Assembly (NCBI RefSeq): GCF_030244015.1
Contig: NZ_JASSYX010000003.1
Span: 496,001 to 560,000, forward strand
Reading direction: 5' to 3'
Length of the DNA: 64,000 nt
Source of the DNA: Pedobacter ginsengisoli
Lineage (GTDB): Bacteria > Bacteroidota > Bacteroidia > Sphingobacteriales > Sphingobacteriaceae
The position numbers and the translations under genes were made by a program. The notes beneath the pieces were generated by a model. It made no database searches. It saw only the letters and a list, made by a program, of their open reading frames with translations, and was not told the origin of the DNA. This document shows, in pieces, positions 1 through 64,000 of the stretch (within the stretch, counting starts at the first letter, position 1; every line of letters starts with the position of its first letter).

Positions 1-879
1 GCTGATGAAATTTCATGGTTCGTAAATTATATTACTAATGATGGCCTTATTTATGTGATACGTAATGGGGGTTCTGACCATCAGATCGCACCTTCGAAAC
101 GGGTAAACATCCACACTGACAAAGGGATGGTGAAGGCCGTATTTGGATGGCCGGCTATACATACCCGCAGCGGCGGGGAAAAAGAGGAAGCCCCTGCATT
201 AAAAAATATTTTCCTTGACTGTGGCTGCACTACCAAAGAAGAGGTGGAAAAACTTGGCGTCCATGTTGGCTGCGTAATTACCTACGAAGATGAGTTTATG
301 GTTTTGAACGATCGTTATTATGTAGGCAGGGCCTTAGACAATAGGGCTGGTGGTTTTATGATCGCTGAAGTGGCACGTCTGCTTAAGGAGAATAAAAAGA
401 AACTGCCTTTTGGCTTATATATCGTTAACTCGGTGCAGGAAGAAATCGGGTTGCGCGGCGCTGAAATGATTGCCGACAGGATTAAACCACATGTGGCGAT
501 CATTACCGACGTAACACACGACACCACAACCCCGATGATCAATAAAATTACACAGGGTGACCTGGCCTGCGGTAAGGGTCCGGTTGTTTCTTACGCGCCG
601 GCAGTACAGACCAATCTGAACAAGCTGCTGATCGAAACAGCAGAAAAGAATAATATTCCGTTCCAGCGTCAGGCGTCGTCACGGTCAACAGGAACAGATA
701 CGGATGCCTTCGCTTACTCGAATGGCGGAGTCCCTTCTGCATTGATCTCCTTACCCTTGCGTTACATGCATACAACTGTTGAAATGATCCACAAGGAAGA
801 TGTAGACAATGTGATCCGTCTGATTTATCATTCCCTGTTAAATATTAAAAAAGATCACGATTTCAGGTATTCTAAATAA
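1..879 (+). CDS. M42 family metallopeptidase (5' end outside window)
   Basis: The frame is open from base 1 to the TAA at 879, giving 292 residues. The GTG at 55 is internal, because in-frame ADEISWFVNYI upstream of it already matches the family's metal-binding His-x-Asp-Glu region (the His lies outside the window). Visible M42 motifs are LDNRAGG (bridging Asp), QEEIGLRGAE (catalytic Glu pair), ITDVTHDT (metal Asp) and YMHTTVEM (C-terminal metal His). The family consists of cytoplasmic, usually dodecameric, di-metal aminopeptidases that degrade oligopeptides. No signal peptide can be assessed. The next gene, a HerA-like ATPase, begins 39 bp downstream on the same strand and may be cotranscribed. 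Confidence 0.9.
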   Translation, partial: ADEISWFVNYITNDGLIYVIRNGGSDHQIAPSKRVNIHTDKGMVKAVFGWPAIHTRSGGEKEEAPALKNIFLDCGCTTKEEVEKLGVHVGCVITYEDEFMVLNDRYYVGRALDNRAGGFMIAEVARLLKENKKKLPFGLYIVNSVQEEIGLRGAEMIADRIKPHVAIITDVTHDTTTPMINKITQGDLACGKGPVVSYAPAVQTNLNKLLIETAEKNNIPFQRQASSRSTGTDTDAFAYSNGGVPSALISLPLRYMHTTVEMIHKEDVDNVIRLIYHSLLNIKKDHDFRYSK

Positions 880-918
880 TCAATTATTTTATTGCGTTGG
901 TGACAAAAAAATTTACTT

Positions 919-2472
919 ATGAACGATCAATCAGCAAAATTTATAGAAAAGATTAAAGACTCTTATCAACTGACCGATCCTCATATTTATTTGGGCGCGG
1001 GTATTTTAGATGGCAAAGTACTCGCCGAAGCTGAAGTAAACCTGTCGCTCCGTATGATGAACAGGCACGGTTTGGTAGCCGGTGCAACAGGCACCGGAAA
1101 AACCCGTACCCTGCAGTTACTTGCTGAGCAATTGTCTGATGCAGGTGTCCCCGTATTTATGCTGGACGTAAAGGGTGATCTGTCCGGACTAAACCAGGCC
1201 GGCCCAGTCAATCCTAAAATTGAGGACAGGGCTAACCAGTTAAACAAACCCTTTATCCCTGCCGGCTTTCCAGTTGAGCTCTATTCTCTATCCGGCAAGC
1301 TTGGGGCGCAAATGCGTGCCACCGTTTTGGAATTCGGACCAATCCTGCTGGCAAAGATTCTCGACCTGAACGACACACAAGCCGGGGTGCTGGCGGTTAT
1401 CTTTAAATATGCAGATGACAATAAAATGCCGGTTATCGACCTTAATGACCTTAAAAAATTGGTTTCTTATCTGGCCGAAGAGCAAGGCGCTGAAGAGATC
1501 AAAAGCACATACGGAAAAATATCAACAGCTACTTCAGGTACCATCCTAAGAAAAATTGTGGCTATTGAACAGCGGGGCTTGGGTGCTATGTTTGGTGAAC
1601 GCTCATTTGATATTGAAGATCTTTTTGTGAAAGTTGATGGTAAAGGCATGATCAGCCTGTTAAATATCTCAGATGTTCAGAATCAGCCGGTTTTATACTC
1701 TACTTATCTGCTAAGTCTGCTGGCGGAAATATTTTATAGCATGCCGGAGGCAGGCGACCTGGACAAGCCTAAGCTGGTGTTCTTTTTTGATGAAGCACAT
1801 TTACTTTTCAAAAATTCTTCAAAGGCATTCTTAGAGCAAATCGAAACCATTATCCGGTTGATCCGCTCAAAAGGAATTGGTGTATTCTTTTGTACACAGG
1901 CACCAACAGATGTACCGGAGAGTGTCCTGTCTCAATTGGGCAACCGGATACAGCATGCTTTAAGGGTATTTACGCCAAATGATGTTGATGCCATGAAAAA
2001 AACAGTGAATACCTATCCAACGTCTGATTTTTACAAGATCGACCAGACCCTGACATCCCTGGGCACCGGGCAGGCATTAATCACAGTTTTGAACGAAAAA
2101 GGCATCCCAACGGAAGTTGCGGCAACTATGCTCACCGCACCAAGAGCCATCATGGGGCCATTAAATGCAGCAGATTACAATGATCTTATCCGATCGAGTG
2201 CCGTTGCCACAAAATATCAGGAAACCATTGATCCCGAAAGTGCTTATGAAATACTCACAAAACGAATTAATGATAAACTGTCAGAAGAGGAAAGCCAAAT
2301 CCAGCCCGAAGTGACAGAGACACCTGCAAGAGGCGAAAAAAGCATCATCGAAAAAGTAATGGGCGCTACAATTACCCGACAGATCGGCAAAGAAATCGTA
2401 CGTGGCTTATTTGGCATGCTTACAGGCAAAAAGCCCAGGAGCAGTGGGGGTAAAAGCATATTTGGATTTTAA
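919..2472 (+). CDS. HerA/DUF853 (YjgR-like) ATPase
   Basis: A 517-residue P-loop ATPase. Walker A GATGTGKT lies at residues 55-62 and Walker B plus DEAH (LVFFFDEAH) at about 286-294. A FCTQAPTDVPESV stretch follows, as in the HerA-FtsK superfamily proteins annotated DUF853 or YjgR. The C-terminus is basic and rich in Gly and Ser. The family is widespread and its role is not settled. Relatives are hexameric DNA translocases, but no nuclease partner such as NurA is nearby, so a DNA-repair role cannot be claimed. It is probably cytoplasmic, with no signal peptide or membrane segment. It lies 39 bp after the M42 peptidase. Confidence 0.85.
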   Translation: MNDQSAKFIEKIKDSYQLTDPHIYLGAGILDGKVLAEAEVNLSLRMMNRHGLVAGATGTGKTRTLQLLAEQLSDAGVPVFMLDVKGDLSGLNQAGPVNPKIEDRANQLNKPFIPAGFPVELYSLSGKLGAQMRATVLEFGPILLAKILDLNDTQAGVLAVIFKYADDNKMPVIDLNDLKKLVSYLAEEQGAEEIKSTYGKISTATSGTILRKIVAIEQRGLGAMFGERSFDIEDLFVKVDGKGMISLLNISDVQNQPVLYSTYLLSLLAEIFYSMPEAGDLDKPKLVFFFDEAHLLFKNSSKAFLEQIETIIRLIRSKGIGVFFCTQAPTDVPESVLSQLGNRIQHALRVFTPNDVDAMKKTVNTYPTSDFYKIDQTLTSLGTGQALITVLNEKGIPTEVAATMLTAPRAIMGPLNAADYNDLIRSSAVATKYQETIDPESAYEILTKRINDKLSEEESQIQPEVTETPARGEKSIIEKVMGATITRQIGKEIVRGLFGMLTGKKPRSSGGKSIFGF

Positions 2473-2568
2473 ATAAAAACTATCTTTACCTAAATCAAAA
2501 AATGTATTTTAGCTCCACAAAATATATTTACTGTTTACACTGATTATTAACTTATTCATTATTATTGA

Positions 2569-3468
2569 ATGAAACCTACCTTACTAATATTAGCTGCCGG
2601 TATGGCAAGCCGCTACGGCAGTATGAAACAAATTGACGGCTTTGGCCCCAACGGCGAGACCATTATTGATTATTCTATTTATGACGCTATCAAGGCTGGC
2701 TTTGGCAAAGTAGTCTTCATCATTAAAGAAGAATTTGTTGACAATTTCAAAGCCATATTTGAACCTAAGCTGATCGGTAAAATTGAAACCGATTATGTAT
2801 TCCAAAACTTCGACCTAAAGCAATTTGGTATCGAGGAAGAAATCTATCGCGAAAAACCATGGGGAACTGCACATGCAATCCTTTCTGCAAGAAAAGTGAT
2901 CAAAGAACCATTTTGTGTAATCAACGCCGATGACTATTATGGTTTTGATGCATTTAAGAAAATGGTCGTTTTCTTAAATACTGAAGCTTCCGACAGCAAT
3001 TATTCTATAATCGGTTATCAAATCGGCAAAACATTATCCGACTTTGGTTCTGTTTCCCGCGGTGTCTGCAAAACAAACGAGGCTGGATACCTGGAAGAGA
3101 TCACTGAACGTACCCAGGTTTATAAAAAAGGCGATGCTATTGTTTATGAGGAAAATGGGGTTGAATATCCTTTAGATTTCGAAACGCCCGTTTCTATGAA
3201 TTTCTGGGGCTTTACTCCAGCCGTCTTTAAACTAACTGAAGACCTGTTCAGGATCTTTGCACTGGAAAATAAAGAAAAACCAAAAGCTGAATTCTTTATC
3301 CCGCTGATAGGCGAAAATCTGGTTAAAACAAATACTGCATCTTTTAAAGTAATCCCTACGGCCAATCAATGGTTTGGGGTAACATATAAGGAAGACAAAC
3401 CTTTTGTTCAGGATAGCATAGACCAGCTTGTAAAAGATGGCACATATCCGGAGAATCTCTGGAATTAA
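2569..3468 (+). CDS. NTP-transferase family protein (sugar nucleotidyltransferase-like)
   Basis: A 299-residue protein whose N-terminus LILAAGMASRYGSMKQ is a variant of the nucleotide-binding GxGxR signature of the NTP_transferase fold. NADDYYG at about residues 118-124 fits the metal-binding Asp region. The family joins NTP to sugar phosphates (for example glucose-1-phosphate uridylyl- or thymidylyltransferases), but the substrate cannot be read from sequence. It is monocistronic: a 96-bp AT-rich gap lies upstream, and a perfect 20-bp-stem terminator lies downstream, shared with convergent dnaK. ATG is at 2569. Confidence 0.85.
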   Translation: MKPTLLILAAGMASRYGSMKQIDGFGPNGETIIDYSIYDAIKAGFGKVVFIIKEEFVDNFKAIFEPKLIGKIETDYVFQNFDLKQFGIEEEIYREKPWGTAHAILSARKVIKEPFCVINADDYYGFDAFKKMVVFLNTEASDSNYSIIGYQIGKTLSDFGSVSRGVCKTNEAGYLEEITERTQVYKKGDAIVYEENGVEYPLDFETPVSMNFWGFTPAVFKLTEDLFRIFALENKEKPKAEFFIPLIGENLVKTNTASFKVIPTANQWFGVTYKEDKPFVQDSIDQLVKDGTYPENLWN

Positions 3469-3492
3469 TTAAAAAGTTCTAAAACGATCAAT

Positions 3493-3535
3493 AAAAGAGA
3501 AAGCCCCGGGTATATTACCCGGGGCTTTCTCTTTT
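3493..3535. terminator. Bidirectional intrinsic terminator
   Basis: A perfect 20-bp stem (3493-3512 pairs with 3516-3535) closes a 3-nt loop. The GC-rich core is CCCCGGG, and A-runs and T-runs flank it, so it reads as a Rho-independent terminator on both strands. It sits between the convergent nucleotidyltransferase gene and dnaK. Confidence 0.93.
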
Positions 3536-3550
3536 ATTTGATACAAACAA

Positions 3551-5467
3551 TTATTTTTTATCGTCTTTTACTTCTTCAAAGTCTACATCGGTTACATTAT
3601 CGCCACCATCATTTGCCTGTCCGCCATTGGCAGCTGCACCTTCCGGTTGTCCCGCTCCCGCTTCCTGACCGGCTTTATACATCTCTTCAGAAGCAGCATT
3701 CCATGCGCTTTGTAATTCTTCCTGAGCTGCATCAATATCAGCAAAATTTCTTGCAGCATGCGCATCCTTAAGTTTTTTCAAACCTGCTTCAATAGGTGCT
3801 TTTTTATCTTCAGAGATCTTCTCTCCAAATTCTTTAAGCTGTTTCTCTGTTGAGAAGATTAAAGCATCAGCACTATTGATCTTTTCAGCTTCTTCCTTAG
3901 CTGCTTTATCTGATTCAGCATTTTTCTCTGCCTCTTCTTTCATTCTTTTGATCTCCTCATCAGTCAAGCCAGACGAAGCCTCAATACGGATTTTCTGTTC
4001 TTTACCAGTAGCTTTATCTTTCGCACTCACGTGTAAGATACCATTTGCATCAATATCAAAGGCTACTTCCACCTGAGGAACACCCCTTGGAGCCGGTGGA
4101 ATCCCATCGAGGATAAAACGTCCGATCGTACGGTTCTGAGCCGCCATAGGACGCTCACCTTGCAAGATGTGGATCTCAACCGAAGGCTGATTATCAGCAG
4201 CAGTAGAGAAAGTCTCTGCTTTTTTAGAAGGAATTGTCGTATTTGCCTCAATTAACTTAGTCATGACACCACCCATAGTTTCAATACCTAAAGAAAGAGG
4301 GGTGACATCCAGTAACAATACATCTTTTACTTCTCCGGTCAGTACACCACCTTGAATTGCAGCACCAATAGCAACTACCTCATCCGGGTTTACTCCTTTA
4401 GAAGGTTCTTTACCGAAAAATGCTTTAACTGCTTCCTGAATCGCAGGGATACGGGTTGAACCACCGACAAGAATGATTTCATCAATATCGCTGGTTTTCA
4501 AACCTGCGTTTTTCAGAGCTGATTTACAAGGATCAATTGTACGCTTAATTAAATCAGCAGCCAATTGTTCAAATTTAGCACGGCTCAATGTTCTGACCAG
4601 GTGTTTTGGTCCTGTCGCATCAGCAGTAATATAAGGCAAATTGATCTCTGTTGAAGTTGTGCTGGACAATTCAATTTTAGCTTTTTCAGCAGCCTCTTTT
4701 AAACGCTGTAATGCCATTGGATCCTGGTGCAGGTCCATGCCATTCTCATTTTTAAATTCTCCTGCCAGCCATTCGATAATGATATGGTCAAAATCATCTC
4801 CACCTAAATGGGTATCACCATCAGTCGATTTTACTTCAAACACACCATCACCCAGCTCTAATACCGAAACGTCATGTGTACCGCCACCACAATCAAACAC
4901 AACGATTTTCATATCCTTGTGGGCTTTATCCAGGCCATAGGCCAAGGCCGCCGCCGTTGGTTCGTTAATGATCCGCTTAACGGTTAAACCAGCAATCTCA
5001 CCAGCTTCTTTTGTTGCCTGACGCTGGGCGTCATTAAAATATGCAGGAACGGTAATCACCGCCTCTGTTACTTCATGCCCCAAAAAATCTTCAGCAGTTT
5101 TCTTCATTTTCTGCAAAATCATCGCCGAAATCTCCTGAGGAGTGTATTTCCGATCATCTATCTCTACACGTGGTGTATTATTATCACCTTTAACTACCTT
5201 GTAAGGCACACGTGACGTTTCCTTAGACACTTCAGCAAAGCTGCTTCCCATAAAGCGCTTAATCGAAGATATTGTTTTTGTTGGATTAGTGATCGCCTGG
5301 CGTTTCGCCGGCTCGCCTACTTTACGTTCTCCATTTTCTGCAAAAGCAACAATGGATGGCGTAGTACGCTTACCCTCACTGTTGGCTATAACTACAGGTT
5401 CGTTACCTTCCATTACGGCTACGCAAGAGTTTGTTGTTCCTAAGTCTATACCAATAATTTTTGACAT
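3551..5467 (-). CDS. dnaK: Molecular chaperone DnaK (Hsp70)
   Basis: 638 residues, the usual length for the family. The ATPase domain begins [18 protein letters not shown] and includes the phosphate-2 loop [17 protein letters not shown] at about 190-206 and the [11 protein letters not shown] motif. The interdomain linker [15 protein letters not shown] precedes the substrate-binding domain. A helical lid and a Gly/Ala/Asn-rich C-terminus ending FEEVKDDKK follow. It folds client proteins in the cytoplasm with DnaJ and GrpE, neither of which is adjacent. The Cys and His in the CGGGTHD loop replace the more common Leu and Phe. The upstream region has TGACAG repeats and no good Bacteroidota housekeeping promoter, so heat-shock control is likely. 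Confidence 0.98.
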
Positions 5468-5593
5468 GCTATTTATCTCTATTTATGTTATGAAATCCTT
5501 TTATTTATATCTGTTTAACAAGCAATGTGCCAATCGGGTTTTGGCAGAAAATCATGCCCTGCTACAATAATTAAAGAAATTTATGGCGGAAAG

Positions 5594-5621
5594 CTGTTAC
5601 AAAAATGTGACAGTATGACAG
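5594..5621. promoter_or_regulatory. TGACAG repeats upstream of dnaK
   Basis: TGACAG occurs twice at 8-bp spacing (5608-5613 and 5616-5621). The first copy is also one arm of an imperfect palindrome, CTGTTACA-AAAA-TGTGACAG (5594-5613, 7 of 8 positions pair). It lies about 130-150 bp upstream of the dnaK start codon and close to the 3' end of the next gene. The repeat is read directly; a role as a heat-shock control element is inference. Confidence 0.4.
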
Positions 5622-5630
5622 AAACAGGGA

Positions 5631-6845
5631 TTAGAGCAGCTTCTCCTGTTCCAAAATCCTTTCTAAATGATGATAGCCGATGCCGAAATATGCTTTTGTT
5701 TCCGCAATTTTCTGTTTTATTTCCAGTTTTTTAGCGTCACGGATTTTATTACTTTTCTGATTAATTGGCTTAATACCCACAATCAGGATGTTTTTGGGTG
5801 TGTGTGCATCAGATATAAACTCGAAAACTTTTGTCTTATAGCCGAAATATTCCAGTATTAGCGCTCTGATCCCATCAGTTACCATTTCCGCTTGCCGTTC
5901 CATAAATATTCCATATTTAGTCAGCACAGATATTTCATTTTTAACCTTATTCCTTTCCATTTCGCGTCTGATCTGCTTATGGCAACATGGAGCCACCACA
6001 ATTAATTTGGCATCGGCTTTAATCCCTTTAATTATGGCATCGTCTGTAGCTGTATCACAAGCATGCAGCGCAATTAGCAAATCAATATTCGAAACATCAT
6101 AATCCTCAATAGTTCCCTGAACAAAATCCAGTTCTTTGAATCCTGACTGCCTGGCAATGGCATTACACAAGCCGACCAAATCTTCCCTATACTCTACTCC
6201 GGTAACTTTAACTTGTTCCGCCAGTACCTGATGCAGATAATCATAAAGTGCAAAAGTAAGATATCCTTTGCCCGACCCCATGTCCGCTACCTGCTTGATG
6301 CTTCCTGGCGGAAATTCTTTAATCAGGCCATTTAAAATCTCGATATATTGATTAATCTGCTTGTATTTATCCTGGGCGTTCTTAAAAACGTTCCCTTCGG
6401 GATCAGTTAGTTTCAGTTCGACTAAATAAGGCTTTCCAGCCGGTTGAATCCATCGCTTTTTTTCCTTGTCATGCGACAAATCCGGCTTAAGCACTTTGCT
6501 CAGCATTTGCTCTCTAACAGAGATCAACTGCTTTTTGCCATGTTCCAGGATAACTTCTTTTTCTGCAGTAAATAGCGTCGCCACTTTAAAATCGTTACTT
6601 GTAAAATGACCAACCAGACTGATTCCCTCTTCTATCGAAAAGTTCTTAATGATGTCACGTGTCTTATAGCGATAAGTAAACGACAGCATGTATGTTCTTT
6701 TGATCTTTACTTTTCTAACATAAATATTCTTCAATTCCTTCTCGTTTCCCTGGTAATTACCAAGAGAAATTTTAACAAATACATTAGAAGAAATGCTTTC
6801 TGCCAACTGATCTTTGAACTGCTGTAAATGGTGTTGATTAGACAT
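5631..6845 (-). CDS. SAM-dependent methyltransferase (Methyltransf_32-like)
   Basis: 404 residues. The C-terminal half holds a class I Rossmann methyltransferase: motif I ADMGSGKGYLTFAL at about 187-200, the acidic motif VTGVEYREDL, and LLIALHACDTATDDAI followed by VVAPCCHKQIRREM. That arrangement (HACD plus APCCHK) is seen in the Methyltransf_32 group, which includes putative RNA-modifying enzymes. The N-terminal ~130 residues are a basic domain I do not recognise. It is probably cytoplasmic. A good -7 element (TACTTTTG at 6862-6869) lies just upstream. The substrate is unknown. Confidence 0.8.
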   Translation of the reverse strand: MSNQHHLQQFKDQLAESISSNVFVKISLGNYQGNEKELKNIYVRKVKIKRTYMLSFTYRYKTRDIIKNFSIEEGISLVGHFTSNDFKVATLFTAEKEVILEHGKKQLISVREQMLSKVLKPDLSHDKEKKRWIQPAGKPYLVELKLTDPEGNVFKNAQDKYKQINQYIEILNGLIKEFPPGSIKQVADMGSGKGYLTFALYDYLHQVLAEQVKVTGVEYREDLVGLCNAIARQSGFKELDFVQGTIEDYDVSNIDLLIALHACDTATDDAIIKGIKADAKLIVVAPCCHKQIRREMERNKVKNEISVLTKYGIFMERQAEMVTDGIRALILEYFGYKTKVFEFISDAHTPKNILIVGIKPINQKSNKIRDAKKLEIKQKIAETKAYFGIGYHHLERILEQEKLL

Positions 6846-6861
6846 AAATTTGATTACTTTA

Positions 6862-6893
6862 CAAAAGTAACCATTTAGAAAAGGAATAGTAAA
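6862..6893 (-). promoter_or_regulatory. Promoter of the methyltransferase gene
   Basis: Read on the minus strand this is TTTA-N20-TACTTTTG. The -7 box fits TAnnTTTG exactly and the -33 box has one mismatch to TTTG. The box ends 17 bp before the start codon. Confidence 0.6.
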
Positions 6894-6901
6894 TTAGCTT
6901 T

Positions 6902-7456
6902 ATGGAATCCCTCTTTTTTGTTGCCATCCTGCCACCGCCGGAAATTAGCGCCGGCATTGATGAAATCAGAAAACAATGTTCAATAGACTATCAGGTATAC
7001 AGTGCACTTAACCCCCCTGTACATATTACCTTAATCCCCCCTTTTAAGCTAAATGTAACCTTGGAGAACAAGTTAATAACAAGTCTTCAATACTGCCGAA
7101 ACTTTAGGCCATTTGAACAGGAATTACGTGACTTTGATGGCTTTCCTCCTAAAGTAATATTCATCAGGGCCAACAAAAACTCTGGAATTACAGCGCTCCA
7201 TAAAAGTATCGCTACTAAAATCAGGCCCTACTTAAAAGAAAAACCGGGGTCAATCAATCCGCACATCACGATTGCTTACAGGGATGTTGAGGAGCATGTT
7301 TATGAGAAGATCATTCAAGACTATAGCAAAAAGCGTCTCCGGGCTAACTTCAATGTAAACAAATTTGCCTTGCTAAAGCATGACGGCAAGAAATGGAACC
7401 TGTTCAAAGAATTCGACTCCAGGCCCGGGGAAGAACAATACTCAATAGATCTTTAA
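6902..7456 (+). CDS. 2'-5' RNA ligase family protein (2H phosphoesterase)
   Basis: 184 residues with the two His-x-Thr motifs that define the 2H superfamily: HIT at 41-43 (PPVHITLIPPF) and HIT at 121-123 (NPHITIAYRD), in two similar halves. These enzymes act on 2',5'-linked or cyclic phosphates of RNA or nucleotides, as in ThpR/LigT. The natural substrate here cannot be inferred. It is divergent from the methyltransferase gene across a 56-bp gap. An intrinsic terminator begins immediately after the stop codon. Confidence 0.85.
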   Translation: MESLFFVAILPPPEISAGIDEIRKQCSIDYQVYSALNPPVHITLIPPFKLNVTLENKLITSLQYCRNFRPFEQELRDFDGFPPKVIFIRANKNSGITALHKSIATKIRPYLKEKPGSINPHITIAYRDVEEHVYEKIIQDYSKKRLRANFNVNKFALLKHDGKKWNLFKEFDSRPGEEQYSIDL

Positions 7457-7494
7457 AAGAAAAACCCTGACCGGTGCCGGTCAGGGTTTTTCTT
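7457..7494. terminator. Bidirectional intrinsic terminator
   Basis: A perfect inverted repeat (7457-7474 with 7477-7494, 18 bp, GC core CCCTGACCGG) is flanked by A- and T-runs. It begins right after the stop of the RNA ligase-like gene and faces the end of rplQ, so it terminates both converging units, including the whole S10-spc-alpha cluster. Confidence 0.92.
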
Positions 7495-7511
7495 ATGATA
7501 ATCAGGGAATA

Positions 7512-8075
7512 TTATTCGCCCTTATCTTCTTTCGTTTCAGCAGCAGGCGCCTCAGGTGCAGCCTCTTCTTTCGCTGGAGTTTCTTCAGCAATCTCTTCTA
7601 CTTTTGCTTCAGCCACCTTTTCTGCTTTAGCAGCAGGAGCGTCAGATTTCTTAGCTTTGCTTCTGCCTCTACGAGTACTTTTCTTTTCAGCAGATGCAGC
7701 TTCACTACCGTAAACTTCGTTATAGTCTACAAGCTCGATTAATGCCATCTCCGCGTTATCACCTAAACGATTGTTTAATTTGATAATCCTGGTGTAACCA
7801 CCCGGGCGATTTGCAACCTTAGCAGCAATATCACGGAACAATTCAGTAACGGTTTCTTTATCCTGTAAGTAACCAAATACTATACGGCGGGAATGCGTCG
7901 TATCAGTTTTTGATTTTGTGATGATTGGCTCAACATAAGTACGCAACGCTTTAGCTTTAGCCAAAGTAGTTGAAATTCTTTTATGTTTAATTAATGACGA
8001 AGCCATATTAGCCAGCATCGCTTTACGATGTGAATCTGTTCTTCCTAAGTGATTTATTTTTTTACCGTGTCTCAT
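7512..8075 (-). CDS. rplQ: 50S ribosomal protein L17
   Basis: 187 residues. The first ~120 ([20 protein letters not shown] onward) are the conserved L17 core that lines the polypeptide exit side of the large subunit. Residues from about 130 on form a low-complexity tail, first basic ([13 protein letters not shown]) and then rich in Ala, Glu and Pro, and make it about 60-70 residues longer than E. coli L17. It is the last gene of the minus-strand ribosomal cluster, 87 bp after rpoA. The leader contains an 8-bp inverted repeat. Confidence 0.97.
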
Positions 8076-8089
8076 TTTTAAATTTATTC

Positions 8090-8134
8090 AGTATATACCG
8101 TCTCTTTGAGATTAATCTGAGGGAATTATATACT
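8090..8134 (-). repeat. Inverted repeat in the rpoA-rplQ gap
   Basis: AGTATATA at 8090-8097 and TATATACT at 8127-8134 are perfect complements separated by 29 nt. On the minus strand this would form a stem-loop just upstream of the rplQ start. It is AU-only and therefore weak. No function is known. Confidence 0.35.
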
Positions 8135-8162
8135 ATTAACAATTATGTTATTTTGCTATGTA

Positions 8163-9155
8163 TTACTCTTCGTCCAATTTAAATTTGGAAAGATTCATTC
8201 CGAAAGACAGGCTTTTAGATTTCACCAGCTCCTGGATCTCTGTTAATGATTTCTTTCCAAAATTCCGGAACTTTAACATATCTGCAACATCGTAAGATAC
8301 AAGATCTGCTAAGGTACGGATATCTGCAGCTTTCAGACAGTTCAATGCGCGCACCGAAAGATCCAGATCAACCAATTCTGTTTTTAGGATCTTACGCATG
8401 TGCAAAATCTCCTCATCAACTTCTTTGGTCTCTTCCTTAGCCTGAGACTCTAATACAAGATTCTCATCAGAAAACAGCATGAAGTGCTGGATCAAAATCT
8501 TGGCAGCCTCTTTTAATGCTTCCTCAGGATGAATAGAACCATCTGTAGAAATATCCAGAATCAATTTTTCATAATCCGTTTTCTGCTCAACACGATAATT
8601 TTCGATCGTGTATTTCACATTTTTCATTGGAGTAAAGATCGAATCAATCGCAATAACTCCAACAACGGCATCATTTATCTTATTCTCTTCTGCAGGAACA
8701 TAACCACGCCCTTTATTTATGGTCAATTCTACTTCTAAAGTAACAGATTTCTCCATGTTACAGATAACAAAATCAGGGTTAAGAACCTCAAAATTGTTAG
8801 AGAACTTGGTGATGTCCCCGGCAACAAATTGTTCCTGGCCATTTACCACGATAAAAACCTTCTCAGAATCACCTGAATCACCTACTTTTTTAAAACGTAC
8901 TTGTTTCAAGTTAAGAATGATCTCAGTTAGATCTTCAACCACACCCTTAATCGTAGAAAACTCATGAGATACCCCAGAAAAACGAATACTCGTAATGGCA
9001 TAACCCTCTAATGAAGAAAGCAATATTCTTCTAAGGGCATTACCAATTGTTACACCGAAACCGGGCTCTAAAGGACGAAATTCAAATATACCATCGAAAT
9101 CCGTTGATTTCTGCATGATTACCTTATCGGGTTTCTGAAATGCTAAAATTGCCAT
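8163..9155 (-). CDS. rpoA: RNA polymerase alpha subunit
   Basis: 330 residues. The N-terminal assembly domain carries the [24 protein letters not shown] signature region (start ~residue 26). A linker ([17 protein letters not shown]) follows, then the C-terminal domain with two helix-hairpin-helix-like stretches ([19 protein letters not shown] and [13 protein letters not shown]). It scaffolds beta and beta' and contacts upstream DNA and activators. In the cluster it follows rpsD, but an intrinsic-terminator-like hairpin lies in the 77-bp gap between them, so its transcription may be partly uncoupled. Confidence 0.98.
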
Positions 9156-9194
9156 TTATAATGTTTTTAGATCGTTATTAAAATTATGTAACGC

Positions 9195-9225
9195 AAAAAA
9201 GTTAACTGCCTGTGGGCAGCTAACT
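9195..9225 (-). terminator. Intrinsic terminator/attenuator between rpsD and rpoA
   Basis: On the minus strand, positions 9225-9200 give an 11-bp stem, AGTTAGCTGCC pairing with GGCAGTTAACT (one G-U pair), with a CACA loop and a run of T immediately after. It has every element of a Rho-independent terminator but lies inside the alpha operon, so attenuation or partial read-through is likely. Confidence 0.75.
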
Positions 9226-9232
9226 AAATATA

Positions 9233-9841
9233 TTACTTAGAGTATAACTCTACTATAAGGTTTTCCTTGATATTTTCTGGTATCTCATCACGATTTGGAT
9301 ATGCCAAAAACTTACCGGTCAATTCATTTGCGTTCCAGTCTAACCAATTGAATTTATTGATTATTCTTCCAGCTACAGAATTTGTGATGGCTTCCAAAGT
9401 TTTGGATTTCTCGCGAACCGCAACGACATCTCCGGCCTTCAACTGGTACGAAGGAATATTGACTACTTCACCGTTAACTGTTACGTGTTTATGGCTAACT
9501 AACTGACGGGCAGCTGAACGGGTTGTAGCAATACCTAACCTGTACACTGTGTTGTCCAGACGCGCTTCCAATAACTGCAGTAAGTTATCTCCAGTAATAC
9601 CTTCACGAGAAGATGCTCTGGTAAACAAGTTACGAAACTGACGCTCTAATACACCATAAGTATATTTAACTTTCTGTTTTTCCATTAACTGTACTGCGTA
9701 CTCGGATTGCTTTCCTCTTCTTTTTGAAGCACCATGTTGTCCGGGCGGATAGTTTTTTCTATCCAATACTTTATCAGGACCAAAAATTGGTTCTCTGAAC
9801 TTACGCGCGATTTTGGACTTAGGTCCTGTATATCTTGCCAT
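9233..9841 (-). CDS. rpsD: 30S ribosomal protein S4
   Basis: 202 residues from the ATG at 9841 ([18 protein letters not shown]). An in-frame ATG nine codons upstream would add an MHDTLKQKT extension that is not part of S4, so I reject it. The S4 RNA-binding domain ([30 protein letters not shown]) is intact. S4 is a primary 16S-binding assembly protein and autoregulates the alpha operon in some bacteria. The N-terminal zinc-binding cysteines of some S4 proteins are absent. Confidence 0.97.
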
Positions 9842-9906
9842 TGTTTTTTGTTTTAAAGTATCATGCAACCTACAGCTGCAGACTCTTAGCTTTAAAAATT
9901 AATAAA

Positions 9907-10296
9907 TTAAACTCTTCTCTTCTTAGGAGGACGGCAACCATTGTGTGGAAGCGGTGTAATATCCTTGATTGACGTTACTTCAAGACCTGAAACCTGCAAT
10001 GTTCTAATTGCTGACTCACGACCTGAACCAGGACCTTTCACAAAAACCTCTACTTTACGCAGACCTAAGTCAAATGCTACTTTACCGCAATCAGATGCAG
10101 CTTGTCCTGCAGCGTATGGAGTGTTCTTTTTAGAACCTTTGAATCCCATTTTACCCGCTGAAGACCATGAAATAGTTTGACCGTTGTTATTTGTCAAAGT
10201 AACAATGATATTGTTAAAAGTAGCATTGATGTGTGCCTGACCTACAGGTTCTATAACAACAATACGCTTTTTGGTAACTTTTTTACTTTTAGCCAT
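9907..10296 (-). CDS. rpsK: 30S ribosomal protein S11
   Basis: 129 residues, full length, with the conserved core [21 protein letters not shown] and the C-terminal [15 protein letters not shown] typical of S11. It forms part of the 30S platform near the E site. The gap to rpsM upstream is 21 bp. Confidence 0.98.
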
Positions 10297-10317
10297 AATT
10301 ATTATTCAGTACTAATT

Positions 10318-10695
10318 TTATTTAGTAGCTTTTTTCTTGTTCGCAACTGTTTTTCTCTTGCCTTTACGTGTACGGGAATTGTTCTTAGTACGCTGACCAC
10401 GTACCGGCAAACCTTTCCTGTGACGCAGGCCGCGGTAACAACCGATGTCCATCAAGCGTTTGATGTTCAACTGAACTTCTGAACGCAAAGCACCTTCCAC
10501 TTTCACGCCGTCGTTAATAATGGTACGGATTGCTGATAATTCATCATCCGACCAGTCCTGTACCTTCTTGCTGAAATCGATACCTGCTTCAGTCAATATA
10601 CGCTGTGCAGTTGATCTACCTATTCCGAAGATATAAGTTAATCCAATTTCGCCTCTTTTGTTTCTTGGTAAATCAATACCTGATATCCTTGCCAT
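10318..10695 (-). CDS. rpsM: 30S ribosomal protein S13
   Basis: 125 residues beginning [20 protein letters not shown], with the helix-two-turn-helix ([16 protein letters not shown]) and the basic tail [16 protein letters not shown] that reaches the P-site tRNA. It sits in the 30S head and contacts L5 of the 50S. An 83-bp gap separates it from rpmJ. Confidence 0.98.
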
Positions 10696-10778
10696 ATTTG
10701 TACTAAATGTTTGATTATTTGATTAAACGACAGATTGAGTAACCCGTACATTCAATCCAATCATACTTCAATAATTTC

Positions 10779-10895
10779 TTAACCTTGACGTTGCTTAAAT
10801 TTTGGGTTCTTCTTGTTAATAACGTAAAGTTTACCTTTACGACGAATAACCTTGCAATCAGCGCTACGTTTTTTAATTGATGACCTAACTTTCAT
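10779..10895 (-). CDS. rpmJ: 50S ribosomal protein L36 (zinc-ligand-poor form)
   Basis: 38 residues from the ATG at 10895 to the TAA at 10779: [10 protein letters not shown] at the N-terminus and NPKFKQRQG at the C-terminus, the usual L36 length. Of the four zinc ligands of the C+ form (C11, C14, C27, H33) only C14 remains; the others are Ser, Asn and Phe. This is therefore a zinc-independent C- type. It lies directly after infA with a 1-bp gap. Confidence 0.95.
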
Positions 10896-10896
10896 T

Positions 10897-11115
10897 TTAT
10901 TTATATCTATAAGTAATCCTGCCTTTTGACAAATCGTAAGGCGACATCTCTAATTTTACTTTGTCTCCCGGTAAAATTTTGATGTAGTGCATCCTCATTT
11001 TTCCCGAAATATGAGCGATAATCTCATGTCCATTCTCAAGTTCTACCCGAAACATGGCGTTTGATAACGCTTCCTTTATTACACCGTCTTGTTCAATTGA
11101 GGCTTGTTTAGCCAT
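10897..11115 (-). CDS. infA: Translation initiation factor IF-1
   Basis: 72 residues with a single OB-fold S1-like domain ([30 protein letters not shown] and [14 protein letters not shown]). It binds the 30S A site during initiation. It sits between map and rpmJ, the usual position in this phylum. Confidence 0.98.
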
Positions 11116-11186
11116 ATAATATTGATTTTTACTGTATTAGCTGCTGTTAAACAGGGACGCAAAATTAAATAAAAAATTTTAATTAT

Positions 11187-11972
11187 TTACTTTTTTTTTA
11201 CTAAAACTTCTTCTATCAATGAAAACGTTGATAAAACATCGGCCTCTCCTTTTCTCACCGCTACTGTATGTTCAAAGTGAGCCGACGGCCTGTTATCTTT
11301 AGTAGTGACAGTCCAGCCGTCCGACCAAAATTTCACACCCGCTGTACCCGCGTTAATCATAGGTTCTATAGCAATCACCATTCCTTCTTCCAGTTTAATC
11401 CCACTCCCTCTCTTTCCATAATTTGGAATCTCCGGCTTTTCATGCAGCTTTATGCCGACACCATGTCCTACGAGCTCTCTAACTACACCAAATCCATGGC
11501 TCTCCGCCAGATTTTGAACAGCAAAGCCCACGTCCCCTGTTCTGGATCCTACTACCGCTTTTTCGACAGCCAGTTTAAGACATTCCTGGGTAACTTCTAT
11601 CAGCTTTCGTTTTTCATCACTAATTTCTCCGATCGAAAAGGTATAAGCAGAATCACCGAAGTAGTTGTTCTTAATTACACCACAGTCTACAGAAATTAAG
11701 TCTCCTTCCTGAATTATATAGTCACTTGGGAAACCATGTACGACCTGTTCATTAGGCGATATGCACAATGAATACGGAAAGCCATTATAATTCAAAAATG
11801 CCGGGATAGCCCCATGATCCCTGATAAAAGTCTCAGCATGCTGATTTAGCTTCTTTGTGGTAACCCCCGGCTCTATGATCTTGGCCACTTCAGCTAAGGT
11901 TTTTGAAACCAACAGAGAACTTTCTCTTATTAACTCTATCTCGTCAGGAGATTTGTAATAGATTTTAGACAT
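11187..11972 (-). CDS. map: Methionine aminopeptidase, type I
   Basis: 261 residues from the ATG at 11972 (MSKIYYKSPDEIELIRES). A TTG two codons upstream is a less likely start. The five metal ligands are in recognisable motifs: SVDCGV and YFGDSAYTF (two Asp), GHGVGIKLHEKP (His), IAIEPM (Glu) and HFEHTVAV (Glu). It removes N-terminal Met from nascent proteins. The gap to the secY stop is 9 bp, and infA follows 71 bp later. Confidence 0.97.
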   Translation of the reverse strand: MSKIYYKSPDEIELIRESSLLVSKTLAEVAKIIEPGVTTKKLNQHAETFIRDHGAIPAFLNYNGFPYSLCISPNEQVVHGFPSDYIIQEGDLISVDCGVIKNNYFGDSAYTFSIGEISDEKRKLIEVTQECLKLAVEKAVVGSRTGDVGFAVQNLAESHGFGVVRELVGHGVGIKLHEKPEIPNYGKRGSGIKLEEGMVIAIEPMINAGTAGVKFWSDGWTVTTKDNRPSAHFEHTVAVRKGEADVLSTFSLIEEVLVKKK

Positions 11973-11981
11973 CCTCAATTA

Positions 11982-13316
11982 CTAAATCACAGCATCGCTA
12001 CCACTTGGCGCAGGAATCCCTGTCCTTCCGGTAACTCTGCCAGTCTTCATCAATCCATCATAATGACGCATCAATAAATAACTTTCAATCTGCTGTAAAG
12101 TATCCAGAACTACACCTACCAAAATCAAAAGAGAAGTACCTCCATAAAAATGGGCAAATTCAGACTTAATGCCAAACTTCACAGCAATTGAAGGAAGTAT
12201 CGCGATTATAGCAAGAAAAATAGCACCAGGGAAAGTAATCTTTGAAATCACATCATCGATAAACGAAGAAGTAGATATACCAGGTTTAATTCCCGGAATG
12301 AAACCACCATTTTTCTTCATATCATCCGACATTTGTGTAGGATTTACCGTTATAGCTGTATAAAAGAATGTAAAAGCAATAATGAGAAATGCAAAAGTTA
12401 AGCTGTAGGCCAATGAAGTATAATCACTGAATTGAATTAACCAGGTATTCTGCAAAGAGGGAAAAAACCCTGTTACCGTAGCTGGTATAAACATCAGAGC
12501 CTGAGCAAAAATGATTGGCATTACACCCGCAGCATTTACTTTTAGCGGAATATATTGTCTCACTCCTCCGAATTGTCTGCTTCCCACTATCCTCTTTGCG
12601 TATTGAACAGGAACCTTACGAACTCCCTGAACAATCATTATGGTGAACATTACCACAGCGAATAACGCTACAATCTCTACTACAAGTGCAATTAAGCCTC
12701 CATCACCTACAAATCTTGAGCTGATCTCCTGCTGCAAAGCAATTGGCAGACGCGCAATGATACCAACCATGATTATAAGAGATGTACCATTACCTATGCC
12801 TTTGTCTGTGATCTTCTCACCTAACCACATTACAAACAATGTACCTGCAGACAAAACAAAAGTCGAAAGCACAAAAAATAACGTATGATCAATTATAATT
12901 GCCTCCGGAGGAACCTGTGTTTTAACATACCCGACCGCCTGGACAGCAGTAATGGCGACCGTTAAATAACGTGTAATCTGATTGAGCTTCTTTCTTCCGC
13001 TTTCCCCCTCTTTTTGCATCTTTTGAAATGAAGGGACAGCGATACCCAATAGCTGAACTACAATTGAGGCAGAAATATAAGGCATAACGCCTAAAGCCAG
13101 GATAGACACCCTGGAAAATGACCCTCCGGCAAACATATCCAACAACCCCAAAAGGCCTGACTTTGTATTGTCACCTAAAAGATTTGCATCAACCCCAGGC
13201 AAAACCACATGGGATACAAACCTATATATTAAAAGAATCATGAGCGTATATAAAATACGCTCTTTCAATTCCTGGATTTTCCAAATATTACTTAGAGTAG
13301 TAAACAGCTTCTTCAT
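11982..13316 (-). CDS. secY: Protein translocase subunit SecY
   Basis: 444 residues with about ten transmembrane segments, a plug region after TM1 (LLGLLDMFAGGSFSRVSILALGVMPYISASI) and the cytoplasmic loop KRIVGSRQFGG. It is the core of the inner-membrane SecYEG channel. It sits 3 bp after rplO in the spc part of the cluster, as in most bacteria. Confidence 0.98.
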   Translation of the reverse strand: MKKLFTTLSNIWKIQELKERILYTLMILLIYRFVSHVVLPGVDANLLGDNTKSGLLGLLDMFAGGSFSRVSILALGVMPYISASIVVQLLGIAVPSFQKMQKEGESGRKKLNQITRYLTVAITAVQAVGYVKTQVPPEAIIIDHTLFFVLSTFVLSAGTLFVMWLGEKITDKGIGNGTSLIIMVGIIARLPIALQQEISSRFVGDGGLIALVVEIVALFAVVMFTIMIVQGVRKVPVQYAKRIVGSRQFGGVRQYIPLKVNAAGVMPIIFAQALMFIPATVTGFFPSLQNTWLIQFSDYTSLAYSLTFAFLIIAFTFFYTAITVNPTQMSDDMKKNGGFIPGIKPGISTSSFIDDVISKITFPGAIFLAIIAILPSIAVKFGIKSEFAHFYGGTSLLILVGVVLDTLQQIESYLLMRHYDGLMKTGRVTGRTGIPAPSGSDAVI

Positions 13317-13319
13317 TAA

Positions 13320-13766
13320 TTACAATTTTTCGATTGAGCCTCCAACAGCCTCAATAGCTTTTTGTGCAGTTGCAGAAAAAGCATGTGCTTTAACTTCCAA
13401 TTTAGATTTAACTTCACCACGACCTAAAATCTTTACAAGGTCATTCTTAGATGCCAAACCATGCTCACGCAAAGTAGTAAAATCTATACTTGTCAATTCA
13501 AATGTTTCTGCCAGGTCTTGTAAAACGTCTAAATTCACGCCCACGTACTCAACTCTGTTAATCGGTTTGAAACCCACTTTAGGAACACGGCGCTGCAATG
13601 GCATTTGACCACCTTCAAATCCAATTTTTGTAGAGTGACCAGAACGTGATCCAGCACCCTTATGACCGCGTGTTGAAGTACCACCACGACCTGAACCAGT
13701 ACCACGACCAATTCTTTTACTATTTTTAATAGAACCTTCTGCAGGTTTTAAATTACTTAAGTTCAT
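13320..13766 (-). CDS. rplO: 50S ribosomal protein L15
   Basis: 148 residues starting [20 protein letters not shown], with the Gly/Arg-rich N-terminal arm ([20 protein letters not shown]) and the conserved [20 protein letters not shown] stretch. It is a large-subunit assembly protein. The gap to rpmD is unusually long for this operon (114 bp) and holds a strong hairpin. Confidence 0.98.
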
Positions 13767-13830
13767 GTTTGAAACTTATTGTGCTGCCCTTCGCTTTCAC
13801 TAATCAGGGTCAACGGTTAAACAAATATAT

Positions 13831-13873
13831 AAAGGTTGCAAATGTAGTTATATAACTCATATTTGCAACCTTT
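13831..13873 (-). terminator. Hairpin between rpmD and rplO
   Basis: AAAGGTTGCAAAT at 13831-13843 pairs perfectly over 13 bp with 13861-13873. The loop contains the self-complementary AGTTATATAACT. On the minus strand it is followed by an AT-rich stretch without a clean T-run, so it could be an attenuator, an RNA-processing site or a protein-binding leader. Confidence 0.55.
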
Positions 13874-13880
13874 AATAAAA

Positions 13881-14060
13881 TTATATGCTCTCGATAGCTA
13901 CTAAGTGATTCACTTTTCTCACCATTCCAATAATGGCGGCAGTCGCTTCAACTTCTACACTCTGGTTCATTTTATTTAAACCTAAAGCCTGCATCGTTCT
14001 TTTTTGGCGTTCGCTTCTATCGATAATGCTCTTTATCTGGGTTATTTTAATCTTCGCCAT
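13881..14060 (-). CDS. rpmD: 50S ribosomal protein L30
   Basis: 59 residues read from the ATG at 14060 (MAKIKITQIKSIIDRSERQK) to the TAA at 13881. It matches L30: a short N-terminal strand, then RTMQALGLNKMNQ, and a C-terminal VRKVNHLV. It lies between rpsE (4-bp gap) and rplO, its standard place. It is short enough to be missed by ORF length cut-offs. Confidence 0.95.
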   Translation of the reverse strand: MAKIKITQIKSIIDRSERQKRTMQALGLNKMNQSVEVEATAAIIGMVRKVNHLVAIESI

Positions 14061-14064
14061 AATA

Positions 14065-14583
14065 TTATCCGTTAAAAACTTTATTTAAATCTACACCGCG
14101 GTGCTGAGCTACAGTATATGCATCACGCATTTTTGTCAATGCATCAACAGTCGCTTTAACCACGTTGTGGGGATTTGATGAACCTTTTGATTTTGCAAGT
14201 ACGTTATGAACGCCTGCACTCTCAAGTACAGCACGCATCGCACCGCCGGCAATAACTCCGGTACCAACCGCAGCAGGCTTAATTAAAACAAAACCGCCGG
14301 AGAACTTCCCGATCTGCTCATGTGGAACAGTTCCATTTAACAAAGGCACTTTTACCAAATTCTTTTTAGCATCATCTATGCCTTTAGCAATTGCTTCTGT
14401 TACCTCTTTCGCTTTACCCAATCCATAACCTACGATGCCGTTTTCATCTCCAACAACTACGATTGCTGAGAAGCTGAAAGTACGACCACCCTTGGTTACT
14501 TTGGCTACACGTTGTATGCTAACTAAACGATCTTTCAATTCGATTTCGCTAGTCTTAACTCTTTTTATATTGATAGTTGACAT
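14065..14583 (-). CDS. rpsE: 30S ribosomal protein S5
   Basis: 172 residues. The S5 double-stranded RNA-binding domain is at the N-terminus ([23 protein letters not shown]), followed by [15 protein letters not shown] and the C-terminal domain [16 protein letters not shown]. It contributes to decoding fidelity in the 30S body. It follows rplR with a 17-bp gap. Confidence 0.98.
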
Positions 14584-14600
14584 CTTATCCTATTTTCAGA

Positions 14601-14954
14601 TTAAAATACTAAACCAGCTTCACGGGCACCTTCTGCCAGCGATTTAACACGTCCGTGGTATAAGTAGCCATTTCTATCGAAAACAACTTCTTTAACACCA
14701 GCTGCTATTGCTTTTTCAGCAACCAACTTACCTACAGCTACTGATTGCTCAGATTTATTTCCTGAACCAGAAAAGTCTTTTGACAAAGATGAAGCTGATA
14801 CAATTGTATTACCGGTTACGTCGTTAATGATTTGAGCATAAATTCCTTTATTGCTTCTATAAACCGATAAACGTGGACGGCTTTCAGAACCTGTTAATCT
14901 TTTTCTGATTCCTTTTTTTATACGATCTCTACGAGATAATTTTTTCCCTGCCAT
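14601..14954 (-). CDS. rplR: 50S ribosomal protein L18
   Basis: 117 residues starting [20 protein letters not shown], with [19 protein letters not shown] and a C-terminal [24 protein letters not shown]. It binds 5S rRNA with L5 and L25. It lies 5 bp after rplF. Confidence 0.98.
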
Positions 14955-14959
14955 GATGA

Positions 14960-15517
14960 TTATTTTTTAGAAGCTGATTTACCTGCTTTTCTTCTTAACA
15001 CTTCTCCTACAAACTTGATACCTTTACCTTTATAAGGCTCGGGAGCACGCAGCGAACGGATTTTCGCAGCCACCTGACCAATCAGTTGTTTATCAATACT
15101 TTCCAGTATGATCTTAGGGGTCTGACCTTTTTCTGAGGTAGTCGTTACCTTAATCTCCTCAGGCAACTGGAACACATAATGGTGAGAATATCCTAAAACA
15201 AGATCCAGGGTATTTCCCTGATTAGTAGCACGGTAACCCACACCCACTAATTCCTGTTGTAATTTATAACCTTCTGTTACACCAATAACCATATTATTTA
15301 ACAAAGAACGGTACAGACCATGTAACGCTTTGTGTCTTTTCTGTTCTGACGGACGTGATACAGTTAGTATTCCATCTTCCTGACTTACAGTGATATCCGA
15401 ATCAACTGCTTGAGTTAGCTCACCTTTAGGACCTTTTACAGTTACAACGTTATCTTTCGAAACGGTCACTGTAACACCTGCAGGGATATTAATTGGGGCT
15501 TTTCCTATTCTTGACAT
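14960..15517 (-). CDS. rplF: 50S ribosomal protein L6
   Basis: 185 residues with two tandem L6 domains. [15 protein letters not shown] is the start, and the signature [22 protein letters not shown] is near the C-terminus. It sits near the factor-binding site of the 50S. It follows rpsH by 18 bp. Confidence 0.98.
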
Positions 15518-15535
15518 TTTGCTATCCTCCTTTAA

Positions 15536-15934
15536 TTAATAAACGTGACACAAAACTTCGCCACCAATATTTAGTTTCGCAGCTTCTTTATCAGTCATCA
15601 CACCTTTTGATGTAGACAAGATTGCGATACCTAAACCATTCAATACTCTTGGCATATTCTCAACACCCGCATATTGCCTTAAACCTGGTTTACTGATACG
15701 TGTTAAAGTACGTATTGCAGGGATCTTAGTGATGGCATTGTATTTCAATGCGATCTTAATAGTGCCCTGGGTTGTAGTCTCCTCAAATTTGTAATTAGCA
15801 ATGTACCCTTTATCAAAAAGTACTTTTGTAATTTCCTTTTTAAGGTTCGATGCTGGAATCTCAACAATTCTGTGATTTGCCTTGATGGCATTTCTTACTC
15901 TTGTAAGATAATCCGCTATTGGATCTGTATTCAT
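15536..15934 (-). CDS. rpsH: 30S ribosomal protein S8
   Basis: 132 residues: MNTDPIADYLTRVRNAIKAN at the N-terminus and the signature GLGIAILSTSKGVMTDKEA near the C-terminus. It is a primary binder of 16S rRNA helix 21 and the spc-operon autorepressor in E. coli. The 112-bp gap before it (15935-16046) holds a small CCCGA/TCGGG hairpin. Confidence 0.98.
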   Translation of the reverse strand: MNTDPIADYLTRVRNAIKANHRIVEIPASNLKKEITKVLFDKGYIANYKFEETTTQGTIKIALKYNAITKIPAIRTLTRISKPGLRQYAGVENMPRVLNGLGIAILSTSKGVMTDKEAAKLNIGGEVLCHVY

Positions 15935-16046
15935 TTTATATATAATTGTGATAGTGGTTTCCTTCCCGACCTATTCGGGACGACCTGCCATCGGTTAATT
16001 TTTATTTTTCAGTTAAAGACTGATCTCTATAACCGCTAAAGCCGTA

Positions 16047-16316
16047 TTACCAGCTTGCTTTTCTGACTCCGGGTATTTTACCTGCCAAAGCCATGTCGCG
16101 AAAAGTTACCCTTGATATTCCAAAAGTACGCATATAACCACGAGGACGACCTGTTAACTTGCAACGGTTGTGCAGACGCACAGCTGAAGAGTTCTTTGGT
16201 AATTTGTCTAATCCTTCATAATCACCGGCAGCTTTAAGTTCTGCACGTTTATCTGCATATTTAGCTACCAATTTTTGGCGCTTAACTTCGCGAGCTTTTA
16301 CTCCTTCTTTTGCCAT
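16047..16316 (-). CDS. rpsN: 30S ribosomal protein S14 (zinc-free long form)
   Basis: 89 residues of the long S14 type: [21 protein letters not shown] then [23 protein letters not shown] and a C-terminal ASW. It lacks the CxxC pairs of the zinc-binding short form. It overlaps the end of rplE by one base, implying translational coupling. Confidence 0.98.
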
Positions 16317-16882
16317 TATTGATTTGTATTTTGATTTTTAAATGGTAATCCAAATTGTTTTAAAAGTTCCAATGCTTCAACATCAGTAGTAGCAGTCGTC
16401 ACAAAAGTAATATCCATACCTAAAATCTTGCTGATTTTGTCGATGTTGATCTCAGGGAAGATGATTTGCTCAGTAACACCTAAAGTGTAATTGCCTTTTC
16501 CATCAAACCCTTTGTCATTGATACCTTTGAAATCGCGGATACGAGGCAAAGCTACGGAAATTAAACGATCTAAAAATTCGTACATGTTGTTATCACGTAA
16601 AGTTACACGTACGCCAACCGGCATACCTTTACGCAATTTAAAATTAGAAATATCCTTTTTAGATTTTGCCGGAACTGCCTGCTGTCCTGAAATCGTAGTC
16701 ATCTCAATAATAGAGCTGTCTATGATCTTCTTATCAGTCACAGAAAAACGACCAACGCCCTGGTTGATTGAAATTTTCTCTAACTTAGGAACCTGCATAA
16801 CACTTTTATAGTTGAACTTATCCTTAAGTGCGGTAACTATTTCCTCTTTATATTTGTTCTTTAATCTTGGTACGTAAGCCAT
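16316..16882 (-). CDS. rplE: 50S ribosomal protein L5
   Basis: 188 residues with the L5 signature [19 protein letters not shown] and the C-terminal [12 protein letters not shown]. It binds 5S rRNA and bridges to S13 of the 30S. It overlaps rplX and rpsN by one base each. Confidence 0.98.
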
Positions 16883-17220
16883 TATTTGATCTCCTCTCCT
16901 GATTTTTTACTAACCCTAACTAATTTCCCATCAGCATTAAGCTTTCTGCCAACGCGCGTAATTTCTCCTGATTTAGGATCAACTAATGCTACATTAGAAA
17001 TATGAAGAGCAGCTTCTTTTTTAATGATGCCTCCGTTAGGAGTAGCAGCATTCGGTTTTGTATGTTTTGATACAAGGTTAACACCTTCTACGAGTATCCT
17101 GCTTTTAGTAGTCAGTACAGAAAGTACTTTCCCCTGTTGGCCTTTTGAATCGCCGGCTATAACCTTTACTAAATCTCCTTTACGGATTTTTATTTTTGGT
17201 GTAGTCACTTTATTTTTCAT
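16882..17220 (-). CDS. rplX: 50S ribosomal protein L24
   Basis: 112 residues with a KOW motif at the N-terminus ([23 protein letters not shown]) and [15 protein letters not shown]. It is an early 23S rRNA assembly factor. It lies 1 bp after rplN. Confidence 0.98.
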
Positions 17221-17221
17221 T

Positions 17222-17590
17222 TTATAATACCTCCGGTGCTAATGATACAATTTTCATGAATTGTTTTTCACGCAGTTCTCTTGCTACCGGGCCAAAAATA
17301 CGTGTACCACGCGGCTCATCTTGTGCATTTAATAATACTGCTGCATTGTCGTCGAAACGGATATAAGAACCATCTTTACGTCTGATCTCTTTCTTAGTTC
17401 TTACAACAACTGCTTTAGAAACTGTTCCTTTCTTAATGTTACCTGAAGGCAATGCACTTTTAACGGTAACAACAATTTTGTCACCAATAGAAGCATATCT
17501 CTTTCCAGTACCACCAAGTACACGGATAACCAATACTTCTTTTGCGCCGCTATTGTCGGCTACGTTTAATCTTGATTCCTGTTGTACCAT
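17222..17590 (-). CDS. rplN: 50S ribosomal protein L14
   Basis: 122 residues starting [20 protein letters not shown], with the conserved [19 protein letters not shown]. It takes part in intersubunit bridges and is the binding site of the silencing factor RsfS. The gap to rpsQ is 1 bp. Confidence 0.98.
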
Positions 17591-17591
17591 G

Positions 17592-17846
17592 TTATTTAGC
17601 CCTTTCTAAAATTTGTACTAATCTCCAGTTCTTGTTTTTACTCAGCGGACGAGTCTCCATAATCAGCACTGTATCACCAATACCGCAATCGTTTTTCTCG
17701 TCATGAGCCATAAATTTGGTAGTTTTCTTAACAAACTTACCATAGATCGGGTGTTTCACTTTACGTTCTACCGCTACAACAATAGATTTATCCATCTTGT
17801 TGCTCACTACCAACCCGGTTCTTGTTTTTCTTAATTGTCTTTCCAT
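17592..17846 (-). CDS. rpsQ: 30S ribosomal protein S17
   Basis: 84 residues, an OB-fold protein with [27 protein letters not shown] and the C-terminal [16 protein letters not shown]. It binds 16S rRNA early in 30S assembly. The gap to rpmC is 13 bp. Confidence 0.98.
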
Positions 17847-17859
17847 TTCGACTCTAAAG

Positions 17860-18069
17860 TTATTTAGTTTCAGTAGCTGACTCTGCTTTACGCCTAGTCA
17901 CTTCAGTATTTAATCGGGCAATATCTTTTCTTACCTTGCTAATGCGGGAAGGATTTTCTATGGCCGAAATTGTATGCGCGAATTTTAACTTTACTAAGTT
18001 TTCTCTTTCTTCTGCAATCCTGGCTACTAGTTCTTCTTGTGAAAGCCCTTTGATTTCTGAGTTCTTCAT
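17860..18069 (-). CDS. rpmC: 50S ribosomal protein L29
   Basis: 69 residues, the two-helix L29 fold: [20 protein letters not shown] and [18 protein letters not shown]. It lies at the polypeptide exit. A 74-bp gap follows rplP. Confidence 0.98.
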
Positions 18070-18143
18070 TTTATTAATTTTTATGTTGTGGGTCTAGCGG
18101 TTATAATAACAAGTTACTTACAACATTCAACCCAAAACTCTTA

Positions 18144-18566
18144 TTATGCCTCTACGTAATCTCTACGTACTACAAATTTTGTTTGGATCGGTAATTTTTG
18201 AGCTGCAAGTCTCATCGCTTCTTTAGCAACTTCTAAAGGAACTCCTTCTGCTTCAAAAATAATACGTCCGGGTCTAACTACGGCTACCCAATATTCTGGA
18301 GCACCTTTACCTTTACCCATACGTACTTCAGCTGGTTTCTTAGTTACCGGTTTGTCCGGGAATATCCTAATCCACACCTGGCCTTCACGTTTCATGAAAC
18401 GAGTTACCGCAATACGGGCTGCCTCTATCTGACGACTGGTAATCCAGGTCGACTCTAAAGATTTAATCCCGAAAGACCCGAATGACAATTCAGCACCACG
18501 AGTTGCTAAACCTTTCATTCTGCCCTTTTGCATCTTTCTGAACTTCGTTCTCTTTGGCTGTAACAT
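18144..18566 (-). CDS. rplP: 50S ribosomal protein L16
   Basis: 140 residues starting [19 protein letters not shown], with the signature [24 protein letters not shown]. It organises the A-site tRNA region of the 50S. It lies 37 bp after rpsC. Confidence 0.98.
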
Positions 18567-18603
18567 TTTATTTTAATATTATCGTTAAACGATCTGTTAA
18601 CTA

Positions 18604-19464
18604 TTATTTACGAGGACCTCTGTTTTGAGTATTTCCGCCTCTATTATTTCCACCTGCACCAGGTCCGCCTTGACCAGGACCTCTTCCGCCACGATTACCA
18701 CCACCGCGGTTATCGTTTCTTCTGTCTCCACCGCCACGGTTATCTCTGTCTCTGCCACCGGCAAATGCACCACCTTCTGGTCTGCCACCTTTGCCCGGAG
18801 CATTGCTCGCAGCGCCGATGTTTGGAGAAAGATCACGTTTACCGTAAACTTCACCCTTACAGATCCATACTTTAACACCTATTTTACCATAAGTAGTCAG
18901 TGCCTCAGCCAATGCATAGTCAATGTCAGCGCGGAAAGTATGCAAAGGAATTCTTCCTTCTTTGTACTGTTCGCTACGAGCCATCTCTGCACCACCCAAA
19001 CGACCAGAGGTCATAATTTTGATACCTTCAGCTCCCATGCGCATAGTTGATGCGATGGTAGATTTCATTGCCCTGCGGAACGAGATCCTTGCTTCTAATT
19101 GTTTTGCTACACCTTCTGCTACGAGTTGTGCATCGAGCTCAGGACGTTTAATCTCAAAAATATTGATCTGAATTTCCTTTTTAGTCAATTTCTTCAACTC
19201 TTCTTTGATCTTGTCAACTTCCTGACCTGCTTTACCGATCACAATACCCGGTCGAGCTGTATGGATGGTAACTGTGATACGTTTCAATGTACGCTCAATT
19301 ACCACTTTAGCTACTCCGCCTTTCGCAATACGGGCAGAAAGGTATTTTCTTATTTTTTCGTCCTCAACTAATTTATCAGCATAGTTGTTGCCACCGAACC
19401 AGTTAGAATCCCAACCTTTGATGATTCCTAACCTGTTACCTATTGGATGTGCTTTTTGTCCCAT
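18604..19464 (-). CDS. rpsC: 30S ribosomal protein S3 with Arg/Gly-rich tail
   Basis: 286 residues. Residues 1-215 are the standard S3: [14 protein letters not shown], a KH domain with [16 protein letters not shown], and the C-terminal domain ending [13 protein letters not shown]. From about residue 220 an added low-complexity tail is rich in Gly, Arg and Asn, with many RGG-like repeats ([11 protein letters not shown]) and ending RGPRK. S3 forms the mRNA entry channel of the 30S. The tail is GC-rich repetitive DNA, which explains the long spurious ORFs in other frames. The gap to rplV is 5 bp. Confidence 0.96.
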
Positions 19465-19469
19465 TTCTG

Positions 19470-19832
19470 TTAATTAGTTTGAGTTTCAACGTTTTTACTA
19501 TCTACTACCAAGGTTACATGGTTTGAACGTTTACGTATTCTGTAACCGCGTCCTTGAGGTGCCGGTCTTAATCTTTTTAATTGACGACCACCGCCTACCA
19601 TTATCGTTTTCACATATAACTGGTTTTCTTCAGGGCGAGAACCTTCATTTTTAGTTTCCCAGTTCTTGATAGCCGACAATAACAGTTTCTCAACTCTTAT
19701 TGCTGCATCTTTATTGGTAAACTTTAAAATATGTAAAGCTTTCTCAACACGCTCACCTCTGATAAGATCTACAACCAAACGCATTTTGCGCGGTGAGGTT
19801 GGACAATTGTTTAATTTCGCTACTGCTTCCAT
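19470..19832 (-). CDS. rplV: 50S ribosomal protein L22
   Basis: 120 residues with [25 protein letters not shown] and the beta-hairpin region [20 protein letters not shown] that reaches the exit tunnel. It lies 7 bp after rpsS. Confidence 0.98.
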
Positions 19833-19839
19833 CTCTTAA

Positions 19840-20106
19840 TTATTTTTTCTTTTCAGAGTGACCCCTAAATGTTCTGGTTGGAGCAAACTCTCCCAGCTTG
19901 TGACCAACCATGTTTTCTGTTACGTATACCGGTATAAATTTATTACCGTTATGTACTGCAAATGTATGACCCACAAAATCTGGTGAGATCATTGATCTGC
20001 GAGACCAAGTTTTAATGACAGACTTTTTGCCTGAATCATTCATAGAGACTACTTTTTTCTCTACGTTATGGTCAATATAAGGTCCTTTTTTTATCGAACG
20101 AGCCAT
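19840..20106 (-). CDS. rpsS: 30S ribosomal protein S19
   Basis: 88 residues starting [19 protein letters not shown], with the signature [25 protein letters not shown]. It is a 30S head protein. It overlaps rplB by one base. Confidence 0.98.
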
Positions 20107-20930
20107 TATTTCTTCCTTTTCTCTATGATGAAACGATTTGAGTATTTTTTAAGTGTACGGGTTTTGAAGCCTTTAGCATACATACCGTTCCTTGACCGGG
20201 GCTGACCTCCTGATGAGCGACCCTCACCACCACCCATAGGGTGATCTACCGGGTTCATTGCTACCGGACGGGTCCTTGGACGACGACCTAACCAACGGCT
20301 GCGGCCAGCTTTACCTAATACCTCATTTGCATGATCTGAATTGGAAACCGCTCCGATTGTTGCTAAACAAGTTATCAAGATCAATCTTGTCTCACCTGAA
20401 GGCATTTTCAACGTTGCATATTTACCATCACGGGCAGCCAGCTGTGCATAAGCACCGGCGCTGCGCGCCAACTGAGCACCACGGCCCGGATGAATTTCCA
20501 CATTGTGCACAATAGATCCCAAAGGAATATTGGCCAGTTTCAAAGTATTTCCTACTTCAGGAGTTGCAGTATCACCTGACACCACCTTTTGCCCTACTTG
20601 CAGCCCTTCAGGCGCAATAATATAACGCTTCTCACCATCTGCATAATTTAATAATGCGATACGTGCAGTACGGTTAGGATCGTATTCAACAGTAGCTACT
20701 GTTGCAGGAATGTCGAACTTATCACGTTTAAAATCAATTAAACGGTAAGATTTTTTGTGACCACCACCCATATAGCGCATAGTCATCTTTCCTGTATTGT
20801 TACGTCCTCCCGATTTCTTAGAAGATACAACCAATGATTTTTCGGGCTTGGTTGCTGTAATCTCCGTAAAACTGGCACCTACTCTAAAGCGGGTTCCCGG
20901 AGTGACTGGTTTAAATTTTCTTAAGCCCAT
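20106..20930 (-). CDS. rplB: 50S ribosomal protein L2
   Basis: 274 residues, full length, with the conserved histidine region [14 protein letters not shown] near the peptidyl-transferase centre and the C-terminal [15 protein letters not shown]. It is a 23S-binding core protein. It lies 23 bp after rplW. Confidence 0.98.
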
Positions 20931-20953
20931 AGTTTATAATTATTCAATTCTTA

Positions 20954-21244
20954 TTAAATATTAGCGTAATAATCTATTGTTTCACCTGCTTTAAGTGTCA
21001 CGATAGCTTTTTTATATTTCGGGCTACGTCCTGTAACCAATCCACCTTTAGTATTTCTAGACTTCACTTTGCCGTCTACAACCATGGTGTTAATGGCCAA
21101 AACATTTACTCCATACATTTTTTCAATAACCTGCTTTATCTGCAGTTTATTTGCTTTATGATCTACTTTAAAAGTAAAGCGGTTAGACTTTTCTGTTAAT
21201 GCAGAAGCTTTTTCTGTTAATATTGGTTTTCTTAAAAGTTCCAT
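20954..21244 (-). CDS. rplW: 50S ribosomal protein L23
   Basis: 96 residues from the ATG at 21244 (MELLRKPILTEKASAL). An in-frame start four codons upstream would overlap the end of rplD and adds MPSN, which is not typical. L23 forms the docking site for SRP and trigger factor at the tunnel exit. The gap to the rplD stop is 1 bp. Confidence 0.97.
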   Translation of the reverse strand: MELLRKPILTEKASALTEKSNRFTFKVDHKANKLQIKQVIEKMYGVNVLAINTMVVDGKVKSRNTKGGLVTGRSPKYKKAIVTLKAGETIDYYANI

Positions 21245-21245
21245 A

Positions 21246-21875
21246 TTACTTGGCAAATGCCTCCTCCAAAGTTTTAAGAGAATCAGTAGTCAGCAAAAGT
21301 TTGCCACAATTCAATACATCATAAGTATTCAATTGATCTGCAGTTATAACTTTCACTTTCTGTATGTTTCTGCTTGATAAATAGATATTGTTATTTTGTG
21401 AAGGTAAAACCAACAATGTCTTTTCGCCGGTCAGATTCAAAGCGCTAACTAAATTAACGTAGTTCTTAGTTTTAATAGAATCAAAACTGAAATCTTCCAA
21501 AACCAAAACATTTTCGTCTTGTGCTTTATAAGACAATGCGGACTTACGAGCCAGCACTTTCAATTTTTTGTTCAATTTGAAACTATAGTCACGTGGCTGG
21601 GGACCAAACACACGACCACCACCATTAAACAATGGAGATTTAATACTTCCGGCGCGAGCACCACCAGTACCTTTTTGTTTGTATAATTTACGGGTTGAAC
21701 CGGCAATCTCGTTACGTTGTTTAGATTTATGCGTTCCCTGACGCTGATTGGCCAGATACTGCTTAACATCCAAATAAATTGCGTGATCAACAGGCGCTAT
21801 ACCGAATACCGACTCAGGAAGTTGCACTTTGGCACCTGTCTCTTTTCCTGAAATGTTTAATACTTTAACTTCCAT
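21246..21875 (-). CDS. rplD: 50S ribosomal protein L4
   Basis: 209 residues with the extended loop [20 protein letters not shown] that lines the exit tunnel and the conserved [17 protein letters not shown]. In E. coli L4 autoregulates the S10 operon. It lies 4 bp after rplC. Confidence 0.98.
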
Positions 21876-21879
21876 CTGC

Positions 21880-22497
21880 TTACTTATCTAAGATTACGTA
21901 AGAACCCTTGGCTCCCGGTACGGAACCGCTAACTACAACCAGATTTTGATCAGCATAAACTTTCAAAACCTGTAAGTTCTGAATTTTCACTCTGTCTCCA
22001 CCCATTCTTCCCGCCATACGCATACCTTTAAATACACGTGAAGGATAAGAAGCAGCACCCAATGAACCCGGCGCACGCATCCTGTTGTGCTGTCCGTGAG
22101 TCTGACCACCGACACCGCCGAAACCATGACGTTTTACAACACCTTGAAATCCTTTACCTTTTGACGTACCAACCACATCTACAAAATCTCCTTCATTAAA
22201 GATGTTTACCGTAATGGTATCACCTAAATTTAAAGACTCCTCAAAGGGATCAAATTCAACCAATTTACGTTTTGGCGTTGTGTTTGCTTTCGCAAAGTGA
22301 CCTTTCAAAGGTTGTGTTGTGTTCTTCTCTTTGGCTTCGTCGAAACCCAATTGAACTGAAACGTAACCGTCTTTCTCTGCGGTCTTAACCTGTGTAACTA
22401 CACAAGGCCCAGCTTCGATCACCGTACATGGAATATTTTTTCCATCGGCGTCAAAAATGCTGGTCATTCCTACTTTTTTTCCAATAATACCTGACAT
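21880..22497 (-). CDS. rplC: 50S ribosomal protein L3
   Basis: 205 residues starting [20 protein letters not shown], with the signature [15 protein letters not shown] and [11 protein letters not shown]. It is the first gene of the S10-spc-alpha run here, because rpsJ is separated from it by 2 kb. A well-formed promoter (22574-22604) and a leader of about 70 nt with a 6-bp GC-rich hairpin (CGAAGC at 22522, GCTTCG at 22534) precede it. Confidence 0.98.
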
Positions 22498-22521
22498 TTT
22501 CTATTTTAATTTAACACCCAT

Positions 22522-22539
22522 CGAAGCAGTAGGGCTTCG
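22522..22539 (-). promoter_or_regulatory. Small hairpin in the rplC leader
   Basis: CGAAGC (22522-22527) and GCTTCG (22534-22539) form a perfect 6-bp stem with a 6-nt loop in the predicted 5' UTR of rplC, about 25 nt from the start codon. It may take part in autogenous control of the operon, but no known leader class is claimed. Confidence 0.3.
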
Positions 22540-22573
22540 TTCAAGGTGGATATACATTCCCGTTAAGGGACGG

Positions 22574-22604
22574 CAAAAATAGGAAAGAAATCTTAATTTT
22601 CAAA
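22574..22604 (-). promoter_or_regulatory. Promoter of the S10-spc-alpha cluster
   Basis: On the minus strand this reads TTTG-N19-TATTTTTG, an exact match to the Bacteroidota promoter TTTG-N19-21-TAnnTTTG. The predicted leader to the rplC ATG at 22497 is about 70 nt. Confidence 0.8.
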
Positions 22605-22677
22605 TAGTTAGCTCATTATTTTTTCAAATAAATGCAAAAAAATATTTCAGAGGGATAAGACACCATTAAAGCGAGTT

Positions 22678-23073
22678 TTACCCGGTCAACCTGTTGCTCA
22701 GGCTAAACAAAATCACAATTAAAACCAGCAATCCTATTAAAACATAGAGGTAATCACGCTCTGTCAGGAAGCCGAAAATTGAAAAAACCACTCTTAATAT
22801 TGGTGTAAAGATCAGCAGTAAAACCCCAAACTGGATGATTGCTTCGCTATCTAACCGGCCTAAGCCCAGAAAAATAGCCGCAATGGAAGAAAATTCAGTT
22901 CTATGAGCATCAAAAGTACCGTAATCAATGATTCCTGAATAATTAAACAGCAAATAAACTACGCCTCCAATCAACACCACGCTCATTGAAGCAATTACCC
23001 CAACCCTTAACAGCGTTCCGAGAATGATCTCAATATCTTTGCCGCGCGGAAAATCTTTATCTTTCTTCATCAT
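22678..23073 (-). CDS. DUF1634 family membrane protein
   Basis: 131 residues with three hydrophobic segments (about 22-46, 76-96 and 104-126) and a short charged cytoplasmic N-terminus (KKDKDFPRGKDIEIILG). It matches the DUF1634 family, which is commonly encoded beside TauE/SafE exporters. Its start overlaps the stop of the upstream TauE-like gene in an ATGA arrangement, so the two are translationally coupled and probably work together. Its function is unknown. Confidence 0.85.
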   Translation of the reverse strand: MMKKDKDFPRGKDIEIILGTLLRVGVIASMSVVLIGGVVYLLFNYSGIIDYGTFDAHRTEFSSIAAIFLGLGRLDSEAIIQFGVLLLIFTPILRVVFSIFGFLTERDYLYVLIGLLVLIVILFSLSNRLTG

Positions 23074-23906
23074 AGCCTTCCCATGTAACCATTATAGATC
23101 ATCTGCAACGCCAGAAAAGTAACTACAGCTGCAAATATTACCTTAAGCCTGTCCGCTTTAACACGCATCAGAATTTTAGACCCAATTGTTGCACCGAGCA
23201 ATACACCAACAGCCACCGGCATTGCGATTCCGGGATCAATCTGTCCCCGGTGCAGATAAACGACCGCACTCGCCGCGGCAGTAACCCCCATCATAAAATT
23301 GCTGGTTGTCGTCGACACCTTGAAAGGTATCCTCATGATGTTATCCATTGCGACCACTTTCAGCGCACCTGAACCTATCCCAAGCAAACCCGAGACTATG
23401 CCAGCTATGAACATCATAAAGAATCCTCCTGCCACATTGTGAACAGCATACTTTTTAATGCCCGATCCAGTCGGATATGATCCGTTCAGTTTAAAAAAAA
23501 TAGCCAGCCGGCCGGATGTATCGTTATCAGAACGGTCTACCTTTTTTCTGATCATCATTGCTGAAGAGAACAGCAATATAGCACCAAAGATTATGGCAAT
23601 ATAATTAGGATCAATAAACACGGTGATCACCGCTCCGATAACTGCACTAACAGTGGTCGCAATCTCCAGGAACATTCCAATACGAACATTCGTGATTCCT
23701 TCCCTGACATACGCGGCAGCCGATCCCGATGAAGTTGCAATTACCGATATAATAGAAGCTCCAATAGCATAATGTATATCCACTCCCAATACCAGGGTAA
23801 GTAATGGTATAATAATTACCCCTCCACCAAGTCCGGTCAAAGACCCAATCAGGCCGGCCAGAAACGCTCCGGCCAGGACTATAAGTGTAAATAGCAGTAC
23901 AGACAT
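23070..23906 (-). CDS. TauE/SafE family anion exporter
   Basis: 278 residues from the ATG at 23906 (MSVLLFTLIVLAGAFLAGLI). A TTG three codons upstream lies inside the -7 promoter element and is rejected. It has about eight transmembrane segments, with the family's duplicated motifs GSLTGLGGGVIIIPLL in the N-half and GIVSGLLGIGSGALKV in the C-half. The family is linked to export of sulfite, sulfoacetate or related organosulfur anions, but the substrate here is not known. With the DUF1634 gene it forms a two-gene operon inserted between rplC and rpsJ. Confidence 0.88.
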   Translation of the reverse strand: MSVLLFTLIVLAGAFLAGLIGSLTGLGGGVIIIPLLTLVLGVDIHYAIGASIISVIATSSGSAAAYVREGITNVRIGMFLEIATTVSAVIGAVITVFIDPNYIAIIFGAILLFSSAMMIRKKVDRSDNDTSGRLAIFFKLNGSYPTGSGIKKYAVHNVAGGFFMMFIAGIVSGLLGIGSGALKVVAMDNIMRIPFKVSTTTSNFMMGVTAAASAVVYLHRGQIDPGIAMPVAVGVLLGATIGSKILMRVKADRLKVIFAAVVTFLALQMIYNGYMGRL

Positions 23907-23912
23907 TCCCCG

Positions 23913-23941
23913 CAAATATACTATCTCCCGCTAAAACACAA
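23913..23941 (-). promoter_or_regulatory. Promoter of the TauE-DUF1634 operon
   Basis: On the minus strand TTG-N18-TATATTTG. The -7 element is exact and ends 6 bp before the ATG at 23906, so the transcript would have almost no leader. Confidence 0.7.
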
Positions 23942-23987
23942 TAAAATTAAAATATGATTGTTAAATTAGACAAGAACAAATTCCTAT

Positions 23988-24593
23988 ATGAAAAAAACTC
24001 TATTCATTTTTATCGCTGCATTTATCAGCATCACTTCCACTGCGCAATTGCGAAAAGACAGCATCAAAATTGATCCAACCTTAAACGGACAATACCAGCT
24101 CCTGCTTAGTAAATCCAGAACACTGGATGGCTATAAATTGATTAATCCGAACAGACTTTCCCTATTTTGGAAAAATGTCAGAGACACACTCAATACTACC
24201 CGCAGGCAACTCATGAACACCAAAAAAGAAGCCGTAAATTATCAAAATAAAATCGCCGGACTCAATAAGCAAGTTGCCGGCGCAGAGACTTCCCTGGCCT
24301 CTTCAAACGCCAGGCTAAACGAGATCAGCTTCCTGGGCATAAGCTTTACCAAATCCGGTTATAATATTTTTGTCTGGGGACTCATTGCCTCGCTCACTGT
24401 AGCACTGACGGTCATCATTCTAAGATCTGCCAGGAATGTTCATGAAGCAAAGTACAGAAGTTCCCTTTATGAAGAAATTAACCAGGAATATCAAAACTAT
24501 AAAGTGAAGGCCAATGAAAAGGAAAAAAAGCTGGCCAGGGAATTACAGGACGAAAGAAATAAGCTTGAAGAAATCAGGAGCAACGGCAGATGA
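23988..24593 (+). CDS. Exported coiled-coil membrane protein, Bacteroidota-specific
   Basis: 201 residues. A signal peptide (1-19, ending STAQ) is followed by a Lys-rich stretch and a coiled coil (about 65-112), the motif ISFLGISFTKSGYNIFVW, one transmembrane segment (about 127-145) and a second, highly charged coiled coil (150-198). From memory, relatives in Flavobacteriia and Sphingobacteriia share this layout and are often labelled tRNA (guanine-N1)-methyltransferase. No methyltransferase motif is present, so that label should not be copied. It is the only plus-strand gene within the ribosomal region. Its function is unknown. Confidence 0.75.
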   Translation: MKKTLFIFIAAFISITSTAQLRKDSIKIDPTLNGQYQLLLSKSRTLDGYKLINPNRLSLFWKNVRDTLNTTRRQLMNTKKEAVNYQNKIAGLNKQVAGAETSLASSNARLNEISFLGISFTKSGYNIFVWGLIASLTVALTVIILRSARNVHEAKYRSSLYEEINQEYQNYKVKANEKEKKLARELQDERNKLEEIRSNGR

Positions 24594-24612
24594 TATTAAA
24601 TAAAAATATCCC

Positions 24613-24658
24613 GTAAACAAAAGCGCCTTCAGGAAATCCTGAAGGCGCTTTTGTTTAC
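24613..24658. terminator. Bidirectional intrinsic terminator
   Basis: A perfect 22-bp stem (24613-24634 with 24637-24658) has an AA spacer at its centre, a core of AAGCGCCTTCAGGA and A/T-rich ends. It terminates the coiled-coil protein gene on plus and the rpsL-rpsG-fusA-rpsJ operon on minus, which confirms that rpsJ and rplC are separate transcripts. Confidence 0.93.
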
Positions 24659-24673
24659 CTGTTAAAAGTATCA

Positions 24674-24979
24674 TTAAACTTTAATCTCTACTTCAACGCC
24701 GCTAGGCAATTCAAGTTTCATCAAAGCATCAACTGTTTTAGAGTTAGAGCTATAAATGTCCAGCAGACGTTTGTAAGCGCACAATTGAAACTGCTCACGT
24801 GCCTTTTTGTTCACGTGGGGTGAACGCAAAACAGTGAAGATTTTCTTTTCTGTAGGCAACGGAATTGGTCCGCTTACCACTGCACCCGTAGGTTTAACAG
24901 TTTTTACGATTTTCTCGGCAGATTTATCTACCAGATTATAATCGTAAGATTTTAATTTGATTCTGATTCTTTGGCTCAT
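24674..24979 (-). CDS. rpsJ: 30S ribosomal protein S10
   Basis: 101 residues with the S10 signature [27 protein letters not shown]. It is part of the 30S head and also the NusE transcription factor. It is the last gene of the str operon here, 58 bp after fusA, instead of leading the S10 operon, and a terminator follows. Confidence 0.98.
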
Positions 24980-25037
24980 ATTCTTATTAATTAAGGCGCC
25001 GGTTAGAGCTATTAATAACCGGCTGCCGATTTATTGT

Positions 25038-27152
25038 TTAGTCTATTGACTTAATTCTGCCTTTTGATTTAGCAATCACCTCATCCTGAACATTCTTCGG
25101 AGCCGGATCATAATGATCAAATTCCATAGTAGAAGTTGCACGTCCTGAAGTGATGGTACGCAATTGTGTTACATATCCAAACATCTCTGAAAGCGGCACA
25201 GTCGCTTTAATTACCTGCGACCCGTTACGTGTATCCATACCCAGAAGCTGACCACGACGACGGTTCATATCACCGATCACATCACCCATGTTTTCTTCAG
25301 GAGTAAGAATCTCAATTTTCATGATAGGCTCCATCAATACCGGGTTACATTTAGGCAATGCTTCACGATAAGCCATTTTAGCAGCAAGTTCAAAAGACAA
25401 AGCATCTGAATCGACTGCGTGGAAAGAACCATCAATTAAACGAACCTTCATATCAGGAAGCGGATAACCAGCCAATACGCCGTTAGCCATAGAAGCTGCA
25501 AATCCTTTTTCTACTGAAGGGATAAACTCACGTGGAATAGAACCGCCTGTAATTTCATTCACAAACTGCAATCCACCTTTCTCCCAATCTGCATCAATTG
25601 GTGAGATCACAACCTGAATGTCAGCGAATTTACCACGGCCACCAGATTGTTTTTTATAAGTTTCACGGTGCTGAACAGTACCATTGATTGCTTCTTTATA
25701 AGCTACCTGTGGTGCACCCTGATTTACCTCTACTTTAAACTCACGTTTTAACCGGTCAATCAGGATATCCAGGTGAAGCTCACCCATACCAGAGATCACA
25801 GTCTGACCAGTTTCCTCGTCAGTTTGTACCCTGAATGTAGGATCCTCTTCTGCAAGCTTAGACAAGCCCATACCCAATTTATCAATATCAGCCTGAGTTT
25901 TAGGCTCAATTGCCAAACCGATAACCGGCTCAGGGAATACCATCGATTCCAATACAATAGGGTTTTTCTCTTCGCAAAGCGTATCTCCTGTTTTAATGTC
26001 CTTAAAACCTACAACAGCTGCAATATCACCGGCACCAACATTCGGGATTGGATTTTGCTTGTTAGCATGCATCTGGAAAATACGTGAGATACGTTCTTTG
26101 TTTTCAGACCTTGCGTTATAGATATAAGAACCTGCTTCAAGATTACCCGAATAAACACGGATAAAGCAAAGACGGCCAACAAAAGGATCCGTAGCAATTT
26201 TAAAAGCTAAAGCTGCAAAAGGTTCCTTTTCGCTTGGCTTACGTAATATTTCTTCTCCTGTATTAGGATTAGTTCCAACAATACCTTCAGAATCCATTGG
26301 TGAAGGCAATAACTCCATCACATAGTCAAGCATTGTCTGAACACCCTTATTTTTGAAAGACGAACCGCAAACCATTGGAACAATTTTAGCATCCAATACG
26401 GCCTGACGCAATGCATCCAAAACTTCACGCTCAGTAATTGTTTCAGGAGCTTCAAAGAATTTCTCCATCAAAGATTCGTCGTATTCAGCTACTGATTCCA
26501 ACAATTTCTCTCTCCACTCAGCTACTTCGTCCAGCATATCTTCAGGAATCGGCACTTCTGTAAAGGTCATACCTTTATCATGCTCATTCCAGACGATACC
26601 ACGGTTGTTGATCAAATCAACTACACCCTTAAAACTGTCTTCAGCGCCGATAGGCAACTGCAAAGGAACGGCATTACTGCCCAGCATGTCCTTTACCTGT
26701 TTAACAACTTTTAAGAAATCAGCACCTGAACGGTCCATCTTGTTCACAAAACCGATACGGGCAACATTATAATTATTTGCTAACCGCCAGTTGGTTTCAG
26801 ATTGAGGCTCAACACCGTCAACCGCAGAAAACAAGAACACCAAACCATCCAATACACGTAACGAACGGTTTACCTCTACGGTAAAATCCACGTGTCCGGG
26901 AGTATCAATAATGTTGATGTGATAATTGTCACCTCTGTATTTCCAGTTTACTGTTGTTGCAGCTGAAGTAATGGTAATACCACGCTCCTGCTCCTGTGCC
27001 ATCCAGTCCATTGTTGCCGCACCTTCGTGCACTTCACCAATTTTATGACTAACACCAGCATAATAAAGGATACGCTCTGTTGTTGTGGTTTTACCCGCAT
27101 CAATGTGAGCTGCGATCCCGATATTTCTTGTGTATTTTAAATCTCTTGACAT
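25038..27152 (-). CDS. fusA: Elongation factor G
   Basis: 704 residues with the five EF-G domains. The GTPase has G1 [12 protein letters not shown], switch [10 protein letters not shown] and G4 NKMD. Domain IV contains [11 protein letters not shown] and the C-terminus [20 protein letters not shown]. It catalyses ribosomal translocation. It lies 13 bp after rpsG. This is the standard elongating EF-G, not the ribosome-recycling EF-G2, to judge from the str-operon context. Confidence 0.98.
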
Positions 27153-27165
27153 TATATAATTTCAA

Positions 27166-27633
27166 TTAAAAACGGAAATGAGAGAACGCCTTGTTAGCTT
27201 CTGCCATTTTATGCGTATCTTCTTTTTTCTTAACTGCTGCGCCTTCACCCTTAGCCGCCGAAACAATTTCACCTGCTAATTTTTCTTTCATGGTTTTTTC
27301 ACCACGTTTACGGGCGTAAGAAATTAACCATTTCATACCCAGGGCAATTTTACGGTCAGGCCTTACCTCAGTAGGTACCTGAAAGTTAGCACCACCTACA
27401 CGGCGTGACTTCACCTCTACCGCAGGCATTACATTAGCTAAAGCACGTTTCCATATTTCCAGACCGTTTTCGCCTGCTTTTTTCTCAGCCAGTTCAACTG
27501 CGTCATAAAAAATATCATATGCGATGGATTTTTTTCCATCATACATCATATTATTTACAAATCTTGTCACCTGAACATCGTTAAATTTAGGATCAGGAAG
27601 GATAATTCTCTTTTTTGGTTTTGACTTTCTCAT
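27166..27633 (-). CDS. rpsG: 30S ribosomal protein S7
   Basis: 155 residues, starting [17 protein letters not shown], with the signature [17 protein letters not shown] region and a C-terminal [15 protein letters not shown]. It nucleates assembly of the 30S head. It lies between rpsL and fusA with gaps of 16 and 13 bp. Confidence 0.98.
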
Positions 27634-27649
27634 TTTTCTTTCCTCCTAA

Positions 27650-28063
27650 TTATTTCTTTTTACCTTTTGTTGGTGCCGCAGCAACTTGTCCTGGTTTAGG
27701 GCGCTTAGTACCATATTTTGAACGGCGCTGATTACGACCAGCAACTCCCGAAGTATCTAATGCTCCACGGATGATGTGATAACGAACACCCGGCAAATCT
27801 TTAACACGACCACCACGGATCAATACGATTGAGTGCTCCTGAAGGTTGTGACCTTCTCCAGGAATGTAGGCGTTAACCTCTTTACCATTGGTTAAACGTA
27901 CACGCGCTACTTTACGCATTGCTGAGTTTGGTTTTTTAGGGGTAGTGGTATATACACGTGTACATACACCTCTTCGCTGTGGACAGCTGTCCAACGCCGG
28001 AGACTTACTCTTGAACTCCAGTGCTACTCTACCTTTTCTAACTAATTGTTGAATGGTTGGCAT
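27650..28063 (-). CDS. rpsL: 30S ribosomal protein S12
   Basis: 137 residues: [20 protein letters not shown], the decoding loop [17 protein letters not shown] with the usual Lys of the streptomycin-sensitive type, and [20 protein letters not shown]. The C-terminal tail is basic. It is the first gene of the str operon, behind a good promoter at 28121-28151. Confidence 0.98.
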
Positions 28064-28120
28064 TGCTCTTTTTTGTTTTTCTATTAATGTTTAAAAACTT
28101 TACCCCTCAATAAGGGACTG

Positions 28121-28151
28121 CAAAGGTAAGACAATACATTTTATAAATCAA
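28121..28151 (-). promoter_or_regulatory. Promoter of the str operon (rpsL-rpsG-fusA-rpsJ)
   Basis: On the minus strand TTG-N20-TACCTTTG, with an exact -7 element. The predicted leader to the rpsL ATG at 28063 is about 50 nt. Confidence 0.75.
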
Positions 28152-28177
28152 GGGGTTAACAGAAAATAAATAGACAG

Positions 28178-28399
28178 TTAATGAAAAGTATTTAAATAGA
28201 GCTTTTCTACTTTTTTTCTTGCCCAGTCTGTCTTGCGCAAAAACTTCAAACTGGAGTTCATCGTAGGATTGTTATTAAAACACGCAATCTTTACCAGCGT
28301 ACCCAGCTCTTCCCATCCATAATGCCATACCAGCTGCTTAAGGATAAATTCCAGTGTCAGTCCATGTAAAGGATTGTTTTTTTGCGCCTCTGCTGCCAT
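28178..28399 (-). CDS. VF530 family DNA-binding protein
   Basis: 73 residues matching the VF530/DUF2132 family: [26 protein letters not shown], then [29 protein letters not shown]. The family is small, helical and described as DNA-binding from a structural genomics study; its biological role is unknown. A perfect -7 element ends 5 bp before the start codon, so the mRNA may be leaderless. It is divergent from the DUF2027-like gene. Confidence 0.85.
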
Positions 28400-28403
28400 C
28401 CCG

Positions 28404-28422
28404 CAAAAATAACATAAATTTG
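28404..28422. promoter_or_regulatory. Overlapping divergent promoters
   Basis: Two exact -7 elements face away from each other with 3 bp between them: TATTTTTG on the minus strand (28404-28411) for the VF530 gene and TAAATTTG on the plus strand (28415-28422) for the DUF2027-like gene. Polymerase could not occupy both at once. The -33 boxes are weak on both sides. Confidence 0.6.
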
Positions 28423-28445
28423 TCCTGTGTTAAAACTATAAACAA

Positions 28446-29087
28446 ATGATTTACAAATTAGGAGATTTTGTACGTTTTGTCGATGAAAATTTAGAAGGAT
28501 ACATCACCAGAATCATAGATAAAGATACCATTGGCGTCACCGATGCCAATGACTTTGAGATCCCGGTCCTTGTCTCAAAGGTTACCCTCGTACATGGACA
28601 TGGAGATCTCCCTGATGAAGATGCCGGCATTGTCAAACCACTACAGCTCACACCCGATACCCCTTTTGTCAAAGAAGGCGTGTACCTGGGTGTTGTTGTC
28701 GATCAGCACAGCCCTTCAGTCGTTCATTTTCACATTATTAACGAAACCTCTTTTCAGTTGCTGAGCAGTCTGACCACTGAGAAGGGCGGCATCTATAAAG
28801 GCGAATTCGCCGGTATCCAATCCCCACACAGCACCAAAAAGGTTTATTCGGCACAGCTGTCCGATATACAGATCTGGCCGAAGTTTAGAATAGAAATTCT
28901 TTTTAATACACCTTTAAGCATAGAACCCGGCAATCCCGTTTCCTTTCATCAGCACATAAAAGGCAAAGACCTCTCCGTAGCCAAACAAGATATCATCAGC
29001 CTGAAGCAAAAAGGCTGGCTGATCCGTTTGGATGAACCCGGCCCTGCAATAGATGCAGAAAAACTAAAGCAAAGCTTTTTTAAATAA
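28446..29087 (+). CDS. DUF2027-like protein lacking the Smr domain
   Basis: 213 residues. The N-terminal 60 residues (YKLGDFVRFVDENLEGYITRIIDKD, then EIPVLVSKVTLVHGHG) resemble the DUF2027 region of Bacteroidota Smr/MutS-family proteins, a small beta-barrel. A middle beta-rich domain (VVVDQHSPSVVHFHIINET to about residue 165) follows. Those relatives usually continue into a C-terminal Smr nuclease-like domain with a DLH motif. Here the protein ends at QSFFK, and no Smr motif is in any downstream frame before the convergent M1 peptidase 3 bp away. It may be a truncated paralogue or a short family branch. Confidence 0.6.
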   Translation: MIYKLGDFVRFVDENLEGYITRIIDKDTIGVTDANDFEIPVLVSKVTLVHGHGDLPDEDAGIVKPLQLTPDTPFVKEGVYLGVVVDQHSPSVVHFHIINETSFQLLSSLTTEKGGIYKGEFAGIQSPHSTKKVYSAQLSDIQIWPKFRIEILFNTPLSIEPGNPVSFHQHIKGKDLSVAKQDIISLKQKGWLIRLDEPGPAIDAEKLKQSFFK

Positions 29088-29090
29088 ATC

Positions 29091-31055
29091 CTATTTTTTT
29101 TGCCAGCTGTTATTGTCTTCGTTCACATCCGGCAATACTTTATCAGGATCGAGCACTACTGAAACGATCTCTTCTCTGACCGGATACCTGATCACCCAGG
29201 TTTTATTTCTCATCCAGACATCCACCGGCAGTTTGATAAGATCAGTTTTACCACTTTTTGTTTTGACCTGCAAAATCACCGGCATCGGCATCTGTTCCAA
29301 ATTCGCTACAGTAATATTATAACCTGCAATTGATCCGCCCTCCCTGATCTCTGAAACTCCCGCAACCGCCTGATCCATTTTCCAGTTCTCTAAAAACCAA
29401 CCTTTCCAAAACCAGGAGAGATCTTCGCCCGCACCATTTTGCATTGCCCTGAAGAAGTCAAAGGGTGCCGGATGTTTAAACGCCCATTGTGAGATGTAGT
29501 TCCTGAATGCATAATCAAACCGGTCCGCACCCAATATTTCATTTCTCAGGATTTCCAGTCCCCATCCCGGTTTGCTATACAGATTCGTCCCTATATTTCT
29601 TTCCCTCATCGCATCAGGCGTCAGCATGATGTATTCCAGTTCAGGCTTCTGCAGTTTGCGTGCTATCTCATGCATGTTCGCCTTAGGTTGTTTATATTCC
29701 CCGTTATTAAAAGATGCTGAAGAGATCCCATTAATGAACGTATTGAAGCCTTCGTCCATCCATCCATATTTACGTTCATTCGTACCTACGATCATCGGAA
29801 ACCAGGTATGTCCAAATTCATGGTCGATCACTCCCCATGCATCTGCATTCCTGGCCTGCCAGCCACAAAAAACGATTCCTGGATATTCCATGCCACCGAC
29901 ATTACTTGCCACATTAACCGCCATTGGATAAGGATACTCAAACCATTTGGCTGAATAATGCTCAATAGATGTTTTGATGTATTCCACTGCCCTGCCATAA
30001 CCGTCCTCTCCATTACTCTCCACGGGATGTGCCGCGACAGCAAGCGACTTCTTACCGCTTGGCAAATTTATACGTGCCGCATCCAGCACAAAAGCTTTTG
30101 ATGAAGCCCACGCCGCATCACGTGTATTTTTAATCCTGAATTTCCAGACCAATTTATCCTTTGCCGGCCGTGACGCGGCATCCAGTACTTCTGATTCTGA
30201 GCGGATGGCAATCTTTTTATCACTGTTCTTAGCAGCATTCCAGCGTTGCAGCTGTACCGGCGTAAATACCTCCTGCGGGTTCAAAAGCTCACCCGAACCC
30301 ATCACAATATGATTGGCCGGAGTGGTCACTGCAAAATCTATATCTCCGTATTCACAATAGAACTCTCCCGCGCCCCAATACGGCAAAGTATTCCATCCCA
30401 GTACATCATCATATACACACATTCTGGGAAACCACTGAGCAATAGAAAATATCTCTCCGTTCTTCGTTGTCAAATGACCCATACGGTCTGAACCATTTAT
30501 TGGAACCACAAAAGAAAAATTCATCTTTATCGTGATCGCGTCACCACCTGCTTCCATAGCGTCTTCCAGACGGATCTGCATCCGGGTATCTTCGGTTATA
30601 GCTGTAAATTTTTCTGTTTTCCCCTTCTGGGATATAGACAGCCCCTCTATAGTATACCCCCCGTCCAGCTTTTCGCCCCGGCTGCCATACCTGCTCCCCG
30701 CAGGGATAAGCGCATTTCCACGCGATTTAGCGGAGAACAAATTCTGATCAAGCTGCAGCCACAGGTAATACAGTTTATCCGGACTGTTATTCTTATAGGT
30801 GATCGTCACGCTGCCTGTAACCTTATTATTCACATCATCCAGATTAGCAGTTATGTTGTAATCAGCGCGGTTTTGCCAGTACTTTGGGCCGGGATAACCA
30901 CTCGCTGACCGGAATTCATTCCCATTCTGGGAATAAAATAAAGGACCGAAAGCCGCATGCGGATCATAATTACTGTCAGCGCCCAATTCCTGCGCAGCTG
31001 CGTTTCCGCCAAAAGCGCACAACAATGCTAAAAGCATCACCAATTTATTAAACAT
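29091..31055 (-). CDS. M1 family metallopeptidase, exported
   Basis: 654 residues with a signal peptide (about 1-21, ending NAAAQ). The zinc site is HEFGH at 412-416 with the third ligand Glu435 in WMDEGFNTF, and a GGMEYPG substrate-binding motif lies at 387-393 (the GAMEN equivalent). The N-terminal beta-domain and an absent ERAP-like C-terminal helical domain fit the short secreted M1 aminopeptidases common in this phylum. It probably degrades peptides in the periplasm or outside. It converges on the DUF2027-like gene with a 3-bp gap. Confidence 0.93.
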   Translation of the reverse strand: MFNKLVMLLALLCAFGGNAAAQELGADSNYDPHAAFGPLFYSQNGNEFRSASGYPGPKYWQNRADYNITANLDDVNNKVTGSVTITYKNNSPDKLYYLWLQLDQNLFSAKSRGNALIPAGSRYGSRGEKLDGGYTIEGLSISQKGKTEKFTAITEDTRMQIRLEDAMEAGGDAITIKMNFSFVVPINGSDRMGHLTTKNGEIFSIAQWFPRMCVYDDVLGWNTLPYWGAGEFYCEYGDIDFAVTTPANHIVMGSGELLNPQEVFTPVQLQRWNAAKNSDKKIAIRSESEVLDAASRPAKDKLVWKFRIKNTRDAAWASSKAFVLDAARINLPSGKKSLAVAAHPVESNGEDGYGRAVEYIKTSIEHYSAKWFEYPYPMAVNVASNVGGMEYPGIVFCGWQARNADAWGVIDHEFGHTWFPMIVGTNERKYGWMDEGFNTFINGISSASFNNGEYKQPKANMHEIARKLQKPELEYIMLTPDAMRERNIGTNLYSKPGWGLEILRNEILGADRFDYAFRNYISQWAFKHPAPFDFFRAMQNGAGEDLSWFWKGWFLENWKMDQAVAGVSEIREGGSIAGYNITVANLEQMPMPVILQVKTKSGKTDLIKLPVDVWMRNKTWVIRYPVREEIVSVVLDPDKVLPDVNEDNNSWQKK

Positions 31056-31126
31056 ATAGTCCAGGATTTAAAGATTAAGGATAAAGATATAAAATGATAA
31101 CTTATTCTGTCTAATCGGCAAACTGA

Positions 31127-31867
31127 TTAATTTGACTTAAGCTTAGGTACAGGCGGCAGTTTGCGCTGCCATTCGGGAAGTTTCAGCCACTGATGATAGG
31201 CTTGTACCGTATAGTAATCATAATTGAAGGGCCGCTCAGCTTTCACGAGCACCGCTGTGGGTCTGTACAACGACATAAAATCTTTGAGGTCCTGCCCTTT
31301 CAATTTTACCAGATCTGAGACGTATGCTTCTGTAAAAACCTGGTTAATTTCCGTCTCGTATTTATCCCGTTCTTCCAGGAGTCTTATCTTTTCCTGTTCT
31401 CTGCGGTACTTACCGTATCCCAGATTAAATTTCAGCCCGCCGGCACGGTCGTTATTATTTTTTCCCCTGAGTCCGTCCGTCCGGATTCTCTTGAACTCCT
31501 GTGCTTCAGGATCCGGCGCAAAAACTAAAGGATTGATTTTAGCGCCAACGATTTTAACCTCGCTCAATGCTATTGAATTACCGGGAAGATAAACAATCTT
31601 TGGCAGGAGGTCAATCAGGTAAAGGGTATCGGTATGATATCCCGACAGTGAAAACACCAGGAGATCCCCGGATCTGGCCGGCAAACTGAATTGTCCCCCT
31701 GCTTTGGTTTTTACTGCCTGATTATTGTTCAGATTCTTCACATTCACCTCCTGCAATGGGACGGCTTTATTGTCCAGATCATATACCTTACCCGTGATCT
31801 GCTGTGCAAACACAGAAACCGGAATGAAAAGTATAAAAATCAACAGCAATTTTTTGCACATATCCAA
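31127..31867 (-). CDS. Exported CarboxypepD_reg-like domain protein
   Basis: 246 residues. A signal peptide (about 1-21, ending VFAQQ) is followed by one CarboxypepD-regulatory-like beta-sandwich (QITGKVYDLDNKAVPLQEVNV to about residue 110) and a charged C-terminal half with YGKYRREQEKIRLLEERDKYETEINQVF. The N-domain is like that of SusC proteins but no plug or barrel follows. This is a common periplasmic protein type in Bacteroidota with unknown function. It is upstream of the M1 peptidase gene by 71 bp. Confidence 0.75.
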   Translation of the reverse strand: MDMCKKLLLIFILFIPVSVFAQQITGKVYDLDNKAVPLQEVNVKNLNNNQAVKTKAGGQFSLPARSGDLLVFSLSGYHTDTLYLIDLLPKIVYLPGNSIALSEVKIVGAKINPLVFAPDPEAQEFKRIRTDGLRGKNNNDRAGGLKFNLGYGKYRREQEKIRLLEERDKYETEINQVFTEAYVSDLVKLKGQDLKDFMSLYRPTAVLVKAERPFNYDYYTVQAYHQWLKLPEWQRKLPPVPKLKSN

Positions 31868-31942
31868 ATGTAACGCTGTTTTAAAACGTATTCCCTTTAT
31901 TTAACAAACTTTAACAGCAAAGACCGTGCAGGTCAAAGAAGA

Positions 31943-32290
31943 TTACTTCAAAATTTTGGTATAATCAGACTCATCAAAACCGATCAGCACCGGCTTACCG
32001 TTCACTTCAACTATCGGTCGCTTAATGGCGCTTGTATATTTTAGCAAAATATGTATTGCACTCTCCCGGTCCAAAACGCTCTGCTGCTCTTCTGTGCTCA
32101 GGCTTCTCCAGGTGGTGCCTTTTCTATTCAGCACTTTTTCCCATCCAAAAATATCACACCATTCTCTCAGCTTTTCTGCAGTAATCCCGTTCTTCTTAAA
32201 GTCATAAAACTCTGGCGCAAATCCATTTTCACTAAGCCAGGTTCTCCCTTTCTTTACAGTATTGCAATTGGGTATCCCATATACGATCAT
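31943..32290 (-). CDS. ArsC/Spx/YffB-family protein
   Basis: 115 residues with a thioredoxin-like fold. The N-terminus IVYGIPNCNTVKKGRTWL has the single Cys9 of the YffB branch, not the CxxC of Spx. RPIVEVNGKPVLIGFDESDY matches the C-terminal ArsC signature. Although often called arsenate reductase, YffB-type members are not shown to reduce arsenate, and no ars genes are nearby. It is probably a glutathione- or thiol-dependent oxidoreductase. Confidence 0.85.
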   Translation of the reverse strand: MIVYGIPNCNTVKKGRTWLSENGFAPEFYDFKKNGITAEKLREWCDIFGWEKVLNRKGTTWRSLSTEEQQSVLDRESAIHILLKYTSAIKRPIVEVNGKPVLIGFDESDYTKILK

Positions 32291-32328
32291 GCTACAAACT
32301 TAGAAAAATCATATTCAAAATGCAATTC

Positions 32329-32359
32329 GTCACATTTTTAAAGGGTTTGGTCACATTTT
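32329..32359. promoter_or_regulatory. 10-bp direct repeat upstream of the LytS/LytTR pair
   Basis: GTCACATTTT occurs at 32329-32338 and again at 32350-32359, exactly 21 bp apart (two helical turns), 46 bp before the kinase start. LytTR regulators usually bind pairs of direct repeats spaced by about two turns, so this is a candidate autoregulatory site. Confidence 0.5.
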
Positions 32360-32404
32360 AAAATTTGGAGACAAAAGCCTTCGTACTATTGCAGCGTACT
32401 TACC

Positions 32405-33940
32405 ATGATTAAAACGTATAAACTGATGAAAATAAAAGATCTTGCCAAGATAGAGTTCTGGATCGCCACCGGCCTTTACGGCTTTGCCATTATTTTGCTG
32501 ATATCTAATTCCGGTGAAAGAACACCAAACTTCACCGAGTACCTGATGAAGGGAGCAAATTTGCGTTACTCTTACATCTCCAACTACCTTATACCCGAAT
32601 TATTCCGCTTTTCTATCTTATATTTTAGCTTCCTGTTACTCAATTTTTGCATAGGGCCGTCTATCTTTAAGCCAAATACCAGAGTCCTGTCGATTTTGGT
32701 CATCATCATTCTGTTTTTGGGAACAGGATTGACCACAAGCATTATCTACACCTATAGCCAGGCCCATCTTTTTGCTGATTTCCCTACCACAGACGAGGCA
32801 TATGCCCATTTTTTCTTCAAGGGATATACTTACGCAGCATGGCTGATCCTGGTTATCATGATCTATATCGCCTTAAAGAAGCTCATTGTCTATTTTAGGG
32901 AAAACGAGACCAGCAAGTATGATCCGGCAAGCCGGATGAAACTTGAAGCCGTATTCGGAGGTGCGTTCTGGTTTGTCGGCCTGCTTTTTCTGATCGCCAC
33001 CTCATCACCCTTTGAAGTAATGGTTTGTTGGACGCTGGTCATTTGTGCAGCAGTCTTTATTGTTATCTATTCCCTCTATTACCTCATCCCGGAAGTAAAA
33101 ACCTCTGGCAGGACTTTTAAAAACTTCTTTTGGAAAATTCTGCTCATCACCATCATATTTTGCATCCCGCTTTCCCTGATTGCACTGTTGTTCAGTAACC
33201 GGGGAGAAATGGCAGGGATAGTGATCCTGTTTCACATCCCCACACAAATCATTATCAGCGCACCTCTTTCCTGGTACATCTATAAAAAACGCAGGGAAAG
33301 CAACGCAGAACTCACCACCTTAAAAACAGAACTTGACAAGTCCGATGCCAGCCTGAGTTTCCTGCGGTCGCAGATCAATCCGCATTTTCTATTCAATGCA
33401 CTCAACACACTTTACGGAACCGCCCTTCAGGAAAATGCAGAACGGACAGGCGAGGGCATACAAATGCTTGGCGATATGATGCGTTTTATGCTGCAGGAAA
33501 ACATGCAGGAAAAAATCTCCCTGACCCGGGATGTTGATTACCTCAATAATTACATCGCCCTGCAAAAACTTAGAACTTCCCGCTCACCGTCCATTAGTAT
33601 TGAAACACAAATTGATGAGCAGATCAACAACCAGCAAATTGCACCGATGCTGCTTATTCCTTTTGTAGAAAACGCATTCAAGCACGGCATCAGTCTGCAA
33701 CAACCCTCACACATTAAAATTACGCTTCAAACTAAAGGAAATACCCTATACTTTGATGTACACAACAGTATTCATATTAAACCCGACAATGATCCTGAAA
33801 AACTAAAAAGCGGTATCGGGCTGAAAAATGTTGAACAGCGGCTTGAACACCTTTATCCAAACCGGCACGAACTGATCATCAGGGAAAGCGCTAAAGAATT
33901 TTTTATCCACCTAACCTTGCAACTGACGGGAAATAACTAA
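32405..33940 (+). CDS. LytS-type sensor histidine kinase
   Basis: 511 residues. The N-terminal ~290 hold about eight hydrophobic segments of no recognised sensor family. The cytoplasmic part has the His_kinase domain with phospho-acceptor His327 (FLRSQINPHFLFNAL) and an ATPase domain with the N-box PFVENAFKHG (Asn423) and GIGLKNVEQRL. It would phosphorylate the LytTR regulator encoded 8 bp downstream. The signal is unknown. An alternative start at Met8 is possible. Confidence 0.9.
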   Translation: MIKTYKLMKIKDLAKIEFWIATGLYGFAIILLISNSGERTPNFTEYLMKGANLRYSYISNYLIPELFRFSILYFSFLLLNFCIGPSIFKPNTRVLSILVIIILFLGTGLTTSIIYTYSQAHLFADFPTTDEAYAHFFFKGYTYAAWLILVIMIYIALKKLIVYFRENETSKYDPASRMKLEAVFGGAFWFVGLLFLIATSSPFEVMVCWTLVICAAVFIVIYSLYYLIPEVKTSGRTFKNFFWKILLITIIFCIPLSLIALLFSNRGEMAGIVILFHIPTQIIISAPLSWYIYKKRRESNAELTTLKTELDKSDASLSFLRSQINPHFLFNALNTLYGTALQENAERTGEGIQMLGDMMRFMLQENMQEKISLTRDVDYLNNYIALQKLRTSRSPSISIETQIDEQINNQQIAPMLLIPFVENAFKHGISLQQPSHIKITLQTKGNTLYFDVHNSIHIKPDNDPEKLKSGIGLKNVEQRLEHLYPNRHELIIRESAKEFFIHLTLQLTGNN

Positions 33941-33948
33941 TTTTAGGA

Positions 33949-34635
33949 ATGATCGCTATCGCAATTGATGATGAGCCTATAGCTTTGGATGTCGTAAAAT
34001 CACATGCATCCAAAGTCCCGTTCATTGAGCTTAATGCCACATTCACCAACGCATTTGATGCGATTGCTTACCTGCACCAAAACAAAACAGATCTTATTTT
34101 CCTGGATATTAAAATGCCGGATATTAATGGTATAGACTTTCTAGGCAGCCTTTCCAATCCCCCGATGGTGATTTTCACGACAGCCTATTCTGAGCATGCT
34201 GTAAAAAGCTTTGAGCTCGATGCAGTAGATTACCTGCTTAAGCCTTTTTCCCTTTCCCGCTTTCTTAAAGCCTGTAATAAAGCCCTGGAACTGCACAACC
34301 TCAGGAACAAATTTGAAAGTACCGGGCATCCTGACTCTATTTTTTTCAAAGATGGTTATGAGCAAATAAAGGTACAGATTGAAGACATCCTGTATATAGA
34401 AGCCTGCGGCAATTATACCCAGGTCCATTTAACTGGCGGAAAGTTGCTTAGCACCCGGGTTTCCGTGAGCGAGATGCTGCTGCTGCTCCCGGAAAAGAAA
34501 TTTATCAGGACCCATCGCGCTTTCATCATAGCCAGGGATAAGATCAGCAAATTTGACCGCTCGCAGGTTTGGATCGGCAACAATATTATACCTATTGGCG
34601 CCACCTACGCCACCTGCCTGCAGAATTTGCATTAA
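33949..34635 (+). CDS. LytTR family response regulator
   Basis: 228 residues: a receiver domain with acidic pair IDDEP and phospho-acceptor Asp53 (IFLDIKMPD), then a LytTR DNA-binding domain from about residue 132 (YIEACGNYTQVHLTGGKLLSTRVS, then FIRTHRAFIIARDKI). It is the partner of the LytS-type kinase directly upstream. Such pairs usually regulate one or a few nearby genes; the hybrid kinase 94 bp downstream is a candidate target. Confidence 0.93.
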   Translation: MIAIAIDDEPIALDVVKSHASKVPFIELNATFTNAFDAIAYLHQNKTDLIFLDIKMPDINGIDFLGSLSNPPMVIFTTAYSEHAVKSFELDAVDYLLKPFSLSRFLKACNKALELHNLRNKFESTGHPDSIFFKDGYEQIKVQIEDILYIEACGNYTQVHLTGGKLLSTRVSVSEMLLLLPEKKFIRTHRAFIIARDKISKFDRSQVWIGNNIIPIGATYATCLQNLH

Positions 34636-34729
34636 AACCACTTGTAATTTTTATATAAGAAACCCTAAATCAGATATTATTCCTAATATTGTATAATACG
34701 GATTTCCTGGTAAAACATTAACAAACCAT

Positions 34730-37700
34730 ATGTTTAAACTTTCCTTTAAACAGCAAGTGCTGACCGGATTTTCGGTCTCTTTGGCATTTGTCCTCGTTTC
34801 AGCGGCAACCTCTTATTTTAGTATAAAATCACTCAGTGAAGATGCCCGGTGGACGAATCATACCTATGATGTCATAAATTTAATTCAAAAAATTGAAAAT
34901 CTGTCAGTCAGCTCTGAAACCGCGGTAAGGGGCTACGCACTGTCGGAACAAAAAAAATTTCTCGAGCCCTATACCGCAAATGCCACTAAAATTGGCCCCA
35001 CCATTCGGGAACTGAGAAAATTAGTACTTGATAACCCCGAACAAAGTAAAAGTGTTGATTCTCTTGAATATTACGCCAATGAAAAACTTGCGGATATGCG
35101 GAGTATACTCGAAAGCAATGCTTCCCGGGGCCGCACTGCCGGTCTGGAGCAGATCCTGACAGGCAATGGACAGCGCATAAAAGATAAGATGCTGCGGATT
35201 AGCAACAAAATCACCAAAACCGAACATTTGCTGCTTGAAAAAAGAAAGGCAGATACAGACAAAAGTAATACCAGGACCATATGGATTGTTTTACTCAGCG
35301 CCGTTATTATTTTTGGTCTTATCTTATTCTTGTTTTCCTATATCAAACGGACTTTTGATCAGCAAAAACTTACGGAAGAGCAGATGCGGGATTCCAACAT
35401 CCGGCTCGAAAAAATCTCTGCCGACAATAAGCAAAAAAACTGGTTACTGACCGGGGTGACGGAGGTCACCGAATCTATGCGCGGTGAGCAGGAAATTGAA
35501 GAGTTATCTGCAAATGTAGTTTCCCGAATCTGTAATTATACCGGTGCCAGTGTTGGCGCGCTTTTTCTGCTGGACGAAAAAAGGAAAACTTTTGTATTCA
35601 AAGGAGGCTATGCCTACCAGCGGACAAAAAGTGCAAGTCGGGAATATTCATTTGGCGAAGGCATGATTGGGCAGGCGGCAATCGAAAAGAAAAGTAAAAT
35701 GCTCGACAATATTCCTGAAGATTATCTTAAGATCAGTTCTGCATTGGGAGACACCGCACCTTCCTTTATATTTATTCTTCCTATAGTATTTGAAAATATG
35801 ACCATAGCTGTGATTGAGCTTGGTCTGACGGAAAAACCCAATGAATCTAAATTATTATTCTTAAATACCATCACAGAGAGCATCGGCGTGTCAATCAACA
35901 GTGCCATCGCCAGAGTCAAACTCAGCGCACTATTTGAGCAGACCCAGCAGCAGGCAGAAGAGCTGGAAAGTCAGCAGGAAGAACTGCGTACCACCAACGA
36001 AGAACTCATCTACAAATCGGAGCAGCTTCAGGCGTCTGAAGAGGAACTCAGGGTACAGCAGGAGGAGCTGCGACAAACCAATGCAGAGCTGGAAGAAAAA
36101 GCACAACAGCTGGAAGAACGCAATGTACTTGTAAATCAGGCGCGTGAGGCCATGAGCCTCAAAGCAGAAGAACTGGAATTGTCCAGTAAATACAAGTCAG
36201 AATTCCTGGCCAATATGAGCCATGAACTGCGCACCCCGCTCAACAGTATCCTCATTCTTGCGAGGATCCTCAAGGAAAACAAACCGGAAAACCTCAATGA
36301 GGAGCAGATAAAATATGCTGGCGTAATCCACAATGCGGGAACCGACCTGCTTACACTGATCAATGACATCCTGGATCTCTCCAAAATTGAATCAGGAAAA
36401 ATTGATCTTACGATAGAAGAAGTCAAGCCGCAAAGCATCAAACAGGACATGGAGGCCTTATTTACTGAGCTTGCCAAAAGCAAAAAGATCAGGTTTGACG
36501 TTCTTCTGGGCCACGACCTGCCGGGAATCATTCTTACAGATCGGTCAAGATTGGAACAGGTGATAAAAAACCTGCTTTCCAATTCGTTTAAGTTTACACC
36601 CGAACACGGTCAGATCACCTTCAGCATCACTCAGGCTCATAAGGGTCATAGATTTTACTCCGATCGGCTCAATGGCACTCCGCAGAAGGTACTTGCACTC
36701 GCAGTGAAGGACTCGGGCATCGGGATACCTGAAGACAAACAGCGGCTGATATTTGAGGCATTTCAGCAGGCAGACGGTTCTACCAGCAGAAAATATGGCG
36801 GAACTGGCCTGGGTCTGTCGATCAGTAAGGAACTTGCCAGTATACTTGGAGGTGAAATCCAGGTACAAAGTGAAGTGAATTCAGGAAGCACTTTTACGCT
36901 GTTCATCCCCGAGCAGCACACGGCAAATGCCAGTCAGATAGCCGGCTATGTATCTGAAGAGAATCCCCAGGAGCCTAAAATTGCACCACTCATCCCAAAT
37001 GCCGCGACTACGCCGATAAAAACCCATAGGCTTCAAACCCTCCTCATTGTTGAGGATGACCAGGCTTTCGCAGGAATACTAAGCGATTATGCCTCCGAGA
37101 AAGGTTTTAAGCCCATTCTCGCCTATAGTGGAGATAAGGCACTTGAATTGGCTACATCCCAACTTCCCGATGCAATTGTCCTCGATATTATGCTACCCGT
37201 CATGGATGGCTGGACCATCCTGAAAAAGCTTAAGTCTGATGTGCGGACTAGACACATCCCCGTACATATGATGTCGGCCGGAACAGTAAAAGAAAGTGAC
37301 GCAAAACAACGGGGAGCCATTGGCTTTCTCAAAAAACCGATCGAAAAAGATCAGCTTGATAAGGCATTTGACCAGCTCAGTTCGGCCCATACCAAATATA
37401 ACCTTAACAAAGTGCTGGTCATTGAAGACCAGGAACTGCAAAGCAAAATCCTGACGCGGCAACTCACCGACAAAGGTGTAGAGGTCAAACAGGCATTCAC
37501 TGGAAATGAGGCATTGGAACTGCTGAAAACACATATTTTTGACTGTATCATCCTCGACCTGAGGCTGCCTGATATTTCGGGTTTTGATCTTCTCGACGAA
37601 ATTAAATCCCAGCCTGAACATTCGCATATTCCGGTGATCATCAACACGGCAATGGAACTGGATGACGACAAGATGGCACACATTATGAAGCATACAGAGG

Positions 37701-38212
37701 CCATGGTATTGAAATCCAACAAATCCAACGACCGGCTGATTGATGAAGTGAGTCTCTTTATGAACAAATTGAAACAGGATGAAAGACCGGTTTCCAGAAC
37801 CATTGCAAAAGGGAAAAGCGTTTCAACCCTTGAAAAAGCACTTAAAGGAAAAACTGTACTGATCACCGACGACGACATGAGGAATATTTTTGCCCTCTCC
37901 AGTGCCCTGCAAGAATATGAAATGAACATATACATTGCAAATAATGGAAAAGAAGCCATTCAAAAACTACACGAAAACCCTGGAATAGATCTCGTACTGA
38001 TGGACATTATGATGCCGGAAATGGATGGTTATGAAGCCATGCGGACTATCCGGGAGGAAAAGAAATTTGCCAAGCTGCCAATTATCGCATTGACAGCAAA
38101 AGCGATGAAAAATGACCGCGAAAAATGTATAGAAGCAGGCGCAAATGATTATATTTCCAAACCTGTTGACATGGATAAACTCCTATCCATGTTGAGGGTT
38201 TGGCTAAGCTAA
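34730..38212 (+). CDS. CHASE3-GAF hybrid histidine kinase with three receiver domains
   Basis: 1160 residues. In order: TM1 (about 10-30), a periplasmic CHASE3-like helical domain (35-178), TM2 (183-203), GAF (about 250-395), a Glu/Gln-rich heptad coiled coil (400-490), HisKA with His498 (FLANMSHELRTPLNS), HATPase with the N-box at about 611-622 and DSGIGIP, and three receivers with phospho-acceptors Asp819, Asp943 and Asp1092. REC2 lacks the usual Lys-Pro end (AMVLKSNKSN), so it may not switch normally. There is no output domain, so the phosphate presumably passes to other proteins. The stop is 1 bp before cheR, implying coupling. Confidence 0.93.
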   Translation: MFKLSFKQQVLTGFSVSLAFVLVSAATSYFSIKSLSEDARWTNHTYDVINLIQKIENLSVSSETAVRGYALSEQKKFLEPYTANATKIGPTIRELRKLVLDNPEQSKSVDSLEYYANEKLADMRSILESNASRGRTAGLEQILTGNGQRIKDKMLRISNKITKTEHLLLEKRKADTDKSNTRTIWIVLLSAVIIFGLILFLFSYIKRTFDQQKLTEEQMRDSNIRLEKISADNKQKNWLLTGVTEVTESMRGEQEIEELSANVVSRICNYTGASVGALFLLDEKRKTFVFKGGYAYQRTKSASREYSFGEGMIGQAAIEKKSKMLDNIPEDYLKISSALGDTAPSFIFILPIVFENMTIAVIELGLTEKPNESKLLFLNTITESIGVSINSAIARVKLSALFEQTQQQAEELESQQEELRTTNEELIYKSEQLQASEEELRVQQEELRQTNAELEEKAQQLEERNVLVNQAREAMSLKAEELELSSKYKSEFLANMSHELRTPLNSILILARILKENKPENLNEEQIKYAGVIHNAGTDLLTLINDILDLSKIESGKIDLTIEEVKPQSIKQDMEALFTELAKSKKIRFDVLLGHDLPGIILTDRSRLEQVIKNLLSNSFKFTPEHGQITFSITQAHKGHRFYSDRLNGTPQKVLALAVKDSGIGIPEDKQRLIFEAFQQADGSTSRKYGGTGLGLSISKELASILGGEIQVQSEVNSGSTFTLFIPEQHTANASQIAGYVSEENPQEPKIAPLIPNAATTPIKTHRLQTLLIVEDDQAFAGILSDYASEKGFKPILAYSGDKALELATSQLPDAIVLDIMLPVMDGWTILKKLKSDVRTRHIPVHMMSAGTVKESDAKQRGAIGFLKKPIEKDQLDKAFDQLSSAHTKYNLNKVLVIEDQELQSKILTRQLTDKGVEVKQAFTGNEALELLKTHIFDCIILDLRLPDISGFDLLDEIKSQPEHSHIPVIINTAMELDDDKMAHIMKHTEAMVLKSNKSNDRLIDEVSLFMNKLKQDERPVSRTIAKGKSVSTLEKALKGKTVLITDDDMRNIFALSSALQEYEMNIYIANNGKEAIQKLHENPGIDLVLMDIMMPEMDGYEAMRTIREEKKFAKLPIIALTAKAMKNDREKCIEAGANDYISKPVDMDKLLSMLRVWLS

Positions 38213-38213
38213 C

Positions 38214-39041
38214 ATGAATAGTTCTCATCCCGAAACGATTACTTATGAGCAGCTTTCAGATCTTATCAATTTGATCAGACATACACATGGGTTCGATTTT
38301 AGCGATTATTCGGCTGCATCCTTAAAGAGAAGGGTCACCAGGATCATGCAGCTTCAGAAGCTGGATCTTCTTGACCTTCGCACATTATTAACCAATAATG
38401 CGGATTACTTCGAATCCTTTTTGATAGAGGTGACTGTGAATGTTACAGAAATGTTCAGAGATCCGTCTTTTTACCAGTCTCTGACCTCACATGTTATTCC
38501 CTATCTAAGATCATATCAGCGAATCAAAATATGGAACGCAGGATGCTCAACCGGTGAAGAACTGTATTCTTTCGCGATACTCTTTTCAGAAGAAAATTTG
38601 TACGACAGAACGTTTTTCTATGGAACAGACATCAACAACGATGTACTTGAATATGCTAAAAATGGCATCTATGCACTTGAGAAAATGAAACAATATTCCG
38701 AAAACTACCATAAGACCGGTACACACCATACACTGTCGGACTATTATACAGCAAAATATGATGCCGCAAAAATAAATCGTTCGTTAAAAAAGAATGTATT
38801 GTTCTCGGTTCATAACCTCGCTTCGGACGGCGTATTCAATGAATTTCAGGTGATATCCTGCAGGAACGTGCTGATCTATTTTAACACAGACCTTCAAAAT
38901 CGGGTTATTGACTTATTTTACAATAGTTTAGCTAATTTTGGCTTTCTTTGCCTCGGGTCAAAAGAGACACTGCGATATAACGAAATCGGGCGTTTTAAGA
39001 TCGTTGACAAAAAAAACAACATTTACCAGAAAATAGCCTGA
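38214..39041 (+). CDS. CheR-type protein-glutamate methyltransferase
   Basis: 275 residues. The CheR N-terminal helical domain (YEQLSDLINLIRHTHGFDFS) is followed by a SAM-binding domain with IWNAGCSTGEELYS at 106-119, NVTEMFRDPSFY and the signature VISCRNVLIYFN at 213-224. CheR methylates glutamates of chemoreceptors, but no MCP, CheA, CheW or CheB is in the window. In this phylum CheR is often encoded with hybrid kinases, usually with a CheB. Here it sits between two hybrid kinases without one. Its substrate might be the helical region of the flanking kinase. Confidence 0.92.
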   Translation: MNSSHPETITYEQLSDLINLIRHTHGFDFSDYSAASLKRRVTRIMQLQKLDLLDLRTLLTNNADYFESFLIEVTVNVTEMFRDPSFYQSLTSHVIPYLRSYQRIKIWNAGCSTGEELYSFAILFSEENLYDRTFFYGTDINNDVLEYAKNGIYALEKMKQYSENYHKTGTHHTLSDYYTAKYDAAKINRSLKKNVLFSVHNLASDGVFNEFQVISCRNVLIYFNTDLQNRVIDLFYNSLANFGFLCLGSKETLRYNEIGRFKIVDKKNNIYQKIA

Positions 39042-39066
39042 GGGCCCAATAACAACTCAAAATCCC

Positions 39067-40653
39067 ATGGAAAAAATTAACATATTAATTGTTGATGACA
39101 GGCCCGAAAATATTGTTGCCCTTGAAGCACTATTGCAAAGAGCTGATATCAACCTGATCAGTACTACCAATCCCAACGAGGCCTTAAGACTTTCCTGGGA
39201 AATGGATATCGCCATAGCACTGGTTGACGTACAAATGCCTGAAATGGACGGCTTCGAACTGGTTGAGATCTTAAAAAGCAATCCGCGCACGAAAGACATA
39301 CTCATTATATTCGTTACAGCAATTTCCAAAGAAACCAAATATGCAGTTAAAGGCCTTAATACAGGGGCGGTTGACTATCTGTATAAACCTCTTGACCCTT
39401 TTGTAACTTCTGCCAAAGTGGATTCATTCATACAGTTTATCCGAAACCAAAGAGAGTTAAAACGCAAGAACAAAGAACTTGAAGCCTATCAAAAGGAGCT
39501 GATCAAAGCTAAAGAGCAGGCAGAACAGGGCAAAAGAATTAAAGAAAATTTTCTGGCCAATATGAGTCATGAGATTCGCACGCCTATAAATGGCATTATA
39601 GGAATAGCACACCTGCTGGAACGCAGCGGACTCAATGCTGAGCAAAAAGAAATGATAGATCTGCTTGAGACCTCTACCAACTCCCTTCTTGGTGTAATTA
39701 ATGACATCCTTGACCTTTCCAAGATAGAAGCAGGGAAGTTTAAGATTAACAGAAGCGCAACAGATATCTTAAATATTTGCAACGCCGTGGTAAACCTGTT
39801 ACGGATAAGGGCAAAAGAAAAAAAACTGGAGCTGATCACTCATTTTGATCCTGACCTGCCAAACCACATCATGGCAGATTCCCTCCGTCTGAACCAGATC
39901 CTGATGAACCTTATTGGGAACGCTATTAAATTCACCTCAGAGGGCAGCATTACACTAAAGGTGGAGATTCTGAATAGAAAAGGAAATAATGTACGGATCA
40001 AATTCTCAGTAATTGACACAGGTATAGGCATCGCCAGGGAAAATATCGACAAGATCTTTGAAACATTTGAACAGGCTGACGAACAAACCACTGTAAAATT
40101 TGGCGGAACTGGCCTTGGTCTTTCCATAGTAAAGAACCTTGCAAAACTCAAAGGCGGTCTGCTTGAGGTAATCAGCGAAGAAGGCCAGGGCAGCACGTTT
40201 TGCTTTACAAACTGGTATGAAGTCGTCAAAGAAGTTCAGATTTCCCAAAAAATAGTAAAAGAGAAACTTACACCGTTCAACAACCTGAGAGTATTGGTAG
40301 CGGAAGACAATCCCATCAATAAATTCCTGATCGTCAAGATCCTTAAAGACTGGATGATTGACGCAGATGTTGTGGAAAACGGGAAAGACGCGTTGGACAA
40401 GCTCAGGGAAAATGACTATGACATCATACTTATGGATACCTTCATGCCGGTGATGAATGGCCTTGAAGCTATAAGATTAATCAGAGAAGGTTATGTCCAG
40501 GGCAAAGAAAACGTACCGGTGATTACTTTCTCGGCAGCAGTGATGGAAAACGACAAAAAGACCGCAATAGAAGCGGGTGCTAACGATGTGATCAGCAAAC
40601 CTTTCGAGCTCGAGGTTCTGCACGAGAAGCTCCGTCAGTACACTACTTATTAA
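39067..40653 (+). CDS. REC-kinase-REC hybrid histidine kinase
   Basis: 528 residues, cytoplasmic. An N-terminal receiver (phospho-acceptor Asp54, LVDVQMPEMDGF), a short coiled coil (125-158), HisKA with His168 (FLANMSHEIRTPING), HATPase with NLIGNAIKFT and DTGIGIA, and a C-terminal receiver with Asp457 (LMDTFMPVMNG). It has no sensor domain, so input probably comes through the first receiver, which fits a phosphorelay from the large hybrid kinase upstream. It lies 25 bp after cheR. Its last 11 bp overlap the 3' end of the convergent pth gene. Confidence 0.93.
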   Translation: MEKINILIVDDRPENIVALEALLQRADINLISTTNPNEALRLSWEMDIAIALVDVQMPEMDGFELVEILKSNPRTKDILIIFVTAISKETKYAVKGLNTGAVDYLYKPLDPFVTSAKVDSFIQFIRNQRELKRKNKELEAYQKELIKAKEQAEQGKRIKENFLANMSHEIRTPINGIIGIAHLLERSGLNAEQKEMIDLLETSTNSLLGVINDILDLSKIEAGKFKINRSATDILNICNAVVNLLRIRAKEKKLELITHFDPDLPNHIMADSLRLNQILMNLIGNAIKFTSEGSITLKVEILNRKGNNVRIKFSVIDTGIGIARENIDKIFETFEQADEQTTVKFGGTGLGLSIVKNLAKLKGGLLEVISEEGQGSTFCFTNWYEVVKEVQISQKIVKEKLTPFNNLRVLVAEDNPINKFLIVKILKDWMIDADVVENGKDALDKLRENDYDIILMDTFMPVMNGLEAIRLIREGYVQGKENVPVITFSAAVMENDKKTAIEAGANDVISKPFELEVLHEKLRQYTTY

Positions 40654-41203
40654 AAAAGGTCATAGTTTGCGCAGGCCCCACAGTTACAAAACTTTTGATC
40701 AGCTCCGCACATTTGTCTATTAGACCGGGCAATTCCGGCTGCTCATCTTTGTCAAAAGGAGCCAGTACATAATCTACCTGCCTGCCTTTTGGAAAATTGT
40801 CGTCGATGCCAAAACGCAGACGAGCATAATTTTGCCCGCCGCAGAGGTCCTCTATACTTTTCAATCCGTTATGCCCTGCGCTGCTGCCCTGAAGTTTTAA
40901 CCTGAGTTTTCCAAAAGGCAATGCCAGGTCATCAACCAGAACCAATACATTTTCAGGAGCAATTTTTAATTCACGCATCCAATAGCTGACTGCTTTGCCA
41001 CTCAAATTCATAAAAGTGGTCGGCTTTATCACATGCAGTTTTTTGCCTTTAAAGGATACTTCGGAATAATACGCCAAACGTAAATTAGAAAAGGAGCCGC
41101 CAAGCTGCCCTACCAGTTCATCAGCAATATTAAAACCTATATTGTGTCTTGTATTTGCATATTCGGGGCCAATATTTCCTAAACCAACAATTAGATATTT
41201 CAT
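40643..41203 (-). CDS. pth: Peptidyl-tRNA hydrolase
   Basis: 186 residues from the ATG at 41203 (MKYLIVGLGNIGPEYANTRHNIGF). The upstream in-frame extension crosses a -7 promoter element and is rejected. Conserved residues are visible: Asn and His in NTRHNIGF, KPTTFMNLSG, and VLVDDLALPFGKLRL with GSSAGHNGLKSIE. It hydrolyses peptidyl-tRNAs released from stalled ribosomes. It is in the order prs-rplY-pth seen widely. Its 3' end overlaps the convergent hybrid kinase by 11 bp. Confidence 0.97.
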   Translation of the reverse strand: MKYLIVGLGNIGPEYANTRHNIGFNIADELVGQLGGSFSNLRLAYYSEVSFKGKKLHVIKPTTFMNLSGKAVSYWMRELKIAPENVLVLVDDLALPFGKLRLKLQGSSAGHNGLKSIEDLCGGQNYARLRFGIDDNFPKGRQVDYVLAPFDKDEQPELPGLIDKCAELIKSFVTVGPAQTMTFFNK

Positions 41204-41209
41204 TTCCCG

Positions 41210-41217
41210 CAAAGATA
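41210..41217 (-). promoter_or_regulatory. -7 promoter element of pth
   Basis: TATCTTTG on the minus strand, an exact TAnnTTTG, ending 6 bp before the pth ATG. The -33 region is only loosely matched. It supports the ATG at 41203 and a near-leaderless transcript. Confidence 0.5.
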
Positions 41218-41250
41218 ATAGTTTAAATGGTAGCAATTACTGTTCATAAA

Positions 41251-41279
41251 AAAAGCAGCCCCGTTATGGCGCTGCTTTT
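41251..41279 (-). terminator. Intrinsic terminator after rplY/ctc
   Basis: AAAAGCAGC (41251-41259) pairs over 9 bp with GCTGCTTTT (41271-41279) around an 11-nt loop. On the minus strand T-rich sequence follows. It separates ctc from pth, in agreement with a separate pth promoter. Confidence 0.75.
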
Positions 41280-41298
41280 ATGGCTGTGCTGATAAAAA

Positions 41299-41877
41299 TT
41301 ATTTTTTACCTGCTTGCTGCTCTGCTTGTTTCAATGCTCTTGACATACCTACAGAAACAATGGTATCTTCAGGAGTGTTTGTCACTACGTATTTACCTCC
41401 TTCAAGGTCACGTACGCGGAACAAACTACCAACTTCTAATTTAGAGATGCTTACTTCAACTGCCTGAGGCATGTCTTTAGGCAAAGCTTTAACACGAAGT
41501 TTACGTAATTTTTGCACCAGTTTACCACCCATTTTAACACCAGGAGAAGTTCCGGTCAATTTAACAGGGATTTCCATCAGAATTTGTTTGTCATCAAACA
41601 ACTGAAGAAAATCAACATGTAACAACATGTCTGTAAGTGGGTGAAACTGTAATTCCTTGATCACTGCTTTGACTTTTTCAGTACCTAAAGTGATTTCAAT
41701 AAAGTTAGCTTCCGGTGTATAAATAGCATCCTTCAATTCAGTTGTTACTACAGCAAAATGTGCTTGCTCTTTACCACCATACAATACTGCAGGAACCTTG
41801 CCTTCATAGCGAAGCTCTTTAGCATCGCGTTTCCCTACGTTCTCTCTTGGAGAACCGCTAATTGCGATTGTTTTCAT
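41299..41877 (-). CDS. rplY: 50S ribosomal protein L25 / general stress protein Ctc
   Basis: 192 residues of the long, two-domain Ctc type. The N-terminal 5S rRNA-binding L25 domain (SPRENVGKRDAKELRYEGKVPAVLYGG) is followed by a C-terminal beta domain (EIPVKLTGTSPGVKMGGKLVQKLRKLRV). It binds 5S rRNA. It lies 70 bp after prs and has its own terminator. Confidence 0.95.
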   Translation of the reverse strand: MKTIAISGSPRENVGKRDAKELRYEGKVPAVLYGGKEQAHFAVVTTELKDAIYTPEANFIEITLGTEKVKAVIKELQFHPLTDMLLHVDFLQLFDDKQILMEIPVKLTGTSPGVKMGGKLVQKLRKLRVKALPKDMPQAVEVSISKLEVGSLFRVRDLEGGKYVVTNTPEDTIVSVGMSRALKQAEQQAGKK

Positions 41878-41947
41878 TTTTTATTTATTTATATAATTAC
41901 TCAAACCTTTCATGACCGCTTTGATCAATCGGGATTCAATTTTTTTG

Positions 41948-42889
41948 TTAAACATTAAAAAGATCACTAATGGAGCCATGCTCATTCACATTCGCTATTG
42001 CCTTTGCAAACAATGGCGCCGTGCTCAGTACCCTGATCTTCGAACTCTGTTGTTTCAACGGAATGGTATCCGTAACGATCAATTCCGTAAGCATTGAGTT
42101 CTCTATTGTCTCATATGCCTTGCCGGACAATACGGGGTGTGTACAAACTGCCCTTACACTTCGGGCCCCCTTTTCCATAATCAGGGCAGCGGCTTTGGCC
42201 AATGTGCCCGCAGTATCGCAGATGTCATCCATCAGCACGACATCGAGATCTTTTACATCACCGATGATCGACATCGATTCAATCTCATTGGCACGTTTAC
42301 GGCGTTTGTCGCAGATCACCACCTCAGCATTAAAAAATTTAGCAAAGGTACGCGCTCTGTAAGAACCACCCATATCCGGAGAGGCTATGGTCAAATTCTC
42401 CAGTCCTAAACTCTTGATATAAGGAACAAAGATCACTGAACCATCCAAATGGTCAACAGGTATATCAAAAAAGCCCTGGATCTGTGCAGCATGAAGGTCC
42501 ATGGTCATGATCCGGTGGATACCTGCAGACTTTAAAAGATTGGCTACAAGTTTTGCCCCTATGGCAACCCTTGGTTTATCCTTTCTGTCCTGCCTTGCCA
42601 AACCGTAATAAGGAACAACGGCAGTAATGTAATGTGCGGATGCCCTTTTTGCTGCATCAATCATTAGCAGCAGTTCCATTAAATTGTCAGATGGCTGGTA
42701 GGTAGACTGGATCAGAAATACATCGCATCCTCTTACTGTCTCATCATAAGAAGGCTGAAATTCACCATCGCTAAACTTGCTTAACGTTACATTACCAAGA
42801 GGTTTGCCGTAACTTTCGGCAATTTTGTGCGCTAAATCTTTTGTGCCGCTGCCGGCAAAAAGTTTAACTGGGTTAAATTGCAATGGCAT
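41948..42889 (-). CDS. prs: Ribose-phosphate pyrophosphokinase
   Basis: 313 residues with the class I PRPP synthetase motifs: YYGLARQDRKDKPR (flexible loop), DLHAAQIQGFFDIPVDHL, and the PRPP-binding signature DVVLMDDICDTAGTLAKAA. It makes PRPP from ribose-5-phosphate and ATP for nucleotide, His and Trp synthesis. It follows the tRNA-Gln gene and its terminator by about 30 bp. Confidence 0.97.
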   Translation of the reverse strand: MPLQFNPVKLFAGSGTKDLAHKIAESYGKPLGNVTLSKFSDGEFQPSYDETVRGCDVFLIQSTYQPSDNLMELLLMIDAAKRASAHYITAVVPYYGLARQDRKDKPRVAIGAKLVANLLKSAGIHRIMTMDLHAAQIQGFFDIPVDHLDGSVIFVPYIKSLGLENLTIASPDMGGSYRARTFAKFFNAEVVICDKRRKRANEIESMSIIGDVKDLDVVLMDDICDTAGTLAKAAALIMEKGARSVRAVCTHPVLSGKAYETIENSMLTELIVTDTIPLKQQSSKIRVLSTAPLFAKAIANVNEHGSISDLFNV

Positions 42890-42912
42890 TATTGAATACG
42901 ATCAATACTGTT

Positions 42913-42950
42913 AAAAAAAATCGGATTGCGCTGTTGAGTTCACAATCCGA
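42913..42950 (-). terminator. Intrinsic terminator after tRNA-Gln
   Basis: TCGGATTG (42921-42928) and CAATCCGA (42943-42950) pair perfectly. With two further pairs the stem is 10 bp with a 10-nt loop, and on the minus strand it is followed by eight T. It lies 11 bp downstream of the tRNA. Confidence 0.88.
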
Positions 42951-42961
42951 ATATTGTTTAG

Positions 42962-43032
42962 TTGTCCGACCTGGATTCGAACCAAGACAAACGGTACCAA
43001 AAACCGTTGTACTACCCTTATACTATCGGACA
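42962..43032 (-). tRNA. tRNA-Gln (anticodon TTG)
   Basis: The minus-strand 71-mer folds as a cloverleaf. A 7-bp acceptor stem joins TGTCCGA to TCGGACA, with discriminator A. The anticodon stem ACGGT/ACCGT closes the 7-nt loop TTTTGGT with anticodon TTG (reads CAA/CAG). The T arm carries GGTTCGAATCC. The CCA end is not encoded. It has its own promoter and terminator. Confidence 0.95.
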
Positions 43033-43067
43033 ATCTTCCATCAAAACGGTTGCTTTGAAATGGAATG

Positions 43068-43097
43068 CAAATTTACGCACATTTTTCACTTCTGCAA
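43068..43097 (-). promoter_or_regulatory. Promoter of tRNA-Gln
   Basis: On the minus strand TTG-N19-TAAATTTG, exact for the -7 box, with the box ending 36 bp before the mature tRNA 5' end. Confidence 0.75.
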
Positions 43098-43562
43098 TAC
43101 CGGAATCAAAAAAAAGTCAAATAATTTCTAAAAAGAAAATGACCAAAAAACAACGACCAGAAAATCAACCGGTTATTACACATCAATAGCGACCATTTAA
43201 TTCTCTTGTTATATCCCCGATGATATTTAAATAGTTCTTTTCACTTGCTGAGCGCTTTCCGCATACCTGCTGCGCAGCTTCTGCGCTTAAAGTACCCTTT
43301 ATCGCGGCCGGAGCACAGAAGGACCGCAGAAAGTGTGCAGAATAGCGCAGGAAAAACAACTGTATAGCTATATCCGTATCGGACCGGTCAGTGCTGTCGA
43401 AAGACGGCTCAATTATTTGCTCCCGTTTGCCATTACCGCAGCCCCGGCAGGCAATCGATTAAAAATTGTTAAACTCGGCATTACTTTACCCGATTATCAA
43501 TCTTATTCTTTATTTTCGGCAGCAATTAATAGCCTTATTAGTAGTAATCACTTGATAACGAA
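43098..43562. other. 465-bp region without a protein gene
   Basis: No open frame here looks protein-like. The first ~130 bp are A-rich. 43230-43360 is GC-richer and holds an imperfect palindrome (listed separately). The last 100 bp are AT-rich and should carry the promoter of the DUF2723 gene, but no exact TAnnTTTG with a good -33 box is seen. Confidence 0.6.
43266..43351. repeat. Intergenic imperfect palindrome, copy 1
   Basis: An 86-nt imperfect hairpin. CCTGC (43266-43270) pairs with GCAGG (43347-43351), TTCTGCGC (43279-43286) pairs with 43335-43342 (one G-U), and an inner GCGG/CCGC pair closes the apex. It contains a 19-mer (43304-43322, GCGGCCGGAGCACAGAAGG) that matches 16 of 19 bases of the second element at 46831-46849. 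It is consistent with a REP-like intergenic repeat or a structured RNA. Confidence 0.5.
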
Positions 43563-46500
43563 ATGAATTATTCGAAGATTAATAACATCACTGGTTGGAT
43601 TTGCTTTGCAATAGCCACGATCACCTATATTTTAACATTAGAACCATCAGTTAGTTTTTGGGATTGCGGCGAGTTTATTGCCTCTGCTTTAAAAATGCAG
43701 GTGGTGCACCAGCCGGGAGCACCTCTGTTCCTGATGATACAACGTTTCTTCTCCTTATTTGCTTTTGGTGATGCAACCAAAGTAGCTTATTTCATGAATG
43801 TGGGTTCTGCAATAGCCAGTGGCGCGACAATTTTGTTCCTATTCTGGACCATCACTGCGCTTGCTAAAAAAGTACTGATAAAAGAAAACGAAGAAATCAG
43901 CAAAGCCAATATGATCAGCATCATGGGTGCCGGTTTAGTGGGTGCTTTGGCCTATACATTTTCAGACAGTTTTTGGTTTTCGGCAGTTGAATCAGAAGTA
44001 TATGCGCTGTCGTCTTTGTTCACTGCAATTGTATTCTGGGCCATTTTAAAATGGGAAGCAGTGGCCAACGAACCTCGTGCCGACAGATGGCTGCTGTTTA
44101 TCGCCTACATTATGGGTCTGTCCATCGGTATTCACCTGCTCAACTTGTTGACCATACCTGCAATCGCATTCGTTTACTATTTTAAGAAAACAAAAAAAGC
44201 CACTACTTCCGGTATTTTTAAAACCGGTATCATCGGCATACTGATCCTGGCTGTAATCCAATACGGCATCATTCAATACCTGGTATCGCTTGGCGCTTAC
44301 TTCGATCTTTTCTTCGTGAATACTTTGGGGATGGGATTCGGCTCAGGCGTTATTTTCTTCGCTATTGTATTGATCGGGGCATTGGTTTGGGGCATCAGAT
44401 ACTCCATTAAACATCAGAAAAAAATCCTTAACCTCGCTTTGCTTTCTACGGTACTGATCATCTTCGGCTACGGCTCTTTCGCGATGATCATTATCAGGGC
44501 CAAAGCAGATCCTAACTTAAACAACAGTGATCCTGACAATGCATTTTCTTTCCTGGGCTATCTGAACAGGGAACAGTATGGTGACAGGCCATTGTTGTTC
44601 GGGCCGAATTATAATTCACAGCCGGTTGAGGTCAAAGAAGGCAAGACATTGTACAGAAAAGGCGCAGATAAATACGAAAATGCAGGCAAAAAGAGCGAGT
44701 ATGTCTATGACAGAACTACTCCTTTTCCACGCATGTACAGTGATGATGCCAGGCATGTAGGTTATTATAAAGACATGCTGGGACTGGATGATGCACATTT
44801 TCCAACGCTAATAGACAATGTCCGCTTCTTCTTTAGCTATCAGCTTGGGCTCATGTATACGAGGTATTTCTTATGGAACTTCGTGGGCCGCCAAAATGAC
44901 GACCAGGGTCAGGGCAGTGCCTATGAGGGCCAGTGGCTGAGCGGAATAAAACCTATTGACGGTTTGCTTTTAGGCAGTCAAAAAAACCTTCCGCCTACAA
45001 TCGTAGACAGTAAAGCTTACAACAGGTTCTTTTTCCTGCCACTGATTATTGGTTTACTTGGTGCTATATGGCATTTTAAACGCAGTCAAAAGGACGCCGG
45101 TATCATAGCCCTTTTGTTTTTCTTTACGGGCATCGCCATAGTTTTATACCTCAATCAAAAACCGATGGAACCGCGGGAGAGGGATTATGCCTATGCGGGA
45201 TCTTTTTATGCTTTTGCCATATGGATAGGTTTAGGTGTACTGGCACTAAGAGAATGGCTGAGCAAAAAGCTTACACCCGCAAATGGTGCTATACTGGCTA
45301 CAGCTGCGGGTCTGCTTGCCGCACCAGTGATCATGGCTGCACAGGGCTGGGATGATCATGACAGGTCAGAAAAAATGGTAGCTCATGACATCGCTGTTGA
45401 TTACATGGAATCCTGTGCCCCGAATGCGATTTTATTCACTTATGGTGATAATGATACTTACCCGCTTTGGTATATCCAGGAAGTTGAGAACGTAAGGCCG
45501 GACATCCGTTTGGTAAACTTAAGTCTGTTTGATACGGATTGGTACATCAATGGCATGAAGCGCAGACAAAATGAATCTGAGCCTTTGCCGATCAGCATGA
45601 AAGAGTCCCAGTATATTCAGGGCGTGAGAGACGTCATGTATTACCAGGACTACAAACTCGCAGGTTCTGTTGAACTCAGCAACATCCTTGCGATATTGCT
45701 TTCTGACAATGATGCTGACAAAATAGCCCGTCAGGATGGAAGTAAGGATAATTTCATCCCTACTAAAAACTTCAAACTTACAGTAAACCGTGAGGATGTA
45801 CTCAAAAATAACGTTGTCGCTGCTGCTGACTCCGCAAAAATTGTCCCTGCCATGGAATGGACCTTCAACAAAAACTATGTGACTAAAGGAACACTTGCTA
45901 TGTTTGATATCCTGGTACACAACAACTGGAAGAGGCCGGTCTACTTTGCAAGTACAGTTCCTTCAGAACAATATAACGGACTTGACAACTATTTGTATAC
46001 CGAGGGCCTTGCGTTGCGACTGAGACCTCTTAAAGTAGACACTACCCTTGGCAGATCTGACCTGATCAATACTCCGGTACTTTACAATAACCTGATGAAC
46101 AAATTCAAATGGGGCAATGTGAAGACTGCAAATTACCTGGATACACAGTCTGCTGATGACATTTCTATATTTACCAATCTTTTCAACACCGCTATGAGCG
46201 GATTGTTAAAGGAAGGAAAAATTGAAGATGCTAAAAAGGTGGCTGACCGTTATTTCCAGGTAATGCCGGATAGGTTCTATGGAATGAGGTCTACGATGGG
46301 CGCTTATTTCATGTCTGAAAATCTGTATGCGATCGGTGATGTGAAAAGGGCAAACCAGTTGATCGAAAAGTCTGCAGTTTACATTAAAAAAGAGCTGGAC
46401 TATCTTGCGGATATTTCTGAAAGCAAGAATAAATTTACGGGTGGGCAGAATGTTCAGCTGGGTATGTCATTCTTAAACCAAATGGCGAATATAGCTGAGA

Positions 46501-46592
46501 AAAACAAGCAAACTAAGCTGAGTAAAGAGCTGACAGATGAGTTTAATTATCTGGAAGGCAGGTTTAGTAAGTATTTTGCGGCGCAACAGTAG
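43563..46592 (+). CDS. DUF2723 family membrane protein
   Basis: 1009 residues. The N-terminal ~600 contain about 11-12 hydrophobic segments, with the family hallmark TYILTLEPSVSFWDCGEFIASALKMQ at about 22-47 and NQKPMEPRERDYAYAGSFYAFAIW near the last segments. A soluble C-terminal part (about 610-1009) begins with DDHDRSEKMVAHDIAVDYMES and ends with helical, TPR-like repeats. The fold is GT-C glycosyltransferase-like, and a eukaryotic relative (TMEM260) is reported to be an O-mannosyltransferase, so protein or envelope glycosylation is plausible. The donor and acceptor are unknown. Confidence 0.9.
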   Translation: MNYSKINNITGWICFAIATITYILTLEPSVSFWDCGEFIASALKMQVVHQPGAPLFLMIQRFFSLFAFGDATKVAYFMNVGSAIASGATILFLFWTITALAKKVLIKENEEISKANMISIMGAGLVGALAYTFSDSFWFSAVESEVYALSSLFTAIVFWAILKWEAVANEPRADRWLLFIAYIMGLSIGIHLLNLLTIPAIAFVYYFKKTKKATTSGIFKTGIIGILILAVIQYGIIQYLVSLGAYFDLFFVNTLGMGFGSGVIFFAIVLIGALVWGIRYSIKHQKKILNLALLSTVLIIFGYGSFAMIIIRAKADPNLNNSDPDNAFSFLGYLNREQYGDRPLLFGPNYNSQPVEVKEGKTLYRKGADKYENAGKKSEYVYDRTTPFPRMYSDDARHVGYYKDMLGLDDAHFPTLIDNVRFFFSYQLGLMYTRYFLWNFVGRQNDDQGQGSAYEGQWLSGIKPIDGLLLGSQKNLPPTIVDSKAYNRFFFLPLIIGLLGAIWHFKRSQKDAGIIALLFFFTGIAIVLYLNQKPMEPRERDYAYAGSFYAFAIWIGLGVLALREWLSKKLTPANGAILATAAGLLAAPVIMAAQGWDDHDRSEKMVAHDIAVDYMESCAPNAILFTYGDNDTYPLWYIQEVENVRPDIRLVNLSLFDTDWYINGMKRRQNESEPLPISMKESQYIQGVRDVMYYQDYKLAGSVELSNILAILLSDNDADKIARQDGSKDNFIPTKNFKLTVNREDVLKNNVVAAADSAKIVPAMEWTFNKNYVTKGTLAMFDILVHNNWKRPVYFASTVPSEQYNGLDNYLYTEGLALRLRPLKVDTTLGRSDLINTPVLYNNLMNKFKWGNVKTANYLDTQSADDISIFTNLFNTAMSGLLKEGKIEDAKKVADRYFQVMPDRFYGMRSTMGAYFMSENLYAIGDVKRANQLIEKSAVYIKKELDYLADISESKNKFTGGQNVQLGMSFLNQMANIAEKNKQTKLSKELTDEFNYLEGRFSKYFAAQQ

Positions 46593-46645
46593 TAAGCTCG
46601 CAGCATGATGGAAAGTAAAGCGGCAAAATATTGTTAGCTATACAG

Positions 46646-46685
46646 ACGACGAAGGCCCCAGATGATTATCTGGGGCCTTCGTCGT
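46646..46685. terminator. Bidirectional intrinsic terminator
   Basis: A perfect 18-bp stem (46646-46663 with 46668-46685), loop GATT, GC-rich core AAGGCCCCAGAT, followed by TATTT on the plus strand. It terminates the DUF2723 gene. Confidence 0.9.
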
Positions 46686-46774
46686 TATTTCTCAATTTAT
46701 TTCGATCAGGTTGCTTTCAATAACCTTCTCGGCTTCATACATTAACTCATTTTCTCCCTAAATTAGCGCCAGAA

Positions 46775-46854
46775 GCGAGTGTTCTGTGAACAGGCATAGC
46801 GTTGGTCCCGATTCTTCATCGGGGCTAAATGCAGCCGGAGAACAGAATGCGAGC
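46775..46854. repeat. Intergenic imperfect palindrome, copy 2
   Basis: An 80-nt imperfect hairpin 4 bp from the accA stop codon. The apex CCCGAT/ATCGGG closes the loop TCTTC (46807-46823), GCAT (46794-46797) pairs with ATGC (46829-46832), and TTCTGT (46782-46787) pairs with ACAGAA (46842-46847). It shares a 16/19 core with the element at 43304-43322. It may also act as the accA terminator. Confidence 0.55.
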
Positions 46855-46858
46855 TTAC

Positions 46859-47824
46859 TTATCCTTCTTCAACAACCCCCATTGCACAGAATTTTTCAAT
46901 CCTTGTCGCAATCATCTTGTCTACCTTTTCTTTTTTAAGTTCCTTCAGGTCTTTTAATATCTGCTCTTTAACCGTTGCCGCCATCGCCTCCGGATTCTGA
47001 TGTGCACCTCCCAGAGGTTCTTTGATGATACCGTCAATCAATTTGTTTTTAAACATATCATCAGAGGTAAGTTTTAAGCATTCCGCAGCTTTCTCTTTAT
47101 AATCCCAGCTTCTCCACAAGATAGACGAGCAGGATTCAGGAGAAATTACAGAATACCAGGTATGCTCCAGCATGTATACTTTATCGCCAATCCCAATTCC
47201 CAGCGCACCGCCCGAAGCGCCCTCACCTACTACAAAGCAGATGATAGGCACCTTCAATATTGACATTTCCAGCAGGTTTCTCGCAATGGCTTCTCCCTGT
47301 CCGCGTTCCTCGGCTTCCAGTCCGGGATATGCCCCCATAGTATCTATAAAAGAAATGACAGGCTTGTTAAATTTCTCCGCAAGTCTCATCAGGCGCAGCG
47401 CTTTCCTGTAGCCTTCCGGATTGGCCATTCCAAAATTACGGTATTGTCTTTCCTTAGTATTCTTACCTTTCTGGTGACCGATGATCATTACGGTTTGTCC
47501 GTCTATGCTGGCAAAGCCTCCAATGATCGCTTTATCATCTTTTACAGTCCTGTCTCCGTGCATTTCTATGAAATCGTCGCAGATCAGACTGATGTAATCC
47601 AGTGTCTGCGGTCTTTCAGCGTGGCGTGACATCTGAACTTTTTGCCAGCCCGTAAGATGAGTATAAAGACCCTGCCGGGTTTCTTCAAGCTTCTCTTCAA
47701 GCTCTGTTATTGTAGCAGACATATCTACTTTTGTTTTATCGGCAACCTGTTTTACCTTTTCGATTTGCTGTACAAGTTCAGCTAAAGGCTTTTCAAAATC
47801 AAATGATGTTTTTATCTGTTCCAT
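46859..47824 (-). CDS. accA: Acetyl-CoA carboxylase carboxyltransferase subunit alpha
   Basis: 321 residues, full length: the N-terminal helical region ([17 protein letters not shown]), the crotonase-like core [26 protein letters not shown] and [15 protein letters not shown], and [26 protein letters not shown]. With AccD it transfers CO2 from biotin-carrier protein to acetyl-CoA in fatty-acid synthesis. accD is not in the window. It is monocistronic here. Confidence 0.97.
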
Positions 47825-47960
47825 AAGCGGGCTGTAAAAATAGGAATTTTCTTTATCATTTCATGTCCGGGCAATATTTATTACCACAACCTCGCCTTTA
47901 GCATACACAACACTGGTATCCAAAAAGTGTTTGGTCTTTTTTAAGGCCTGGAAATAATAA

Positions 47961-48650
47961 TTATAGGTATCCGCCGCTCTTCAAAATCTCGGCCCATAGC
48001 TGATAACCTTCAGAAATCAGGTGTAATCCATCTTTTGTCAAATTGGCTTTTAAATGATTGTTTTCATCCAAAAACTTAGGATAAAGATCAATAATTGTCA
48101 CCTTTTTGGCGCTAAGTTTTCTGATCTGATCGTTCAGCCACAGGATATGCTCATCCTTCCCGTAGTGGTTTTTAAACTTGCCGAAACTGCTGTTTACAGG
48201 CAGCAGGGTATAGAAATAAATCTCAGTACGTTTTGAGCCAGACCTTATCCTGTCGATAATCCGCTTATAATTTCTCAGGATCAGGCTGTCAGGAATGTTT
48301 CTTGAAATGTCGTTAATGCCTATCAAAACAAATACTTTGGCCGGCTTGCGGGCTATAACTTCATCAAGCCTTTCCAGAACACCAAAGGTAATGTCCCCGG
48401 AAATACCCCTGTTCTTTGCCTTGGGGAGATTTAAAAGTTTGGCCCAGTCAGTCCCGGCGGTGATGCTGTTTCCCAAAAAGACAATGTCTTTTTTTGATTT
48501 TGTTTCGGCCATAAATTTAGTGACCTGCTCTTTGTATTTTCCTGGCCTGTAAGTACTGTCCCATTTTACTTCCTGCGCCTTTAGTTGCACCACGACAGTG
48601 GTGAAAAAGAAGACCAGTATTACTTTGATTAGGTTTAACGGATATTTCAT
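47961..48650 (-). CDS. Exported SGNH/GDSL-family hydrolase
   Basis: 229 residues with a signal peptide (about 1-25, ending LKAQE). The four SGNH blocks are complete: Ser62 in FLGNSITAG, the Gly of block II in RGISGD, Asn113 in IGIND, and Asp207/His210 in KDGLHL. The sequence resembles the lysophospholipase L1 / PAF-acetylhydrolase-like group. It lies 46 bp downstream of glpT on the same strand, so it may be the last gene of the glycerophosphodiester locus and could deacylate lipids or sugars. The substrate is inferred only. Confidence 0.85.
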   Translation of the reverse strand: MKYPLNLIKVILVFFFTTVVVQLKAQEVKWDSTYRPGKYKEQVTKFMAETKSKKDIVFLGNSITAGTDWAKLLNLPKAKNRGISGDITFGVLERLDEVIARKPAKVFVLIGINDISRNIPDSLILRNYKRIIDRIRSGSKRTEIYFYTLLPVNSSFGKFKNHYGKDEHILWLNDQIRKLSAKKVTIIDLYPKFLDENNHLKANLTKDGLHLISEGYQLWAEILKSGGYL

Positions 48651-48696
48651 CAGCGGTTTATTTAAAATATTTTATTTGACAAAACTAATTCGAAAA

Positions 48697-50031
48697 CTAG
48701 GCATCCAGCAGATTTCTCTTTTCCCTGTTCCAGGTTAGTGCGGTAAAGAACACCGCAAGAACGCAGGCTGCAACAATCACCTCAAAACCGCCGTCCCAAC
48801 CCCATTTATCCACAACAAGACCGATAGCGATATTTGCGAATAAGGCACCGCCCATGTATCCAAACAAACCGGTCAGCCCTGCAGCTGTTCCCGCTGCTTT
48901 TTTGGGTACGAGATCAAGTGCCTGAACTCCGATAAGCATTACCGGGCCGTAAATTAGAAAGCCAATAGCGATCAGGGCGGTGTTATCTATCCAGACATTT
49001 CCGGGGGGATTTTTCCAGTAAACAAGTACTGCCACAAGTACCAGCACCATATATATAACGGTAGCCGGAGCCCGGCGGCCTTTGAAAACCTTATCGCTGA
49101 TCAACCCGCAAAGTAAAGTCCCTGGGATACCCGCATATTCATATAGGAAGTATGCCCAGCCCGACTCTTTTAGCGAGAAGCCTTTCACTTCTTCCAAAAA
49201 AGTTGGCGCCCAATCCAGAATGCCATACCTTACCAGGTAGACAAAAGCATTCGCGAATGCGATATACCACAACATCCTGTTGTTGAATACATATTTGAGA
49301 AAGATCTCTTTGGCTGAAAGCTCTTTTTCCTGGTCAGCAGAGTAGTTCCTGGGATAGTCGTTCTTATGGGCCTCGATAGGGGGCAACCCGCAGGATTGCG
49401 GGGTATCTCTGATGAGCAGGAACCCAATCAATGCAAAGACGAGGGCAATCATTCCGGGAAAATAGAACTTACTGTGCCAGTCTGAAAAGATCTCTATGGC
49501 TAAAATGGCTATCGGACCAACAAGTCCCCCGCCCACATTGTGCGCTACATTCCAAATGGACATCATTGTCCCGCGTTCTTTAACCGAATACCAATGCACA
49601 ACCACCCTGCCGCATGGCGGCCAGCCCATTCCCTGAAACCAGCCATTTAGGAACAATAGCAGAAACATCACAGCTATGGACGATGTTGCAAATGGAACTA
49701 CACCCATCAGGATCATGGTCAATGCGGAAAGCACCAGGCCTGCGGTAAGGAATGTGCGGGCGTTACTTCGGTCAGAGACATTGCCCATCAGGAATTTACT
49801 TAAACCGTAAGCGATGGACACACCAGACAAAGCAAAGCCCAACTGGGCCTTGTTAAAGCCCTGGTCAATCAGGTCGGGCATCGCCAATGAGAAATTTTTG
49901 CGTACGAGGTAATAGCCGGCATAGCCCAGAAAGATCCCCAGGAATACCTGGAGGCGAAGTTTCTTATATTCAGGGTCGATCTTGCTTATGGACAAAAGTT
50001 CCCTGTGGGCTGCTGGAGAAAAGAATTTCAT
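48697..50031 (-). CDS. glpT: Glycerol-3-phosphate transporter (MFS, organophosphate:Pi antiporter)
   Basis: 444 residues with 12 transmembrane segments. The organophosphate antiporter signatures are clear: [29 protein letters not shown] in TM1, [18 protein letters not shown], and [20 protein letters not shown]. It fits GlpT better than UhpT given the adjacent glycerophosphodiesterase and nearby glpD. It would exchange periplasmic glycerol-3-phosphate for cytoplasmic phosphate. The gap to the GDPD gene upstream is 53 bp. Confidence 0.9.
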
Positions 50032-50084
50032 ACTTATTTGGTTAGGTTAGTTTTATAGGTTTAGTGGGGTGGTCTGCGCTGCGT

Positions 50085-50987
50085 TTAGTTGACCAGCAGG
50101 TCTGGATAATCAGAGATGATGCCGTCAACTTTCAGTTGTTTCAGCTTATCAACGTCTTCTTTAGTATTGGGTGTCCAGGGAATTACTTTTACATTTCGCG
50201 CATGACATTTCTTGACCAGTTCCTCATTGACCATTTTATATTCGGTACTCAGGATGAAGGGGTCAAAACCAAGATCACTCAGGTTTTCTTCCACAGTCTT
50301 TTGATTATTTACCAGAAAGGATGTCCTGACATTTGGATATTTCATATGCAGAATCTGTAAAGTTCTTTTATCAAAAGACTGGATGACTACAAAAGGGCTG
50401 ATCCCTTTTTTTTCGATCACATCCATTAAAAGTTTGACAAAGGTCTCCGGATCCGGATTGGTAACACCATCACCTTTAGGGCTGCATTTGGTTTCAATAT
50501 TGTAAAACATTTGCTTTTTACTCCTGGTATAAGTCTGTACCGAATCAATCAGGTCAGCTAAACGTGGTATATAAGTCTTTATTTTTTTCTGCTTCGGGAA
50601 ACCTGTAAGCGGCTTGGTACCGATGTCAAAAGTTTTCAATAAAGAATAGTCCATTTGGTATACTGGATATTTTTTGGAGTCCGCGGCTGGTATTTCCTTA
50701 CCTTCCGGAGTCAGCATAAAACCAGCACTCAGATAATCATCGTGGGTAACGACCACTTCTCCGTCTTTGGTGATATGGGTATCCATTTCCAGAGTGGTAA
50801 CGCCGATGTCCACAGCATTTTTCATAGCAATTATGGTATTTTCCGGCATTAAACCCCTGCCGCCCCTATGGGCTTCAGTACTAAATGCCGGAAACTTCAC
50901 AACTGCTCCCCGGTTTGCTTTATTGATGGTTTTACAAGCAGACAGACCCACCAGGGCAAGGGCCGCTACACCAATTAAATTCTTCAT
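50085..50987 (-). CDS. glpQ: Glycerophosphodiester phosphodiesterase, lipoprotein
   Basis: 300 residues. A lipoprotein signal has its lipobox LSAC with Cys18. The GDPD catalytic residues are present: His40-Arg41 in EAHRGGRGLMPENT, Glu67 and Asp69 in LEMDTHITKDGEVVVTHDD, and His82. It hydrolyses deacylated phospholipids such as glycerophosphocholine to glycerol-3-phosphate and an alcohol. As an anchored periplasmic protein it would feed GlpT, encoded next. It lies 19 bp after the metallophosphoesterase gene. Confidence 0.92.
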   Translation of the reverse strand: MKNLIGVAALALVGLSACKTINKANRGAVVKFPAFSTEAHRGGRGLMPENTIIAMKNAVDIGVTTLEMDTHITKDGEVVVTHDDYLSAGFMLTPEGKEIPAADSKKYPVYQMDYSLLKTFDIGTKPLTGFPKQKKIKTYIPRLADLIDSVQTYTRSKKQMFYNIETKCSPKGDGVTNPDPETFVKLLMDVIEKKGISPFVVIQSFDKRTLQILHMKYPNVRTSFLVNNQKTVEENLSDLGFDPFILSTEYKMVNEELVKKCHARNVKVIPWTPNTKEDVDKLKQLKVDGIISDYPDLLVN

Positions 50988-51006
50988 TTCTTAATGTATT
51001 TCTAAA

Positions 51007-52419
51007 TTACGCATCTATTGCAGCCGTATATTTTTCTCCAAAACAATCTGTTGCTATCACTTTGATTTTTTTCGGTCCCGGTTTGAAATGTGCCATAAAC
51101 AAGTGGTCCATCATTTTGGGTTCCGGAAAAGATCTGCCCGCAGGCATTTTATCTCCTTTATAGAGTTCTACCGATAACGGATCAAAACCTTTCTGCTGCT
51201 GGAGCAAACCCATAGGCTTGTCGTCCAAAAAATACTCCACTTTCCATTCGGGATCCCAGTTCCAGACATTTGCAATTATCCTCTTCTGATCGGTCAGCGT
51301 ATCTGCATAGAGACTGATCTGTCTGGTCCTCTCCAAACCCGTTGATTTGTAATACCATTTAAGATCAGTACCGTCTACTTCATATACACCATATCCCCTT
51401 GGTGTACCATCTTCGCAGATCGGTCCGGTCCACCACGCGCCGCAAACGGCTCCATGGTTGTGTTCATAAATCCCATTTGTGATCTTGTTGACGTTGTAAT
51501 GGGTATGACCGGACATGATGTGCACGTTTTTATAACCGGTCAGCAAAGCATATAAAGCACTGTTGTTTTTAACGGCATTGTGAACCGGGATATGCAGGTT
51601 AATGACCAGCAGCTGATCTTTTCCCACATGCTCCAGGTCCTTTTCCAGCCAGCTGAGCTGATCTTCGGAGATATAGCCGTCGTAAGTACGCTCCACGCCC
51701 AGGTACCTCACATCATCCAATACTACATAATGCGCTTTCCCGCGGTTAAAAGAGTAATAGGTCGGCCCATAAGTGGCTTTAAAAGTTTTGTCAGAGGTTT
51801 CATCTCCTCCCTGCCTGTAGTCCATATCATGGTTGCCTAAAGCCTGGAAAAACGGAATTCCCATTTTTGCCACAGCTTCGTTGTAATCCGGAAACAAAGC
51901 ATGGTTGTCCCATACAATATCTCCAACACAGATGCCGTGCACCAGAGCATTGGACCCGAGCCTACCGATCAGCTGCTGTACATCGGGAACTGCAGTTTCC
52001 ATCATTTGCTGTACATCTTTTTTATTTTTAACCTGTGGGTCTGCCCAGATAATAAAATGGTGCTTACTATCGTCTTTTTTGAGGCGGGTAAGCCTAAAAT
52101 CATACTCGTTACGGCTGCCCAGTGTTTCGTATTGGCGGGTTACGTTATAATCTGTTTTAAATTCGTAACCTGAAGGCGTACTCATAAATATATTGGTAGC
52201 TTTCGGATCTGTGGAGATGGTATAGCTGCCTTTGGCATCGGTGACAACCACCGAATATCCGTCAGAAATCACCACGTTTGCCACTCCTCGTTTTCCATCG
52301 GTTACGCGGCCTTTTATCGTATTGGTTCTCTGCAGACCTGAAAAAGCGTTGCTCTGCAGGCTGATAAATGCACCTCCGGTAATGAGGCCGGCTTTTTTTA
52401 TAAAGGATCTTCTGTTCAT
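51007..52419 (-). CDS. Exported calcineurin-like metallophosphoesterase
   Basis: 470 residues. A Tat-like signal (NRRSFIKKAGLITGG) leads into an N-terminal CarboxypepD/Metallophos_N beta-sandwich (34-112), the catalytic domain (about 119-330) and a C-terminal Metallophos_C-like domain. The metal motifs are DPQ at 127-129 in place of DxH, GD at 166-167 with DN at 171-172, GNHD at 195-198, His276 and GHTH at 304-307. The DPQ variant is also known in CSTP1-like enzymes. The phosphoester it cleaves is unknown; the context suggests a headgroup or glycerophosphoester. A hairpin lies just upstream. Confidence 0.88.
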   Translation of the reverse strand: MNRRSFIKKAGLITGGAFISLQSNAFSGLQRTNTIKGRVTDGKRGVANVVISDGYSVVVTDAKGSYTISTDPKATNIFMSTPSGYEFKTDYNVTRQYETLGSRNEYDFRLTRLKKDDSKHHFIIWADPQVKNKKDVQQMMETAVPDVQQLIGRLGSNALVHGICVGDIVWDNHALFPDYNEAVAKMGIPFFQALGNHDMDYRQGGDETSDKTFKATYGPTYYSFNRGKAHYVVLDDVRYLGVERTYDGYISEDQLSWLEKDLEHVGKDQLLVINLHIPVHNAVKNNSALYALLTGYKNVHIMSGHTHYNVNKITNGIYEHNHGAVCGAWWTGPICEDGTPRGYGVYEVDGTDLKWYYKSTGLERTRQISLYADTLTDQKRIIANVWNWDPEWKVEYFLDDKPMGLLQQQKGFDPLSVELYKGDKMPAGRSFPEPKMMDHLFMAHFKPGPKKIKVIATDCFGEKYTAAIDA

Positions 52420-52461
52420 AACAATTGGGACTTCAATAGATCAATGGGGTATGTATTAAAT

Positions 52462-52487
52462 TAAAGCCGGCTTTGACACCGGCTTTA
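52462..52487 (-). terminator. Hairpin between DUF5689 and metallophosphoesterase genes
   Basis: TAAAGCCGG (52462-52470) pairs perfectly over 9 bp with CCGGCTTTA (52479-52487) around an 8-nt loop. On the minus strand TTAATTTAATA follows. It is terminator-like but weak in its T-tract, so it could reduce transcription of the downstream phosphoesterase, glpQ and glpT genes relative to the surface proteins. Confidence 0.55.
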
Positions 52488-52497
52488 TGAATAATTA

Positions 52498-54051
52498 TTA
52501 ATTGGTGAGTATGGTTACCTCTCCATTCTCAATAGCTGATAATGGTGTATCCATGGCCATCTGGAAGAATACATGTGCTCTTGGTGTCACCCAGGTTTTA
52601 GTTGTTGCATTAAACACACCTCCAAGCTTGGTGAATTTTCCAAGATCAGCAGGGTTTTGGTGTGGAATTACATATAGATTTGTTCCCTGATAAAAGAAGG
52701 GCTGCGCTGTTGAGGTAGCTGGATCTACAGGGTTATAATGGTCGTTTTCCGGAATGCGGTAGCCATTGTTATTAGTTTCATCATAGATTGTAGTTTTTCC
52801 CGTACCACCAAAGAAAACCGCATCAACAGGGACAGACTCCTCAGCCACATTAATTCCTTCAAATATAGCAATGCCGCCAGCATTACCGCTATTTGGTAGC
52901 AAGCCTCCGCTTTTTGCACCAAAGCCATCACCGTCGTTTGTTACATAAGCGATGCTTCTTATCCATTTGGCGTCGCTGATCAGCGTAGAGTTTGGTCCGT
53001 TTATCCGTTTATTGCTTCCGCCGACATAGAAAAATTCGCCCTTGGTCACCGATCCTGAAGTCAGATTAAATTTATATGTCCTTCCTCCTCCGGTAGCCCA
53101 TCCGCCTGCCGGAGCAGTACCAGCGTAAGGCGCAGCGCTACCCGCATTGGTACAGGTAACTACAGCCATCGGTGTCTTTTCAAAATCTATATCCCTTGTT
53201 GCAAGAAACTGAAAGTATTCGTAATTGCCATCTCCACCTTTTGCATCGCTAACAAAACCGGTAATGATAACTGGGAATTTGCCCAGCTGCGGTCCGTTTG
53301 GATCCACCGGAGCCACGCGGTCAGTAATATCCGCACCGGTCCGTGGCCATACCTGAACAACAGGAACACCAGCACTTGTTTGACCCATCATTAAAATTCC
53401 GGTAAATGTCGCAGTTGCAGGGACTTCGGCATCAGCAAAACTTGCGGCAGGTTCCGTGTGCAGTATCACGCTGTCAGCACCGTTTACCACACTTTTATCT
53501 CCTGCAAAAGTATCGCCGATTGCCGGCATAGGATTAATCGTTCCTGCAGTTATTTTAACAAGCGTGCTTTCAAAATCACCGGGTTTTAGATTAATGCTGT
53601 AACTGGAGGTCGACTGGATATTCATCCTGTTTCCTTCTGATATTTTTTTGATTGATGTGGCCGTAAGCCCTTTGATCTGAAGGGCGCCATTAACTTTGGT
53701 CAGTGTCTTTCCTTCAATTTCAATCAGAAGAGAATCACCAGGTTTATAATCAGAGGTATTGTCAAGGCTGAGTATTATCCCCCTGATTTTACTTCTTCTG
53801 GTACTTTGTAGCACCACAATACCAGCAGGAACATTCCCTGAATCCGGATTGGAAATCACTATTCCTGAAATTTGATAGGCTCCCATCAGGCTGTTTCGGT
53901 CTAGAATAAAATCTGTGCCCTTATATAAACCCCGTACATCTTCTAAGGAAGTGATCGGGCTCAAGGTACCTGCTGCATAATCATGCTTTTTGCATGCAGA
54001 CCAGATAACTGTCGTGCAGAACAGTAGGAAATATAATAATCTTGTTTTCAT
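52498..54051 (-). CDS. DUF5689 domain lipoprotein
   Basis: 517 residues, with a lipobox ending WSAC and Cys20. Residues about 38-235 fit DUF5689, a beta-rich domain often encoded directly after SusC/SusD in this phylum (GLYKGTDFILDRNSLMGAYQISGIVISNPDSGNVPAGIVVLQ). The rest is Gly/Asn-rich beta sequence without a known catalytic motif. It is probably surface-exposed with SusD and aids substrate capture; this is inference. It lies 34 bp after susD. Confidence 0.75.
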   Translation of the reverse strand: MKTRLLYFLLFCTTVIWSACKKHDYAAGTLSPITSLEDVRGLYKGTDFILDRNSLMGAYQISGIVISNPDSGNVPAGIVVLQSTRRSKIRGIILSLDNTSDYKPGDSLLIEIEGKTLTKVNGALQIKGLTATSIKKISEGNRMNIQSTSSYSINLKPGDFESTLVKITAGTINPMPAIGDTFAGDKSVVNGADSVILHTEPAASFADAEVPATATFTGILMMGQTSAGVPVVQVWPRTGADITDRVAPVDPNGPQLGKFPVIITGFVSDAKGGDGNYEYFQFLATRDIDFEKTPMAVVTCTNAGSAAPYAGTAPAGGWATGGGRTYKFNLTSGSVTKGEFFYVGGSNKRINGPNSTLISDAKWIRSIAYVTNDGDGFGAKSGGLLPNSGNAGGIAIFEGINVAEESVPVDAVFFGGTGKTTIYDETNNNGYRIPENDHYNPVDPATSTAQPFFYQGTNLYVIPHQNPADLGKFTKLGGVFNATTKTWVTPRAHVFFQMAMDTPLSAIENGEVTILTN

Positions 54052-54085
54052 AACAACGAATTTTTTCTTTAATGCTTAATATAAA

Positions 54086-55540
54086 TTAAGGTCTTTGCCA
54101 CCAAACCAAAGTATTAATATTATCCGGGCCCTGAGCAGCAACTGCGGCCCTGTAATTATTTCCATTGGCCGCCTGAACATATACAGGATAGGTAAGCCTT
54201 GCCGGCATTACACCTCCGTTGCCCAGTCCAGCGCCTTTGGGAAGGGTAGGATAGCCTGTACGGCGGTATTCAAACCATTGCTCCATACCAGTGAAGAACA
54301 TCGCATAATACTTTTGAATATGAATAAGCTCCATTTTCTGCTCCATGGTATAATTATCATCCCATTTTACTTTTTCAAAAGTCAGGTAATTGGCGGGAAC
54401 AGTATATCCCCAAAAGGTAATGCCATTTGTTGCCCCGGTTTCATAATAGGTTTTAGCAGGATTTGCAGCGATCCATCCTTTTATCGCTGCCTCAGTAAGT
54501 ATTAGCTGCAGTTCACTATAGTTCATAATATTACCTAGCAGCGGTTCTGTCATCAAGGCCACAGGAAAAGCAGATTTACCTTCCGGGGCCTGTCCCACAG
54601 GATAGCCACTTGGAATCCCTTCATAGTCGCCCTGGTATAAAGAAGCCCACCTCTGGATTCTTGGATCGCTCCTCTCATTTAGATTATCGACAAAAAAGCT
54701 GGATAACTTAGGTCCGTACCAATCCCCATCCCGCCAGGTTGCAAAAGGAGAAACATATGGCGCGGTGCCGGTCCACCTCAAAACAGCTGAATCATCATTG
54801 CTGGTCATTATTGGATATTCAGTAGCTTTCGTGTCAACGATCTCCTTGATCTTTTGTATAACCGGAAGCTCTGCTTTTGAGGACACCCTTAATAACAGTC
54901 TTAAAAACAATGAATTACCAAACTTCCTCCATTTTTCACGGGATCCTGCATAGATCGGATCGCTGGCAGAAGCGATAGCGTTCGCAGTGGAGTTTGCCGG
55001 TTTCAACAACGTGTTCGCATTCTCCAGCATCTGGAAAATTCCATCATATATATCTTTTTGCTGGTCAAACTTTGGTGTAAAATTCCCCTCTTTTGCTTTA
55101 TTGGATTCCGTAAATGGCACATCGCCATAAGTGTCCGTTAGCATTGAATATATCCAAGCCTGACATATCAGTGAAATTGCCTGGTAGGAGGGGTTTAATA
55201 TATCTTCCCCCCCCTGGTAGATGTCCTTAAAATTGGTAAGCTGCGTATACCATTCATTCCATAGATAATCTGCCTCAGCAGTCCGCACTTCGTACCGAAA
55301 GATCTTTCCTTCGGTATCACCCATGTTTACAGTAACCTGCATCAGTTCATTGTTTACCCGCTGACTGCGGCTCATATTTGCGATGACCACATTAGCCAGC
55401 GCGGGAGCAAGAAGCGATTTAGGCAAAACTTTTTCCTGTGTATTAGGATTGGTGTTAATCTCCTGAAAATCTTTCTTACACGAACTTGTTATAATGGATA
55501 AGCCCAGTGCCATTATAGCTATATATTTAGTCTTTTTCAT
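54086..55540 (-). CDS. SusD/RagB family outer-membrane lipoprotein
   Basis: 484 residues, lipobox ITSSC with Cys21, then KKDFQEINTNPNTQEKV, the start typical of the SusD-like_2 branch. It has TPR-like helices (ISLICQAWIYSMLTDTYGDVPFTES) and a C-terminal FTGMEQWFEYRRTGYPTLPKG. SusD proteins form the lid of the SusC transporter and bind the substrate outside the cell. It lies 11 bp after susC. The SusD-like_2 branch is often tied to substrates other than starch. Confidence 0.93.
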   Translation of the reverse strand: MKKTKYIAIMALGLSIITSSCKKDFQEINTNPNTQEKVLPKSLLAPALANVVIANMSRSQRVNNELMQVTVNMGDTEGKIFRYEVRTAEADYLWNEWYTQLTNFKDIYQGGEDILNPSYQAISLICQAWIYSMLTDTYGDVPFTESNKAKEGNFTPKFDQQKDIYDGIFQMLENANTLLKPANSTANAIASASDPIYAGSREKWRKFGNSLFLRLLLRVSSKAELPVIQKIKEIVDTKATEYPIMTSNDDSAVLRWTGTAPYVSPFATWRDGDWYGPKLSSFFVDNLNERSDPRIQRWASLYQGDYEGIPSGYPVGQAPEGKSAFPVALMTEPLLGNIMNYSELQLILTEAAIKGWIAANPAKTYYETGATNGITFWGYTVPANYLTFEKVKWDDNYTMEQKMELIHIQKYYAMFFTGMEQWFEYRRTGYPTLPKGAGLGNGGVMPARLTYPVYVQAANGNNYRAAVAAQGPDNINTLVWWQRP

Positions 55541-55551
55541 TATTTTTTTAG

Positions 55552-58500
55552 TTAGATGCCGATTACCAAATTCAAACCGAATGATCTTGTAGAAGGAAAT
55601 TGTCCATACTCAAAACCTTTATTAATCTCTGCGCCGCTCAATGTTCCGAATTCCGGATCGAAGACAGGCCATTTTGTCACCGTGAACAAGTCTCTGCCAT
55701 ATACCCCGATAGTGGCACGCTGCAATCCAAGCCGGCTAGCGATTTTCGGCGTAAAAGTGTAATCAAGTCTCACTTCCCTCAGTTTTAGAAAGTCGGTTGA
55801 GTAGGTCGTTCCTTCGACATTATCACGTCCATAATGTGCTGTATAATAGGTCCAGGCATCCCGTCCTATTACGTCATTTGGACGAAACGTCCCATCCGAA
55901 TTTTTCTGTACGCCGTTGCCGATAATTCCATTGTAACGGCCGGGCAGCGTATTCACTGTTTTGCCTTGTTCGGCAAGTGCCGCAGCTGACAATGAGTAGG
56001 CTTCTGCACCATATTGGGCATCCAGCAGGAAATTCACAGATATTTGCTTGTATTTGAATGTATTGCCAATGCTGGCCTTCCATTGTGGGTTGGTATTTCC
56101 AATATACATCATGTCACTGGTGATCATCGGATAACCATTGGTGTCATAGATGATCTGTCCCTCCGGCGATCTCTGGTACGCCCGGCCATATAGATCACCC
56201 ATACTTCCGCCAACTTTTGCGATGATTGAACCCCTGCTCCCGGGACCATTCTGAAGTATTAGGCCCTCTTCAAGTTCTGAAGGGAGTTCCACGACATTAT
56301 TTTGGTTTGCTGCGAATGTTCCAAAGATGTTCCAGTTGAATCCGGTCTCGCTTTTAAATGGTGATCCGTTTAAGGCGACCTCTATACCGCTGTTGGTGAT
56401 CATACCTGCATTGACCACCGCTCTTCTCCTGCCTGATGAAGCATCAACGATGGTAGACAGTATTTGGTTCTTTGTGTTTCCCGAATAGTAGGTGATGTCT
56501 GCTCCAATCCTGTTGTTAAAAAAATGCAGGTCAGCCCCAAATTCATAACTAGTTGTAAATAGGGATTCTAAGTTTGGATTAGCCAGAGTAGTAGAATTTG
56601 CCGCCCCGCCAGGAAACTGAGGAAGATAGGTATAAGTATCAGATGTTAAATAAGCCTCGGTTCCGCCGCTTCCTACTCCAGAAACTGACGCCCGGAGTTT
56701 TGCATAGGAAATGGACTTAGGCAATTCAAAAAGTTCTGAAAGAATGATACTTCCGTTCAAAGATGGATAAAAGAACCCGGTTCTTCCGGTTCCTAGTGGA
56801 GAAGCGAGGGCACTGTTCCAATCCCATCGGGCTGTTGCGTCCAGAAACAGGAAGTCTTTATAGGCCCCTGTAAACAAGCCATAAAAGCTGTTCAAGGCGT
56901 ACTTACTCTTGTAGGGAATGGCCAGAATTAGCCCTGCAGCATTGGCATGCTTAAAGATGCCTGGATATGCTAGTGAATCTGATCTGAGGTCATCCCGAAT
57001 ATAACGGTTACTGGTCATGCTTCCGCCACCTGTTGCGCTTACGGTAAAATCCTGATTTAATTTTTTATTGTACCGCAACAGGAAATCACTTGTCACCTCT
57101 TGTGAAAAGATGTTTTGGGTACGGTACATTCCTTTATTAAACTTTTCCGTATCATATGGCCGCTGCTGAGAACGCTGGTCCTGTGCGAAATCAAGTGATG
57201 TTCTCAGCATTACGCTTAGCTCTTTTGTGAAATTGTAGGTTGCCTGAACATTGCCTGTAATCCCGTTCCGGTTAGATTTGTTCAGCATCTGATTGGCAAT
57301 CAAATATGGATTGTCAGGGAAAGAGCTAAATGGATAACTTTGTTTTATGTTTTCCTGGCCTGGTAACCAGTAATCTTTTAGCCAGTCGATATTGGCACTC
57401 GGTTCCCAGAAGAGGTACCAGTACATTATCGACTGGTTGTTATATCCTGTTGATGGTAAATTATCACTCCATTTATTGGTATAATTTACTTTAGCAGCAA
57501 TCTGAAGCTTGTCATTAACCTGTTGGCTTACTGAGAGCGCCACGGTATTCCGCTTATAACCCGTATTTGGAATGATCCACGAATTATTTACATTGGTCGC
57601 AGAAAAACGCGCTGTTGTTTTTTCACTCCCGCCATCTACGGTTACACTATTGGTAAACGTTTTCCCTGTCTCAAAGAAGCGTCTTGAATCGTTTACATAT
57701 GGAACCCATGGGGTTCTTACCGTTGCTTTCGTATGGGTAACCGGATCATATTGGTAATATTCCTGCCCGTTGAATTTTGGTCCCCATGCAGAACTTGTAC
57801 TTCTTGTACTTGATCCGTCTTCTGATGCATTGTAGGAATAATAGTTATCACCTTCTACACCCTGACCATATTCGTATTGAAGGTCGGGCCAGCGATTTAC
57901 ATTTTCTATCATAGAATTAGATGTAACGGTAACGCCTACCCCCTTTTGCTTATGTTTACCAGACTTGGTAGTGATAATTACGGCCCCATTTGCGCCACGC
58001 TGACCATAAAGGGCGGCAGCTCCCGGACCTTTAAGAACGGTTACATTTTCAATATCCTCTGGGTTGATGTCCCCAAGGCCGCTACCAAAATCTACCGGGG
58101 TCTCTTCTGCAAGGTAACCCGAACCGCCATATCCTGTAGCACGGCCGCTTCCCTGATTGATAATTACACCATCTACAACAATAAGCGCATCATTATTTCC
58201 GGTCAGATTATTCTCACCTCTAAGGATAATTTTATTAGATCCGCCGGGTCCTCCATTAGACCTTACCAGGTTCAGACCAGCAATTTTGCCGGATAGCGCA
58301 TCTGTCCAGTTATTGGACAACGCGCCGGTGAGCTGTTCGCCCTTTACTGTAGTGGTTGAATATCCTAATGCCCTCTCTTCACGTTTGATACCTAAAGCCG
58401 TTACCACTACTTCATTCAATTGATTATTTGCAGCATTCAGCCTGATGTTTACATTACTCTGATTGTTTGATGCCGTATGCTTTACAACTGCATAGCCCAC

Positions 58501-58806
58501 CATGTTAAAAGACAGCTCCGCTCCTTTCTCTGCGATAACTGTGAAGTTTCCATCGGCGTTGGTCACACCCAATACTCTACGCTCATTGTCTGTAACGGTA
58601 ACTCCGGGTAAAGGCTGATTGTCAGCTCCGTCTCTTACTGTCCCCTTCACGGTAACCCTTTCCTGAAAAGCAACGTTACCGAAGGCTGCAACTGGCGCGG
58701 CCTCAAGTATCTGGGGCGACTGCGTAAAGGCTAATGCACATGCAAAAAGCACGTACCCGGAGACCCTCTTCGCCCGCATGTAATTGGTAAAATTTTTTCT
58801 CATCAT
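55552..58806 (-). CDS. SusC/RagA family TonB-linked outer-membrane transporter
   Basis: 1084 residues; the start is the ATG at 58806 or the next codon at 58803. A signal peptide (about 1-37) is followed by a CarboxypepD-like domain (about 50-130, ending ELSFNMVGYAVVKH), the plug (about 133-285, ALGIKREERALGYSTTTVKGEQL to VLKGPGAAALYGQRGANGAVIITTKSGK) and a 22-strand barrel. It imports a solute across the outer membrane using TonB energy. It is cotranscribed with susD, and the genes downstream (GDPD, GlpT) suggest glycerophospho-compounds. Its 105-bp upstream gap carries TTTCGTTT motifs. Confidence 0.95.
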   Translation of the reverse strand: MMRKNFTNYMRAKRVSGYVLFACALAFTQSPQILEAAPVAAFGNVAFQERVTVKGTVRDGADNQPLPGVTVTDNERRVLGVTNADGNFTVIAEKGAELSFNMVGYAVVKHTASNNQSNVNIRLNAANNQLNEVVVTALGIKREERALGYSTTTVKGEQLTGALSNNWTDALSGKIAGLNLVRSNGGPGGSNKIILRGENNLTGNNDALIVVDGVIINQGSGRATGYGGSGYLAEETPVDFGSGLGDINPEDIENVTVLKGPGAAALYGQRGANGAVIITTKSGKHKQKGVGVTVTSNSMIENVNRWPDLQYEYGQGVEGDNYYSYNASEDGSSTRSTSSAWGPKFNGQEYYQYDPVTHTKATVRTPWVPYVNDSRRFFETGKTFTNSVTVDGGSEKTTARFSATNVNNSWIIPNTGYKRNTVALSVSQQVNDKLQIAAKVNYTNKWSDNLPSTGYNNQSIMYWYLFWEPSANIDWLKDYWLPGQENIKQSYPFSSFPDNPYLIANQMLNKSNRNGITGNVQATYNFTKELSVMLRTSLDFAQDQRSQQRPYDTEKFNKGMYRTQNIFSQEVTSDFLLRYNKKLNQDFTVSATGGGSMTSNRYIRDDLRSDSLAYPGIFKHANAAGLILAIPYKSKYALNSFYGLFTGAYKDFLFLDATARWDWNSALASPLGTGRTGFFYPSLNGSIILSELFELPKSISYAKLRASVSGVGSGGTEAYLTSDTYTYLPQFPGGAANSTTLANPNLESLFTTSYEFGADLHFFNNRIGADITYYSGNTKNQILSTIVDASSGRRRAVVNAGMITNSGIEVALNGSPFKSETGFNWNIFGTFAANQNNVVELPSELEEGLILQNGPGSRGSIIAKVGGSMGDLYGRAYQRSPEGQIIYDTNGYPMITSDMMYIGNTNPQWKASIGNTFKYKQISVNFLLDAQYGAEAYSLSAAALAEQGKTVNTLPGRYNGIIGNGVQKNSDGTFRPNDVIGRDAWTYYTAHYGRDNVEGTTYSTDFLKLREVRLDYTFTPKIASRLGLQRATIGVYGRDLFTVTKWPVFDPEFGTLSGAEINKGFEYGQFPSTRSFGLNLVIGI

Positions 58807-58832
58807 ACTATTTATTTATTTGGTTTTTTTGG

Positions 58833-58870
58833 TTCGTTCGCATTGCGGAATTTCGTTTCATTTCGATTTT
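58833..58870. promoter_or_regulatory. TTTCGTTT operator-like cluster upstream of susC
   Basis: Within 38 bp are GTTCGTTCG (58832-58840), TTTCGTTT (58851-58858) and ATTTCGATT (58860-58868). The 8-mer TTTCGTTT also occurs at 60528 and 60570, and inverted at 60596, in the glpD-regulator gap. A candidate -7 element (GATATTTG on minus, 58881-58888, one mismatch) lies just upstream, so a bound protein would block transcription of susC. Confidence 0.5.
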
Positions 58871-58911
58871 ATTTTTTCCGCAAATATCCAGTTTGCAGTA
58901 TTAAGCTATTG

Positions 58912-60528
58912 TTATGTCTCCGTTAAATTGATCTTCATTGAATAATGTCGGATCTCATCATCGTTGCCTAACAACAGGTATTGCTTTACCAGATCTGTAA
59001 AACTGCTGATCTGTGCCTCAATCCACTGGCCATCCCTGCCCAGCTCGTTTGCCATTATAACGGCAACTGCCGGAGCCACTTTTAAGGCAGCTCTTGCATC
59101 GAGAAAGAGGAGGCGCATTCTCCTGGAGATCACATCTTCAACATTCCGGGCCATTTCATTTCTCACCATCCAGACTACTTCAGCCTTTACATAATTATAT
59201 TCCGGGTGGACCGGGATTCTTAATTCCGGCTCTGCCTTCATTAAATCTTGAATACCTGCGGCATCAGCCCCATACAGGGCCAGCGGTCCGGTTTGCATTT
59301 CCGGGGTATAACCATGGATTTTAACGTCCGCCGTGATACATTTTTCCTTTTTCAGCTTACCCAGCGCTATGGCCTGGTCAACCACATCCATAGCCATTTT
59401 TCTGTAGGTAGTCCATTTACCACCTGTTATGGTAATCAGGCCGGACTGACTAATGATCAGCTTATGGCTTCTCGAAATTTCCTTAGTGCTGTTGGTGTCT
59501 TTTTGCGGAGCAGCCAGCGGCCTTAACCCGGCAAAGGCTGAAAGCACATCCGCCCTGGTTGGTTTTCTCACCAGATAATTCCCGGCGGTCTCCAATATAA
59601 ATTCAATCTCATTTTCCAGCGGCCGGGGCTCCAGGCTATGCTCATCCAGGGGCGTATCCGTAGTTCCCACAAGCACCTTTCCATGCCATGGGGCCGCAAA
59701 CAGCACACGCCCGTCTGAAGTCTTTGGAATCATCAGTGCACTATCACCCTGCAGAAAAGACTGGTCGAGTACAATATGGGCACCCTGGCTTGGCCTTACA
59801 ATTGGCCTGCTCGCGGGCGTATCCATTTTCAGTATGTCATCCACAAATACACCCGTTGCATTTACAATGACTTCTGCCTGCAGCTGATAGGCTTCGCCGC
59901 TTTCCATATCAACGACATCCACCCCGTCAACCCCTCCGTTTTTTTTGGTCAGACCGGTTACTTTCATATAATTTAACAGGACACCACCATACTCCGACGC
60001 AGTCTGTGCAAGATTTAAAGCAAGGCGAGCGTCATCAAACTGGCCGTCACTATAACTTATCCCACCCCTCAGGGCTCGTCGTTTCAAGCCTGGGATTGCA
60101 CCTAAAACTTTATCTGCGGAAAGCAGGGAAGAACTCTTAAATCCACTTTTCCCGGCCAGGAGATCATATAGTTTTAAGCCGATTAAATATTTAATTTTTG
60201 AAAACCAGGAATAGCATGGAATAATGAATTCCTGGTCCTTTACCAGGTGCGGCGCATTTTTCAACAACAAACCACGTTCATGAAGTGCTTCATAAACCAA
60301 TGCAACATCACCCTGGGCCAGATACCTTACGCCGCCATGCACAAGTTTTGTGCTTCTGCTCGAAGTGCCTTTAGCAAAGTCGGATTGCTCCAGCAGAAGC
60401 GTTTTGTACCCCCGTGAAGCAGCATCTACCGCAGTACCCAAACCTGTAGCACCGCCGCCGATAATAATTACATCCCATTTAGCCTGTTCCTTTACCCTTG
60501 CTATAAATATATCCCTGTCAAATAACAT
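58912..60528 (-). CDS. glpD: Glycerol-3-phosphate dehydrogenase (FAD, aerobic)
   Basis: 538 residues from the ATG at 60528 (MLFDRDIFIARVKEQ). A TTG five codons upstream is less likely. The FAD-binding motif is VIIIGGGATGLGTAVDAASRG, followed by SRSTKLVHGGVRYL, with a C-terminal DAO_C helical domain (AEVVWMVRNEMARNVEDVISRRMRL). It oxidises glycerol-3-phosphate to DHAP at the inner face of the cytoplasmic membrane and passes electrons to quinone. It heads the minus-strand locus, with susC 105 bp downstream and the GlpR-type regulator divergent upstream. Confidence 0.95.
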   Translation of the reverse strand: MLFDRDIFIARVKEQAKWDVIIIGGGATGLGTAVDAASRGYKTLLLEQSDFAKGTSSRSTKLVHGGVRYLAQGDVALVYEALHERGLLLKNAPHLVKDQEFIIPCYSWFSKIKYLIGLKLYDLLAGKSGFKSSSLLSADKVLGAIPGLKRRALRGGISYSDGQFDDARLALNLAQTASEYGGVLLNYMKVTGLTKKNGGVDGVDVVDMESGEAYQLQAEVIVNATGVFVDDILKMDTPASRPIVRPSQGAHIVLDQSFLQGDSALMIPKTSDGRVLFAAPWHGKVLVGTTDTPLDEHSLEPRPLENEIEFILETAGNYLVRKPTRADVLSAFAGLRPLAAPQKDTNSTKEISRSHKLIISQSGLITITGGKWTTYRKMAMDVVDQAIALGKLKKEKCITADVKIHGYTPEMQTGPLALYGADAAGIQDLMKAEPELRIPVHPEYNYVKAEVVWMVRNEMARNVEDVISRRMRLLFLDARAALKVAPAVAVIMANELGRDGQWIEAQISSFTDLVKQYLLLGNDDEIRHYSMKINLTET

Positions 60529-60603
60529 TTCGTTTGTTTTCAATCCAACCTATGTATAATTTCATAAACTTTCGTTTATAATCAAATAAACAACAAAACG
60601 AAA
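60528..60603. promoter_or_regulatory. GlpR-type operator candidates at glpD
   Basis: TTTCGTTT occurs at 60528-60535, overlapping the glpD start codon, and at 60570-60577. The inverse AAACGAAA at 60596-60603 forms with the second copy a 34-bp palindrome with an 18-bp spacer. The palindrome sits at and just downstream of the predicted transcription start of glpD, the expected place for a DeoR-family repressor. Confidence 0.55.
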
Positions 60604-60604
60604 C

Positions 60605-60634
60605 TAAACATAATTTTTATATAATAAAAACAAA
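60605..60634 (-). promoter_or_regulatory. Promoter of glpD
   Basis: On the minus strand TTTG-N18-TATGTTTA: the -33 box is exact and the -7 box has one mismatch to TAnnTTTG. The predicted start site falls within the AAACGAAA operator half-site. Confidence 0.6.
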
Positions 60635-60729
60635 ATGCTGAATAATTTTTAGGCGGGCAATTTTAATCTTAAACCTACTACCTTCGTTAAAATATTTACT
60701 ATATTACTACCTGCAAATATTTAAGTTAA

Positions 60730-61494
60730 ATGATCAGTATAGCCGAAAGACATCAATATATTTTAAATAAAATCCAGGTAAACGGATCACTGGACGTTCA
60801 GGGGTTATGTAAGGAATTAGATGTTTCATCTGTTACAATCCGTAAGGATCTGAAACTTCTCGAAGACAAAAATCTGCTATACAGAACTCATGGTGGCGCA
60901 ACCCTCAACAATCCTTATACTGTCGACCGTCCAGTGAATGAAAAAGAACACCTTCAGTCCGATGAGAAGATGAGGATCGGTGCTTTAGGAGCAGAACTGA
61001 TAGAAGACAACGATTCAGTCATTATAGCATCAGGGACTACTGTTCTTGCGCTGGCGAGATGCATCAGGCCCAAAGGGAACCTAACCGTGATCACCTCCGC
61101 GCTCAACGTCGCGCTGGAACTCGTACACAACACCAATATCGAAGTGATACAACTTGGGGGATTGCTAAGAAGAAGCTCTTCATCGGTTACAGGCCCATAC
61201 TCCGATAATGTTTTAAGCAGCGTTTTTTGCAGCAAGCTCTTTCTGGGTGTGGACGGAATCGACCTTGAATTTGGGCTAACCACAACAAATGCATTTGAAG
61301 CGCATCTAAACAGGCAAATGATCGCTTCTTCTCAAAAGATAATTGTGCTCGCTGATTCGACGAAGTTTGGCAAACGGGGGTTTGGCAAAATCTGTGGCAT
61401 TGAGGAAGTTGACCATATCATCACCGACCAGGGTGTATCTGACCATACCATTAAAACACTGGAAAGCCTTGGGATTAAAATTTCTATAATTTAG
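60730..61494 (+). CDS. DeoR/GlpR family transcriptional regulator
   Basis: 254 residues. The N-terminal DeoR helix-turn-helix (IAERHQYILNKIQVNGSLDVQGLCKELDVSSVTIRKDLKLLEDKNLLYRTHGGA) is followed by the DeoRC sensor domain, a phosphosugar-isomerase-like fold with ASGTTVLALAR, LFLGVDGIDLEFGLTT and KIIVLADSTKFGKRGF. DeoR-family sensors bind phosphorylated metabolites; GlpR responds to glycerol-3-phosphate. Its divergent position to glpD makes it the likely local repressor. Confidence 0.88.
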   Translation: MISIAERHQYILNKIQVNGSLDVQGLCKELDVSSVTIRKDLKLLEDKNLLYRTHGGATLNNPYTVDRPVNEKEHLQSDEKMRIGALGAELIEDNDSVIIASGTTVLALARCIRPKGNLTVITSALNVALELVHNTNIEVIQLGGLLRRSSSSVTGPYSDNVLSSVFCSKLFLGVDGIDLEFGLTTTNAFEAHLNRQMIASSQKIIVLADSTKFGKRGFGKICGIEEVDHIITDQGVSDHTIKTLESLGIKISII

Positions 61495-61504
61495 GCTGCA
61501 CCTT

Positions 61505-62959
61505 TTACCATCGCCACTCACCGGCGATTTTTAGTGGAACTTCCAGGTTGTTTTCCTGCAAAAAGGTTTTTAACGTTGCCTCATTTTGCCTGCTGACGGG
61601 AAGTGACGGAGCAGTTGCTAAAGCATAAGCAAGCATTGTACCGTATCTGACCGTATTCTTTAAACCCAGCTCATCAACCAATTTAAAAACATCACCATCG
61701 GAATGATAATAGGGAGCCGAATTGTTCGGGAGCTGGCCCCCGGTTCCACCTCCTATCGGGATACCCTGGAGCATGAATGGCTGGTGATCACTATGCATCC
61801 ATGCGCCGGAGAAAAAGATATTTTTAAATCCTGTATCCAGTTTACTGATCTGACTGCCCCAGCTCATGAATAAATCTTTCATCTCTTTCCTGCTGGCAGA
61901 GAATCCCTTAGGATCATTGGTCATATCATAATTCAGCATGAATTTCACCTGATCCAAAACCGCGGTATGTTTTGCAGCGTTTACATAGGCTTTTGAACCT
62001 AGCAAACCCTGCTCTTCGCCCATAAACAATACAAACTCAATATTGCGTTTAACAGGCAGATTAAGCACTTTAAGGGTTCGTGCCATATCGATCACCGCAA
62101 AAGCACCTATCCCATTATCTATCGCTCCTGTGGCCAGATCCCAGCTGTCAAGGTGACCACCGACTACAATTTTTTCCTGCGGAATAGCGCTTCCTCTCAG
62201 TGTAGCAATTACATTCCGGGCTTTGATCAACCCTGAGAAATTGGTCATATTCAGGCGTGCGAACTGTTTCTGTTCTTTCAGTTTCTCTTTTATCCGCATC
62301 CCATTTTCCAAACCTATACATACCGCAGGGATCTGGATCAGCTTTCCGGTTACAGAAGCTGTCCCTGTAAGCAGCACCCCGCTTTTTACAGTATTGATGA
62401 TGATGATACCGACAGCACCATATTTTGTAGCTATTGCGGCCTTTTCAGAGCGGTGGAGCAACTGCGTTCCTTCCGGCGAACCAGGGAGTATCCCCAGGTA
62501 TACCAGCGCTATTTTCCCTTTTACCTTTCCGGAATCGCTCACATAATCTGCTTCGAGCCCGTTGCCAAGATCAGCCAGTTCAGCAGTGATGTCGGCCTTA
62601 ACCGGTGAATGCGCGAGCGTTACAGAAGTTATTTTATTCAGTGCATTCTCTGCGTCACCCACATACGTCTCGTTAGTCAGCCGGCTCCAGCTTTCCACTT
62701 CGAAAGGCTGGTATCTTACCTCATAACCATAGGACTTCAATAGTTTAAAAGCGTATTCTTCGGCCTTCGCCCCATGATCAGAACCAGTCAGCCGGTGACC
62801 GATATTTTCTGTTGCAAACTTTAAATTGGCATAAGCTTTTGAACTTTCCAGCACCTCCGTACTGATTTTACGAAAGGCTTCATTAAAGTCATCCTGCGCA
62901 GAGGCATTAATGCCGGCAAACAGCAACAATAAGATGCCGGCTGAAAAGAGAGATTTCAT
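61505..62959 (-). CDS. Exported M28 family metallopeptidase
   Basis: 484 residues, with a signal peptide (1-21, ending NASA). A PA-like inserted domain (about 115-240) lies before the catalytic domain. The di-zinc ligands are in GGHLDSWDLATGAIDNG (His269, Asp281), MGEEQGLLGSKAY (Glu pair 315-316), LNYDMTNDP (Asp345) and MHSDHQP (His392). The family removes amino acids from peptides (carboxypeptidase Q- or aminopeptidase-like). It converges on the regulator gene with a 10-bp gap and follows the prenyl synthase gene by 6 bp. Confidence 0.92.
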   Translation of the reverse strand: MKSLFSAGILLLLFAGINASAQDDFNEAFRKISTEVLESSKAYANLKFATENIGHRLTGSDHGAKAEEYAFKLLKSYGYEVRYQPFEVESWSRLTNETYVGDAENALNKITSVTLAHSPVKADITAELADLGNGLEADYVSDSGKVKGKIALVYLGILPGSPEGTQLLHRSEKAAIATKYGAVGIIIINTVKSGVLLTGTASVTGKLIQIPAVCIGLENGMRIKEKLKEQKQFARLNMTNFSGLIKARNVIATLRGSAIPQEKIVVGGHLDSWDLATGAIDNGIGAFAVIDMARTLKVLNLPVKRNIEFVLFMGEEQGLLGSKAYVNAAKHTAVLDQVKFMLNYDMTNDPKGFSASRKEMKDLFMSWGSQISKLDTGFKNIFFSGAWMHSDHQPFMLQGIPIGGGTGGQLPNNSAPYYHSDGDVFKLVDELGLKNTVRYGTMLAYALATAPSLPVSRQNEATLKTFLQENNLEVPLKIAGEWRW

Positions 62960-62965
62960 AGCTGC

Positions 62966-63937
62966 TTATTTTTTTCGTTCTGTAGTATAGCGGACCAGCT
63001 GTTCCAAACCGGTTCTTGCATCACTAGCTTCAAAGCTGTAAAGGATATCAAAGGCTTCCTGCTGATATTGCTGCATTTTTTGATTGGCGTAATGTACTCC
63101 CTCTCTGGCATTCACAAAATCTATGATCTCCTGAATTTTTGCCGGCTCGTCCTGATGGTTCTTCACCAGGCTGATGATGCGCTTTTTCTCAGCTTTATCA
63201 GCGTTGTTCAATGCGTAGATCAGCGGCAGCGTAACTTTCTTTTCCTTGATATCAATACCCAAAGGCTTCCCTACATCATCAGTACCAAAATCAAACGTAT
63301 CGTCCTTGATCTGAAAAGCAATACCAACTTTTTCACCGAACATCCGCATTTTCTCAATTGTTTCATCATCGGCACCAGCCGAGGCTGCTCCGCAGGCACA
63401 GCATGACGCTATCAATGAAGCAGTTTTCTGACGGATCACATCGAAGTACAGCTCCTCACTAATGTCCATTCGCCTGACTTTTTCAATTTGCAGCAATTCG
63501 CCCTCACTCATCTGTTTTACAGCCTCAGACACGATCTGCAGCAACCTGAATTCGCCGTTATTAACGGACAACAAAAGACCTTTTGCCAGCAAATAATCAC
63601 CTACAAGAACCGCAATCTTGTTTTTCCACAACGCATTTATAGAAAAGAAACCCCTTCTTTCATAAGCATTGTCGACTACATCATCATGTACCAGAGTAGC
63701 GGTATGCAACAGTTCGACCAGGGCCGCACCTCTGTGCGTGGATTCAATTATTCCACCGCATAACTTCGCAGCAAAAAAAACAAACATAGGTCTGATCTGC
63801 TTACCCTTCCTCTTTACGATATAATGGGTGATCCTGTTCAGCAATGGGGCATCACTATGCATAGAGTCTTTGAATTTCGCTTCAAAGGCATCAATATCTG
63901 CGGCTATTGGTAATTTTATCTGATTTATTCCCGGCAT
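62966..63937 (-). CDS. Polyprenyl diphosphate synthase
   Basis: 323 residues with the two Asp-rich motifs of trans-prenyl synthases: LVHDDVVDNAYERRG (DDxxD at 85-89) and FQIKDDTFDF, plus GKQIRPMFVFFAAKL. It elongates FPP with IPP units, probably to the octaprenyl-type chain used for menaquinone. It is cotranscribed with the M28 peptidase gene (6-bp gap). Confidence 0.92.
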   Translation of the reverse strand: MPGINQIKLPIAADIDAFEAKFKDSMHSDAPLLNRITHYIVKRKGKQIRPMFVFFAAKLCGGIIESTHRGAALVELLHTATLVHDDVVDNAYERRGFFSINALWKNKIAVLVGDYLLAKGLLLSVNNGEFRLLQIVSEAVKQMSEGELLQIEKVRRMDISEELYFDVIRQKTASLIASCCACGAASAGADDETIEKMRMFGEKVGIAFQIKDDTFDFGTDDVGKPLGIDIKEKKVTLPLIYALNNADKAEKKRIISLVKNHQDEPAKIQEIIDFVNAREGVHYANQKMQQYQQEAFDILYSFEASDARTGLEQLVRYTTERKK

Positions 63938-63957
63938 TCAGGTTAAAAATATGTGTG

Positions 63958-63965
63958 CAAACATA
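63958..63965 (-). promoter_or_regulatory. -7 promoter element of the prenyl synthase gene
   Basis: TATGTTTG on the minus strand, exact for TAnnTTTG, ending 20 bp before the start codon. The -33 box is not obvious. The remaining bases to 64000 hold nothing else recognisable. Confidence 0.45.
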
Positions 63966-64000
63966 AATTAAATTTCTCAGATTTTCATCGCTTTAGAAGG

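Follow-up and report, generated by a model that had tools for sequence, protein, structure and literature searches.

The closest described counterparts of the circuit considered here are the GlpR systems of Pseudomonas and Escherichia coli. Pseudomonas GlpR controls glpD and also glpF and glpK (PMC6922529), while E. coli GlpR uses several operators in each of its known operons and ceases to repress when its ligand, glycerol-3-phosphate (G3P), is bound (PMC7567609). Motifs composed of two imperfect direct repeats with a periodicity of 10–11 bp have been described for another DeoR-family protein, RhaR (PMC3870299). On the transport side, Flavobacterium has PusCD loci, in which SusCD-like pairs lie in clusters with genes for phosphodiesterases and phosphomonoesterases (PMC8115612). 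SusR, hybrid two-component systems, and ECF sigma factors are the regulators usually considered for the SusCD systems of Bacteroidota (PMC3878776). We found no description of a GlpR/DeoR operator for Bacteroidota or Pedobacter in the open-access literature.

The locus analyzed here lies in a 64-kb stretch (the window; G000:C3:496001-560000) of the 4.83-Mb genome of a Pedobacter-like bacterium from soil. It resembles the GlpR-glp regulon of E. coli and Pseudomonas in that a putative DeoR-family repressor is located beside glp genes, with glpD as a predicted target. Unlike that regulon, its predicted targets include a SusCD outer-membrane pair together with a glycerophosphodiester phosphodiesterase (GDPD) and GlpT, and its putative operators, unlike those of E. 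coli or Pseudomonas GlpR, are 10-bp direct repeats of YGAAA. Direct repeats of 10–11 bp are shared with RhaR, although the RhaR pathway differs and each RhaR group has a half-site sequence of its own (PMC3870299). The PusCD loci are induced by phosphate depletion (PMC8115612), whereas the DeoR regulator, glpD, and GlpT point to control by G3P in the present case; the main text of PMC8115612 makes no mention of GlpT, GDPD, or glycerol-3-phosphate. The parts of the locus are of known kinds, and their combination seems to be undescribed in the open-access literature. A metabolite-sensing repressor of the DeoR type above a SusCD operon would represent a less usual wiring.

Gene content of the locus and the class of its regulator

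The glpD gene (58912–60528, minus strand; start codon 60528–60526) encodes an aerobic-type glycerol-3-phosphate dehydrogenase with the Pfam domains DAO and DAO_C, for which the best NCBIfam model, PRK12266, gave 295.4 bits, below its cut-off of 360. The other GlpD proteins of the close clade are about 70–79% identical to this one. Behind glpD, and on the same strand throughout, follow the genes for a SusC-type TonB-dependent transporter (55552–58806; TIGR04056, 566.6 bits, above cut-off), a SusD-like surface lipoprotein (54086–55540; Pfam SusD-like_2), a DUF5689 lipoprotein (52498–54051; Pfam PF18942), a calcineurin-like metallophosphoesterase (51007–52419; Pfam MetallophosN/C), GDPD (50085–50987; Pfam GDPD, 118.3 bits), the G3P transporter GlpT (48697–50031; TIGR00712 glpT, 728.6 bits against a curated cut-off of 632.55), and a GDSL-type esterase (47961–48650; Pfam Lipase_GDSL_2), which is possibly the final gene of the locus. 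The adjacent susC and susD genes mark this as a SusC/SusD-type uptake locus, and relatives repeat the order from glpD and susC through to the GDSL gene, wholly or in part. We read the locus as one that takes up glycerophosphodiesters, frees sn-glycerol-3-phosphate, and imports and oxidizes it; given this gene content, repression that responds to G3P is the natural reading. For one SusCD pair, this would point to glycerophosphodiesters (phospholipid head-groups) as the likely class of substrate. To our knowledge, most SusCD pairs have no known substrate.

Divergent from glpD, as in most orthologs, is the gene for a 254-aa GlpR/AgaR-like regulator (60730–61494, plus strand). Its Pfam domains, HTH_DeoR (57.5 bits, cut-off 21) and DeoRC (163 bits, cut-off 31.8), place it in the DeoR family. 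The nearest named relatives of the protein are from P. psychroterrae (93%) and P. metabolipauper (91%), both Pedobacter, and an ortholog was present in 124 of 145 genus genomes. The original prediction had called the regulator DeoR/GlpR-type. With the model for E. coli-type GlpR (NCBIfam PRK10906) it reached 120.5 bits against a cut-off of 331, and the top NCBIfam model was that of AgaR, the N-acetylgalactosamine repressor (241.9 bits, short of the cut-off of 260). AgaR operators are likewise runs of TTTCRTTT-like words. Although AgaR is the nearest model, the score stays below its cut-off and the gene context is one of G3P metabolism; no aga (GalNAc/GalN) genes were recognized among the window neighbors examined. 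(The AgaR treated in PMC4694137 is a GntR/HutC-type protein of streptococci and was set aside as not comparable.) Across genomes, the regulator gene adjoins glpD, glpK, or GDPD: it faces glpK in one species (L092), and in a number of genomes from Pedobacter and Pontibacter GDPD lies opposite or beside it. These surroundings, adjacent to and co-conserved with the regulator, are those expected of a protein with GlpR function (glpD, glpK, GDPD, glpT), and G3P is the denominator common to every partner gene of the regulator. As regards role, the GlpR label is backed by glpD, GDPD, GlpT, and, in relatives, a glpK beside the regulator; as regards the protein model, the GlpR cut-off is missed and AgaR lies nearer. 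The regulator is GlpR-like in role and a member of the DeoR family in class.

Phased YGAAA repeats upstream of glpD and susC

The control regions of glpD and susC had been linked through an 8-mer, TTTCGTTT, reported at 58851, 60528, and 60570 and inverted at 60596. All four copies were confirmed, the first three on the plus strand and the last on the minus strand; the remaining two copies in the window are at 7530 and 11605. It is correct that a single copy means little, since the six copies in the window compare with 4.7 expected and 32 of 100 shuffles reached six. The claim that the clustering is the signal was borne out as well: four copies fall in the two gaps where 0.18 would be expected, a count reached by 0 of 20,000 dinucleotide shuffles, although this test is optimistic because the word was picked after looking, and the case rests on independent conservation. 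Exact 8-mer pair patterns were discarded as a genome-wide signal because they are too unspecific, the control being as frequent as the signal (TTTCGTTT-N18-AAACGAAA has one occurrence in the 4.83-Mb genome and the reversed control pattern has two sites).

The original prediction had been made to depend on conservation in the orthologous gaps. Footprinting of these gaps found three sites, which we call A, B, and D, highly conserved, the opposite of a motif lost among relatives. Site A (60594–60612, minus strand; core AGTTTCGTTT in the sense orientation at 60605–60596) is located on or just after the predicted glpD transcription start (~60604) and is the most conserved 10-bp window of the gap, with a mean pairwise identity of 0.988 (rank 1 of 192) among 17 close species, that of the window included. 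Beyond the close clade, 18 of 24 gaps from the family contain the word TTTCG[TA]TT, where shuffles lead one to expect 2.3. Site B (60556–60578, minus strand; sense TAAACGAAAGTTTATGAAATTAT) consists of the half-sites CGAAA (60574–60570) and TGAAA (60564–60560), 10 bp apart. The latter (TTTCA at 60560–60564), absent from the earlier list, belongs to the 60570 site as its conserved second half. The identity of the B block (sense AAACGAAAGTTTAYGAAAT) was 0.878, third of 183 windows, with the windows ranking above it overlapping the surroundings of site A; the rest of the gap had an identity of 0.534. B is inverted relative to A and 26 bp away, and the A-B distance is 25–27 bp in 17 of 17 close species; judged by eye, L093, a more distant relative, has a distance of 15, approximately one helical turn shorter. 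The pair at 60570–60603, which had been described as a palindrome at the predicted glpD start, stands as far as the inverted arrangement at or just after that start is concerned, but B extends to 60560 and is larger than the 8-mer. From their conservation and layout, A and B are in all likelihood operators. An RNA hairpin formed by the A/B palindrome was rejected, since the predicted folds were weak and inconsistent between species.

At susC, the half-sites of site D (58849–58869, minus strand; sense AAATCGAAATGAAACGAAATT) are CGAAA at 58865–58861 and 58855–58851, about +12 to +26 from the predicted susC start. The strings at 58851 and 58860, previously listed apart, are real but form two halves of this one site. 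The other TTCG-type strings, at 58833 and 60683, are equally real, but the orthologous gaps do not conserve them and we rejected them as operators. The GAAA-N6-GAAA of site D is retained in the window and in 17 close relatives, and in close relatives sense TCGAAATGAAACGAAATG or a close variant comes after a -7 element of the GATATTTG type. In the window, the -7 element predicted for the promoter of susC, GATATTTG (consensus TAnnTTTG; PMC6847099), lies at 58881–58888 on the minus strand and is conserved in orthologs. Three species seemed to be without D; they carry extra sequence before susC, and D is present further upstream. We consider D a probable operator, less certain than A and B because of a short ORF and an inverted repeat that coincide with it and because of its survival in G237 (see below). 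A possible third site in the glpD gap, C (60525–60545, minus strand; sense TTGAAAACAAACGAAATG), contains TGAAA-N5-CGAAA, and its end falls within the start codon of glpD. CGAA precedes the ATG in most close-clade species, and the site ranks only 21 of 193 windows; it could equally be an operator or translation-start context. The TTTCGTTT copy at 60528 includes the first base of the glpD ATG and was dropped as an independent operator because it is inseparable from the start-codon context.

Sites B and D have the motif [CT]GAAA-N5-[CT]GAAA, with half-sites exactly 10 bp apart, in common with the tandem sites found in distant relatives. The 8-mer that had been proposed as the motif is real, but the functional unit is this larger one. 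Same-strand YGAAA pairs at 10 bp were present in 16 of 17 close Pedobacter gaps and in 12 of 26 gaps outside Pedobacter, where ~0.1 would be expected; these counts come from related species and are hence non-independent, and no other short spacing comes near. Lesser peaks were seen at 20–22 bp. The signal was weaker in a family sample without the close clade (3/24 at 10 bp and 4/24 at 11 bp). At the sequence level, the spike at exactly 10 bp agrees with the direct-repeat layout of DeoR-family operators (10–11 bp). It also offers a testable operator code for a DeoR regulator that has orthologs in Pontibacter, Rufibacter, Niastella, and Flavobacteriaceae.

The genome-wide motif scan that had been suggested as a check was carried out with R1, a sequence-only covariance model built from 25 B and D sites. 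The best matches in the window's own genome were site B at glpD (19.7 bits) and site D at susC (19.2 bits), followed by the next at 12.8 bits; since the genome's own B and D sites are in R1, the top ranks are partly by construction, and the emptiness elsewhere is the new information. Over 144 genus genomes, nearly all matches above 19 bits were glpD or susC sites.

Conservation, the 10-bp grammar, and the scan thus support the predicted operators, with the exception of the unconserved strings at 58833 and 60683 and the ambiguous copy at 60528. The adjoining DeoR-type repressor very probably docks at the shared motif, which is conserved in many species. In the circuit that we propose, which draws its direct support from how well the sites are conserved, from their spacing grammar and near-uniqueness in the genome, and from gene content, the TTTCGTTT words would be half-sites of the regulator's operators, each operator being a direct repeat that spans one helical turn. 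A and B would act as oppositely oriented sites at or just after the predicted glpD start, and D just after the predicted susC start. When inducer is lacking, the bound regulator would block the transcription of glpD and of susCD-DUF5689-metallophosphoesterase-GDPD-glpT-GDSL. Once glycerophosphodiesters are brought in and cleaved, sn-glycerol-3-phosphate would enter via GlpT and bind the sugar-phosphate domain of the regulator, which would then be released. We infer binding by this regulator, repression over activation, G3P as the ligand, the operon structure, and the transcription starts, and we regard the full circuit, with A, B, and D bound, glpD and susC-to-GDSL repressed, and release by G3P, as likely.

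Site D and the susC leader

An upstream ORF of 17 codons (MKRNSAMRTNQKNQINK, then stop; 58808–58861, minus strand) starts inside site D and ends 1 base before susC, and similar MKRN... frames are found in most relatives. This conserved small ORF overlapping D may explain part of the conservation of D. In an alternative reading, A and B are operators while D is conserved mainly as the start of the leader ORF and C is translation-start context, so that the likeness of the two gaps would partly reflect convergence on A-rich CGAAATG start contexts. Nearly every species does have ATG AAA CGA AAT in D, and the spacing to the predicted start would suit translation; CGAAATG abuts the glpD start codon too, and the spacer TGAAA is nearly invariant in D, unlike in B. 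However, L088, where the frame is broken and ATGAAATAA is found at this position, retains TGAAA-N5-CGAAA, and in L073 the peptide differs while the 10-bp repeat of GAAA is retained. Site B, moreover, follows the same grammar with no conserved ORF, and both CGAA-ATG contexts have G at -3, where the favorable base is A (PMC6847099). The genome itself is without another strong D-like site. While the persistence of D in a genome that lacks the regulator (G237, see below) would agree with conservation as a leader, we judge this reading to be unlikely and prefer D as an operator.

In addition, an inverted repeat, TTGCGGAA...TTCCGCAA at 58835–58885, surrounds site D. In an alignment of orthologous susC leaders (A2), 91% of the cells of this repeat are paired and two pairs are changed on both sides, and its covariation score exceeded those of all 500 shuffles and all slid controls. 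The left arm of the repeat overlaps the predicted -7 element, which makes an RNA hairpin doubtful because the repeat would not be transcribed in full if the start site follows the usual rule (G at -5; PMC6847099). D might be used doubly, as a repressor site and for a translated leader peptide inside the covarying inverted repeat (in relatives, TTTGCAGCA...TGCTGCAAA), to control the susCD-GDPD-GlpT operon. We rate this proposal as rather improbable; if true, such two-layer control would explain how D outlived the loss of the regulator.

TTAA words spaced ~10–11 bp apart were observed upstream of the susC -7 element (58890–58930, minus strand, and in the susC promoters of L063-L085) and likewise upstream of GDPD where GDPD faces the regulator. 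These repeats are perhaps an activator site. Speaking against the proposed circuit, no clear operator was found in the gap where the regulator directly faces GDPD.

Relatives with altered arrangements

In L083-L085, glpD is gone, susC is divergent from the regulator, and site D is still present, which favors the proposed circuit. A-like (GTTTCGTTTTGTTT) and B-like (CGAAAGTTAACGAAG) elements persist in the regulator-susC gap of these loci despite the absence of glpD. In ten relatives the regulator has no adjoining glpD, and another glpD (~60% identical) is found near glpK elsewhere. The nine readable unlinked glpD-glpK loci have phased [CT]GAAA repeats upstream of the glpD start (e.g., TGAAAGTAAATGAAACTATTTGAAAG), a further point in favor of the circuit. 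No DeoR gene turned up when the available flanks of such loci were searched by tblastn with the regulator as query.

G237 (L173/L184) is a natural loss experiment: glpD and susCD are retained, the regulator and A/B are lost, and D is almost intact. A and B had been contiguous with the lost regulator. That D is kept where only distant DeoR paralogs are present, and that the genome of the window encodes a second DeoR protein (30% identity), would suit another factor, such as a DeoR paralog, binding the sites while the neighboring regulator acts elsewhere. Against this, several families of Bacteroidota have the operators in the divergent gap of the regulator itself, and no matching A/B pair was found at the glpD genes of genomes without the regulator; we consider another factor very unlikely. 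Chance, i.e., a functionless motif in AT-rich gaps, fits the lack of window-wide enrichment of the 8-mer but is contradicted by the conservation, the spacing spike, and the genome scan, and can be dismissed.

Two minor observations concern the glp genes of relatives. The extended matches at L104 and L105 (glpD of G271 and G157) include one in-frame TAG, which may simply be the normal stop near the end. About 45–60 bp upstream of glpK in the close clade (L114-L128), a conserved TTTTACTTTCGATAATGATT is followed by TTATACTTACGT. The glpK promoter element of this clade, TTTCGATAATGATT, is related to the sites described above but differs from them, which counts against the circuit. It is similar to the second element seen in glpD promoters of distant relatives (TTTCGATTATGATT) and may represent a variant of the operator.
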